A DNA stretch of 40,110 bases from Planctomycetaceae bacterium (GTDB lineage Bacteria > Planctomycetota > Planctomycetia > Pirellulales > Pirellulaceae): the NCBI GenBank assembly GCA_003233175.1, contig QIKY01000169.1, forward strand, positions 1 to 40,110. The letters are read 5' to 3'. Of this stretch, positions 1-40,110 are shown in pieces; positions within the stretch are counted from its first letter, which is position 1, and every line of letters begins with the position of its first letter. The notes under the pieces are model-generated. The model ran no database searches. It was not told the DNA's origin and saw only the letters and a program-made list of their open reading frames with translations. The position numbers were made by a program, and so were the translations under genes.

Positions 1-2
1 TG

Positions 3-53
3 GGCATTGACCCCGAGAAAATAAAATCCATCCCGCCAAAAAACCCGATATGA
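3..53 (+). CDS. C-terminal end of an upstream gene (partial)
   Basis: Reading frame 3 is open from the window edge and ends at TGA 51-53, giving the residues GIDPEKIKSIPPKNPI. The composition (charged, then a Pro/Lys tail) is plausible for a protein C-terminus, and the other two forward frames stop within 24 bases. The piece is too short to assign a family. It would lie 114 bases upstream of the UbiD-family gene on the same strand. Confidence 0.35.
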   Translation, partial: GIDPEKIKSIPPKNPI

Positions 54-140
54 TAAACTCAAACCACCAAACCTGGCGCTGTCCAGTTAGGCTCCAAATT
101 ATCAATAGTTATTTGTCAATTGTCATTGATCATTTACGGC

Positions 141-168
141 GTTGGAATAAACCAGTTGGAATAAACCA
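141..168 (+). repeat. 14-bp perfect tandem duplication at the ubiD-like start codon
   Basis: The unit GTTGGAATAAACCA occurs twice back to back (141-154 and 155-168). The last A of the second copy is the A of the ATG start codon. Each unit contains TTGGAA, the only weak Shine-Dalgarno-like stretch in this leader, so the duplication may double or reposition the ribosome-binding region. Upstream is AT-rich DNA with repeated TTGTCAAT/TCATTGAT words. Confidence 0.7.
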
Positions 169-1991
169 TGGGCTATCAAACACTCCACGCCTGCCTGTAC
201 GATTTGGACGCAACCGGCCGATTGGTCCGACTGGATACGCCGGTCGACGCCCACTTGGAGGCGGCCGAAATTCAACGCCGCGTGTTTGCCTCCGCCGGAC
301 CCGCCGTGTTGTTCACCAACGTGAAGAACTGCCGGTTCCCGATGGCGTCGAACCTGTTTGGCAGTCGCGACCGCATCGACTATCTATTTCGCGACGCCCT
401 GCCGCCTCTCCGCCGCTTGTTCGAACTTAAAATCGATCCTGGCGAAATCGTGAAACATCCCACGCGGTATCTGGGCGTTGCCGCCACGCTGTTCAAGGCG
501 TTGCCGAAGCGTTGCCGCCGGGGCCCCGTGTTGGCGAATAGCATTCGTATTTCCGAACTGCCGCAACTCACCTCTTGGCCCGACGACGGCGGCGCGTTTA
601 TCACCTTGCCGCAGGTCTATACCGAAAGTACGCGGAAGCCGGGTTGTATGCATTCCAACTTAGGCATGTATCGAATCCAACTCTCCGGCGGCGATTACAA
701 ACCCGACCAAGAGATCGGCCTGCATTATCAATTGCATCGGGGCATTGGCGTGCAACAAGCGGAGGCGATGCAGGCGGGCCAGCCGTTTCACGTCAATATA
801 TTCGTGGGCGGCGCGCCCGCGATGACGCTGGCGGCGGTCATGCCGCTGCCCGAAGGCGTGGCTGAATTGACCTTTGCCGGTATGTTGGCGAGAAAACGTA
901 TGCGCATGATTATCGGCCACGCGCCGTTGCCGATTTACGCCGACGCCGATTTCTGCATTTGCGGTGTGGTGGAGCCGGGAAAACTATTGCCCGAAGGCCC
1001 CTTCGGCGATCATCTCGGCTATTACAGTTTGACGCACGATTTTCCCGTGCTGCGGGTCACGAAAGTACTGCATAAACCTGGAGCGATATGGCCGTTCACG
1101 GTGGTGGGCCGTCCGCCCCAGGAAGATACGTTCTTCGGCCAGATGATTCACGACCTGACCGGACCGATTATTCCCAGCGTGGTTCGCGGCGTGCGGGCGG
1201 TGCATGCGGTGGATGCGGCGGGCGTGCATCCGCTCATGTTGGCCATCGGCAGCGAGCGTTACACGCCCTACCAAGAACGCAGCCAGCCGGCCGAACTGCT
1301 CACGCAGGCCAACGCCATTTTGGGGCAAGGGCAAATGTCGTTGGCCAAATATCTGTTGATCGTGGCCGGGGAGGACGATCCTCAACTCGACATCCACGAC
1401 ATTCCCGCCTTCCTGAAGCAACTGCTGGAGCGCATCGATTGGCGGCGCGACCTGCATTTCCAAACCCGCACCACGATCGACACGCTGGACTATTCCAGCG
1501 GCGCCTTGAACTCCGGCTCCAAGGTCGTGATGGCGGCGGCGGGGCCGGTCGTGCGGGAACTGCCAACGGAAATACCCGCCGATTTCAACCTGCCGGCCGA
1601 GTATACAGAGCCGCGCGTCTGCCTGCCGGGCGTGTTGGCGGTGCGGGCGCCTGCCTGGAAAGCGAACAGCGCGGCCGCATTTGCCGAAGCGATCAATGAA
1701 CAATCCCCGCTCAACCAATTTCCGCTGGTGGTGTTGGTCGACGACAGTCGCTTCGTGGCGGAGTCGCTCAATAATTTCCTCTGGACCGTCTTCACTCGCA
1801 GCAATCCTGCGGCGGACATTCAAGGCGTGGGCGCCTTTATCGACGACAAACATTGGGGCTGCCGCGGCAGTTTGATCCTCGACGCCCGCGCCAAACCGCA
1901 CCACGCGCCGCCGCTGATTGCAGACCCGGAAGTTTGTAAAAAAATCGACGCCTTGGCGGCCTCTGGCGGCCCGCTGAGTCGTTTTCTCTAA
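168..1991 (+). CDS. UbiD family prenylated-FMN-dependent (de)carboxylase
   Basis: 607 residues, a little longer than the roughly 500 of UbiD and Fdc1. The family carries out reversible non-oxidative decarboxylation of aromatic or alpha,beta-unsaturated acids with prenylated FMN in the cytoplasm. Family signatures include the segment PEGPFGDHLGYY at about residues 275-286 followed by the FPVLRVTKVLHKPGAIWP region, and a metal/cofactor-binding middle domain. Characterised members such as Fdc1 read EGPFGE at the active site. Here the first acid is Glu276 and the second is Asp281, a conservative change. No UbiX-type prenyltransferase is seen in the window, so the cofactor must be made elsewhere. 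The substrate cannot be inferred: ubiquinone or menaquinone precursors and other aromatic acids are all possible. ATG 168 is used because it follows the 14-bp duplication and the upstream sequence is not coding-like. Confidence 0.9.
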   Translation: MGYQTLHACLYDLDATGRLVRLDTPVDAHLEAAEIQRRVFASAGPAVLFTNVKNCRFPMASNLFGSRDRIDYLFRDALPPLRRLFELKIDPGEIVKHPTRYLGVAATLFKALPKRCRRGPVLANSIRISELPQLTSWPDDGGAFITLPQVYTESTRKPGCMHSNLGMYRIQLSGGDYKPDQEIGLHYQLHRGIGVQQAEAMQAGQPFHVNIFVGGAPAMTLAAVMPLPEGVAELTFAGMLARKRMRMIIGHAPLPIYADADFCICGVVEPGKLLPEGPFGDHLGYYSLTHDFPVLRVTKVLHKPGAIWPFTVVGRPPQEDTFFGQMIHDLTGPIIPSVVRGVRAVHAVDAAGVHPLMLAIGSERYTPYQERSQPAELLTQANAILGQGQMSLAKYLLIVAGEDDPQLDIHDIPAFLKQLLERIDWRRDLHFQTRTTIDTLDYSSGALNSGSKVVMAAAGPVVRELPTEIPADFNLPAEYTEPRVCLPGVLAVRAPAWKANSAAAFAEAINEQSPLNQFPLVVLVDDSRFVAESLNNFLWTVFTRSNPAADIQGVGAFIDDKHWGCRGSLILDARAKPHHAPPLIADPEVCKKIDALAASGGPLSRFL

Positions 1992-2005
1992 CTCATTTCG
2001 CCCTA

Positions 2006-2052
2006 GGCGCCTGGCCAAGAACTATTCCGTTTTTTTCGGATTTGGGCCAGGC
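2006..2052. repeat. Hairpin plus 30-nt repeat (family D) downstream of the UbiD gene
   Basis: Positions 2006-2035 match 5558-5587 (downstream of rsmG) at 26 of 30 positions; both end in ATTCCGTTTTTT. Here the arms GCCTGGCC (2009-2016) and GGCCAGGC (2045-2052) can also form a hairpin whose loop holds the T-run. Because the T-run is in the loop, this is not a standard intrinsic terminator. Confidence 0.5.
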
Positions 2053-2060
2053 TGAGAGGT

Positions 2061-2430
2061 CAGGCGTTTTTGATTTCATATCCTGGAAGGATAAAAGCCA
2101 TTAGCCGGCGGTCGAGCGCAGCGAACACCACCGGAGTCTCGATACGCCGAAATACCCCATCCCAGCGACGATGCCAGCCGCCGTTGGAGTGTACGCTTCA
2201 GCGTATTTTTTTTGGAGGCGTGCGCGATTCCGAAATCACGTTGACGCGTACACTCCAACGGTGGGCGGCGCGAATGGCGGCGTTGTATTGAGGCGTTCGG
2301 TCTGGCATCCCGCCGGGATGCATCGCGATTGCTGCGCCGACCAACCGGTGGCGTCGCTCCGCTCAGCCACCGGCTAATGGCTGCCAAGCCTCCGGCTTGA
2401 TGAGAATTCCAGAACACTATTGCGCAGAAT
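2061..2430. repeat. Composite nested-palindrome intergenic repeat, copy 1
   Basis: This block is similar in order and sequence to 24840-25205. It holds, in order: a conserved segment with GATTTCATATCC and GGATAAAAGCCA (2071-2100); a CCGGCGG/CCACCGG hairpin (about 2105-2133); a family A module with perfect 16-bp arms CCGTTGGAGTGTACGC (2181-2196) and GCGTACACTCCAACGG (2246-2261); a GCATCCCGCCGGGATGC palindrome (about 2304-2320); a CCGGTGGC/GCCACCGG hairpin (about 2345-2373) followed by CTAATGGCTGCCAAGCCTCC; and an end segment AGAATTCC...CAGAAT. Compared with copy 2 it lacks the left terminal arm. It lies between convergent genes (UbiD and SET). Confidence 0.8.
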
Positions 2431-2446
2431 AGATCTTGGGCAGGCC

Positions 2447-2875
2447 CTAGGTTGCCAGAGGCAGTTGATCAAGCTCATCGGGGTCGACGATCCAGCCCCG
2501 GCATCGGGGGCTGCCGCAGAGGCAGCGAATCGCGGTTTCCGCGGGCCAGCAATAGTCGATCGTGAGCGGTTCGCCGGCTTGAATTTGGCGAGTCGCGCAC
2601 AGCCAAACCGATTCTTTCTCACCATCGACTTTCGCCCAAGAGATAAATTCGCAATTGGGTTCGCAGGAATGATTCAAAAACCGATAGGGAGCACGGGGCT
2701 CCAACGAGAAGTCGCCGCCCATGTCGATGCAATAATCGGAGCTGTAGTCAGGATCATCGATCCATTCGCCTTGCACTTCTCCGATGACATCGTCGACTTG
2801 AAAACTTCTGATCGCCAGTACGCCATACCCCAACTCCGTTTGCTCCACGAGCACGCCATCTACCGAACTCTCCAT
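2447..2875 (-). CDS. SET-domain protein (putative protein-lysine methyltransferase)
   Basis: 142 residues, a compact single SET domain. Visible signatures are GYGVLAIRSF near the N-terminus (SET-I G-x-G motif), RFLNHSCEPNC (the RF-x-NHSC motif that binds S-adenosylmethionine and forms the pseudoknot), GEPLTIDYCW (the ITIDY motif), and a Cys-rich post-SET tail CLCGSPRCRGWI that would bind zinc together with the Cys of NHSC. Family members transfer methyl groups to lysine side chains; SET proteins are typical of eukaryotes but also occur in bacteria. The target is unknown. The stop codon abuts the composite repeat. The small gene 3020-3325 lies upstream on the same strand, 144 bases away. Confidence 0.88.
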   Translation of the reverse strand: MESSVDGVLVEQTELGYGVLAIRSFQVDDVIGEVQGEWIDDPDYSSDYCIDMGGDFSLEPRAPYRFLNHSCEPNCEFISWAKVDGEKESVWLCATRQIQAGEPLTIDYCWPAETAIRCLCGSPRCRGWIVDPDELDQLPLAT

Positions 2876-3019
2876 ACGCCGAACACTCCTTTACCCTGTT
2901 TCTTGTCTCGCGCCCCGTTACGCGCGGCGCGGCCTTCGCACGGTATACTTCAACCGGCGAAGATCGTCAAAGGGGCGCGTGGAAAAACGCGGTAAGGAGT
3001 GACGAGGCTTGGCTCGCAT

Positions 3020-3325
3020 TCAAGCGGCGGAGCGGGAAGTTCGCGCGTGCTTTCGCAGGCGCCGCACTTGCTTGAGCACAACTTGGCGATCAGCATGTTG
3101 CCGGATAAAACGCCGAGCTGTTTCCACGGCCATCGTTACCGAATGGAAGCCGTGAAAATACGCGCCCGCCTCGGCCTCGTTTCTCACGGAAACATGAAAC
3201 ATTTGGCGAACGATGGTAAAGCCGGTGCGGCGCCGCGAAACTTCAATCGCCCAGCCTTGGTGCGTTTCGGTGAAGACCGTTTGGGAAGCGACTCGCGGCG
3301 CGTTGGGTTTGGTTTGCATCAGCAT
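3020..3325 (-). CDS. Small basic hypothetical protein
   Basis: 101 residues with no recognised family. The N-terminal half (FTETHQGWAIEVSRRRTGFTI) could form short strands and the C-terminal half is a basic helix rich in Arg, Lys and His. It sits upstream of the SET gene on the same strand. Starts at CAT 3323-3325 (ATG) or the in-frame ATG at 3319 are possible; neither has a convincing Shine-Dalgarno sequence. The composition is more protein-like than the overlapping forward frame, but the call is uncertain. Confidence 0.42.
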   Translation of the reverse strand: MLMQTKPNAPRVASQTVFTETHQGWAIEVSRRRTGFTIVRQMFHVSVRNEAEAGAYFHGFHSVTMAVETARRFIRQHADRQVVLKQVRRLRKHARTSRSAA

Positions 3326-3391
3326 GCATCACGAAATCGTGGCTAAGCAACGGGTGTGAAAAAACAACAACCGTGTTTTGGCTCCGCAAAA

Positions 3392-4036
3392 TCAACGACG
3401 CGGCGCGGCGCGATACCCACCCGCCGTTTTCCGAGACCGCGACCTGCGGTTGTACACTGTTTTTGCCCTGCCGACCTCTCTTTGAGGACCGCCGACTGCT
3501 CCCTCGAACACCTGAACATCGCGAATGGCGCCTTCAAATTCGCCGGGGCGACTTTCCACGATTCCATGGTCGACATACTCGTCGTCGACATAGCCTTCGT
3601 CGTTATACGCTTCATCAGCAAACACCTCGCCGCCGCCAGCCGATCCACAACCCTCGTGTATTCGAGAGCCCCAAAGATTGCCCAGCCGGGCGCCGCTGCA
3701 TTCGTCGCTGCCGCAGGAATCGCAATTTTTTTGGCCTGTCCAATTTCCGTAGTCGTCGCAAGAATCGCAGTCGTCGGGCGCGTCGTTGATCCAAGGATGC
3801 AAGTAGAATTCACCGCAGCCGGAGCCGCAGGTCAGTGCGTTTTTCATGTAAGACAGCAAACCGATGCCGCCTCCGCCGCCGGCGCATGAATCGCAGCCGC
3901 CGCCTCCGCAGTCGGCGCACGCCGCCGCAATGGGCGCGCCCTCGAAGCCGCCCCGGTAGAGGCTGTCGGTGCAGCACCCCGTAGCCATCACCACCATCAG
4001 AGACGCCCAGCCTAGGCCGAAGAATCGCAACATCAT
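3392..4036 (-). CDS. Gly/Cys-rich putative lipoprotein, unknown function
   Basis: 214 residues. The N-terminus (MMLRFFGLGWASLMVVMATGCC) is a short signal peptide ending in a lipobox-like MATGC, so export and lipidation are likely. The mature part has clusters CADCGGGGCDSCAGGGGG, CGSGCGEF, DDCDSCDDYG and NCDSCGSDEC, giving many C-x2-C pairs, then an acidic Asp/Glu/Tyr stretch, and ends in a basic Arg/Lys tail. No named domain is recognised. The paired cysteines could bind metal or form disulfides; this is inference. It stands alone, with about 290 bases before the divergent VOC gene. Secreted Gly/Cys-rich proteins of this kind are common in planctomycetes. Confidence 0.7.
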   Translation of the reverse strand: MMLRFFGLGWASLMVVMATGCCTDSLYRGGFEGAPIAAACADCGGGGCDSCAGGGGGIGLLSYMKNALTCGSGCGEFYLHPWINDAPDDCDSCDDYGNWTGQKNCDSCGSDECSGARLGNLWGSRIHEGCGSAGGGEVFADEAYNDEGYVDDEYVDHGIVESRPGEFEGAIRDVQVFEGAVGGPQREVGRAKTVYNRRSRSRKTAGGYRAAPRR

Positions 4037-4327
4037 CGAAGTTTCCTTTGTCGTAAAGTCGCCATGCTTCGCACGGTCGCCGAGAGGTCGTTCAACGGCA
4101 AATCAGAGCCGGCTGGATACGCCAGCACATCAAAAACGCCAGCACTCCAGGCGGCGCAGAGCGCGTTTTCCGGCCTGGATAGGTTTATCGACCGCCTAAT
4201 CCGCAAAATCGAGAAAATCGCCACAAACTCCGCATCTTAATAGGTGCGGGTCGGTTGTCGTGGTTGGCGGGTGTTTTATACTGGCCCTCGTTGTTGGCTC
4301 GCACTTTCGACTTACTCGGATTTGACC

Positions 4328-4741
4328 ATGACCTCACTCCCCATTCAGCGGTTACACCACGCCGCCCTGACAACCGCCTCTCCCGAGCGGTCCAAGGCGT
4401 TTTACATTGAGGTTTTAGGGTTCAAGGAGTTGGAGCGGCCGGGGTTCCATTTCCGCGGCGGTTGGCTGGCGGGCTACGGTATGCAGATCCACATTATCGA
4501 AAATGCGGCGGGAGTTGGCGAGCGTTCCACGGAAATCGATTCGCGCAGGAACCATTTGGCCTTCGCCGTGGACGACGCCAGCCAAGTGACCGCCATTCTC
4601 GAAGAGCACGGCATTGCGTATCGTGAGCAAGTGAACGCTGGCGGCATCCATCAGACCTTTTTCCACGACCCCGACGGCCATCATATTGAAATCGCGGAGT
4701 ATCCACCCGACCCTCCGTTCGTGGTGAACGATCAAACCTAA
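4328..4741 (+). CDS. VOC family (glyoxalase/bleomycin resistance/dioxygenase fold) protein
   Basis: 137 residues from ATG 4328, a usual length for single-domain VOC proteins. It starts with IQRLHHAALTT, where a His is the usual first metal ligand, has SKAFYIEVLGFKELERPGF (the conserved F-Y-x-x-x-L-G-F helix/turn), and ends with FFHDPDGHHIEIAEYPPD, the typical D-P-D-G-x-x-(I/L)-E-(I/L) end with the second metal-binding Glu. Members handle small electrophiles, do ring cleavage, or bind drugs; the substrate cannot be told. An in-frame extension to 4244 exists but precedes the conserved domain and reads as non-coding. It is followed by a 121-base gap and rsmG. Confidence 0.85.
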   Translation: MTSLPIQRLHHAALTTASPERSKAFYIEVLGFKELERPGFHFRGGWLAGYGMQIHIIENAAGVGERSTEIDSRRNHLAFAVDDASQVTAILEEHGIAYREQVNAGGIHQTFFHDPDGHHIEIAEYPPDPPFVVNDQT

Positions 4742-4862
4742 GAGCTCCTAACATAACCCCTGTTTGGCGTTTCAAACACGGAGTTTGATGCTGACCTACT
4801 AAGTTGTGTTAGAAGGTATAAACATACACAGATGAATCACAGAGCAATGGCGGCCTAAACGC

Positions 4863-5537
4863 GTGAATGAAACTTCAGAGTCGATCGAAGAAGCAAGAGA
4901 ACCCTCGGAATCTTTTGAGGAAGCGCTGCAGCGTTGTAGTTTGGACTTTCCGGAGCAGCAATTCGCCCAGTTAGACAACTACCGCGAACTGCTCTGGGGA
5001 TGGAACAAGAAGCTCAACCTGACGCGCCACACCGACTTCGATACGTTCGCCTCGCGCGATGTGGTCGACGCCTGGCAACTCGCGCAGCATTTGCAGCCGG
5101 GAGAAGAGGTGTTGGACGTCGGCTCCGGCGGCGGCGCGCCCGGAGTGATACTCGCGATAATACGTCCTGACTTGCAAATGACGTTAGCCGAATCGGTCGG
5201 CAAGAAAGCGCAAACGCTCGATTCCATCGTGGCCGATCTCGACCTACCGGTGGCGGTTTTCAATTCCCGCGCCGAACATATGCTCGACGACTTTCGCTAC
5301 GACGTGCTTGTCGCACGCGCGGTCGGTTCGATGTCGCGCATGCTGAAATGGTTTGAGCCCCACTGGTCTGCCTTCCATCGGCTGCTGCTCATCAAAGGCC
5401 CTCGCTGGGTGGACGAGCGCAAGGAAGCGCGGGAGCGCGGCCTGTTGAGCAACCTCGAATTGAGGCGTGTGGCTTCGTACCCCATGCCAAGCACGGAATC
5501 GGAAAGCGTGATTCTGCAAATCACGCTGAAAGAATAG
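4863..5537 (+). CDS. rsmG: 16S rRNA (guanine527-N7)-methyltransferase RsmG (GidB)
   Basis: 224 residues, close to the E. coli length. The enzyme methylates N7 of G527 in 16S rRNA with S-adenosylmethionine. Diagnostic segments are ELLWGWNKKLNLTRHTD (the W-N-x-x-x-N-L-T motif), EVLDVGSGGGAPGVILAI (SAM-binding motif I), AESVGKKAQTLDSI (the E-S-x-x-K-K motif) and VLVARAVGSMSRML (the A-R-A motif). The start is GTG 4863; there is no in-frame ATG nearby. An acidic N-terminal extension of about 20 residues precedes the family core. It appears to be a single gene. Members of the 5' neighbourhood usually seen in other phyla (mnmG, parA) are absent. Confidence 0.95.
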   Translation: MNETSESIEEAREPSESFEEALQRCSLDFPEQQFAQLDNYRELLWGWNKKLNLTRHTDFDTFASRDVVDAWQLAQHLQPGEEVLDVGSGGGAPGVILAIIRPDLQMTLAESVGKKAQTLDSIVADLDLPVAVFNSRAEHMLDDFRYDVLVARAVGSMSRMLKWFEPHWSAFHRLLLIKGPRWVDERKEARERGLLSNLELRRVASYPMPSTESESVILQITLKE

Positions 5538-6070
5538 CGGACGATGGAATGGACCTTGGCGCCTGCCCAATAGCAATTCCGTTTTTTGGGGAATGCTCTT
5601 CTCCAACCCCGCCAAACGATCTAAAACACGTCCATTCTCATCCGCCGGAAGGCGTGAGCATTCTTGCTCGAACATGTCGGGACTCCTTGCTGGTGGGGTT
5701 TTTAGTCCAACACAACATTAGCAGGAGTCGGGACTTATGAAAACTTGAACGGATCGCGTTTGCGAGCCAATGCCAGCCGCGTGGAGTATATCTGGCATGT
5801 CTTCGGGATGAGAACCGGGTGTGTAGCATCAAGATGTCCTCACACCAAAACCGCCGGCGGCGGCAGTCATTTTACCAGTCGCGGCTCCAGCCCCGCCCGA
5901 CCAGATTCTCCCCACCTCGCTCAAACGCCATGCCAGTTGCAAACTGCAAGGTGCGCTCGAGAAACGCTGCTGCCCGATTTCTTCTTATGCGGGTCTCTCT
6001 TGACCTCATCTCGGGGCTGCGCCTACGATGACCGAAAGTGCTTTGTCTTCTGCATGGATGCAATGATAAG
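5538..6070. other. Non-coding gap between rsmG and the glycosyltransferase gene
   Basis: No convincing gene. It holds the second copy of the family D 30-nt repeat (5558-5587), an imperfect inverted repeat with arms GACTCCTTGCT (5681-5691) and AGCAGGAGTC (5720-5729) flanked by a direct repeat GTCGGGACT, and a possible promoter at 6000-6029. The short open frames here do not look protein-like. Confidence 0.6.
6000..6029 (+). promoter_or_regulatory. Candidate sigma-70 type promoter for the 6071 gene
   Basis: TTGACC (6000-6005), an 18-base spacer and TACGAT (6024-6029) lie about 40 bases before ATG 6071. The -35 is a 5/6 match and the -10 a 4/6 match. This rests on pattern only. Confidence 0.3.
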
Positions 6071-7390
6071 ATGGAGAAGTTTTCCCGCCAAACAACCGCT
6101 CTGGCTGTCGGTGTGCTAGCAGTTTCGCTGGCGATTCGACTCGGCGCCGGCGTTTGGTGGCAGTCGCGAATAAGCGACGACGCGCTCTTCGGCCTGCCCG
6201 ACAGCGAAAGTTATTGGCTGCTGGCGGAATCGGTTTATGAAGGGCGTCCCTACGAATTCGGACCCGGAGGGCCGCGTATTTTTCGTGCGCCGGGATATCC
6301 GCTGGCGCTGGCGGGCGTGTTCTACCTGATTGGCAAACCGGTTCACAAAGGAACGGGCGAATCAAAAACAGGTGAATCATTGCGAGCCGTTCAAGCAGTA
6401 AGGATTTTTAACGCCGTTCTCGGCGTCTTGGCGGTGGGCGGGGTGATGTGGTTGGCCGCCGCTTTGTTTGATATTCGAGCGGCGTTTGTCGCGGGGCTGC
6501 TAGCAGCGTTCTACCCCGGCGCTGTCGCGATGAGCGTATTCGTATTGAGCGAAGCACTTTTTTGTCCGTTGATGCTGGCGCAACTCATCGCCTGGATATC
6601 GGCCGTGCGAATCGACTGCCCAAAACGAGCGGCGTTTGTCGCCTGGCTGGGCGGATTGATTGCCGGCGCCGCGATTCTCGTGCGTCCCAGTTGGCTGCTG
6701 TTCACCCCCGGAGCGGCGCTCTTGGCGGTGCTCGTTTGCCGTCCTCGCGCACGGCACGCTCTTTGCGGGCTGTTGATGATGCTGGGGCTCGTAATGGCCA
6801 TGGCGCCTTGGTGGGTGCGAAATTATGGCGTCACTGGTGCGTTTGTTCCCACGACCTTGCAAGTGGGCGCGAGCCTTTACGATGGCCTCAATCCGCAGGC
6901 CACCGGCGCCAGCGATATGCGTTTCGCTGCTGTTTTCCATCAAGCCCAAAAAGACGACGACCTCCGCACAGGCGCCTCGCCGGCCGGTTTTGAACAACGT
7001 CTCGACGCCCGTCTGCGCGATGCTTCGCTCAGTTGGGCGGGAGCGAACCCTGGGCGGGTGCTGGAACTGGCGGTGATCAAATTTCGCCGGATGTGGAGTG
7101 TTTGGCCGCATGCCGCCGAATTCTCCAGCCCCATGCAAACCTGGGTTTCGGCTTTGGGTTTCACGCCGATTTTTTTGGCGGGGCTGGTCGGAATAGCGAT
7201 GTTCGCCAGGCGCGGCTGGCCGTACGTTCTGTGCGCCTTGCCGGCCGTGTATTTCACCTGCCTACACATGATTTTCGTCAGTTCGATTCGCTACCGTCAG
7301 CCCGCCATGCTGCCCTGGATTGTGTTGGCGGCGGGCGCCGTTGTGTTGTTGCTCCCCGCAACCCAGCCACGAAAGGAGCCGACCCATTAG
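6071..7390 (+). CDS. Polytopic glycosyltransferase, ArnT/PMT-2 (GT39-like) family
   Basis: 439 residues from ATG 6071, with many hydrophobic helices from LAVGVLAVSLAIRL near the N-terminus to WIVLAAGAVVLLL at the C-terminus. After the first helix comes LPDSESYWLLAESVYEG, like the periplasmic Asp-x-x-x-Y-x-x-x-A loop of PMT/ArnT proteins, which transfer sugars from polyprenyl-phosphate donors to proteins or lipids. A second loop FRAPGYPLALAGVFYLIG also fits the family. An in-frame upstream ATG at 6038 adds 11 non-membrane residues; 6071 puts the Lys/Arg-containing MEKFSRQ directly before the first helix. Only 25 bases separate it from the AsmA-like gene, so the two are probably co-transcribed. 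Confidence 0.8.
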   Translation: MEKFSRQTTALAVGVLAVSLAIRLGAGVWWQSRISDDALFGLPDSESYWLLAESVYEGRPYEFGPGGPRIFRAPGYPLALAGVFYLIGKPVHKGTGESKTGESLRAVQAVRIFNAVLGVLAVGGVMWLAAALFDIRAAFVAGLLAAFYPGAVAMSVFVLSEALFCPLMLAQLIAWISAVRIDCPKRAAFVAWLGGLIAGAAILVRPSWLLFTPGAALLAVLVCRPRARHALCGLLMMLGLVMAMAPWWVRNYGVTGAFVPTTLQVGASLYDGLNPQATGASDMRFAAVFHQAQKDDDLRTGASPAGFEQRLDARLRDASLSWAGANPGRVLELAVIKFRRMWSVWPHAAEFSSPMQTWVSALGFTPIFLAGLVGIAMFARRGWPYVLCALPAVYFTCLHMIFVSSIRYRQPAMLPWIVLAAGAVVLLLPATQPRKEPTH

Positions 7391-7415
7391 CGCTCGCTGG
7401 TCTGGCCGATTTCGC

Positions 7416-10400
7416 ATGCTGATACTAGGACTGTCGTTGACGGTTTCGGTCGTGGCCGTATGCGCGATCTACGCAATGAATCGGATCGACGAAGAAATTC
7501 GCGGCTTTGTCGAGCAGAAGCTCCGCAGCCACTACACAGGGCTTTCGATTAATGTGCGTTCAGCGCGGCGCGTGGAGGGAAAAGGAATTGAAATTCGCGA
7601 CCTTTCAATTGTCGAACCTTCGGGTGACATTGGTTCGGCCACGCTGGTGCAGATCGACGAGATTTTGATCGCCTGCCAAGCCGATCTTTCACATTTACTT
7701 TCGGGGTCGATCCAGCCCGATCAAATTATTATCCGGCGTTTGCGACTGCAAGCCACGCGCGGCGCCAATGGAACATGGAGCACGGCCCAACTTTTTCCAC
7801 TGCCGAAATTCGGTGAGTCGAAAGCTCCCGTTATTTTGGAAGACGCGGTCATCGAATTGACCGACAAAGCCAGCGGCCGGCGCGAGAATGTTCATTTAAT
7901 GCGGCTGCGTCTGGAGCCGGTTGCCGATGCGTACCAGGTCCGAACGGTTGTGGAATTTTCGGGCGCCGCACAAAGCGACCTGTTCACCAAACTGGAATTC
8001 AAGGGCCGCGCCGACCCCGCCCATCTTACCTGGAACATTGAGGGGCAGGCTTTTGGCGTCTCGATTTCGTCGGCCGACCTGCAACCTTGGCGCGACCAAC
8101 TTGCCGGCGTGCTGCCCGCCGACGCCACCTTTCAAATCAACAGTGAGTGCGCCTTCCGCGCCGCCAGCGCCGCTTCTCCCGAAGAGGAAATTTCCTTCGC
8201 CCTGGCCGGACGCCTGACCGCTGGCCGCCTGCAAGACCGCAGGCTGCCAGCGCCGCTGACGCAGCTACAGGGCGAATACTACCTCGATAATCGTGTCGCC
8301 AAATTACAGGCATTCGAGGCACAAAGCGGCGCCGCCGAGATTCGAATGGACGTAAAGTGCGACGATTGGAAAAAACGCGGCCCAACCACGATCGATCTTT
8401 CCGCCACGAATCTCGAACTCAACAACGCAATTCGCAACGCGTTGCCGCCCGATAAACAAGCCACTTGGGATAAATTTCAACCTCGCGGAAAAATCGACGC
8501 GAACGTCCGACTCGAATTCGACGGAACGAGTTGGCGGCCGACCGTCGCCGTGCAACTGCGGCAAACGTCGTTCGCCTATGACGCCTTCCCCTACCGCGTG
8601 GACCGGGCGTCGGGCGAACTCCAACTCAACGGCGACCTGCTCACCTTCAACACGCTGGCAATGGCCGAACAAACTCCAGTGGCCATTCAGGGAGAAATCC
8701 GAAACCCAGGCCCCAACGCCACCGGTTGGATCGACATCAACACCCAGCAGCCGGCGCCATTGACGGAAAAACTGTTCGCAGCGCTCAAGCCGGAGCATCG
8801 AGAAGTGCTGCGAAAATTCTCTCCCAGCGGAATGCTCACATTTTCAGGACGCATCACGTGTTGTGGTTTGAATAAGAGGCCGGAAAAACATTTTAGGGTG
8901 GGCGTCCGCGATGGTTTCATTCAATTCGCCCACTTCCCGTATCCCCTGCGGCAGCTGAGCGGCGTGTTCGAGATCAACGACGACCGCTGGACCTTTCACG
9001 ACCTGGAGGCTCGAAACGGCAGCGGGCTGATAAAATGCCACGGAACGTTTCAGCCAGCGAACATTGGCCAGCCTGTAAACAATGGCCAGCCGGCGGGAGT
9101 GGGCGGCTACCAACTCGTCATGCACTTCGACTGTTCCAACGTGCCCTTGGCGGAAGAGTTGCGCAACGCGCTGTCGCCCAATGCCGGCAAACTTTGGACC
9201 GACCTACGGCCGCGCGGAACGCTCGATCAGCTGAAAATCGAACTGGTGTACGATACGCGTCCTCGCAAACTCTCGCTGGATATCGTGGCGCAAAAATGGC
9301 CGGAAACGCCGCCGCGTCCCGAACGCAGTTTGGCCATTGTTCCGGTTTGGTTTCCCTACCACATGGACAACCTCACCGGTTGGGTTCACTACCGCGATGG
9401 CATTGTGGAAGTAAAAAACGTGCGGGCTTCGCACGGCGACGCGCGTCTGACCACCAACGGCGCGGCGCGCGTGAATCCTGATGGGAGTTGGAGCGTCAGC
9501 TTGCGTGAATTGCATGCCGACCGCTTGCGGAACGATCACGACTTGGTGAGCGCTTTGCCCGCCCCGTTGGGAGAAGCGGTTCTGAAGCTGAACTTGAAGG
9601 GACCGCTCTGGGTGCAAGGCGGTCTGGAATTTTCCGGCGGTCCGACGCGGCCCTTCCAATCGAACTGGGATCTTGATTTCGATTTCGAGAACGGCAGCCT
9701 GCAATGCGGCATCGATTTGGACCATATCCATGGCGGCATTCGCTTGAAAGGCGGCGGGCAGGGAGGCGAATTTTATAGCCGTGGCGAGTTGGAGGTCGAT
9801 TCGCTGATCTACAACGGCGTGCAGGTCAGCCATATTTCCGGACCGGTCGTGATCGATGCCTCTCGCATTACGTTCGGCGCCTGGACGCCGCAACTGGACA
9901 ACGTCGCTCCGCACCGCCTCAGCGCCGACGTATTTGAGGGAAAACTTCAAGGCGACGCCTCCATTTCCTTGCAAGGCGCCGGCGGCTTCGCCCTGCAAGC
10001 CAACCTGACCGCAGGCAACCTGGAAGTATTCTCGCGGGAAATGATGCCCGGCAGCCAGAAAATTTCTGGAGACGCCCAAGCCTTCATCCGAATGAGCGGC
10101 CAGGGCGGAACGCATACGATTCGCGGCGTCGGGAGCGTGCAACTTCGCCATGCCGATATCTACGAACTCCCGGCGATGGTGAAACTTCTGAAAACACTGC
10201 GATTTCGCCCGCCCGACGCAACCGCCTTCGACAGCAGCGATATCGAATTCCGCATCGTGGGCGAGCAAATTTATCTTGACCGGCTCGACTTCGCCGGCGA
10301 CGCGATCAGTTTGCAAGGCAAGGGCGAAATGGACACCCAGCGTTCGATCAATCTGTACTTCAAAACGCTGGTCGGCCGAGACCACAACCCGTTGGTCCGC

Positions 10401-10589
10401 TGGGTGCTGGGCGAAGCCAGCGGACAATTGCTCTTGATTCATGTCGACCGAACATTAGACAATCCTCGTTTCACCCAAGAGCCGCTTCCAGGATTGAACA
10501 AGGCCCTACAGCAGATCTTCCCCGAGACACACAATAATCAGCCCGCCAGCGCGGAATCACGAACGACAACACGGCGAAACCGGTTCTAA
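7416..10589 (+). CDS. Large AsmA-like/DUF3971-type envelope protein
   Basis: 1057 residues from ATG 7416. One N-terminal helix (LILGLSLTVSVVAVCAIYA) would anchor it in the inner membrane; the rest is beta-rich and periplasmic, with repeating segments of the type LQNGLLTFNTLA and WSVSLRELHADRLRND, and a C-terminal AsmA-like part (about 850-1030) ending in RDHNPLVRWVLGEASGQLLLIHVDRTLDNPRF, followed by a Thr/Arg tail. AsmA/TamB-like proteins form long hydrophobic grooves that carry phospholipid between membranes; that role is inferred from the family. The open frame extends to 7320, but the upstream residues overlap the preceding gene and do not look natural. It is probably co-transcribed with the glycosyltransferase before it and the small protein 38 bases after it. 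Confidence 0.75.
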   Translation: MLILGLSLTVSVVAVCAIYAMNRIDEEIRGFVEQKLRSHYTGLSINVRSARRVEGKGIEIRDLSIVEPSGDIGSATLVQIDEILIACQADLSHLLSGSIQPDQIIIRRLRLQATRGANGTWSTAQLFPLPKFGESKAPVILEDAVIELTDKASGRRENVHLMRLRLEPVADAYQVRTVVEFSGAAQSDLFTKLEFKGRADPAHLTWNIEGQAFGVSISSADLQPWRDQLAGVLPADATFQINSECAFRAASAASPEEEISFALAGRLTAGRLQDRRLPAPLTQLQGEYYLDNRVAKLQAFEAQSGAAEIRMDVKCDDWKKRGPTTIDLSATNLELNNAIRNALPPDKQATWDKFQPRGKIDANVRLEFDGTSWRPTVAVQLRQTSFAYDAFPYRVDRASGELQLNGDLLTFNTLAMAEQTPVAIQGEIRNPGPNATGWIDINTQQPAPLTEKLFAALKPEHREVLRKFSPSGMLTFSGRITCCGLNKRPEKHFRVGVRDGFIQFAHFPYPLRQLSGVFEINDDRWTFHDLEARNGSGLIKCHGTFQPANIGQPVNNGQPAGVGGYQLVMHFDCSNVPLAEELRNALSPNAGKLWTDLRPRGTLDQLKIELVYDTRPRKLSLDIVAQKWPETPPRPERSLAIVPVWFPYHMDNLTGWVHYRDGIVEVKNVRASHGDARLTTNGAARVNPDGSWSVSLRELHADRLRNDHDLVSALPAPLGEAVLKLNLKGPLWVQGGLEFSGGPTRPFQSNWDLDFDFENGSLQCGIDLDHIHGGIRLKGGGQGGEFYSRGELEVDSLIYNGVQVSHISGPVVIDASRITFGAWTPQLDNVAPHRLSADVFEGKLQGDASISLQGAGGFALQANLTAGNLEVFSREMMPGSQKISGDAQAFIRMSGQGGTHTIRGVGSVQLRHADIYELPAMVKLLKTLRFRPPDATAFDSSDIEFRIVGEQIYLDRLDFAGDAISLQGKGEMDTQRSINLYFKTLVGRDHNPLVRWVLGEASGQLLLIHVDRTLDNPRFTQEPLPGLNKALQQIFPETHNNQPASAESRTTTRRNRF

Positions 10590-10627
10590 GACATTTTTAT
10601 CCCTCCCTTTTTTTCTGGAGGCTGTCG

Positions 10628-10963
10628 ATGAGCGTCGGACCCACCAATATGGCAAGTTCGCTTGCCGCCACGCAGCTCGCCCAAACCAAGGGATCGGATG
10701 TCGATCGCACCACGCACGAGCGCAGCAACCAAACCCAAAAATCAAAGGCCGATCAAAAAGCCGCCAACGTGGAGGGCGTCGGCGAAACCGAACAAGACAG
10801 CGGCGTTGCCGACCGCGACGCCGACGGTCGCCGCGTTTGGGAGCTAGGCGAAGAACCCAGCGAAAACGACGACGCGGAAGAACAAACATCCGCCGATAAA
10901 GATACCCCCAAAAGCAAGGACGCCACCGGCCAACGCGGGAAACAGCTCGACTTGAGCGGCTGA
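10628..10963 (+). CDS. Small hydrophilic hypothetical protein
   Basis: 111 residues, strongly hydrophilic and rich in Asp, Glu, Lys, Gln, Ser and Thr, with no signal peptide or membrane helix and no recognised domain. It begins MSVGPTNMASSLAATQLAQTKG, a low-complexity Ala/Thr/Ser segment, and is likely disordered. A good Shine-Dalgarno sequence (TGGAGG) lies about 7 bases before ATG 10628, which is the main reason to accept it. It follows the AsmA-like gene by 38 bases and ends 5 bases before a family A repeat. Confidence 0.65.
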   Translation: MSVGPTNMASSLAATQLAQTKGSDVDRTTHERSNQTQKSKADQKAANVEGVGETEQDSGVADRDADGRRVWELGEEPSENDDAEEQTSADKDTPKSKDATGQRGKQLDLSG

Positions 10964-10967
10964 CTCG

Positions 10968-11036
10968 CACCGTTGGAGTTCACGCTTTAGCGTGTTTTCG
11001 TCTCCGACGCACACTGAAGCGCGAACTCCAACGGTG
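10968..11036. repeat. Family A palindromic repeat, copy 2
   Basis: Outer arms CACCGTTGGAGTTC (10968-10981) and GAACTCCAACGGTG (11023-11036) pair perfectly over 14 bp. The left arm continues into the inner palindrome CACGCTttAGCGTG. On the opposite strand the right-hand inner unit reads CGCGCTtcAGTGTG, which still pairs if G-U wobbles are allowed. It starts 5 bases after the stop of the preceding gene. Confidence 0.85.
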
Positions 11037-11089
11037 GGCGCAAAGTGCGCTGCCGCACCCCGCACCAATCGAACAATGCCAAAAAACGC

Positions 11090-11878
11090 ATGAAAATAAA
11101 AAGCCCCTTCCTGAATCGCGCTCTCGGAATAACGGTTGCGGCGATCTTTCAACGTTGGATGAACACGCTCGACTACCGAATCGCCTTTTACGACCGGTTA
11201 TGCGATCCAACGAACGTGTCATGCACAGAGTCGGGGATTCATGTCTGTTGGCACGAGTACGTTCCGGTTCCCCTGCAGACGCTGGGTCACGCCAATATGT
11301 CGCTGCTGGTCAGCCGGCATGGCGATGCCGAACTGCTGGCGCAAGTGGCCGATTTCCTCGGCTTCGGCACGGTTCGCGGCTCTACGAATCGCGGCGGCGC
11401 CGCGGCGCTGCGCGAACTGGTGAAATCGCGACGCCGCTTTCATATCGGCGTCGCGCCCGATGGCCCTCAAGGACCGCGGCGGCGGCTCTCGCCGGGCATT
11501 ATTTATTTATCTTCGCGGTTGGGCATGCCGATTGTTTGCACGGGCGCCGCCTACGACCGACCCTGGCGCGTCAATAGTTGGGACCGCTTCGCCATTCCGC
11601 GTCTTTTCTCCCGCTGCCGTTTGATCATGGGGCCTCGCTATTTGGTCCCACCGAATTTGGACCGCCAACAAATCGAACAACATCGGCTCTGCGTGGAGCG
11701 TCGTTTGGAAGTTCTCACCCAGGAAGCCGAAGCCTGGGCGGCGAGTGGCGTCCGGCGGCATGACGAATACGCTTTGTACGACGACAAAAAACAGCAGCGT
11801 CTGGAGAAACCCACGGGCGAACCTGCCTCTTTGGCCGCACCGGCTGTATCGCCGGCCGAGTGTTCTAAAGCGGCGTGA
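11090..11878 (+). CDS. DUF374-type lysophospholipid acyltransferase family protein
   Basis: 262 residues from ATG 11090. Typical DUF374 blocks are visible: HVCWHEYVPVPLQ (the W-H-x-x acyltransferase-like His), SLLVSRHGDAELLAQVADFLGF (S-x-H-x-D-x-E/D), TVRGSTNRGGAAALRELV (R-G-S-x-x-R-G-G) and HIGVAPDGPQGPRRRLSPGIIYLSSRLGMPI (P-D-G-P-x-G-P-R). This family belongs to the glycerolipid/lipid A acyltransferase superfamily and probably acylates a lipid at the inner membrane; the substrate is unknown. The frame extends to 11045, but that part reads out of the family A repeat. The C-terminus is an Ala/Pro-rich tail. Confidence 0.85.
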   Translation: MKIKSPFLNRALGITVAAIFQRWMNTLDYRIAFYDRLCDPTNVSCTESGIHVCWHEYVPVPLQTLGHANMSLLVSRHGDAELLAQVADFLGFGTVRGSTNRGGAAALRELVKSRRRFHIGVAPDGPQGPRRRLSPGIIYLSSRLGMPIVCTGAAYDRPWRVNSWDRFAIPRLFSRCRLIMGPRYLVPPNLDRQQIEQHRLCVERRLEVLTQEAEAWAASGVRRHDEYALYDDKKQQRLEKPTGEPASLAAPAVSPAECSKAA

Positions 11879-11910
11879 ACGAAGAACGCTTTTGTTTCAT
11901 GGGCGCCGCG

Positions 11911-11935
11911 CCGTTGGAGTGTACGCTTCAGCGTG
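11911..11935. repeat. Family A repeat, solitary left half (copy 3)
   Basis: CCGTTGGAGTGTACGC followed by TTCAGCGTG matches the left half of copy 1, with inner hairpin TACGCTtcAGCGTG (one G-T pair). No matching right arm is found within 100 bases; a weak TTTCACGGTGGCGG at 11956 may be a remnant. It lies 33 bases after the acyltransferase stop. Confidence 0.7.
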
Positions 11936-12236
11936 CTTCGTCCAGGGGAACCTTTCACGGTGGCGGAGGAAATCGCGACAACAATCTAGCCGCCAGCGAG
12001 TATCCCATTAACGGTTGCGAAGAATGGAAACGCAGAGCTCGCAAAAGGGTAGAGGGCCGCGGAGAAGAAGAAGGCGTTCATGCATTTTTTGCGGCCAACG
12101 GCCTCACGACGCTCACCGGGGCTGATCTCTGATTGTGAAATCAGGCGCCTTTTGAGTACCATGGAGTTTGTGGGCGAAAGGCACTGGGGCCAAACGCCTG
12201 CCCCGCTGCTTTTCTTACAGGACTCAAAAATCGAAT
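11936..12236. other. Non-coding gap before the zinc-ribbon gene
   Basis: No gene is supported. It contains a purine-rich stretch with AACGCAGAGCTCGC and GGGCCGCGGAGAAGAAG (about 12030-12075), like the AACGCAGAGGCCGCTGAG stretch near 13745, and a small hairpin CTGATTGTGAAATCAG (about 12128-12143). No clear promoter was seen. Confidence 0.5.
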
Positions 12237-13319
12237 ATGGCCGCAGTCCAGTTTCAATGCCCCCATTGTGCGGGCCTGTTTCAAATCGATCAGTCGCAAA
12301 CCGGCCAGGAAGTCGCCTGTCCGACGTGTGGCGGTGTGATTGTTCCCGCCGCCGCGCCCCAGCCCGTTCCGGCGGCGCCCGCCGCGCCTCCGACCGACCT
12401 GGGCTGCCCCATTTGCTCGGGGGTTTTCCAGGTAACCGCTGGCATGGCCGGACAACCAGTCGCTTGCCCGCATTGCCAATCCACGGTGGAGGTTCCAGCA
12501 CAACTCGGTGCAGCGGCCTTGCCGCCAGCGCCTCCAGCGCCGTCGTTTCCCGGTTTGCCGGGCGGACCAAGCTTGCCGAATATCTCGACGGGCCCCAAAA
12601 TCGGGCCGCCGGCGGGGTTTGTCGCTCCGCAGCCAGCGCCGCCAGAACCGACGTTCCCGCAGCCAGCGCCGCTTCCCGAAATTCACGCAGGCGCGGCGGC
12701 CGCCCAACCTCCCGCTCCGCAATTGCTGGAAAACCCGCCACTACCGGAAAACCCGCCATCACTGAGAAACCCCGCTGGCGAGTCGGCCCCAACCCAACCG
12801 CCGCCAACCCAGCCGCCCCCAACTCAGCCCGCTGACGACATGCTCCCGCCGCCAGTAGTCGCGCAGAATGCGCATGCGGCGGATGTCCCCACGCCACCCG
12901 TGGAAGAAACGCCGCCGCCAACCGAAGCCATGCTGCCTCCGGCGGTGGAAATGTTGCCTCCGGCAGCGGGGCCGGCGCCGAGCGTCGAACCGTCCCCCAC
13001 TCCGGAAGAACCGCTCCCCTCTTCAGACGACTTCCTGCCGCCGACCGCCCACGATGCGAGCTCCGAAGTTGATTCGACGGCGGTCGTTGCAAACGAACCC
13101 GCCGCCATAGTGCCCACCGCCGATGGCGGCTACGTCGCACTTCACGAGCCCAAGAAAACGGTCGCCAGACGAGGGCGGCAAATAGAGTTGCGGCAACTCT
13201 CGCCGAAGGAAAAGGGACGTCGTCGCTTGATCAAGAACGTCGTCATGGGCGTACTCGGCATGTTGTTCCTGCTTGGCGCCTTGCTCGTTTTGAATCATCT
13301 GACGGGGCAAGGTCTTTGA
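12237..13319 (+). CDS. Zinc-ribbon, Pro/Ala-rich protein with C-terminal membrane helix
   Basis: 360 residues from ATG 12237. Two MJ0042-like zinc-ribbon units occur at the N-terminus: CPHC...ACPTCGG (about residues 8-33) and CPIC...ACPHCQS (about 57-80), each two C-x2-C knuckles 18 residues apart. A long disordered Pro/Ala/Glu linker follows, with short in-frame repeats such as LPENPP and PPPTQP, then a basic segment (KKTVARRGRQIELRQLSPKE) and a C-terminal helix NVVMGVLGMLFLLGALLVL. The topology suggests a cytoplasmic zinc-ribbon head tethered by its tail. Function is unknown. A second protein of similar design starts at 15290. An upstream in-frame ATG (12168) gives an unlikely extension. 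Confidence 0.8.
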   Translation: MAAVQFQCPHCAGLFQIDQSQTGQEVACPTCGGVIVPAAAPQPVPAAPAAPPTDLGCPICSGVFQVTAGMAGQPVACPHCQSTVEVPAQLGAAALPPAPPAPSFPGLPGGPSLPNISTGPKIGPPAGFVAPQPAPPEPTFPQPAPLPEIHAGAAAAQPPAPQLLENPPLPENPPSLRNPAGESAPTQPPPTQPPPTQPADDMLPPPVVAQNAHAADVPTPPVEETPPPTEAMLPPAVEMLPPAAGPAPSVEPSPTPEEPLPSSDDFLPPTAHDASSEVDSTAVVANEPAAIVPTADGGYVALHEPKKTVARRGRQIELRQLSPKEKGRRRLIKNVVMGVLGMLFLLGALLVLNHLTGQGL

Positions 13320-13335
13320 CGTATGTAGACATCCC

Positions 13336-13437
13336 CTCCAAGCCGGAGGCTTGCCCGCCATTAGCCGGTGGTTGCGCGGAGCGAACACCACCGGAGGAAT
13401 AGTCTGGCGAACGATGCAGCCCGGCCGGATGCCAGAC
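13336..13437. repeat. Family B palindromic repeat (solitary side module)
   Basis: It contains the palindrome CAAGCCGGAGGCTTG (about 13339-13353), then CCATTAGCCGGTGGT and ACACCACCGG arms (about 13358-13393), and the pair GTCTGGC/GCCAGAC. The same words in similar order flank the family A core in the two composite elements. It starts 17 bases after the stop of the zinc-ribbon gene. Confidence 0.75.
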
Positions 13438-13796
13438 GCAGCGGCCCGAGAAGGCGAGCGACAGGACGCCACGACTACTGGCTAGAGAAAGGAGCACTGC
13501 CTTCTTTCCGCCGTCAACGTTTTCGCGCCTTTCGTGGTTCCCTTTACGATGACCTGCGTGGTGACATTCTTTTGTTCCATCCTTTTGCCGGGGTCATTTT
13601 ACAACCACGAAATACACGAACGGCACAAAAGAATAATAGCAAACCGTTCACAGGTGTTGATCTGTCGTCTGGATGTTATCGCAATTTCCCGCGGCGCCGG
13701 CGGAAGTTCAGACATTGCGCGGCGGTTTCCAGGCGGGCATTTCAACGCAGAGGCCGCTGAGAAGAGCAACGCGGAACTTCATGCGTGGATAGCGGC
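13438..13796. other. Non-coding gap with degenerate repeat words
   Basis: No gene is supported. An imperfect palindromic pair is visible (CGCGCCTTTCGTGGTTCC near 13528 and AACCACGAAATACACGAA near 13602), and AACGCAGAGGCCGCTGAG near 13745 resembles short repeats common between genes in environmental genomes. The open frames here are shadows. Confidence 0.45.
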
Positions 13797-14831
13797 TCAG
13801 GACATTCCGCGGCGGCGCAATTCGCCGACAACGCTATCGACAATTCGATCAACGGCGGCCGAATCGACGCCGCCTCCCTTCAGAGACTCGCCCACCGGGC
13901 ACCCGCCGATCGGCTCTTCCGTGAAACCTTCCTCAGCCAACAGGCATTGCAACTGGTTGCTCAACTCGTGCAGTTGTACTTGCTGCGTGGGCGATTGCGG
14001 CTGGCGGCCAACGCCGGTTTGAATGCCTCGCAAACGCAACGCGGATCGGAAGCCTTCGGGGAATTCGGAAGAAAGCAGCATGGCGTCGAACAAGGTCAAC
14101 AAACGATATTGCAGTTTGCAGGCTTTATCAAGATCGTGGGCGAGTGTTAAGTCATAAAGTTTGCGCGTGATTTCGGGCACGACGCCACTGGTGGCGTTGG
14201 TGCCGCCATCGCAACCCAGCAAGAGCATGGGCATGAGGGCGGCGTCCCAACCGGTGAGAAAACTGAAGTTGGGCCGCAGCGGCCGCACTTTGGCGATCAT
14301 GCGCATCATGTGCGGCAGATCTCCGGAGGAATCCTTGATGGCCACCACCCGTGGGCATTCCTCGGCCAGCCGTTGCACGGTGGGCACATCGATCGGCGAA
14401 GCGAACATGGGAATGTTGTAGAGCGTCACGTCGACGGGAGAGTTGTCGGCAATTTCCTTGAAATACGCATACACGCCCGCCGGCGAAAGTTTGTAATAAA
14501 ACGGCGAGACAATCGCCACCGCACGCACGCCCAGTTCATGGTAGTGCTCGCACGCCTTGATGGTTTCGCGGGTGTTGGCTTCGGCCGCTCCGGCAAGAAT
14601 CGGCACCCGGCCCGCTGTTTGGTCGGCAATGATTTCGATGATTCGCCGACGCTCTTCCGCTGTGAAGCGAGGGAATTCGCCCGTGGAACCGTTGGGGTAC
14701 AGTCCATGCACGCCGCGTTCGATCAGCCAGTCGACATAACGCCGCGTTTCCGCTTCGTTAATTTCGCCCTGGGCGTCGAGCGGGACTACGTTGGGTGTGA
14801 AGATACCAGAAAGTCGTTGTGAGTCTGCCAT
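13797..14831 (-). CDS. DapA/N-acetylneuraminate lyase family protein
   Basis: 344 residues; a TIM-barrel class I aldolase/lyase family. Visible: the pyruvate carboxylate loop NGSTGE (residues 47-52), the catalytic Tyr138 in LYNIP and the Schiff-base Lys166 in VVAIKDSSG. The family makes or cleaves C-C bonds with pyruvate (dihydrodipicolinate synthase, N-acetylneuraminate lyase, keto-deoxy sugar acid aldolases). The substrate cannot be assigned. Typical members have about 295 residues; this one has a C-terminal extension of about 45 residues (from [17 protein letters not shown] on), which is unusual. It is a single gene, divergent from the GYF_2 gene with about 460 bases between. Confidence 0.9.
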
Positions 14832-15066
14832 GGATGTGTAAATCAGGAAGAAGGAGGAGGGTCGTATTTCGCCAAAAAAACGCTACAAACGCGATTGGGG
14901 CGGCCCGGGGCCTCTCTATCATAGCTCACGCCCAACCAGCCTGCCGACACAACCTGAACGCCTTTTGACAGGGAACTTATCGAGTGTTTTTCGTCTCCAA
15001 GGAATAAACTCCGGTGTTTCAGGCCAGCAGGAAAAAAGCGGGTTCGCCGCCGTGTGAACCAAAAAC

Positions 15067-15094
15067 TTCACAATAGACCGTATGTAAGTATAAT
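15067..15094 (+). promoter_or_regulatory. Candidate sigma-70 promoter for the GYF_2 gene
   Basis: TTCACA (15067-15072), a 16-base spacer and a perfect TATAAT (15089-15094) lie about 195 bases before ATG 15290, implying a leader of about 190 bases. The rest of the 14832-15289 gap holds no supported gene; the minus-strand promoter of the DapA-family gene must also lie here but was not resolved. Confidence 0.5.
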
Positions 15095-15289
15095 GAGGGG
15101 GCTGGTCTGTTGCCGAATGGGGCTTTCGATTCCTCTCCCCAGCACCGTCGAAGCCAACAGCCCTACAACTTGTGTATGAAAAATTCCCGAATTGGCGGTC
15201 GAGATGCCTGTTTTTTTGAACAGCGGGGCTTCTGCATCGGGACGAATTTTTGCCACGCTTGCTTGAAGCCACACGAGGTATAACCGCTG

Positions 15290-16051
15290 ATGGGAATTCG
15301 ATGTAATTGCCCCGACTGTGGTCGCAAACTCAATTTGAAGTCTTATTTGGCCGGAAAGACGGGGGTCTGCCCGCACTGCCAGATTCGTTTCACGATTCCC
15401 TTGCAGAGTACGCGGCTGTCGTCGAAAGAATCGGCTTCAAAAGAAATGGCGTCCGGGAAAGCGGGGGGCCAGCCGTCAAGTCCGACGATCGCGACGGCCG
15501 ACGAGCCCGATTCCGTCATTATTCAGTCGGAACCGGCCGCCGAAGCAGGCAGTAACGCAGCGCCGCCGGAAATGCAAACGTCGGCCGCACCGGTGGAATC
15601 GCCGAAGAGTCGGCAGGCGCCTGAACCCACACGACCACCCGCCACGGCTGCCGCTTACCCGTCGCACCCGACAATCGCCTTGGCGCCTCCGCTGGCGGAA
15701 TCTCCGGCGGTCGATTGGTATGTCCGGCCGCCTACCGGCGGGCAGTTTGGACCGGCCAAGGGCGAGTTGATGCAGAAGTGGCTGGATAGCGGCCGGGTGG
15801 CGTCCGACGCATTCGTGTGGCGCGAAGGCTGGGCCGATTGGCGCCGCGCCTCCGAGGTTTTCAACAGCTTGGGAAGCCCCTCGCCCCCTCAACTGGGCGG
15901 CGCGACCGGGAAAAAAACTGGCGAGGGTCAAAGCGCTGCGCCCAGACGCCGCAAGCCAAAAACGTTCGCCATTTCGGCCATCGTGATATTAGCTTTGTCG
16001 AGTATTGGCCTGTTAGCCGCCTTGGTGTACTTAATGCGCAACCAATTGTGA
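15290..16051 (+). CDS. Zinc-ribbon and GYF_2 (DUF4339) domain membrane protein
   Basis: 253 residues. The N-terminal zinc ribbon has CNCPDCGRKL and GVCPHCQIRF (about residues 5-32). A Ser/Ala/Pro-rich linker runs to about residue 140. The GYF_2 domain follows: DWYVRPPTGGQFGPAKGELMQKWLDSGRVASDAFVWREGWADWRRASEVF in order (Y-V, G-Q-x-G-P, L-x-x-W, G-R, W-x-x-G-x-x-x-W). The tail helix is FAISAIVILALSSIGLLAALVYLM. GYF-type domains bind proline-rich peptides, so the Pro-rich linkers of this protein and its paralogue-like neighbour at 12237 are possible ligands; that is inference. The Shine-Dalgarno sequence GAGG lies about 14 bases upstream. It is followed by a family B repeat. Confidence 0.85.
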   Translation: MGIRCNCPDCGRKLNLKSYLAGKTGVCPHCQIRFTIPLQSTRLSSKESASKEMASGKAGGQPSSPTIATADEPDSVIIQSEPAAEAGSNAAPPEMQTSAAPVESPKSRQAPEPTRPPATAAAYPSHPTIALAPPLAESPAVDWYVRPPTGGQFGPAKGELMQKWLDSGRVASDAFVWREGWADWRRASEVFNSLGSPSPPQLGGATGKKTGEGQSAAPRRRKPKTFAISAIVILALSSIGLLAALVYLMRNQL

Positions 16052-16118
16052 ACGTGCCGGGCTGTTTTTTGTCATCAGCGGGAGTGAGCAGAAAATCGAT
16101 CCCGTGGGGAGCCCAGCT

Positions 16119-16154
16119 ATTAGCCGGTGGCGTCGCTCCGCTCAGCCACCGGCT
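16119..16154. repeat. Family B hairpin (short solitary copy)
   Basis: Perfect 10-bp arms AGCCGGTGGC (16122-16131) and GCCACCGGCT (16145-16154) with loop GTCGCTCCGCTCA; the same hairpin, including the loop, occurs at about 2345-2373 in composite copy 1. It lies 68 bases after the stop of the GYF_2 gene. Confidence 0.8.
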
Positions 16155-16203
16155 TGCAGCGAACACCCTCAATACAACGCCCGACGCATTCTGGAAGTCG
16201 GCC

Positions 16204-16651
16204 TTACTTTGTCTCGGCGCCGCCACTCCAATGCTCTCGGTAAATCGAGTGTCGGTATTGAAACGCTTCTCGCCCACCTTCCATGATTTCTGTAATGCTG
16301 TGAACCACATCCGGCTGATCCAAATCGCCATCTGCATCCCATTTACATTTCTCCTCTTCGACCGCTCGCAAGACCACAACTTGTTTTGCGTCGCCGAGAA
16401 TTGGTAAGTTTGGGTGTACTGGCCGCTGCTTGCCACACTCTGGACACGTCGATTCATCGTCTTGGACGGGGTAATCTTTCGACCTTTGCTTGAGCAGTTC
16501 CGCATGCACCGCGTCGCTGATTTCGATCGCCTAGTTCTCGACGGCATCCAGCCAGCACACTCCCCATGCTTTCATCCACTTCGCCCATTTCCTCGCTCAG
16601 CTGGCGGGCAAACGCCTCGATTCGTCCCCTGATCTGAGCACTAGTTGCCAT
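16204..16651 (-). pseudogene. Decayed gene with CPECGK motif
   Basis: A strong start is visible on the minus strand: AAGGAG six bases before ATG 16651, followed by MATSAQIRGRIEAFARQLSEE. After about 30 codons the protein-like reading jumps to another frame: WLDAVEN, then an in-frame TAG, then a continuation AIEISDAVHAELLKQR and DESTCPECGKQ, and the frame finally ends at 16204. At least one frameshift and one nonsense codon are therefore needed to join it. The single C-x2-C pair and helical N-terminus are weakly reminiscent of the N-terminal region of some transposases, but I could not identify a family. The gene is probably inactive. Confidence 0.5.
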
Positions 16652-16808
16652 CCTTGGCTCCTTACTTTATCCAGCTTTACGGAAAATGCGATCCTCTCGC
16701 CGCCAAAAAAACCAGCCCCAACCTAACCTAAACAACCCCCGCGCGCAAAGTGCGACTTACACCCTCCCAAACGTCCCAAACTCCCAAACGCCCGCTGGGA
16801 ATCTGGTT

Positions 16809-16837
16809 TTGACACAATTCGTGCTTGCTCGTATAAT
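16809..16837 (+). promoter_or_regulatory. Perfect-consensus sigma-70 promoter
   Basis: TTGACA (16809-16814), exactly 17 bases, then TATAAT (16832-16837). All 12 positions match the housekeeping consensus and the spacer is optimal. It points to the small secreted protein starting about 72 bases downstream, and could also read through into the carbonic anhydrase operon. The rest of the 16652-16908 gap holds no supported gene. Confidence 0.75.
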
Positions 16838-16908
16838 CGTTGTTCTGATACTGGCGACGCTCTCAGGGGAGCGGAACAGGGGCCGGTCATCCTTGGTTTT
16901 CGAGTTGG

Positions 16909-17268
16909 ATGGTGCTGATGGCGTTCATGGTACGATCGAAAGCACGGCGGTTTTTCTTGCAGTTGGTAACTGTGTCGATTAGTTTTTGCGTCTTCGCCTT
17001 CCTGCCGCTTTCACATCTGACCGGGCTAACATGCGTGGAATCGTCGGAGGTGGAATGCCCCTGTGAAGACGACGCGGCGAATTCTTCGGAAGAGTTGGCG
17101 GTTTGCTCTTCGACGCGCCGCCGTTTGCATGATCGACGACACAGCGAGTTGCAACGTCGTCAAGAGTCTGGAAGCTTTCCCCAGCAAATCGCTTCTGCCG
17201 CCGCCCGCCGTCCAGCGTTGGTCGGCCATCAGCTTGCCAACGGCCTCAGCGCGCCTTTGCTAATATAG
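16909..17268 (+). CDS. Small exported hypothetical protein with CPC motif
   Basis: 119 residues. The N-terminus has a basic patch and a hydrophobic stretch ([25 protein letters not shown]), a likely signal peptide or anchor. The following segment has [24 protein letters not shown] and a basic [15 protein letters not shown] region, ending [13 protein letters not shown]. No family is recognised, but the arrangement looks like a short planctomycete-type secreted protein. ATG 16909, 16918 or 16927 are all possible; none has a clear Shine-Dalgarno sequence. A perfect sigma-70 promoter lies just upstream, which supports expression. Confidence 0.5.
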
Positions 17269-17525
17269 GCTGCGCTATTCTCTTGTGCGCCAGCGGGTGC
17301 GTTTCGACAGATTTCGTTCGCAACTGCTCGATTTTCCGTGCTTTGATTGTGCGCGCCCGCCGTGTTTTTTGCTCGGCTGCTACGCCTAATTCGCCAGGAT
17401 TATCTCTGTCGCCCATTCTGCATTCGCACTCCGCGGAACTCCGTGCGCGAATGCCGCTCAGCGCGGCCAAATCGGCCCGCCCGTCCTTAGACCCTTTTTT
17501 CACCGCATCCACGGAGATCATACTC

Positions 17526-18191
17526 ATGCAAAAACTCGTTGAAGGCATCCATCAGTTCCAGAACGGTATTTTCAGCTCCAAGCAACGTTTGTTTGAAGGC
17601 TTGGTTGACGGGCAACAGCCGCTCACGTTGTTTATCACTTGCTCAGATTCGCGAATCGATCCGTCTTTACTCACACAGACGGAGCCGGGCGAACTTTTCA
17701 TTTTGCGAAACGCCGGCAATATTGTTCCGCCCTATGGTGCGGTTGAAGGCGGCGCGGCGGCGACCATCGAATACGCAGTGAGCGTGCTCGGCGTGAACGA
17801 CATCGTGATCTGCGGCCATTCGCACTGTGGGGCGATGGGAGGCCTGCTCGATCAATCGCAGTTGGAAAAGCTTCCCGCCGTTCGCTCATGGCTGGGCCAT
17901 GCGGAATCGACGCATCGCATTATCGAAGAGAACTACTCGCATATCACGGACGCCGCAGCCCGGCTGACGGCGACGGTGGAGGAAAATGTTCTGGTGCAAC
18001 TAGAGCACTTGCGCACGCATCCTACGGTAGCCGCCGCGTTGGGGCGAAAATCGCTGAATCTTCACGGTTGGGTGTACAAGTTCGAAACCGGCCAAGTGTT
18101 CGGCTACCACCCGGAATTCGGGCAGTTCGTTCCCGTAGGACGAACCGGCCTCGCGACTCCAGCCAGCGGGCGCGAGTTGCCGCCGATCTAG
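17526..18191 (+). CDS. Beta-class carbonic anhydrase
   Basis: 221 residues from ATG 17526, which has the Shine-Dalgarno sequence CGGAGAT about 8 bases upstream. It interconverts CO2 and bicarbonate. The zinc ligands Cys39 (in TCSDSRIDP), His98 and Cys101 (in CGHSHCGAM) are all present, with the Asp41-Arg43 dyad intact. [25 protein letters not shown] is the usual middle segment. The open frame extends upstream to 17283, but that stretch is not protein-like. The SulP transporter gene follows after 62 bases on the same strand, suggesting a shared role in bicarbonate supply or pH balance. Confidence 0.95.
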
Positions 18192-18253
18192 AAAAACGGT
18201 ATTCCCCCACGGCAAGATTTTGAGTTCACAAAGTTCGACTCGCGGAATAAACG

Positions 18254-20245
18254 ATGAACAACGAAGCAACGAAGCAGATCGCACGCGGCGGTCTATTCTC
18301 TTCTCCCAAGCAAGATTTCCTGGCCTCGGTCGTCGTGTTTCTAGTGGCGTTGCCTCTTTGCATGGGCATCGCGATTGCTTCCGGCACGCCGGTGGCGACG
18401 GGTTTGATCACGGGCATTATTGGAGGGTTGGTGGTCGGTTGGATCGCCGGCGCTCCGCTTCAAGTGAGCGGGCCGGCGGCTGGCTTGACAGTCATTGTTT
18501 ATGATCTGGTGCAGCAGCACGGGTTGGAAGTTCTCGGCATGGCGGTTTTAATTGGCGGCGCCTTGCAGTTGCTTGCCGGCTTGCTGCGTTATGGGCGCTG
18601 GTTCCGAGCGGTTTCGCCGGCGGTGATCCACGGCATGTTGGCGGGAATCGGCGTGTTGATTTTGTCGAGCCAGTTTCATGTCATGGTCGACGACGCGCCC
18701 AAGGGCAGCGGCATTCAAAATCTGCTCTCGATTCCCGAGGCGATTCAAAAGGGCCTGCCGATGCCGGAGTTGGGCACGACCCAGGAGCGCAGCGCGCGAC
18801 GCGACCTCCTTCATCAGTTCGGAGCGTTGCACGAACAACAAGTGCAGCTGCGCGAACTTGCTGCCGAGCAAATTCCCTCAACGCGTCAAGACCCTGAACA
18901 TAGGCATGAGGTTGATCACGCGCCGCCGCCGATGCTGCCGAGCGCGTCGACGCTTGGTCCGTTGGCGGAAAAACAGGAAGAGCTTTCCGGCGCTCTTGTC
19001 GCGCTGGTTGAGAAATTGAAAACCGAGGGCGTTTCGGAAATAGTCCGCAATCCTCCTCGCTTGAAGCAAGCCACGACAAAACTGCTGGAGCAAAGTCAAG
19101 CCGCGCTCGCCGACTTGCAGCAAGGGCGCGTCGAACAGGTGCGGGCGTCTCAGGCGAAAGTTGAGCAGGGCGTGGGCGAAGTGCTGAGCGAACTCAAGAA
19201 TCACGACTGGGCGGCCAAGGTGGGCTTGCTGACCATTCTGTCGTTGCTGCTCTGGAAGGCGTTTGGCGCCACGCGGAAGAGTCTGGTTCCAGCGCCGTTG
19301 GCGGCCATCGTGATAGCAACCATCGCTACGGCCATTTTGAAACTGCCGGTGCTCTACGTTGAAGTGCCCGACAACCTGTGGCGCGAAATCCATCTTCCCT
19401 CACTGACGGTTCTTCAGTCGGTTCCCCTGGGTGTTGTCGTGCAGGCGGGCGTTGTGCTGGCAATCGTGACCAGCGCCCAGACCTTGCTCACCGCCACGGC
19501 CATCGACCAAATGCAGTCGGGCGCGCCCACGAACTACGACAAGGAACTGGTGGCGCAGGGGGTCGGAAATGTTATCTGTGGCTTTTTAGGCGCGTTGCCC
19601 ATGGCGGGCGTTATCGTGCGTAGCTCCGCCAATATTCAGGCCGGCGCCAAAACACGCCTGGCAACCATTCTACACAGCGTTTGGCTGTTGGTTTTTGTCT
19701 CGCTGTTGGCCTTCGTGTTGCGCATGATTCCCACCGCGGCCTTGGCCGCGATGCTCGTTTACATCGGCTACAAGTTGATTAACATCAAGGCCATCCGGGA
19801 TTTGAGAAAGTATGGCTGGGGAGAAGTCGGGATCTATGCCGCTACCGTCACGACGATTGTCTGCACTGATTTACTGACCGGCGTAATAACCGGGGTTTGT
19901 TTGTCGGCGGCGAAACTCCTGTACACTTTTTCGCACCTGATCGTGAAGTTGGAGGTCGATCAAGCCAACAAAAAAGCGGTTCTCAGCCTCAAGGGTACGG
20001 CGACGTTTATTCGGCTTCCGTTACTCGCCGAAGAACTGGAACGCGTGCCGGGAGATGTGACATTGCACGTCGAGTTCGAGCACCTTGGTTACATCGACCA
20101 CGCCTGCCTCGACCTACTCATGAACTGGGCCAAGCAGCATGAAGCCAATGGCGGCTCGCTGGTCATCGACTGGGAATCGTTGCATGCGAACTTTCGCAGC
20201 AATCCGCAACAAAATCCGGCAGCCGTGAGCGGCCGCGAGGTTTGA
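18254..20245 (+). CDS. SulP (SLC26) family anion transporter, probable bicarbonate or sulfate
   Basis: 663 residues. N-terminal SulP helices include DFLASVVVFLVALPLCMGIAIASG and PLQVSGPAAGLTVIVYDL (the P-V-x-G-P-x-A-x-x-x motif). The second membrane half is normal (LAAIVIATIATAILKLP to YAATVTTIVCTDLLTGVITGV). A C-terminal STAS domain (about 560-650; KAVLSLKGTATFIRLP to EFEHLGYIDHACLDLL) is present. Unusual: about 150 hydrophilic residues (about 166-318) with predicted coiled-coil character are inserted between the two membrane halves. Pairing with the carbonic anhydrase 62 bases upstream argues for bicarbonate transport, as in SulP-anhydrase pairs of other bacteria, but sulfate cannot be excluded. 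Confidence 0.88.
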   Translation: MNNEATKQIARGGLFSSPKQDFLASVVVFLVALPLCMGIAIASGTPVATGLITGIIGGLVVGWIAGAPLQVSGPAAGLTVIVYDLVQQHGLEVLGMAVLIGGALQLLAGLLRYGRWFRAVSPAVIHGMLAGIGVLILSSQFHVMVDDAPKGSGIQNLLSIPEAIQKGLPMPELGTTQERSARRDLLHQFGALHEQQVQLRELAAEQIPSTRQDPEHRHEVDHAPPPMLPSASTLGPLAEKQEELSGALVALVEKLKTEGVSEIVRNPPRLKQATTKLLEQSQAALADLQQGRVEQVRASQAKVEQGVGEVLSELKNHDWAAKVGLLTILSLLLWKAFGATRKSLVPAPLAAIVIATIATAILKLPVLYVEVPDNLWREIHLPSLTVLQSVPLGVVVQAGVVLAIVTSAQTLLTATAIDQMQSGAPTNYDKELVAQGVGNVICGFLGALPMAGVIVRSSANIQAGAKTRLATILHSVWLLVFVSLLAFVLRMIPTAALAAMLVYIGYKLINIKAIRDLRKYGWGEVGIYAATVTTIVCTDLLTGVITGVCLSAAKLLYTFSHLIVKLEVDQANKKAVLSLKGTATFIRLPLLAEELERVPGDVTLHVEFEHLGYIDHACLDLLMNWAKQHEANGGSLVIDWESLHANFRSNPQQNPAAVSGREV

Positions 20246-20385
20246 TGGGAGGAAAACCGGCAAACCGCTTGAGGCATAAACATCGGTCTTGGAAGGCCCT
20301 CGTGCGGAGTATCTTGAAAAACGCGAGGCTATTTCCTCGCGCTAGATTTCACCGACAACACAGCGCATAATGAAGCAGCGCGTGC

Positions 20386-20457
20386 GCGCCGTTGGAGTTC
20401 ACGCTTTAGCGTGTGTCCTGAAGAAAAAGCACGCTAAAGCGTGAACTCCAACGGCGC
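20386..20457. repeat. Family A palindromic repeat, copy 4 (perfect 28-bp arms)
   Basis: The left arm (20386-20413) starts GCGCCGTTGGAGTTC and ends in the inner palindrome CACGCTttAGCGTG. The right arm (20430-20457) is its exact reverse complement; the spacer is 16 bases. Each arm can thus fold alone, or the two can pair with each other. The element sits between the SulP gene and the Tat-signal oxidoreductase, ending 37 bases before the latter's start. This is the most intact copy in the window. Confidence 0.92.
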
Positions 20458-20494
20458 TGTCGGATTGTTTTTTATATTTCAGGAGTGAAGGTTT

Positions 20495-21805
20495 ATGTCG
20501 GAATCGAGAGGCGAACGTCGCGAATTCTTGAAAGCTTCCCTCGCGTCCTGGGCGACGCTCTCGGCGGGCGGCTTTTTTAGCAGTGCCGCCGAAGCCCGAG
20601 AAAAACCGGCGTCGCCCAACGACCGCCCCGGAATTGGCGGCATCGGTTTGCGTTACCAGGGATCCGTGATTACAAATAAATCGATGGCGCACGGCGATGT
20701 CGTGGCGGTCTGCGATGTCGATAGCCATGTGCGCGATCAAGCCCGGGCCGCGTTCGGCAGCACGCCCCGCATTTTTGAGAACTACCAAGATTTGCTGGCC
20801 CGTAAAGATGTTGACGTCGTGATGATCGGCGCGCCCGACCACTGGCACACGAAAATGGTGATCGACGCCTGCCGCGCCGGAAAAGATGTGTACTGCGAAA
20901 AGCCGCTCACGCTCACCATTGATGAAGGCAAGCTACTCACGAAAGTGGTCAAAGAAACGGGCCGCGTGGTGCAGGTGGGGTCGTGGCAACGCAGCGATCA
21001 TCGTTTTCGTTTGGCGGTGGAAATGGTGCGGCAAGGCCGCATCGGTACATTGCAGCGGGTCGAGGTCGTGCTGGGAAAGAACAAAGTCGGCGGGCCGTTC
21101 CCCCACACGCCGGTTCCGAACAATTTGAATTGGAATCTTTGGCAGGGCCAAACGCCCGACACGCCGTACATTCAGGAGCGTTGCCACTACACCTTCCGCT
21201 GGTGGTACGCGTATTCCGGCGGCCAAATGACCGATTGGGGCGCCCATCATATGGACATTGCCCAGTGGGGCATCGACTCCCTGCCGGTCGAGATTCAATC
21301 GTCGGCCAAGTTCCCACACACGCCAGACGGGTATGATGTCGCGATTGACTACCATGTGGCCTACAAATACGCCAATGGCGTTGAGATGACCGTTGCCGAC
21401 ACCGGTCGCAACGGCATCATGTTCACCGGCGACGCCGGGCGTATTTTTGTCAACCGGGGCGCCGTTACCGGAAAGCCGGTGGAGGAGTTGAAAAACAAGC
21501 CGCTTGCTCGAACCGACTTTCACGCCTACGATTTCGACAACCTCACGCGCCCCGAGCGCGTCGGCAAGCTCGACGCCATTGTGAATCATATGGGCAACTT
21601 TTTTGACTGCGTGGTTTCGCGGCGGCAAACCATTTCCGATGTTGTCAGCCAACACCGCAGCGTGAGCACCTGCCATTTGGGCAACATTGCAATGCGCGTC
21701 GGCCGAACTTTGAAATGGGACCCCGTGCAGGAAGTGTTTCCCGGCGACGCCGAAGCCAACGGCTGGCTGAAGCGGGAGCAACGCTCCGGCTTTGAGGTGG
21801 TGTGA
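20495..21805 (+). CDS. Tat-exported Gfo/Idh/MocA family oxidoreductase
   Basis: 436 residues. A twin-arginine signal (GERREFLKASLASWATLSAGGF) precedes the mature domain, so export in folded form with bound cofactor is likely. The NAD(P)-binding Rossmann region holds GDVVAVCDVDSHV and the sequence DVVMIGAPDHWHTKMVIDACRAGKDVYCEKPLT, with the family E-K-P motif. The C-terminal domain has GGQMTDWGAHHMDIAQWGI, typical of planctomycete members. The family oxidises or reduces sugar-type substrates; planctomycetes encode many exported copies thought to act on polysaccharide breakdown products (general knowledge). The start ATG 20495 has the Shine-Dalgarno sequence AGGAG about 11 bases upstream. Confidence 0.92.
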   Translation: MSESRGERREFLKASLASWATLSAGGFFSSAAEAREKPASPNDRPGIGGIGLRYQGSVITNKSMAHGDVVAVCDVDSHVRDQARAAFGSTPRIFENYQDLLARKDVDVVMIGAPDHWHTKMVIDACRAGKDVYCEKPLTLTIDEGKLLTKVVKETGRVVQVGSWQRSDHRFRLAVEMVRQGRIGTLQRVEVVLGKNKVGGPFPHTPVPNNLNWNLWQGQTPDTPYIQERCHYTFRWWYAYSGGQMTDWGAHHMDIAQWGIDSLPVEIQSSAKFPHTPDGYDVAIDYHVAYKYANGVEMTVADTGRNGIMFTGDAGRIFVNRGAVTGKPVEELKNKPLARTDFHAYDFDNLTRPERVGKLDAIVNHMGNFFDCVVSRRQTISDVVSQHRSVSTCHLGNIAMRVGRTLKWDPVQEVFPGDAEANGWLKREQRSGFEVV

Positions 21806-21834
21806 GCCAAAAGCCTGAAGGCGGCGTTTGCGCA

Positions 21835-21911
21835 CCGTTGGAGTTCAGCCTTTAGGCTGGCTTGACAGCGGGCAACACCAAAAAAACATGCTCAAGCATG
21901 AACTCCAACGG
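21835..21911. repeat. Family A palindromic repeat, copy 5 (compensatory variant)
   Basis: Outer arms CCGTTGGAGTTCA (21835-21847) and TGAACTCCAACGG (21899-21911) pair perfectly. The inner units differ from the common CACGCTttAGCGTG and from each other: CAGCCTttAGGCTG (21846-21859) and CATGCTcaAGCATG (21887-21900). Both changes are matched on the other side of the stem, so pairing is kept. It lies 30 bases after the oxidoreductase stop and 46 bases before the recO start. Confidence 0.88.
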
Positions 21912-21957
21912 CGCTGACCGTGAACGTCGACGCGACAAGACGCCGAGGGAAAAAGAC

Positions 21958-22746
21958 GTGTCAACCGAAAAGACAGACGCCATCGTGTTACGCGTAATCG
22001 ATTTCAGCGAAACGAGTTGCGTTGTCACGCTGTTCACCCGAGATTTCGGAAAAATCAGCGCCTTGGCCAAAGGCGCCCGTCGACCCAAAGGGCCGTTCGA
22101 GGCTGCTCTTGACCTGCTGGCCGTCTGTCGCATAGTGTTCATCCACAAATCGACCGATGCGCTCGACCTGCTCACCGAAGCCAAGCTCTCACGCCGGTTC
22201 CGATCCGCATCGAAAGACTTAAGCCGTTTGTATGCAGCGTATTACGTTTCCGAACTACTGAAAGAATTAACCGAGGAAGCAGACCCGCAGCACGACCTGT
22301 ACGACGTCGCGGAAGCCGCCATTAGGGCGCTCGACAGCGGCGCGGCGCCGGCGCGGCAGGTGTTGCGGTTTGAAATGGCGACATTGCGTATTCTGGGGCA
22401 TATGCCCCAGTGCAATGTCTGCGTGGAATGCGGCAAAGATGTTTTTGCAGAAGCGGAAAATAATGGCGGTGAAAAAAAACGCATCGCGTTTGGGCAGGTT
22501 GCCGGCGGGGTGTTGTGCAAGCGGTGTCGGATTGGGCAGCGCAAAGTTGTGTTGGTGACTCCAAACGTGGTTAAGTCGATGCGGGTTTTTGCCGATGCAG
22601 AGTCGGACCAGTGGCGCGATTTGAACACCGACTCACAAACAATGGGGGAGTTGCGCGGTGTGTTGAATTACTATTTCGCGGCGCTGTTGGGGCGTCGCCC
22701 TAGAATGCAGCCTTATTTGAATGCGTTATATACTGCGCACGGTTGA
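21958..22746 (+). CDS. recO: DNA repair protein RecO
   Basis: 262 residues from GTG 21958, which has GAGGG upstream. RecO acts in the RecFOR pathway, annealing DNA and helping load RecA on SSB-coated single strands. Family features: an N-terminal OB fold (DAIVLRVIDFSETSCVVTLFTRDFGKISALAKGARRPKG in order; the S-E-x-S-x-x-x-x-x-F-T and K-G-A-R-R motifs), a helical region YAAYYVSELLKELT, and a zinc site CNVCVECGK...LCKRC. The frame is open back to 21862, but that part reads out of the family A repeat. It is followed at once by a large palindrome. Confidence 0.93.
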   Translation: MSTEKTDAIVLRVIDFSETSCVVTLFTRDFGKISALAKGARRPKGPFEAALDLLAVCRIVFIHKSTDALDLLTEAKLSRRFRSASKDLSRLYAAYYVSELLKELTEEADPQHDLYDVAEAAIRALDSGAAPARQVLRFEMATLRILGHMPQCNVCVECGKDVFAEAENNGGEKKRIAFGQVAGGVLCKRCRIGQRKVVLVTPNVVKSMRVFADAESDQWRDLNTDSQTMGELRGVLNYYFAALLGRRPRMQPYLNALYTAHG

Positions 22747-22759
22747 AAATGGCACATTT

Positions 22760-22851
22760 TCGTTTAACGGCAAGCCGAAGGCGACTGCGTTTCTGTCTTG
22801 CCCGAGCGCGTGGGCTCAAAACGCAGTCGCCTTCGGCTTGCCGTTAAACGA
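22760..22851. repeat. Family C inverted repeat, perfect 33-bp arms
   Basis: The left arm 22760-22792 (begins TCGTTTAACGGCAAGCCG, ends CTGCGTTT) and the right arm 22819-22851 are perfect reverse complements; the loop is 26 bases. The hairpin is 13 bases after the recO stop and could end transcription or protect the mRNA, although it lacks a T-tract. It is unrelated in sequence to families A and B. Confidence 0.92.
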
Positions 22852-22925
22852 GCCAATGCTAGAGGTGAGCAGTATAGTGAGTGGATCCTCGAACGGGATG
22901 AGTCATTGAACAGGACAAGTCATTC

Positions 22926-24239
22926 ATGGGACAAGGACGTCCGAGCATGCGAGTTGTGATTCCAAAATTCATTCGTCGCAAAGGGAGCATTCTCGGGCTG
23001 GCGCTTTTGGGCGGCGTTGTTCTGAGCGGTTGCTCCACCTTTTCGGGCGGGCGTTTGGGCGGCGTGGAGCCCAAGTCAGCCAATAGCGCGTTGTCCAGTA
23101 GCTCTGGCGGTGTTCGGCGCGTGGGGTACGACGAAGAAGTTGCCGAAGAAGACGCCGGCTTTCAAATGTCCGATCTGACGCCGTCGGCCATTGCCGAAAA
23201 CGCCAAGGGAACTTTCGCCCGACTGTCGGGCAAGCCATCGAACGAAGACCTGGCCCAAGGCTTGAAGGAAGAAGCGGAAGGCGAGTATTTGGCAGCGACC
23301 AAAGCGACCGGCGCCGAGCGGACGCAACTGTTTCGATCAGCCGCCAAAAAATTCGCCTCGGCCGCCGCTCGCAAGCCGGAGTCGTCTCTGGAGGAAGAAG
23401 CGCTGTTTCTTTCGGGCGAATCCTTTTTCTTTGGAGATCATTACTGGAAGGCCAACGAGCAGTTTGAGAAGCTGATTGCGGCGTATCCAAACACGCGGTA
23501 TCTGGACACCGCCGAAACGCGGCGTTTCGCCATCGCCCACTACTGGCTGGAAGTGCATCGCGCCGACCCGCAGTCGATCTTCACTTTTAATCTGATCGAT
23601 GAAGAACGCCCCACGCGAGATACGTTTGGCCATTCCTTGCGGGTGTTCGACAAAATTCGCCTCGAAGATCCCACCGGTCGCTTGGCGGACGACGCCACCT
23701 TGGCGGCGGCGAACGCACATTTCCTCGCCGGCGATTACCTCAAGGCGGATAGCTTTTATACCGATCTGCGACGCGGTTTTCCCGCCAGCGAACACCAGTT
23801 CGTGGCTCATTTCATGGGCGCCAAGGCGAAATTGCTCAGTTATCGGGGGGCTGACTACGGCGGCGACCTCCTCGAAGAAGCTGAAAAACTCTTCAAAACG
23901 ATGCGCACGCAATTCCCGATTGAATCGGAAAAACGCCGCAAGGAAATTGAAAAAGCACACGCCGAAGTTCGCCGGGAAAAGGCGGAGCGGGTCTGGCGAA
24001 CTTCTCAGTTTTACTACAACCGGCAGGAATACGGCGCGGCGCGTTTCTCCTATCAAGAAATCATCGACGACTATCCCGGAACGCCACACGCGCAACGCGC
24101 CCAGCAACGTTTAGACGAAATCGCCTCCAAACCAGACGTACCGCCGCAACGCTTGAAATGGCTGGTGAACCTCTTTCCTTCCGAGCAAGATGAAATACCT
24201 GCAATCGCTAACCAACCTCTGGCCGATCATCAACATTGA
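22926..24239 (+). CDS. BamD-like (YfiO) TPR outer-membrane lipoprotein
   Basis: 437 residues, longer than E. coli BamD (about 245). A lipoprotein signal ends in LLGGVVLSGC at about residue 37. The mature part has an acidic low-complexity stretch, then TPR-type helical repeats: KFASAAARKPESSLEEEALFLSGESFFFGDHYWKANEQFEKLIAAYPNTRYLDTAETRRF in order, matching the F-x-x-x-x-x-x-P-x-S/T-x-Y pattern of BamD-type proteins, and a last pair around REYGAARFSYQEIIDDYPGTPHAQRA. BamD helps insert beta-barrel proteins into the outer membrane; here the role is inferred. ATG 22947 is an alternative start with AAGGAC upstream. Its 3' end overlaps the LptE-like gene by 50 bases. Confidence 0.78.
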   Translation: MGQGRPSMRVVIPKFIRRKGSILGLALLGGVVLSGCSTFSGGRLGGVEPKSANSALSSSSGGVRRVGYDEEVAEEDAGFQMSDLTPSAIAENAKGTFARLSGKPSNEDLAQGLKEEAEGEYLAATKATGAERTQLFRSAAKKFASAAARKPESSLEEEALFLSGESFFFGDHYWKANEQFEKLIAAYPNTRYLDTAETRRFAIAHYWLEVHRADPQSIFTFNLIDEERPTRDTFGHSLRVFDKIRLEDPTGRLADDATLAAANAHFLAGDYLKADSFYTDLRRGFPASEHQFVAHFMGAKAKLLSYRGADYGGDLLEEAEKLFKTMRTQFPIESEKRRKEIEKAHAEVRREKAERVWRTSQFYYNRQEYGAARFSYQEIIDDYPGTPHAQRAQQRLDEIASKPDVPPQRLKWLVNLFPSEQDEIPAIANQPLADHQH

Positions 24240-24786
24240 GCGGCGCCGTCCGACGACGGCGCGCCGAATGTTCGCGTGGTTTTTTGCACTGGCGGCTTGC
24301 TGGGCGGTGTCGGGATGCGCCGGCTATCAAATTGGCGCCCGGTCTTTGTACCGGCCCGACATCCAAACCGTGTATGTTCCCGTTTTTGTTTCCGACGCCT
24401 TTCGCCGCAACGTGGGTGAGTTGCTGACCGAAGCGGTGGTCAAGGAAATCGAACTGAAAACGCCCTATAAGGTTGTCTCTTCGCAAAACGCCGATAGCGT
24501 GCTCACCGGCCGAATCACCTCGATACGAAAACGAGTGGTCGGTGAAAATATCAACGACGACCCGCGAGAACTTGAGTTGAGTTGGCAGGTGCAGATCAAC
24601 TGGACCGACCGCCGCGGCCAAACGATCACCCAATATCAAACGCCTTTTTCACCGCTGGCCTTGGAAGTTGGGCAAACGGCCACCTTTGTGCCGGAGGCCG
24701 GGCAATCGTTCGCGACAACCGAACTGGAGTCGATCCAACGCCTGGCGCGGCAGATTGTGGGCCGCATGGAATTGTCCAGCCTGTAG
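24190..24786 (+). CDS. lptE: LptE-family LPS-assembly lipoprotein
   Basis: 198 residues from ATG 24190 (overlapping the preceding gene), or 172 from ATG 24268. A lipobox occurs at WAVSGCAGYQIG, directly after the hydrophobic MFAWFFALAAC. The mature part has the LptE-like pattern: G-Y-x-x-G, then DIQTVYVPVFVSDAFRRNVGELLTEAVVKEIELKTPYKVVSSQNADSVLTGRI. LptE plugs the LptD barrel and helps insert lipopolysaccharide into the outer membrane. The longer start gives an unusually long basic leader, so 24268 is a fair alternative. Coupling to the BamD-like gene makes an outer-membrane assembly pair. A composite repeat follows 16 bases after the stop. Confidence 0.75.
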   Translation: MKYLQSLTNLWPIINIERRRPTTARRMFAWFFALAACWAVSGCAGYQIGARSLYRPDIQTVYVPVFVSDAFRRNVGELLTEAVVKEIELKTPYKVVSSQNADSVLTGRITSIRKRVVGENINDDPRELELSWQVQINWTDRRGQTITQYQTPFSPLALEVGQTATFVPEAGQSFATTELESIQRLARQIVGRMELSSL

Positions 24787-24802
24787 GATTTGGCCAATCA
24801 CG

Positions 24803-25205
24803 ATTCCGTGCAACGGTGTTATGGGATTCCCGCCAAGCCGGAGGCGTATTTGATTTCATATCCCGGAAGGATAAAAGCCATTTGCCGGTGGTCGAGCGCA
24901 GCGAACACCACCGGAGGATCGAGGTCTCGACATTCCGCATCCCGGCGGGATGCCACGCGCCGTTGGAGTTCACGCTTCAGCGTGCGTCCGAGAACAAAAC
25001 ACGCTAAAGCGTGAACTCCAACGGTGGGCGGCGCGAATGACGACGTTGTTTCGAGGCGTTTCTCGCGCCCGCCGCGTCTGGCATCCCGCCGGGATGCATC
25101 GTTCGCTGCGTTGGCCTACCGGTGGTGTTCGCTGCGCTCGACCACCGGCTAATGGCTGGCAAGCCTCCGGCTTGGCGGGAATTCCGTAACACCATTGCAC
25201 GGAAT
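24803..25205. repeat. Composite nested-palindrome intergenic repeat, copy 2 (full length)
   Basis: Terminal arms 24803-24845 and 25163-25205 pair at 40 of 43 positions. Inside, in order: GATTTCATATCC...GGATAAAAGCCA; a CCGGTGG/CCACCGG hairpin; palindrome GCATCCCGGCGGGATGC (24937-24953); a family A core with 25-bp arms (24960-24984, 25000-25024; 1 mismatch); palindrome GCATCCCGCCGGGATGC (25081-25097); and a CCGGTGGT/ACCACCGG hairpin. Similarity to copy 1 (2061-2430) continues for about 12 bases past the right arm. The element fills the gap between convergent lptE-like and leuA genes. Confidence 0.88.
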
Positions 25206-25222
25206 AGATGTTGGACAGATGT

Positions 25223-26743
25223 TTACTTCCCGCCGGCAATACGGTTCACGGCGTCGAGAATTGCCATCACGGTGGCTTCGACGGTGTCGGTCGAGACGCC
25301 GCGCGCCCGGTGGATTTGGCCGTTGTGCTCGACTTCCAACGTAACTTCGCCCAGGGCGTCGTGCCCCAGCGTGGCGCTGCGCACGCGGTAGTCTTTACAT
25401 ACCAACTTCACGCCCGTGATCTGTTCGGTGGCCAGGAAGGCGGCGTCGATCAGGCCATCGCCTTCGGACGTTTCCTGCGTGATTTCCTCCTCGCCCCGGC
25501 GGAGCGTTATTTTCACGCGCGGCGGGCTGCCGCTGGATGAAGTGGCCTCGAACCTGACCAGCGACCATTCCTCGTCGGGCGTGTTGTGCAGTTGTTGCTG
25601 AACGAGGGCCACGATATCGCCGTCGTAGATTTCTTTCTTTCGGTCGGCCAACTCCTTGAACCGCTCGAACACCGAACGCAACTGCTCGCCGGTGAGTTGG
25701 AAGCCCAGCGATTTCGCCCGGTCAGCCAAGGCGGCGCGGCCGCTATGTTTTCCCAACACCAGATCGGTCTTGGCGAAGCCGACGTCTTCGGGCCGCATGA
25801 TTTCGTATGTGGTCCGCTCCTTGAGCATGCCGTCTTGGTGGATGCCCGCTTCATGCGCAAATGCGTTGCGGCCCACAATGGCCTTATTGCGTTGCACCTG
25901 CATGCCGGTGATTGCGGAAACCAGGCGGCTGGTCGGCGCCAGCCGTTTGGTGTTGATGCCGGTTTCGTACGGGTAATAATCGCTGCGGGTGTGGATCGCC
26001 ATCACGATTTCCTCCAACGCACAATTGCCCGCGCGTTCGCCAATGCCGTTGATCGTGCATTCGATCTGGCCGGCGCCCGCTTCCAACGCGGCCAAACTGT
26101 TGGCCACCGCCAGTCCCAAATCGTTATGGCAATGCACGCTAATCACGGCTTGGTCGATGTTCGGCACGCGGTTGATGAGCATCTCGATCACCTTGCCCAT
26201 TTGCGCGGGCGTGGCGTAGCCGACGGTATCGGGAATGTTGACCGTGGCGGCGCCGGCGGCAATGGCCGCTTCGACAACTTCGCAAAGAAAATCGGCTTCG
26301 GTGCGGGCGGCGTCTTCGGGAGAGAACTCGACATCGTCGCAATAACTCACGGCGCGTTCCACGCCCGCCACCGCCCTGCCGATAATCTCTTCCCGCGTCA
26401 TCTTCAACTTGAATTCGCGGTGAATGGCGCTGGTGGCCAAAAAGACATGAATGCGAGGATCTTGCGCGCCTTTAACCGCCTCCCACGCGCGGTCGATATC
26501 GCGGTCGTTGCAGCGGGCCAGTCCACAGATGGCGGCGCCGCGAAAGTTATTCGCAATTTCCCGCACGGCTTCAAAATCGCCCGGCGAGGCGATGGGAAAA
26601 CCGGCTTCGATGATGTCGACTCCCAGCGTGAGCAACGCCTGGGCCACCTCCAACTTCTCCGGCAGGTTCATGCTCGCTCCAGGCGATTGCTCGCCGTCGC
26701 GGAGCGTGGTGTCGAATATACGAATTTGTTTGCGATCCGCCAT
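25223..26743 (-). CDS. leuA: 2-isopropylmalate synthase
   Basis: 506 residues, full length. The enzyme condenses acetyl-CoA with 2-oxoisovalerate, the first committed step of leucine synthesis. N-terminal TIM barrel: IFDTTLRDGEQSPGASM (metal and catalytic Arg-Asp), VHCHNDLGLAVANSL (metal-binding His-x-His), and GIGERAGNCALEE; the linker and the C-terminal LeuA allosteric domain (about 390-500; VKITLRRGEEEITQ to DAVNRIAGGK) for leucine feedback are present. The start ATG 26743 has AAGGA about 9 bases upstream. Expression is likely controlled by the leucine-rich leader and terminator upstream. No other leu genes are in the window. Confidence 0.97.
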   Translation of the reverse strand: MADRKQIRIFDTTLRDGEQSPGASMNLPEKLEVAQALLTLGVDIIEAGFPIASPGDFEAVREIANNFRGAAICGLARCNDRDIDRAWEAVKGAQDPRIHVFLATSAIHREFKLKMTREEIIGRAVAGVERAVSYCDDVEFSPEDAARTEADFLCEVVEAAIAAGAATVNIPDTVGYATPAQMGKVIEMLINRVPNIDQAVISVHCHNDLGLAVANSLAALEAGAGQIECTINGIGERAGNCALEEIVMAIHTRSDYYPYETGINTKRLAPTSRLVSAITGMQVQRNKAIVGRNAFAHEAGIHQDGMLKERTTYEIMRPEDVGFAKTDLVLGKHSGRAALADRAKSLGFQLTGEQLRSVFERFKELADRKKEIYDGDIVALVQQQLHNTPDEEWSLVRFEATSSSGSPPRVKITLRRGEEEITQETSEGDGLIDAAFLATEQITGVKLVCKDYRVRSATLGHDALGEVTLEVEHNGQIHRARGVSTDTVEATVMAILDAVNRIAGGK

Positions 26744-26897
26744 TGTGCGGGTTCCTTGTTCAAGATCGTGAAAATGGTTGCTGTGCTACTTTTTCGGCAG
26801 GCCGGCCCTTGGCCGGCCGGTAAGCAACAGGCAAGATCTTGAAAGGCCGCGCCCCGGGCGGCGGTTTGGTTTGGCCGAAGCCATGTTCACTCTCCAT

Positions 26898-26930
26898 AAA
26901 AAAACCCCGAAAGCCAAGTGGCTCCGGGGT
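26898..26930 (-). terminator. Intrinsic terminator in the leuA leader (attenuator)
   Basis: On the minus strand ACCCCGGAGCC, loop ACTT, then GGCTTTCGGGGT forms a stem of about 11 bp with one bulged T, followed by seven T (26904-26898). It lies 33 bases after the stop of the leader peptide and about 155 bases before the leuA start. The 5' arm (CCCC and GCC) is complementary to GGGG (26963-26960) and GGC (26970-26968) at the end of the leader ORF, so an alternative antiterminator is possible. Confidence 0.85.
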
Positions 26931-26962
26931 ATAGCTGACTAAAGTTCGTATCAACAACGCCC

Positions 26963-27025
26963 CTACGGCCTGACGGCGGAAAGTCCGCCGGTTGCAAGTA
27001 AAAGTAGTAGGGCGAGGTTGTTCAT
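26963..27025 (-). CDS. Leucine-rich leader peptide of leuA
   Basis: 20 residues: MNNLALLLLLATGGLSAVRP. Seven of 20 codons are Leu, five of them consecutive (CTA CTA CTT TTA CTT, codons 6-10), using codons expected to be rare in this GC-rich genome. After it come a hairpin CGGCGGA/TCCGCCG (minus strand, 26990-26974, overlapping the last codons) and the terminator. This is the standard layout of ribosome-mediated leucine attenuation: stalling at Leu codons would free the later segment to prevent terminator formation. A weak GGAAAAG Shine-Dalgarno sequence lies just upstream. Confidence 0.85.
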   Translation of the reverse strand: MNNLALLLLLATGGLSAVRP

Positions 27026-27098
27026 GACTTTTCCGGGTCGATCTTCCGTTTTTCGGGCCGTTTTTCGGGCGGCAAATGCAGCCGCCTTCAATAACTGT

Positions 27099-27127
27099 AC
27101 TCTACTGGAGCTTTTTAGGCCGGTCAA
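27099..27127 (-). promoter_or_regulatory. Candidate promoter of the leuA leader
   Basis: On the minus strand TTGACC (27127-27122), a 17-base spacer and TAGAGT (27104-27099). Transcription would start near 27092, about 67 bases before the leader-peptide ATG. A GGCGGC/GCCGCC hairpin and two CCCGAAAAACGG repeats lie in the leader between. Confidence 0.5.
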
Positions 27128-27336
27128 GGTTCAGATCTTTGACGTTTTTCGAAATCCTCGTTCAAAATACCGCCGATGCGGAGTCGTGCCGCCCAGAAGA
27201 TACGCGGCCGTGATTATTCGAAAACAGTGAAGAACTCCGACAACAATCGCATCTAAAAGAATGATGTCAGGCAAAAGTAGCGACGGCCAACAGGCGTCGC
27301 CATTCAGGCGGTTTTTCTGAAAAAGGAGAGTTTCCA

Positions 27337-27747
27337 ATGTTTATCAAATTACTTGCTGTCGTGGCTGCGTCGGTTGGCCTGATTTTGGTCGCCGGAAGTT
27401 CACCGTCTGCGAACCCGACCTGTTGCATGAAGCGGGCCTACTGCTGCTCGGTCAAAGCACGCTGCTGTGATGGAAACGCCGCAATCGAAAAGACAGTTGC
27501 CATGGCCACTGCAAATGCCAGCGATGACGTCGCGATGCCCACTTGCTGCATGAAACACGCCTATTGCTGCTCGGAAAACCGAAGCTGCTGCTCGAAAGCC
27601 TCGGCCCAGAACACGCCGGATGCGAAAGCCGTAAAAGCGAACGACGTTGCCAGTAACGAAGCTGCAATGCCCACCTGCTGCATGAAACGCGCCTATTGCT
27701 GCTCGAAGAACCTAAGCTGCTGTGGTTCGACTACGACTAGCGGATAA
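27337..27747 (+). CDS. Secreted Cys-rich protein with three CCx5CCx5CC repeats
   Basis: 136 residues. Signal peptide MFIKLLAVVAASVGLILVAG, cleaved probably near SSPSA. The mature part has three near-identical units, PTCC-MKRAY-CC-x5-CC, at residues 29-44, 70-85 and 114-129, each with six cysteines as three CC pairs spaced five apart; linkers of about 30 residues are rich in Ala, Asp, Asn and Lys. The function is unknown. The cysteine pairs could bind soft metals such as Cu or Zn or form disulfides. The start has AAAAAGGAG about 9 bases upstream. It is divergent from leuA; a weak TTGACG/CAAAAT promoter lies near 27139-27168. Confidence 0.85.
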   Translation: MFIKLLAVVAASVGLILVAGSSPSANPTCCMKRAYCCSVKARCCDGNAAIEKTVAMATANASDDVAMPTCCMKHAYCCSENRSCCSKASAQNTPDAKAVKANDVASNEAAMPTCCMKRAYCCSKNLSCCGSTTTSG

Positions 27748-28063
27748 CGCCGGAATGTCTTGGATGAGGAGAATGTCTGAAGTTGTTTTTTCGGGCGATA
27801 CGTCAATTTGGTTGTCGTGTCGCCCGCTGGCGTTTCTTGCCCGCCTTGGGCCTGAATCCTGCTATTCGCCTGATGCTCCACGATAGGCCGCCGAAAAGCA
27901 AATCAGCTTTCTCGTACTGCGTTGGGCTCCAGGGTGGTAAGATTGTTGCGTAGGCAACGCTTGCAGTGGCGGATTTCCACCACTGCGGGCCCTCCATTCG
28001 CAACCGGGCGATGGCAACAGGCGCCCCTTCCCCACTATTTGCTCGATCTGATCCTCCAGTGGA
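27748..28063. other. Non-coding gap before the TPR gene
   Basis: No gene is supported. A hairpin with arms CGGGCGA and TCGCCCG (about 27792-27827, 21-base loop) is present, but the T-run precedes it instead of following it, so it is not a rightward terminator. The short open frames are shadows. Confidence 0.5.
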
Positions 28064-29389
28064 ATGAAACGAAAACGTCATCCGGGAAATCGCCCTCCAG
28101 ACGGGCAACCTTCGCAGCCACGGAGCGGGCGCGGTTCGAAGCGGAGCCGAATCAGCTTTATCGTGTTGCTCGTGGTATTGGCGCTCGGGCTGTTGCTTGT
28201 CGGGCGAAATCGGGCCGGCGCCCCCAATGCGTTTGGGCGTTGGAGAATCTCCCAGCGTCGGTTGGTCGACGCCCAATGGTGGCTGGAATGGGCGCAGCGG
28301 CTTGACCCGAACAACGCGGAAACGGAGTTTCTATTCGCCCGGGTCGCCCGACGAAAAGGCGAAATGGCCGAGGTCCGTGAGCATCTGGCGCGGGCGGCGG
28401 AGCTTCAATATCCGTTGGCCAGTGTTGAAAAGGAACAATGGTTGGCCATGGCCCAGTCTGGGCAACTGCGGGAGGCCGAACAGCACTTAGCTTCGCTATT
28501 GTCCGAAAACCAAGGTGATGGCGCGGAAGTCTGCGAAGCCTTCGTGATTGGGTTGCTTCGCCATCGCAGGTTTGAAACGGCGCGAGAGCTGCTGCGCGTG
28601 TGGTCGGCCGATCTTCCCCACGATCCTCAGCCCTTCTTTTATTTGGGGGCAATCGAGCAAGACCAGAAAAATTGGGATAAAGCGATTGGGTTCTACGAGA
28701 AGGCTCTGCAGGAGGATTCCAAGCGGGGCGATATCAGCATAGCGATCGCGAAGTGCTATCTAGAAAAAAAACAGCCTACTCAAGCGTTGGAACACTACCG
28801 GGCGGCAGCCATCCCGGACGGCAAGCAGCGAGTTCCCGCCTTGGTGGGGCAAGCACATTGCTTGCGCGAGTTGGGGAAATCGGCGGAGGCTCGGGCGCCG
28901 CTCCAGCAGGCGTTGGCGATCGACGCCGACGATTCGGCGGCAAACTTTGAGATTGCACAGGTGGAATTGGAAGCGGCTGAGTTTGCTTCCGCGCTCAAAC
29001 GGCTGGCGCCCCTGGTGGACCGTGAACCGCGAAACCACGATGCCCGATTCGCCTACGCGGTTGCGCTGCGCAGCACTGGAAAGGCCGCCGCCGCGGCCAA
29101 GCAATTTGAAATCGTTTCACGGGCGCGTAAACAACTCACCAAGGCGACGAACTTGGCGGAGCAAATGGAATCGCCCGACGATGTCGAAGCCCGGCATGAA
29201 ATTGGCGCTATTTTCCTAGAATATGGCGATCCCGAGGAAGGGCTCCAGTGGCTTACCAGTGTGTTTAACTACGACCCCAACTACAAACCGACCCACCGAG
29301 TCTTGGCCGATTTCTACGCCGCCAAGCAATCCCAAAGCCCACAATACGCCGCCCTTGCCAAACACCATCGTGCGATGAGCCAGGAATAG
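28064..29389 (+). CDS. Membrane-anchored TPR protein
   Basis: 441 residues. A very basic N-terminus (MKRKRHPGNRPPDG to GSKRSRIS) precedes a helix FIVLLVVLALGLLLVG, giving an N-in anchor with a periplasmic C-terminal domain. From about residue 70 to the end are 8-10 TPR units, for example DPQPFFYLGAIEQDQKNWDKAIGFYEKALQ and APLQQALAIDADDSAANFEIAQVEL. TPRs bind protein partners. The gene is 11 bases before the first CRTAC1-type gene, so they are very likely co-transcribed and may work together. The pairing TPR + CRTAC1 recurs at 32213-36978, where the TPRs are fused to a cytochrome. Confidence 0.85.
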   Translation: MKRKRHPGNRPPDGQPSQPRSGRGSKRSRISFIVLLVVLALGLLLVGRNRAGAPNAFGRWRISQRRLVDAQWWLEWAQRLDPNNAETEFLFARVARRKGEMAEVREHLARAAELQYPLASVEKEQWLAMAQSGQLREAEQHLASLLSENQGDGAEVCEAFVIGLLRHRRFETARELLRVWSADLPHDPQPFFYLGAIEQDQKNWDKAIGFYEKALQEDSKRGDISIAIAKCYLEKKQPTQALEHYRAAAIPDGKQRVPALVGQAHCLRELGKSAEARAPLQQALAIDADDSAANFEIAQVELEAAEFASALKRLAPLVDREPRNHDARFAYAVALRSTGKAAAAAKQFEIVSRARKQLTKATNLAEQMESPDDVEARHEIGAIFLEYGDPEEGLQWLTSVFNYDPNYKPTHRVLADFYAAKQSQSPQYAALAKHHRAMSQE

Positions 29390-29400
29390 AGTTCCCTCGA

Positions 29401-31137
29401 ATGCCGCTGCAAAAACGAAACCCGCTGCAGAAACGAAAGCCGCTGTCGCGACTGCTGGCGATTTTTCTGCTCGCGACGGCGGCATGCCTCGGCTGCCACA
29501 AAATAGAGGCCCCCGCAAAAAAAGAAAAAAACAAGGCGCCGGTCGTCCAGCCAGCCAAAATTTTGTTCCTCGACAAGACGGAAAAATCAGGTGTTTCGTT
29601 TCAGTTCACCTCTGGCCGGCAAGCAGACCATAATTCCATTTTGGAGTGGCTGGGCGGCGGCGTCGCGATTCTTGACTACGACAACGACCGCCAGCCCGAT
29701 CTTATCTTCGCCGGCGGCGGCGATTTTCACGGCAAAAAAATCGTTGGCGCGGCCTGCCAATTGTTTCGCCACGAAGACGCCTGGAGCTACCAGAATGTTT
29801 CTAGCTGGGCGCTCAGAGTCGACTTCTCCCACTATAACCACGGATGCCAGGCGGCCGATTACGACAACGACGGCTTCACCGACGTGCTTGTCACTGGCTA
29901 CGGCGGTCTGATACTGCTCCACAACCAAGGCGATGGAACGTTTGTCGAAACCCAGCGGGAAGCGCGGCTCGACGATGCGTCTTGGAGCACCAGCGCCGCA
30001 TGGGCCGACTTCAACGCGGACGGAAACCTCGATGTTTACATAGCACATTATGTGAATTGGTCTTTCGAGAACCACCCGCTCTGCAAAGGATTCGGCAAGC
30101 CGGACGTCTGCCCTCCCAAGCGGTTTGATCCCCTGCCCGATACTCTTTATTTCAGCAACGGCGCTGGCGAATTTCAGGATGTTTCCGAAGCAGTTGGCCT
30201 GCGTAAAGATGGCAAGGGTTTGGGTGTTGTGGCGGCCGATCTCGACCAAGACCAAGATATCGATATTTACGTCGCCAACGACACCACCGACAATTTCCTC
30301 TACTTGAATGAGGGAGATGGGGTCTTCAAGGAAGTGGGCGTTGTTGCGGGCGTCTCGGGAGACGATGTCGGGATCGCCAATGGAAGCATGGGCGTCGACG
30401 TATGCGACTTCAATCAAGACGGCAAGCTCGACCTGTGGGTGGCGAACTACGCGGAGGAGCCCTTCGCCCTTTATCGAAGTTTCGGCGGCGGGCAGTTCCA
30501 ACATGTGAGCAAGTCGACCGGCATCAATGCCTTGAACGGGCTGTTCGTGGGGTTTGGCACTGCATTCGCCGACTTCGATCTCGACGGAGACCAAGACGTC
30601 GTCGTCGCCAATGGGCATGTCATGAAGTACCCTCCCACGACCAACGTGGAGCAAATTCCCTTGCTGTTGCGCAACGACAACGGCCGGCGTTTCGAACGCG
30701 CCGCATTCGAGGAAGGAAATTATTTTGCGCGAGCGCATCTGGGACGAGGGTTGGCGGCAGCCGACCTTGACCACGACGGCGACATCGATTTGGTCGTTTC
30801 CCACTTGCGCGAACCGGCTGCGCTGCTCAGCAACGGCGCCCCGGCCGGCGGCCAATGGTTTTGCGTCCGACTCATCGGCAGGAGCAGTAATCGGGAGGCT
30901 ATCGGCGCCAAGTTGGTTCTGCACACATCCTCGGGCGACCAACTGCGAACCGTGAAGGGCGGCGGAAGTTATTTGTCGCAATCCGATTTGCGAGCGCACT
31001 GGGGAGTCGCCCCGGGAGTGGTTGTCAGCGGCCTGACCATAACTTGGCCAAGCGGCATTCAGCAGAAGTTGGATTCGCCATCGCGCAACGCCACAACCAT
31101 TCTGCTGGAGCCACGGCCAAACGCCGAACGAAAGTGA
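29401..31137 (+). CDS. CRTAC1-family FG-GAP/ASPIC-UnbV protein (lipoprotein)
   Basis: 578 residues. A signal with lipobox-like ATAACLGC at about residue 32 suggests a lipidated exported protein; before it is a duplicated LQKRNPLQKRKPL. The body has FG-GAP/VCBS blades with Ca-binding loops such as DYDNDRQPD, DYDNDGFTD, DFNADGNLD, DLDQDQDID, DFNQDGKLD and DFDLDGDQD, forming a beta-propeller. The ASPIC/UnbV domain is C-terminal (about 490-575; WFCVRLIGRSSNREAIGAK to LTITWPSG). The biochemical role of this family is largely unknown. It is 11 bases after the TPR gene and resembles the gene at 35089. Confidence 0.9.
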   Translation: MPLQKRNPLQKRKPLSRLLAIFLLATAACLGCHKIEAPAKKEKNKAPVVQPAKILFLDKTEKSGVSFQFTSGRQADHNSILEWLGGGVAILDYDNDRQPDLIFAGGGDFHGKKIVGAACQLFRHEDAWSYQNVSSWALRVDFSHYNHGCQAADYDNDGFTDVLVTGYGGLILLHNQGDGTFVETQREARLDDASWSTSAAWADFNADGNLDVYIAHYVNWSFENHPLCKGFGKPDVCPPKRFDPLPDTLYFSNGAGEFQDVSEAVGLRKDGKGLGVVAADLDQDQDIDIYVANDTTDNFLYLNEGDGVFKEVGVVAGVSGDDVGIANGSMGVDVCDFNQDGKLDLWVANYAEEPFALYRSFGGGQFQHVSKSTGINALNGLFVGFGTAFADFDLDGDQDVVVANGHVMKYPPTTNVEQIPLLLRNDNGRRFERAAFEEGNYFARAHLGRGLAAADLDHDGDIDLVVSHLREPAALLSNGAPAGGQWFCVRLIGRSSNREAIGAKLVLHTSSGDQLRTVKGGGSYLSQSDLRAHWGVAPGVVVSGLTITWPSGIQQKLDSPSRNATTILLEPRPNAERK

Positions 31138-31140
31138 CCA

Positions 31141-31192
31141 GGACCTCCCACTCGTCTAAAAGTTTGGCATTTTGAAAATGCCTGGACGGAGG
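31141..31192 (+). terminator. Hairpin downstream of the first CRTAC1 gene
   Basis: The core GGCATTTTGAAAATGCC (about 31169-31185) forms a hairpin; outer CCTCC/GGAGG words may extend it. There is no T-tract. The core and its left flank (ACCTCCC...TAAAAG) match the terminator region after the second CRTAC1 gene at 36995-37030, so this is probably a diverged copy of that terminator. Confidence 0.5.
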
Positions 31193-31623
31193 ATAGCGCT
31201 CTGCTGGCAAGCACCCCGAGCGCCGTTCCAGGGCCGGAAGCAAACGCCGGGGGCGACTTAACCTCGGCCTCTTTCAGCTTGCTTTTGGCCTAATGCGAAA
31301 AACACAATCCAATAATACTGCCTTTAGTCCATAATCACTCACTAACTCCAACACCCAACACGCCCAAACGCGACGTCCCGCTGAACCCGCACCGGCTGGA
31401 AAGATTCGTGGCCGGGCAACGAACAGTTGCCAAAAATGAACCCTTCCGGCCCGGTGTGCGTACCCCAAAATAGTGGAGTAGCCATCTGTTCGGCTGGTGC
31501 TCGCAAGGTATGCTGGAAAGCAAGGCACGCGGCGGATGACAATTCATCGGCCGCTTCCGAACGTGCGACGGCCTTGGAAGGCCAGCGTACATTTGGAATG
31601 AGAACTCACGGAATCGTAAAAAG
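31193..31623. other. Non-coding gap
   Basis: No gene is supported. A GGCCGGAAGCAAACGCC stretch near 31233 has a GGAA tetraloop-like look but does not satisfy the SRP RNA core. The open frames here, on both strands, are not protein-like. Confidence 0.45.
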
Positions 31624-32004
31624 GTGTGTGCGGTGGTTCGTCTGTCGCCAGTTTTCCGAATGACTCTTGCAGCGCCGGCGGCTGGCGTTCTGGCTGCCGC
31701 TCTTTTCATGCTGTTTCCGGCTGTGGCGGCGGCTTCCTGTGGCGATTATCTGGAGCATTCGAGTCGCGTTCCTCTGTTGACGAACTCCGGGCCAGAGCAA
31801 TTGCCTTCGTGCGAGGAATCGCCACCGGCGCCCGCTTCGGACGCCGTCGTGGTGCTGTCCGTGGAGCGAAGCCCCGATTCGGCGATTGGGTTTGCAGCGG
31901 TCGCCGGTTCCAGCGGAACGCGGGGCCAAGTCCGCCTGGCTGTTTTTCTTTGTCCCGCTTTTCTGGCCAAGGGCCGTATCGAACGTCCTCCGCGCGAAGC
32001 GTGA
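31624..32004 (+). CDS. Small secreted hypothetical protein (CGDYL motif)
   Basis: 126 residues. The N-terminus is a plausible signal peptide (basic VVRLSPVFR then LAAPAAGVLAAALFMLFPAVAAA) with cleavage before SCGDYLEH. The mature part is Pro/Ala/Ser-rich with one more Cys pair position (LPSCEE, FLCPAF). No family could be named. GTG 31624 keeps the basic n-region; ATG 31660 is an alternative that loses it. It lies between the two CRTAC1 gene groups on the same strand; a functional link is not shown. Confidence 0.45.
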   Translation: MCAVVRLSPVFRMTLAAPAAGVLAAALFMLFPAVAAASCGDYLEHSSRVPLLTNSGPEQLPSCEESPPAPASDAVVVLSVERSPDSAIGFAAVAGSSGTRGQVRLAVFLCPAFLAKGRIERPPREA

Positions 32005-32212
32005 GCAATTTCTCGGCGACGTCGCCGTGCTTGCCCACCAGCTTTGTATTCCTAGTGATACGCGCCTGCTGGCAGGGCGGCTTTGACGAAAGACCGTATG
32101 CGTCTGTTTGACGTGAGCGGTCTTCGCATCGGCGGCGTCTTTCTCGCTTTGCGTTGTTCGTTGCGTCGGTCGGTTGCGTTGTTGGCAACGGCGGGCGTTA
32201 TGGAGTTCCACG

Positions 32213-35089
32213 ATGGCGACTTCCCCTGTTCCGGCGCGCAAGTACGTGCGCTCCGTTAGTCCTCGCTTGCGCCGTTTGTTGTATTTTGTTTTCGGGCTGG
32301 CAGCGCTGTTGGGCGCGAATTCGATCTATTTGGCGTTGGTCACCTTCCAAGAATGGTGGACCGGCCAAACGTACCAGAACTATTTTTACCAATGCATGTT
32401 TCTGGGGCATCTGATCATCGGCCTGATTTTCCTGGCGCCCTTTTTGGTGTTCGGCGTGCTGCACATGCTGGCGTCGTGGAATCGGCGCAACCGGCGCGCG
32501 GTGCGGATCGGCTACGCATTGTTCATCGTGTGCATTGTGCTGCTGGCTTCAGGATTGTTGCTGATGCGCGTCGGCGCGTTCGACATCAAGGAGCCGTTCA
32601 CCCGATCGGTCATTTATTGGTTGCATGTGATCAGCCCGCTGGCCGCGATTTGGCTGTATTGGCTGCATCGGCTGGCGGGGCCGAAACTCAAATGGCGGGT
32701 GGGTTTGGGTTATGCGGGCGCGGTAACGGTGGTGGTCGGCTTGTTGATTGTGTTCCTCTCGCAAGATCCGCGGCAGTGGAATGTCGAGGGTTCGCCGGAG
32801 GGCGCCAAGTATTTTGAGCCCTCGTTGGCCAGAACCGCCAGCGGAAATTTCATCAGTGCGCGGGCCTTGATGAATGAAAAGTATTGCCTCAAATGCCACG
32901 AAGATTCCTACAAAGGCTGGTTCCACAGCGCGCATCGGTTCGCCTCTTTCAACAATCCGGCTTATTTGGTCAGCGTGCGCGAAGCGCGCGCGGTGGCCTT
33001 GAAACGCGATGGCAGCATTCGGGCGGCCCGTTGGTGCGCCGGTTGCCACGACCCCGCGCCGTTTTTTACCGGCGCCTTCGACGATGAACATTTCGATGAC
33101 GTGAATGATCCCACGGCGCACGCCGGCATCACTTGCACGGCTTGCCACGCCATTACGCATGTGAACAGCACGCGCGGCAACGCCGACTACACTATCGAAG
33201 AGCCGCTGCAATATCCTTTTACTTATAGCGACAACCCGATTCTACAATTCATCAACCAGCAGTTGGTCAAGGCCAAGCCGGCCTTCCATAAAAAGACGTT
33301 TCTCAAACCGTTTCACAAGACCGCCGAGTTCTGTTCAGCTTGCCATAAAGTGCATTTGCCCAAGGCGCTCACCGCCTACAAAGACTTCCTCCGCGCGCAA
33401 AACCATTACGATTCGTACCTATTGAGCGGTGTTTCCGGCCACGGCGCGCGGAGCTTTTATTATCCGAAGGTGGCGGAAACCGATTGCAATAAATGCCACA
33501 TGCCGCTCCAGCCCTCCAACGATTTCAGCGCGCAGCATTTTTACGGCGCCAAAGAATTGAGCATTCACGACCACCTCTTTCCCTCGGCCAATACGCCGAT
33601 CGGCTATTTCAACCATTGGCCCGATGTCGTCAAAGCACATCAAGATTTTGAAAAAGGCGTGATGCGCGTCGATATTTTCGGCCTCAAGGAAGACGGCGCG
33701 GTCGATGGCAAACTGCTCGCGCCGCTGCGTCCACTCGCGCCGGCGCTCCAGCCGGGTCGCACGTATCTTCTGGAGGCCGTGATCAGAACGCTCAAAATGG
33801 GGCACCATTTCACGCAAGGCACCACCGATTCCAATGAAATTTGGTTGGAGACGACCGTCTTCTCCGGCGACCCCAACAACGGCGGGCGGGTGATAGCGCA
33901 TAGCGGCCATCTTGATGAGCGCGGCGCGGTCGACCCGGCTGCGCACTTCGTGAACACCTTTATGTTGGACCGCCACGGAAACAGAATCGATCGACGCAAT
34001 GCGGCCGATATTTTCACGCCGCTTTACAGCCATCAAATCCCGCCCGGCGCCGGGCAGGTGGCGCACTACCAACTCGTAGTGCCGCCCGATGCAACGCAGC
34101 CGCTGACGGTTCGTGTGAAGCTGCTGTACCGCAAATTCGATCAAACGTTCATGAATATTATTGCGCAGCGCGCCCGGCCGGGAGATCTTCCGCTGCGAGG
34201 CAAAATTGTCGACGGCCAATACGTGAACGAACTGCCGATCATGACCATGGCCGAAGACGAAATCACGTTTGCCATCGCCGGCGGGGTGGAAGTTGAAGAA
34301 AACCAGCGGAAGACGCCCATCGCTTGGCAACGTTGGAACGATTACGGCATCGGCCTGCTGCTCAAGGGCAAGGCGGAATTGCGGCAAGCGGAGGAAGCGT
34401 TCCAGGAAGTGGAAAAGTTGGGCCGTTACGACGGCCCGTTGAATCTGGCCCGTGTCTATTTTCGCGAAGGCAGGCTCGACGACGCCACCGCCGCGCTGGC
34501 CCGCGCCGCGGCGCATAAAAATCCGCCAGCGCCTGCCTGGACGCTCTCCTGGCTCAGCGGCGTGGTCAACCGGCAGCAAGGCTATTTGCGCGAGGCCGAA
34601 AAAAACTTCCGCAGCGTGCTGGAGGACCGCACTCCGGAAATGATTCGCCGAAAATTCGATTTCAGCAAGGATTATGTCGTTATCAATTTGCTTGGCGTCA
34701 CGTTGTTCGATCGCGCCAAACAGGTCCGCACCGCGGCTCGCGAGCAAGAACGCAAGGCGTTGCTGCAAGCGGCGGTGGAACAGTTCCACCGCACCCTGGC
34801 GTTAGACGCTGAAAATCTCACGGCGCACTACAACCTGCAACTCTTGTATGGACAGTTGGGCCAGCAGGATTTGGCCAAAAAACATGGCGAACTGCACCAG
34901 CGTTACAAACCCGACGACACCGCCGCCGGGCAAGCCGTCGCGATTGCCCGCCGGCAGTATCCCGAAGCCAATCACGCCGCCGAAGCCGTCGTGATCTACC
35001 AACTCTCCACGTCCGCCATTCCCGCGCCGGCCCTAGAGCCGGCGGCCGAATCTGATCAAGAATCGTCACCCCACGGTGAGGAACAATAA
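32213..35089 (+). CDS. Membrane / pentaheme cytochrome c / TPR fusion protein
   Basis: 958 residues from ATG 32213. The N-terminal part has about five membrane helices (20-190); two of them carry His pairs: GHLIIG...GVLH (18 apart) and LHVISPLAAIWLYWLH (14 apart), which could ligate b-type hemes. The periplasmic part has five CxxCH motifs: CLKCH (225), CAGCH (275), CTACH (308), CSACH (374) and CNKCH (425), with a fold like multiheme cytochrome c554-type proteins. Residues 510-700 are beta-rich, and TPR units follow (about 710-930). It may carry electrons from the quinone pool to a periplasmic partner. Its stop overlaps the next start (TAATG). Confidence 0.88.
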   Translation: MATSPVPARKYVRSVSPRLRRLLYFVFGLAALLGANSIYLALVTFQEWWTGQTYQNYFYQCMFLGHLIIGLIFLAPFLVFGVLHMLASWNRRNRRAVRIGYALFIVCIVLLASGLLLMRVGAFDIKEPFTRSVIYWLHVISPLAAIWLYWLHRLAGPKLKWRVGLGYAGAVTVVVGLLIVFLSQDPRQWNVEGSPEGAKYFEPSLARTASGNFISARALMNEKYCLKCHEDSYKGWFHSAHRFASFNNPAYLVSVREARAVALKRDGSIRAARWCAGCHDPAPFFTGAFDDEHFDDVNDPTAHAGITCTACHAITHVNSTRGNADYTIEEPLQYPFTYSDNPILQFINQQLVKAKPAFHKKTFLKPFHKTAEFCSACHKVHLPKALTAYKDFLRAQNHYDSYLLSGVSGHGARSFYYPKVAETDCNKCHMPLQPSNDFSAQHFYGAKELSIHDHLFPSANTPIGYFNHWPDVVKAHQDFEKGVMRVDIFGLKEDGAVDGKLLAPLRPLAPALQPGRTYLLEAVIRTLKMGHHFTQGTTDSNEIWLETTVFSGDPNNGGRVIAHSGHLDERGAVDPAAHFVNTFMLDRHGNRIDRRNAADIFTPLYSHQIPPGAGQVAHYQLVVPPDATQPLTVRVKLLYRKFDQTFMNIIAQRARPGDLPLRGKIVDGQYVNELPIMTMAEDEITFAIAGGVEVEENQRKTPIAWQRWNDYGIGLLLKGKAELRQAEEAFQEVEKLGRYDGPLNLARVYFREGRLDDATAALARAAAHKNPPAPAWTLSWLSGVVNRQQGYLREAEKNFRSVLEDRTPEMIRRKFDFSKDYVVINLLGVTLFDRAKQVRTAAREQERKALLQAAVEQFHRTLALDAENLTAHYNLQLLYGQLGQQDLAKKHGELHQRYKPDDTAAGQAVAIARRQYPEANHAAEAVVIYQLSTSAIPAPALEPAAESDQESSPHGEEQ

Positions 35090-36978
35090 TGAACGAATCC
35101 ACAAAGAAAAAAACGAACGAACAAAGCGACTCCCCACAAGACGTCCCGCGGCAAGACGACGCCGTGATCGGCATTGCGCTGAAGTGGTCGTTGGTGGTGA
35201 TACTTATTTTCGCGGTGGTTGGCGGCGGAATGGCCTATTGGTTGCGCAGCCGCCGGGAGGAGGTCGTGCTGAAGGAAACCGAAAACGTATTGCCGCAAGT
35301 GCGGGAACAAACGCCGCTGGCCATTCCCGTGCTGCCGTTTCGAGATATCACCACCGAAGCGGGAATCGACTGGCGGCATGTCAACGGCGCCGCCGGCGCG
35401 AAACTGTTGCCGGAAACCATGGGCGGCGGTTGCGCTTTTTTCGACTACGACAACGATGGCGATCAAGATTTGCTCCTGGTCAATTCGAATCACTGGCCGG
35501 ACCAAACGCCAAAAAATTCCGCGTCCGCAGATGCCGCGCCGGCGGTCTGCGCGCTGTACGCCAATTTGGGAGATGGCCGCTTTGAAGATGTCAGCCGGAA
35601 AACGGGAATGGATGTCTCGCTGTACGGCATGGGGGTGGCGGTCGGCGATTACGACAACGATGGCTACGTCGATGTGTTTCTCAGCGCGTTGGGCGCCAAT
35701 CGGTTGTTGCACAACAACCAGGGGAAGTTTGAAGATGTCACCCAGCGGGCGGGCGTCGCGGGGAGCGATTCGAGTTGGAGCACCGGCTGCGGCTGGTTCG
35801 ATTGCGATCAAGACGGCGACCTCGACCTGTTCGTCTGCCAGTACTTGGCTTGGTCGCCTGAATTCGATCAAGGGCAAGATTTTCGCCTCACCGGAGGCGG
35901 CCGCGCGTATGGACGTCCTCAAGCTTTTCCGGGCGCGTTTCCCACACTCTACCGCAATGATGGCGCGGCCGGGTTTGTCGACATTTCCCAGCCAGCGGGC
36001 ATTCAAGTTGCCAATCGCGACACGCAAGCGCCCTTGGGAAAATCGTTGGGGCTGGCCTTCACCGATTTTGATCGCGACGGCCGACTCGATGTTCTCGTCA
36101 CCAACGACACCGTGCAAAATTTTCTCTTCCACAACGAAGGCGGTGGGCGTTTTCGCGAAACGGCGTTGGCGGCGGGCGTCGCCTACGATAGCCAAGGTCG
36201 CGCTCGCGGCGCCATGGGCGTCGATATCGCACACTTCCGCAACGGCCCCGAAATCGGCGTCGCGATCGGCAATTTTTCCAACGAAATGACCGCCCTCTAC
36301 GTGGCCGACGACCAATCGATGCTCTTCACCGACCAAGCCATTTCCAGCGGACTCGGCCCCGTCACCCGATTGGAGCTGACCTTTGGCCTGCGTTTTTTCG
36401 ACGCCGACCTCGACGGCCGCCTCGATTTAATTGCCGCCAACGGCCACCTCGAAGATGAAATCAACAAGGTGCAGCCCAGCCAGCATTACCAACAGCCGCC
36501 GCAACTGCTTTGGAATTGCGGCCCCGAAAACGACACCGAATTCACGCCGGTTCCGCCCGGTCCCCACAACCAAGATTTAACGCGGCCCATGGTGGGACGC
36601 GGCGTGATCTGCGCCGATATCGACGCCGATGGCGACCTCGACCTACTCATCACGGCCATCGGTCAAAAGCCGCGTCTGTTGCGAAACGACCAGCAAACAG
36701 GCCACCATTGGCTGCGGCTCAAACTGGTGGGCCGCGCCGATAATCGCGACGCCATTGGCGCCGAGGTTGAAGTTCGCGCCGGCGAACACACATGGCGGAG
36801 GCTCGTCTCGCCGACCCGGGGCTACCTCTCGCAATCGGAGTTGCCCCTCACCTTCGGCTTGGGCGAGCTCGACGCAATCGACGCAATCAACATCACCTGG
36901 CCGAACGGGCAAGTGCAAAAGCTCGAAGGTTTGCCGGTCGATCGAATGCACGCCATCGAGCAGGCGGAGCGTTCGTAA
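35089..36978 (+). CDS. Membrane-anchored CRTAC1-family FG-GAP/ASPIC-UnbV protein
   Basis: 629 residues. A charged N-terminus (MNESTKKKTNEQSD) precedes a helix WSLVVILIFAVVGGGMAYWL; the rest is periplasmic. FG-GAP blades carry Ca loops DYDNDGDQD, DYDNDGYVD, DCDQDGDLD, DFDRDGRLD, DADLDGRLD and DIDADGDLD. The ASPIC/UnbV domain is at about 540-625 (HHWLRLKLVGRADNRDAIGAE to INITWPNGQ). It shares domain order with the protein at 29401 but has a membrane anchor instead of a lipobox. The start ATG overlaps the stop of the cytochrome gene, showing translational coupling and suggesting a stoichiometric complex. A strong terminator follows. Confidence 0.92.
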   Translation: MNESTKKKTNEQSDSPQDVPRQDDAVIGIALKWSLVVILIFAVVGGGMAYWLRSRREEVVLKETENVLPQVREQTPLAIPVLPFRDITTEAGIDWRHVNGAAGAKLLPETMGGGCAFFDYDNDGDQDLLLVNSNHWPDQTPKNSASADAAPAVCALYANLGDGRFEDVSRKTGMDVSLYGMGVAVGDYDNDGYVDVFLSALGANRLLHNNQGKFEDVTQRAGVAGSDSSWSTGCGWFDCDQDGDLDLFVCQYLAWSPEFDQGQDFRLTGGGRAYGRPQAFPGAFPTLYRNDGAAGFVDISQPAGIQVANRDTQAPLGKSLGLAFTDFDRDGRLDVLVTNDTVQNFLFHNEGGGRFRETALAAGVAYDSQGRARGAMGVDIAHFRNGPEIGVAIGNFSNEMTALYVADDQSMLFTDQAISSGLGPVTRLELTFGLRFFDADLDGRLDLIAANGHLEDEINKVQPSQHYQQPPQLLWNCGPENDTEFTPVPPGPHNQDLTRPMVGRGVICADIDADGDLDLLITAIGQKPRLLRNDQQTGHHWLRLKLVGRADNRDAIGAEVEVRAGEHTWRRLVSPTRGYLSQSELPLTFGLGELDAIDAINITWPNGQVQKLEGLPVDRMHAIEQAERS

Positions 36979-36980
36979 GT

Positions 36981-37075
36981 AATAGTCCCGAAATAACCTC
37001 CCGAATTAAAAGCCCGGCATTTTGAAAATGCCGGGCTTTTTTGAACTACAACCGGGAACTTATTTCAGGACTATT
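36981..37075. terminator. Strong intrinsic terminator inside a long palindrome
   Basis: The inner stem GCCCGGCATTTT/AAAATGCCGGGC (about 37012-37036) is followed by TTTTTT, a classic rightward terminator. The outer words AATAGTCCCGAAATAA (36981-36996) and TTATTTCAGGACTATT (37060-37075) pair at 15 of 16 positions, making one 95-bp palindrome. AAAAG before the left arm also gives a short T-run in the leftward direction. Confidence 0.88.
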
Positions 37076-37144
37076 CCTAAGGTAAGCGGCGGTGAAATGG
37101 AAGTGAATACGGCCGTAAGTCAACAAGTCGCATCGCTAATCACA

Positions 37145-37654
37145 TCAATATTCCCGGCGAATTGCTTCGCGTTTGAATTCCTTGAAGCCAGCCTTTTTAT
37201 AGGTGGGCAACGCGGCCGGATGGTCGAGCGAGCAGGTGTGTAGCCAAAAACGTTTGGGCTGGTAACTCCAGGCTTGGTCGATGGCCCATTGTAGGAACCA
37301 CTTGCCCAGGCCTTGGCCGATAAAATCGGTCGTCAGTCCAAACTGCACCATTTCGATATCGTCGGGCGTGCGGCGGTCGAATTCAGCCATGCCGGCGGGC
37401 GCGCCATCGATATGCAAAACGTGCAGTTCGTTTTGAGGGTGTTGGATGATCGCGGCCAAGTCGGGGTCGGGGAGTTTGCGACGACTCAACCAATGGTATT
37501 CGCCGCCCACCGCCTGATACAAAAAGCGGTAATAGGCCACGCTGGGTTTCCGCACACGGAGCACGCACAAACCCTCTCGCGGCGCCGCCACGGTGCGGTC
37601 GGAAGGCGCCAACATTTCCAAGTGCCAGACGGTTACGTCCACTTGATCGTTCAT
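37145..37654 (-). CDS. GNAT family N-acetyltransferase
   Basis: 169 residues, a normal single-domain GNAT. It transfers an acetyl group from acetyl-CoA to an amine. The acetyl-CoA-binding segment is FGLTTDFIGQGLGKWFLQWAIDQAW (the Q/R-x-x-G-x-G/A motif, here GQGLGK) and the last strand region is LHTCSLDHPAALPTYKKAGFKEFKRE (the typical N/D-x-x-A-x-x-x-Y-x-K-x-G-F ending). The substrate is unknown. It follows lpdA by 10 bases on the same strand and is probably co-transcribed with it. Confidence 0.88.
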   Translation of the reverse strand: MNDQVDVTVWHLEMLAPSDRTVAAPREGLCVLRVRKPSVAYYRFLYQAVGGEYHWLSRRKLPDPDLAAIIQHPQNELHVLHIDGAPAGMAEFDRRTPDDIEMVQFGLTTDFIGQGLGKWFLQWAIDQAWSYQPKRFWLHTCSLDHPAALPTYKKAGFKEFKREAIRREY

Positions 37655-37664
37655 TGCGCGGCGT

Positions 37665-39086
37665 TCATTTTTTTGGCTTATAGATTTCGGTGGCCGTGCC
37701 GAAATACACTTCGCCGGCGTTCATGAGTGTTTCACTCAACGTGGGGTGGGGATGAATCGATTCGGTGATATCGCGTATTTCGCAGCCCATTTCAATCGCC
37801 AACACGGCTTCAGCGATCAATTCCCCCGCGCCAGAGCCCACGATGCCGCAGCCGAGAACGCGGTCGGTTTCGGGGTCGATGAGCCATTTTGTCAGGCCGT
37901 CGGTGATTCCCAAAGCCTGCGCGCGGCCGCTGGCGGCCCAAGGATAATGACAGACTTCAAAAGTTCGGCCTTGCTGCTTGGCCTGCACTTCGGTGAGCCC
38001 CGCCCAAGCGATTTCAGGATCGGTGAACACGACCGCCGGAATGGCGATTTTATCGAAGGCGGCCGATTTTCCATGCAGCGCCTCCACCGCGATACGACCT
38101 TCGTGCGTCGCCTTGTGGGCCAACATCGGCTCACCGGCCACGTCGCCGATGGCCAAAATATGGGGGTCGGCGGTGCGCTGCTTATTATCGCAAACGACAA
38201 AACCGCGTGCATCGATTTCCACCTGCGTATTTTCCAGACCGATGCCGGCGCTGCGCGGCCGACGGCCCACCGAAACCAATACGCGGTCGTAAGCTTCCAC
38301 CCCGAATTTTCCCGGCCCTTCAAATGCGACTTCAATTTTATCGCCCTTTTGGCCCAAAGCGCCGACCTGGGTATTGAGGAAAATACGTTTGTCGAACAGC
38401 TTGTTCAGACGGCGCTGGAGCGGCCGCACTAAATCTCGGTCGGCGCCGGGGAGGAGCGTTTCAGTCATTTCGACCACGCTCACTTCCGAGCCCAGGTGCG
38501 CGTAGACGGTTCCCATTTCCAAGCCGATGTACCCGCCGCCGATGACCAACAAGCGAGCGGGAATATCGGCCAAGGCGAGCGCGCCGGTGGAATCCATCAC
38601 GCGTTCGGAGCCGATATCGAATTGGGCTGGCATCGCGGCGGCGGAGCCGGTGGCCAAAACGAGGTGGTCGAAGGTGATCGTTTGGTCGGCGCCTAGCGAT
38701 GCGTGGTCGCCCGATAGTTGGAGCGTGGTTGAGTCTTGCAACATTCCTGTGGCCACGATGCGGCGGATATTTCGCCGCTTGGCCAGTTGTTGCAGGCCGC
38801 CAGAGAGCGTGGCCAGCAAGCTTTCCTTGCGGGCGCGAAGTTTTTCGAGATCGACCCGCGGCGAGTTGAATGCAATGCCCCACTGGGCGCTCAGGTGTTC
38901 GGCTTCGCCCATCACCTTGGCCACATGCAGCAGCGCCTTGGAGGGGATGCAGCCTCGCAACAGGCATGTGCCGCCCAGCCGCGCCTCCTCTTCAATGAGC
39001 GTGACATCCATTCCCAGGTCGGCGGCGAGAAAGGCGGCGGCGTATCCGCCGGGGCCGCCTCCCAACACGGCAAGTTGTGTGTGCAT
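37665..39086 (-). CDS. lpdA: Dihydrolipoyl dehydrogenase (E3)
   Basis: 473 residues from ATG 39086. An FAD/NAD flavoenzyme that reoxidises dihydrolipoamide in 2-oxoacid dehydrogenase or glycine cleavage complexes. Visible: FAD-binding GGGPGGYAAAFLAADLG (about 8-24), the redox disulfide GGTCLLRGCIPSKAL (Cys39, Cys44 region), the NAD-binding GGGYIGLEMGTVYAHLG, the second FAD site ILAIGDVAGEPMLAHKA, and the C-terminal catalytic IHPHPTLSE (His-x-x-x-x-Glu). The frame continues upstream to 39209, but that would run through a terminator hairpin; ATG 39086 fits the family. No E1/E2 genes are near. Confidence 0.95.
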   Translation of the reverse strand: MHTQLAVLGGGPGGYAAAFLAADLGMDVTLIEEEARLGGTCLLRGCIPSKALLHVAKVMGEAEHLSAQWGIAFNSPRVDLEKLRARKESLLATLSGGLQQLAKRRNIRRIVATGMLQDSTTLQLSGDHASLGADQTITFDHLVLATGSAAAMPAQFDIGSERVMDSTGALALADIPARLLVIGGGYIGLEMGTVYAHLGSEVSVVEMTETLLPGADRDLVRPLQRRLNKLFDKRIFLNTQVGALGQKGDKIEVAFEGPGKFGVEAYDRVLVSVGRRPRSAGIGLENTQVEIDARGFVVCDNKQRTADPHILAIGDVAGEPMLAHKATHEGRIAVEALHGKSAAFDKIAIPAVVFTDPEIAWAGLTEVQAKQQGRTFEVCHYPWAASGRAQALGITDGLTKWLIDPETDRVLGCGIVGSGAGELIAEAVLAIEMGCEIRDITESIHPHPTLSETLMNAGEVYFGTATEIYKPKK

Positions 39087-39089
39087 AAT

Positions 39090-39111
39090 AAAAAAGCCGC
39101 CAAAGGCGGCT
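39090..39111 (-). terminator. Intrinsic terminator directly before the lpdA start codon
   Basis: On the minus strand AGCCGCC, loop TTT, GGCGGCT, then a T-run (39095-39090). It ends rpsD transcription (stop 79 bases upstream). The T-run ends only 3 bases before the lpdA ATG, so lpdA has no room for a promoter between, and its only possible Shine-Dalgarno-like bases lie in the stem. Confidence 0.8.
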
Positions 39112-39189
39112 GTGCATTCGGAATGTTTTTCTCGGGTGAGCAGCCGATAGCCGCTACAAGCCACCTGCCCAATGAGCGCGACAAAAATC

Positions 39190-39798
39190 TTAACGCGACA
39201 AAAATTCAACCACGATGTTGGCGTCGACCGGGAGGCTGATATCGCTCGGCCCCGGATTGCCCAGCACCGTGAGGGCCATATTTTCGCTGTCGAAAGCCAG
39301 CCAATCGAGGCCGTCGCTAGGATTCTCCGCGATGATGCTTTGGTACAACGTTTTCAGGTTCGCCCGCTCGCTCAAGGTAATGACATCGCCGGGGCGAAGC
39401 ATATAGGAAGGCGACGACACCTTCACGCCGTTCACCCGGAAGTGGCCGTGCGCGACGCCCTGCCGAGATTGCGGCCGCGTTTTGGTCAGACCGCCGCGAC
39501 GAATGACGTTATCGATTCGGCGTTCACACAGCAACAACAGTTGCTCGCCGGTGTTGCCTTTCAAACGGCTGGCGCGCGTAAAATACCTGCGCAGTTGCCG
39601 CTCGCCGAGGCCATAATAATGCTTGACTTTTTGTTTTTCCTTGAGCGCGATGCCGTAGTTCGAGGGGCGCCGGCCGCGCTGGTGCATACCGGGGGGATGA
39701 TCGCGACGTTCGAGGGCGCGAGCGGCGCCGGCGTTTTCATAAATCATTACGCCCAGGCGACGATTAATTCTTGCCTTGGGGCCACTGTAACGAGCCAT
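39190..39798 (-). CDS. rpsD: 30S ribosomal protein S4
   Basis: 202 residues. It starts MARYSGPKARINRRLG, carries the S4 N-terminal domain with RGRRPSNYGIALKEKQKVKHYYGLGERQLRRYF in order, and the S4 RNA-binding domain (LCERRIDNVIRRGGLTKTRPQSRQGVAHGHFRVNGVKVSSPSYMLRPGDVI in order). It nucleates 30S assembly on 16S rRNA and in many bacteria also represses its own mRNA. This S4 lacks the N-terminal zinc-binding Cys cluster (the C- form). It stands alone, not in the alpha operon (rpsM-rpsK-rpoA not seen). The start has AAGGAG about 11 bases upstream. Confidence 0.97.
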   Translation of the reverse strand: MARYSGPKARINRRLGVMIYENAGAARALERRDHPPGMHQRGRRPSNYGIALKEKQKVKHYYGLGERQLRRYFTRASRLKGNTGEQLLLLCERRIDNVIRRGGLTKTRPQSRQGVAHGHFRVNGVKVSSPSYMLRPGDVITLSERANLKTLYQSIIAENPSDGLDWLAFDSENMALTVLGNPGPSDISLPVDANIVVEFLSR

Positions 39799-39842
39799 AC
39801 GGAGCGTTCTCCTTCAATCCTACAACGTGTGCTTCTCATAAA

Positions 39843-39865
39843 CCAACGGCGGCGGCCACCGTTGG
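39843..39865 (-). promoter_or_regulatory. Hairpin in the rpsD leader
   Basis: CCAACGG (39843-39849) and CCGTTGG (39859-39865) form a 7-bp stem with a 9-base GC-rich loop, ending 45 bases before the rpsD ATG. Since S4 often binds its own leader, this is a possible autoregulatory site; there is no further support. Confidence 0.35.
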
Positions 39866-39963
39866 GAATGAAACGAAGGTAATTTTTGAAATAAAAGGGC
39901 CGGTTTTTGAGCGTCCTGCCCAAAAAAGCATTCGCCAGGCGGACCTTGGCCGACAAACCGCGT

Positions 39964-39992
39964 ATATTGACCGATCTGGCCTTCATTCACAA
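39964..39992 (-). promoter_or_regulatory. Candidate rpsD promoter
   Basis: On the minus strand TTGTGA (39992-39987), a 17-base spacer and CAATAT (39969-39964). Transcription would start near 39957, leaving a leader of about 160 bases before the rpsD ATG. The rest of 39799-40110 holds no supported gene; a rightward TTAAACT near 40092 might be a -10 for a gene beyond the window. Confidence 0.35.
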
Positions 39993-40110
39993 GGGGTGTT
40001 GCGCCTTTCGGGCGCGTAAGGGTGCATGTCAGCTTTTGTAGCGGCCCAGGGTGGCGGAAAAAGATCAATAGGAGAATTGGGGAAAGTTGTGTTAAACTGC
40101 GGCGCGTAGG

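Follow-up and report, generated by a model that had tools for sequence, protein, structure and literature searches.

Leucine leaders in other bacteria and the leuA upstream region

The leu operon attenuator of enterobacteria contains a leader peptide, LeuL, and lies upstream of leuA. Leader-peptide attenuation is known from Proteobacteria, Actinobacteria and Firmicutes (PMC2965389, PMC1262725, PMC5794164). The actinobacterial LEU element, also located ahead of leuA, has a pseudoknot and no terminator, and its base stem covers the Shine-Dalgarno (SD) sequence of leuA (PMC1262725). Short leader genes of Planctomycetes have been counted in general, without leucine or leuA (PMC4833913). Within the open-access literature we found no report of a planctomycete leu leader peptide or leu attenuation, and to that extent the remark in an earlier note on this DNA, that no planctomycete case had been described, holds.

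The window, that is, the whole stretch of 40,110 nucleotides that was analysed, lies in a Pirellulaceae genome and contains leuA on the minus strand at 25223..26743. The encoded 2-isopropylmalate synthase has 506 residues and matches NF002086 (751 bits) and TIGR00973 (713 bits), both above cut-off; we take it as the regulated gene. The leader transcript has a sigma-70-like candidate promoter, TTGACC-17-TAGAGT, which matches the consensus at 9 of 12 positions (27099..27127, minus strand). Among 127 loci, 57% had a candidate with at least 9/12 matches 5' of the leader, versus 5% of shuffles. A divergent ORF encoding 136 residues, without an NCBIfam match (27337-27747, plus strand) shares this intergenic region with the leader promoter.

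Leader ORF1 (MNNLALLLLLATGGLSAVRP*; 26963..27025, minus strand) contains 20 codons. Seven of them specify Leu, in the order CTC, then the five consecutive codons CTA CTA CTT TTA CTT, then CTT. A 7-bp hairpin, CGGCGGA-CTT-TCCGCCG, overlaps the leader end (26974..26990, minus strand); it is a candidate pause hairpin with weak support across loci (mean z -0.49). The intrinsic terminator (26898..26929, minus strand) begins 33 nt downstream of the leader stop codon and consists of the stem-loop CCCCGGAGCC-ACTT-GGCTTTCGGGG at 26929-26905 and a run of seven T at 26904-26898. Its fold of -18.2 kcal/mol was matched by 0 of 200 shuffles (z -4.3). The earlier note had named the promoter candidate, the 20-codon leader with its Leu run, the hairpin and the terminator 33 bases further on, and each was recovered at these positions on the minus strand. 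That list missed a second conserved element at 26884-26786, outside the region that it covered, which comprises a second small ORF (ORF2) and a hairpin.

In its Leu-codon run with the rare codon CTA, in its alternative protector, antiterminator and terminator structures and in its position ahead of leuA, the leader resembles the enterobacterial leu attenuator. It differs in that there is no recognisable sequence similarity, leuA is apart from leuC (on another contig in the source genome), and ORF2 follows in Pirellulales. No Rfam family, the enterobacterial leucine leader included, matched the window at the gathering cut-off, and a scan of the leader region up to E 10 gave only chance-level matches to other families. 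The branched-chain attenuator peptide of Staphylococcus aureus is likewise a Leu-rich leader controlling branched-chain amino acid genes outside Proteobacteria, but it belongs to another phylum and another operon and is combined there with CodY (PMC5794164).

Conservation of the leader and terminator in Planctomycetia

We found leuA in 59 of 60 related genomes, which represent nearly one per genus, and also used 80 named records; further leuA genes were sampled from genomes across the class and phylum. The named relatives are Pirellulaceae or Pirellulales, in agreement with the planctomycete origin taken for granted in the earlier note. Roseiconus nitratireducens (L138) and Lacipirellula limnantheis (L133) are cultured examples that carry the leader. 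An upstream region was scored as positive when it contained an 8-45-codon ORF in which a stretch of 9 codons included 5 or more Leu, together with a stem below -9 kcal/mol followed by at least 5 T, no more than 260 nt from the leader start. As lower bounds, because this rule overlooks leaders that have diverged or that lie over 650 nt from leuA, both elements were present in 85 of the 120 non-redundant upstream regions of leuA from Pirellulales (71%, versus 0.17% of shuffled upstreams), in 10 of 13 further Pirellulales upstreams, in 44 of 57 members of the one-per-genus set, in 31 of 53 upstreams from other orders of Planctomycetia (44 of these 53 had the Leu ORF) and in 2 of 14 from other classes. 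In one genome initially spotted through ORF2 alone (L169/L291), ORF1 and the terminator were found farther upstream. When the same rule was applied to each of the 19 other amino acids in the 120 Pirellulales upstreams, the maximum was 4/120, for Ala.

The two elements occur together. All 85 Pirellulales loci with the Leu ORF had the terminator, 20 had neither, and 15 of the 120 had a terminator and no leader with the required 5 Leu per 9 codons (Fisher p ~1e-13). Over 130 loci, the median distance was 37 nt from the leader stop to the terminator (IQR 34-44) and 61 nt from the last Leu codon to the terminator (IQR 55-66). The rare codon CTA makes up 27.5% of the Leu codons in the leader runs versus 2.2% of those in leuA. 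TAG is the stop codon in 90 of the 130 leaders, a preference that probably arises from the TAGGGG sequence being part of the antiterminator strand. An obvious SD sequence was seen in 20 of the 118 leaders having an ATG nearby. The earlier note had held that its reading would be refuted if relatives did not keep the Leu codons, and had proposed looking for the terminator ahead of their leuA genes. Relatives do keep the Leu codons, while most other leader residues are not kept, and the terminator accompanies the Leu leader at tight spacing.

ORF1 might be a chance Leu-rich reading frame lying near a terminator that belongs to another transcript, and Leu-rich short ORFs do appear in about 3% of shuffled upstreams. 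The joint frequency of leader and terminator against its chance level, the restriction to Leu and the enrichment of rare codons all argue against such a coincidence. Class-wide conservation rules it out, and we assign it a negligible probability. A leader-peptide attenuator has a run of codons for the end product and a terminator at fixed spacing; both were found here by comparison of sequences. The comparison shows the predicted attenuator to be a class-wide feature of leuA in Planctomycetia. In the same genomes no leader with a terminator was found ahead of ilvB (24 loci) or leuC (23 loci), and thus the switch appears to be specific to leuA among these three genes.

Many loci of other orders have a Leu leader and lack a clear T-tract terminator. 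This is most evident in family f23, which belongs to another order and in which leuA is preceded by Leu-rich leaders without a recognisable T-tract terminator (L188, L192, L195, L198 and L202). These loci suggest a translational or Rho-dependent version of the leader in f23. In a record titled Alphaproteobacteria bacterium (JAHDXS010000002.1, locus L069), leuA is 77% identical to that of the window and follows a leader and terminator of this type. That genome is probably mislabelled.

Competing pairings and the predicted attenuation mechanism

The putative antiterminator pairs a 5' strand around and after the leader stop (GGCCGTAGGGGCGTTGTTGAT, approximate limits 26949..26971, minus strand) with a 3' strand that takes in the 5' arm of the terminator (GTCAGCTATACCCCGGAGCC; 26920..26939, minus strand). 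The duplex has a predicted energy of -19.2 kcal/mol. The complementarity of GGGG with CCCC and of GGC with GCC that had been noticed before is real and falls within this longer pairing. In the putative protector, the start of the leader and its Leu run pair with the remaining leader sequence, and the minimum-energy fold of the window contains this pairing. We compared each pairing with pairings in which the partners were swapped between loci. The antiterminator gave -19.0 kcal/mol with its own partner versus -15.1 kcal/mol with swapped partners, and the protector gave -25.2 versus -21.2 kcal/mol; in both cases 0 of 5000 permutations were as good, counts that overstate the significance in that related sequences are not independent. 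Against shuffled segments, the antiterminator had a mean z of -2.3 and was below -1 in 104 of 130 loci. The mean z of the protector was -1.55. Sequence comparison establishes leader, Leu codons, terminator, spacing and competing pairings as features of these loci. The antiterminator is predicted to be mutually exclusive with the terminator, whose 5' arm it occupies, and the protector would free the antiterminator strand only upon a stall at the control codons.

We infer the following course of events. Transcription would start near 27090, and a ribosome would then translate the leader. With ample Leu-tRNA, the ribosome would reach the TAG stop and mask the antiterminator strand; the terminator at 26929-26898 would fold and leuA would be off. 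With scarce Leu-tRNA, the ribosome would stall on the mostly rare Leu codons of the run. The segment around the leader stop could then pair with 26939-26920 and block the terminator, and polymerase would continue into leuA. If the leader is not translated at all, its start would pair with the stop region to form the protector, again favouring termination. Use of the promoter candidate, ribosome stalling, the efficiency of termination and the response to leucine are the predicted parts of this scheme.

The Leu leader could instead act through translational control or through a protein that binds the leader RNA, as has been proposed for the actinobacterial LEU element, with the terminator being incidental. 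No obvious terminator is seen in actinobacterial leuA leaders that contain Leu codons, and the behaviour of Leu-codon mutants was inconsistent with classical attenuation (PMC1262725); some of the f23 planctomycete loci are also without T-tract terminators. But in Pirellulales the terminator comes with every Leu leader, the spacing is fixed, and the antiterminator is better than with swapped partners, so that we consider a purely translational or protein-mediated leader very improbable there. Leu codon conservation, co-occurrence of leader and terminator, spacing and the partner-swap results instead favour attenuation, as the earlier note had read the locus. We estimate a probability of roughly 90% that the leuA leader is a ribosome-mediated, leucine-responsive transcription attenuator.

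A class-wide leucine attenuator that acts on leuA and not on ilvB or leuC would widen the phylogenetic range of leader-peptide attenuation. It supplies a concrete hypothesis for the control of leucine synthesis in Planctomycetia. A further prediction is that these genomes encode leader peptides and produce premature transcripts which annotation has overlooked.

A second small ORF and hairpin before leuA

ORF2 (MASAKPNRRPGRGLSRSCLLLTGRPRAGLPKK*; 26786..26884, minus strand) lies between the terminator and leuA, with an SD-like GGAG at 26895-26892, 7 nt before its ATG. Comparison with relatives identified a conserved Leu-(Leu/Val/Ala)-Leu group of codons in this frame, CTG TTG CTT in the window (26822..26830, minus strand). 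A conserved, covarying hairpin without a T tract follows just past these codons (GGCCGGCC-AAG-GGCCGGCC; 26800..26818, minus strand). The element is common to many Pirellulales in the form AGGGC, codons YTG-KTR-YTN and, 6-9 nt further, the hairpin, which in relatives reads, for example, GCCGACC-AGG-GGTCGGC. This additional ORF sets the Pirellulales leuA leader apart from the known leucine attenuators. The tandem attenuators of Salmonella mgtCBR likewise combine two short ORFs and alternative structures within a single leader, but the operon and the sequence are unrelated (PMC3641672).

The ORF2 motif may be merely an RNA hairpin or a DNA operator, with the reading frame an artefact. Double changes at 4 of 7 pairs of the stem, in up to 10 sequences each, would fit such a reading. 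So would the Arg codon AGG, found three codons before the Leu codons in 22 of 32 loci while it accounts for 2.4% of the Arg codons in the genes of the window, which points to constraint at the nucleotide level. The evidence for a genuine reading frame is as follows. The ORF2 frame is open for at least 25 codons upstream of the motif in 31 of 32 loci (versus 6 and 16 loci for the two alternative frames), and an in-frame ATG is present 10-30 codons before the motif in 30 of 32 (versus 2 and 2). Since the loci were picked by the hairpin and a TTG-like motif, the L-x-L pattern follows in part from that selection; this does not apply to the open frame or the ATG. Changes within the motif are confined to Leu codons: its third codon is CTT, TTG, CTG, CTA or TTA and never non-Leu (column-permutation p 0.002). 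The same peptide was found in loci outside the motif-defining set, with L-L-L or L-V-L and, by eye, L-A-L in L036 and L053. We therefore regard an artefactual ORF as improbable. In the window, the codon aligned with the near-fixed AGG of relatives is AGA (26837-26839, minus strand). A conserved GAGG had suggested an SD sequence and a TTG start inside the motif. This was rejected: CTG occurs there almost as often as TTG, and the codons fit an ORF that starts upstream.

ORF2 with its L-x-L codons and hairpin, carried on the read-through transcript in many Pirellulales, probably adds a second control step. One form of this step would be a second leader that controls the translation of leuA, in which a ribosome stalled on the Leu codons breaks a stem formed with the region before leuA. 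Such an arrangement would recall the LEU element (PMC1262725), in that the Leu codons of ORF2 may form a stem with the sequence preceding leuA. Unlike that element, ORF1 is followed by an intrinsic terminator; support for the ORF2 pairing is weak, and the pairing shows no specificity for the SD sequence. The Leu codons do pair above shuffles with the stretch that separates the hairpin from leuA (mean z 1.06, n=30; swap test p 0.004). Against this, duplex energies were weakly better than with shuffled downstream segments (mean z -0.52), and the pairing positions vary. When the footprint of a stalled ribosome was forced to be unpaired in modelling, the predicted accessibility of the leuA start region was not raised (mean z -0.36), so that occlusion of the leuA start by the ORF2 structure was unsupported and was set aside. 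We think it rather unlikely that ORF2 acts through leuA translation.

The near-fixed AGG, together with a Pro that is conserved past the Leu codons, leaves room for codon-specific pausing or nascent-peptide arrest in ORF2. We tentatively propose, at slightly less than even odds, that leuA of Pirellulales is under two-tier leader control. The Leu attenuator would act first; ORF2 (M-x13-20-L-[L/V/A]-L-x-x-P) and its hairpin, present on read-through transcripts only, would then make a separate decision through stalling on leucine codons or through a nascent arrest peptide. ORF2 and its hairpin constitute a new testable element, and they could show whether tandem leader ORFs can meter one gene twice on the same transcript.

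A covariance model of the ORF2 element, searched in 60 relatives, found a single strong copy per genome, solely ahead of leuA, and a protein profile search of 40 relatives with ORF2 agreed with it. A dispersed repeat of the REP type was considered as an explanation of the second hairpin and was rejected on this distribution. The model match is doubled in one contig, G040:C241, where it belongs to an inverted duplicate within that single contig. Two identical copies of leuA with their leaders lie there in inverted orientation within 3.5 kb (G040:C241:16866-20371), and this duplication is probably an assembly artefact.
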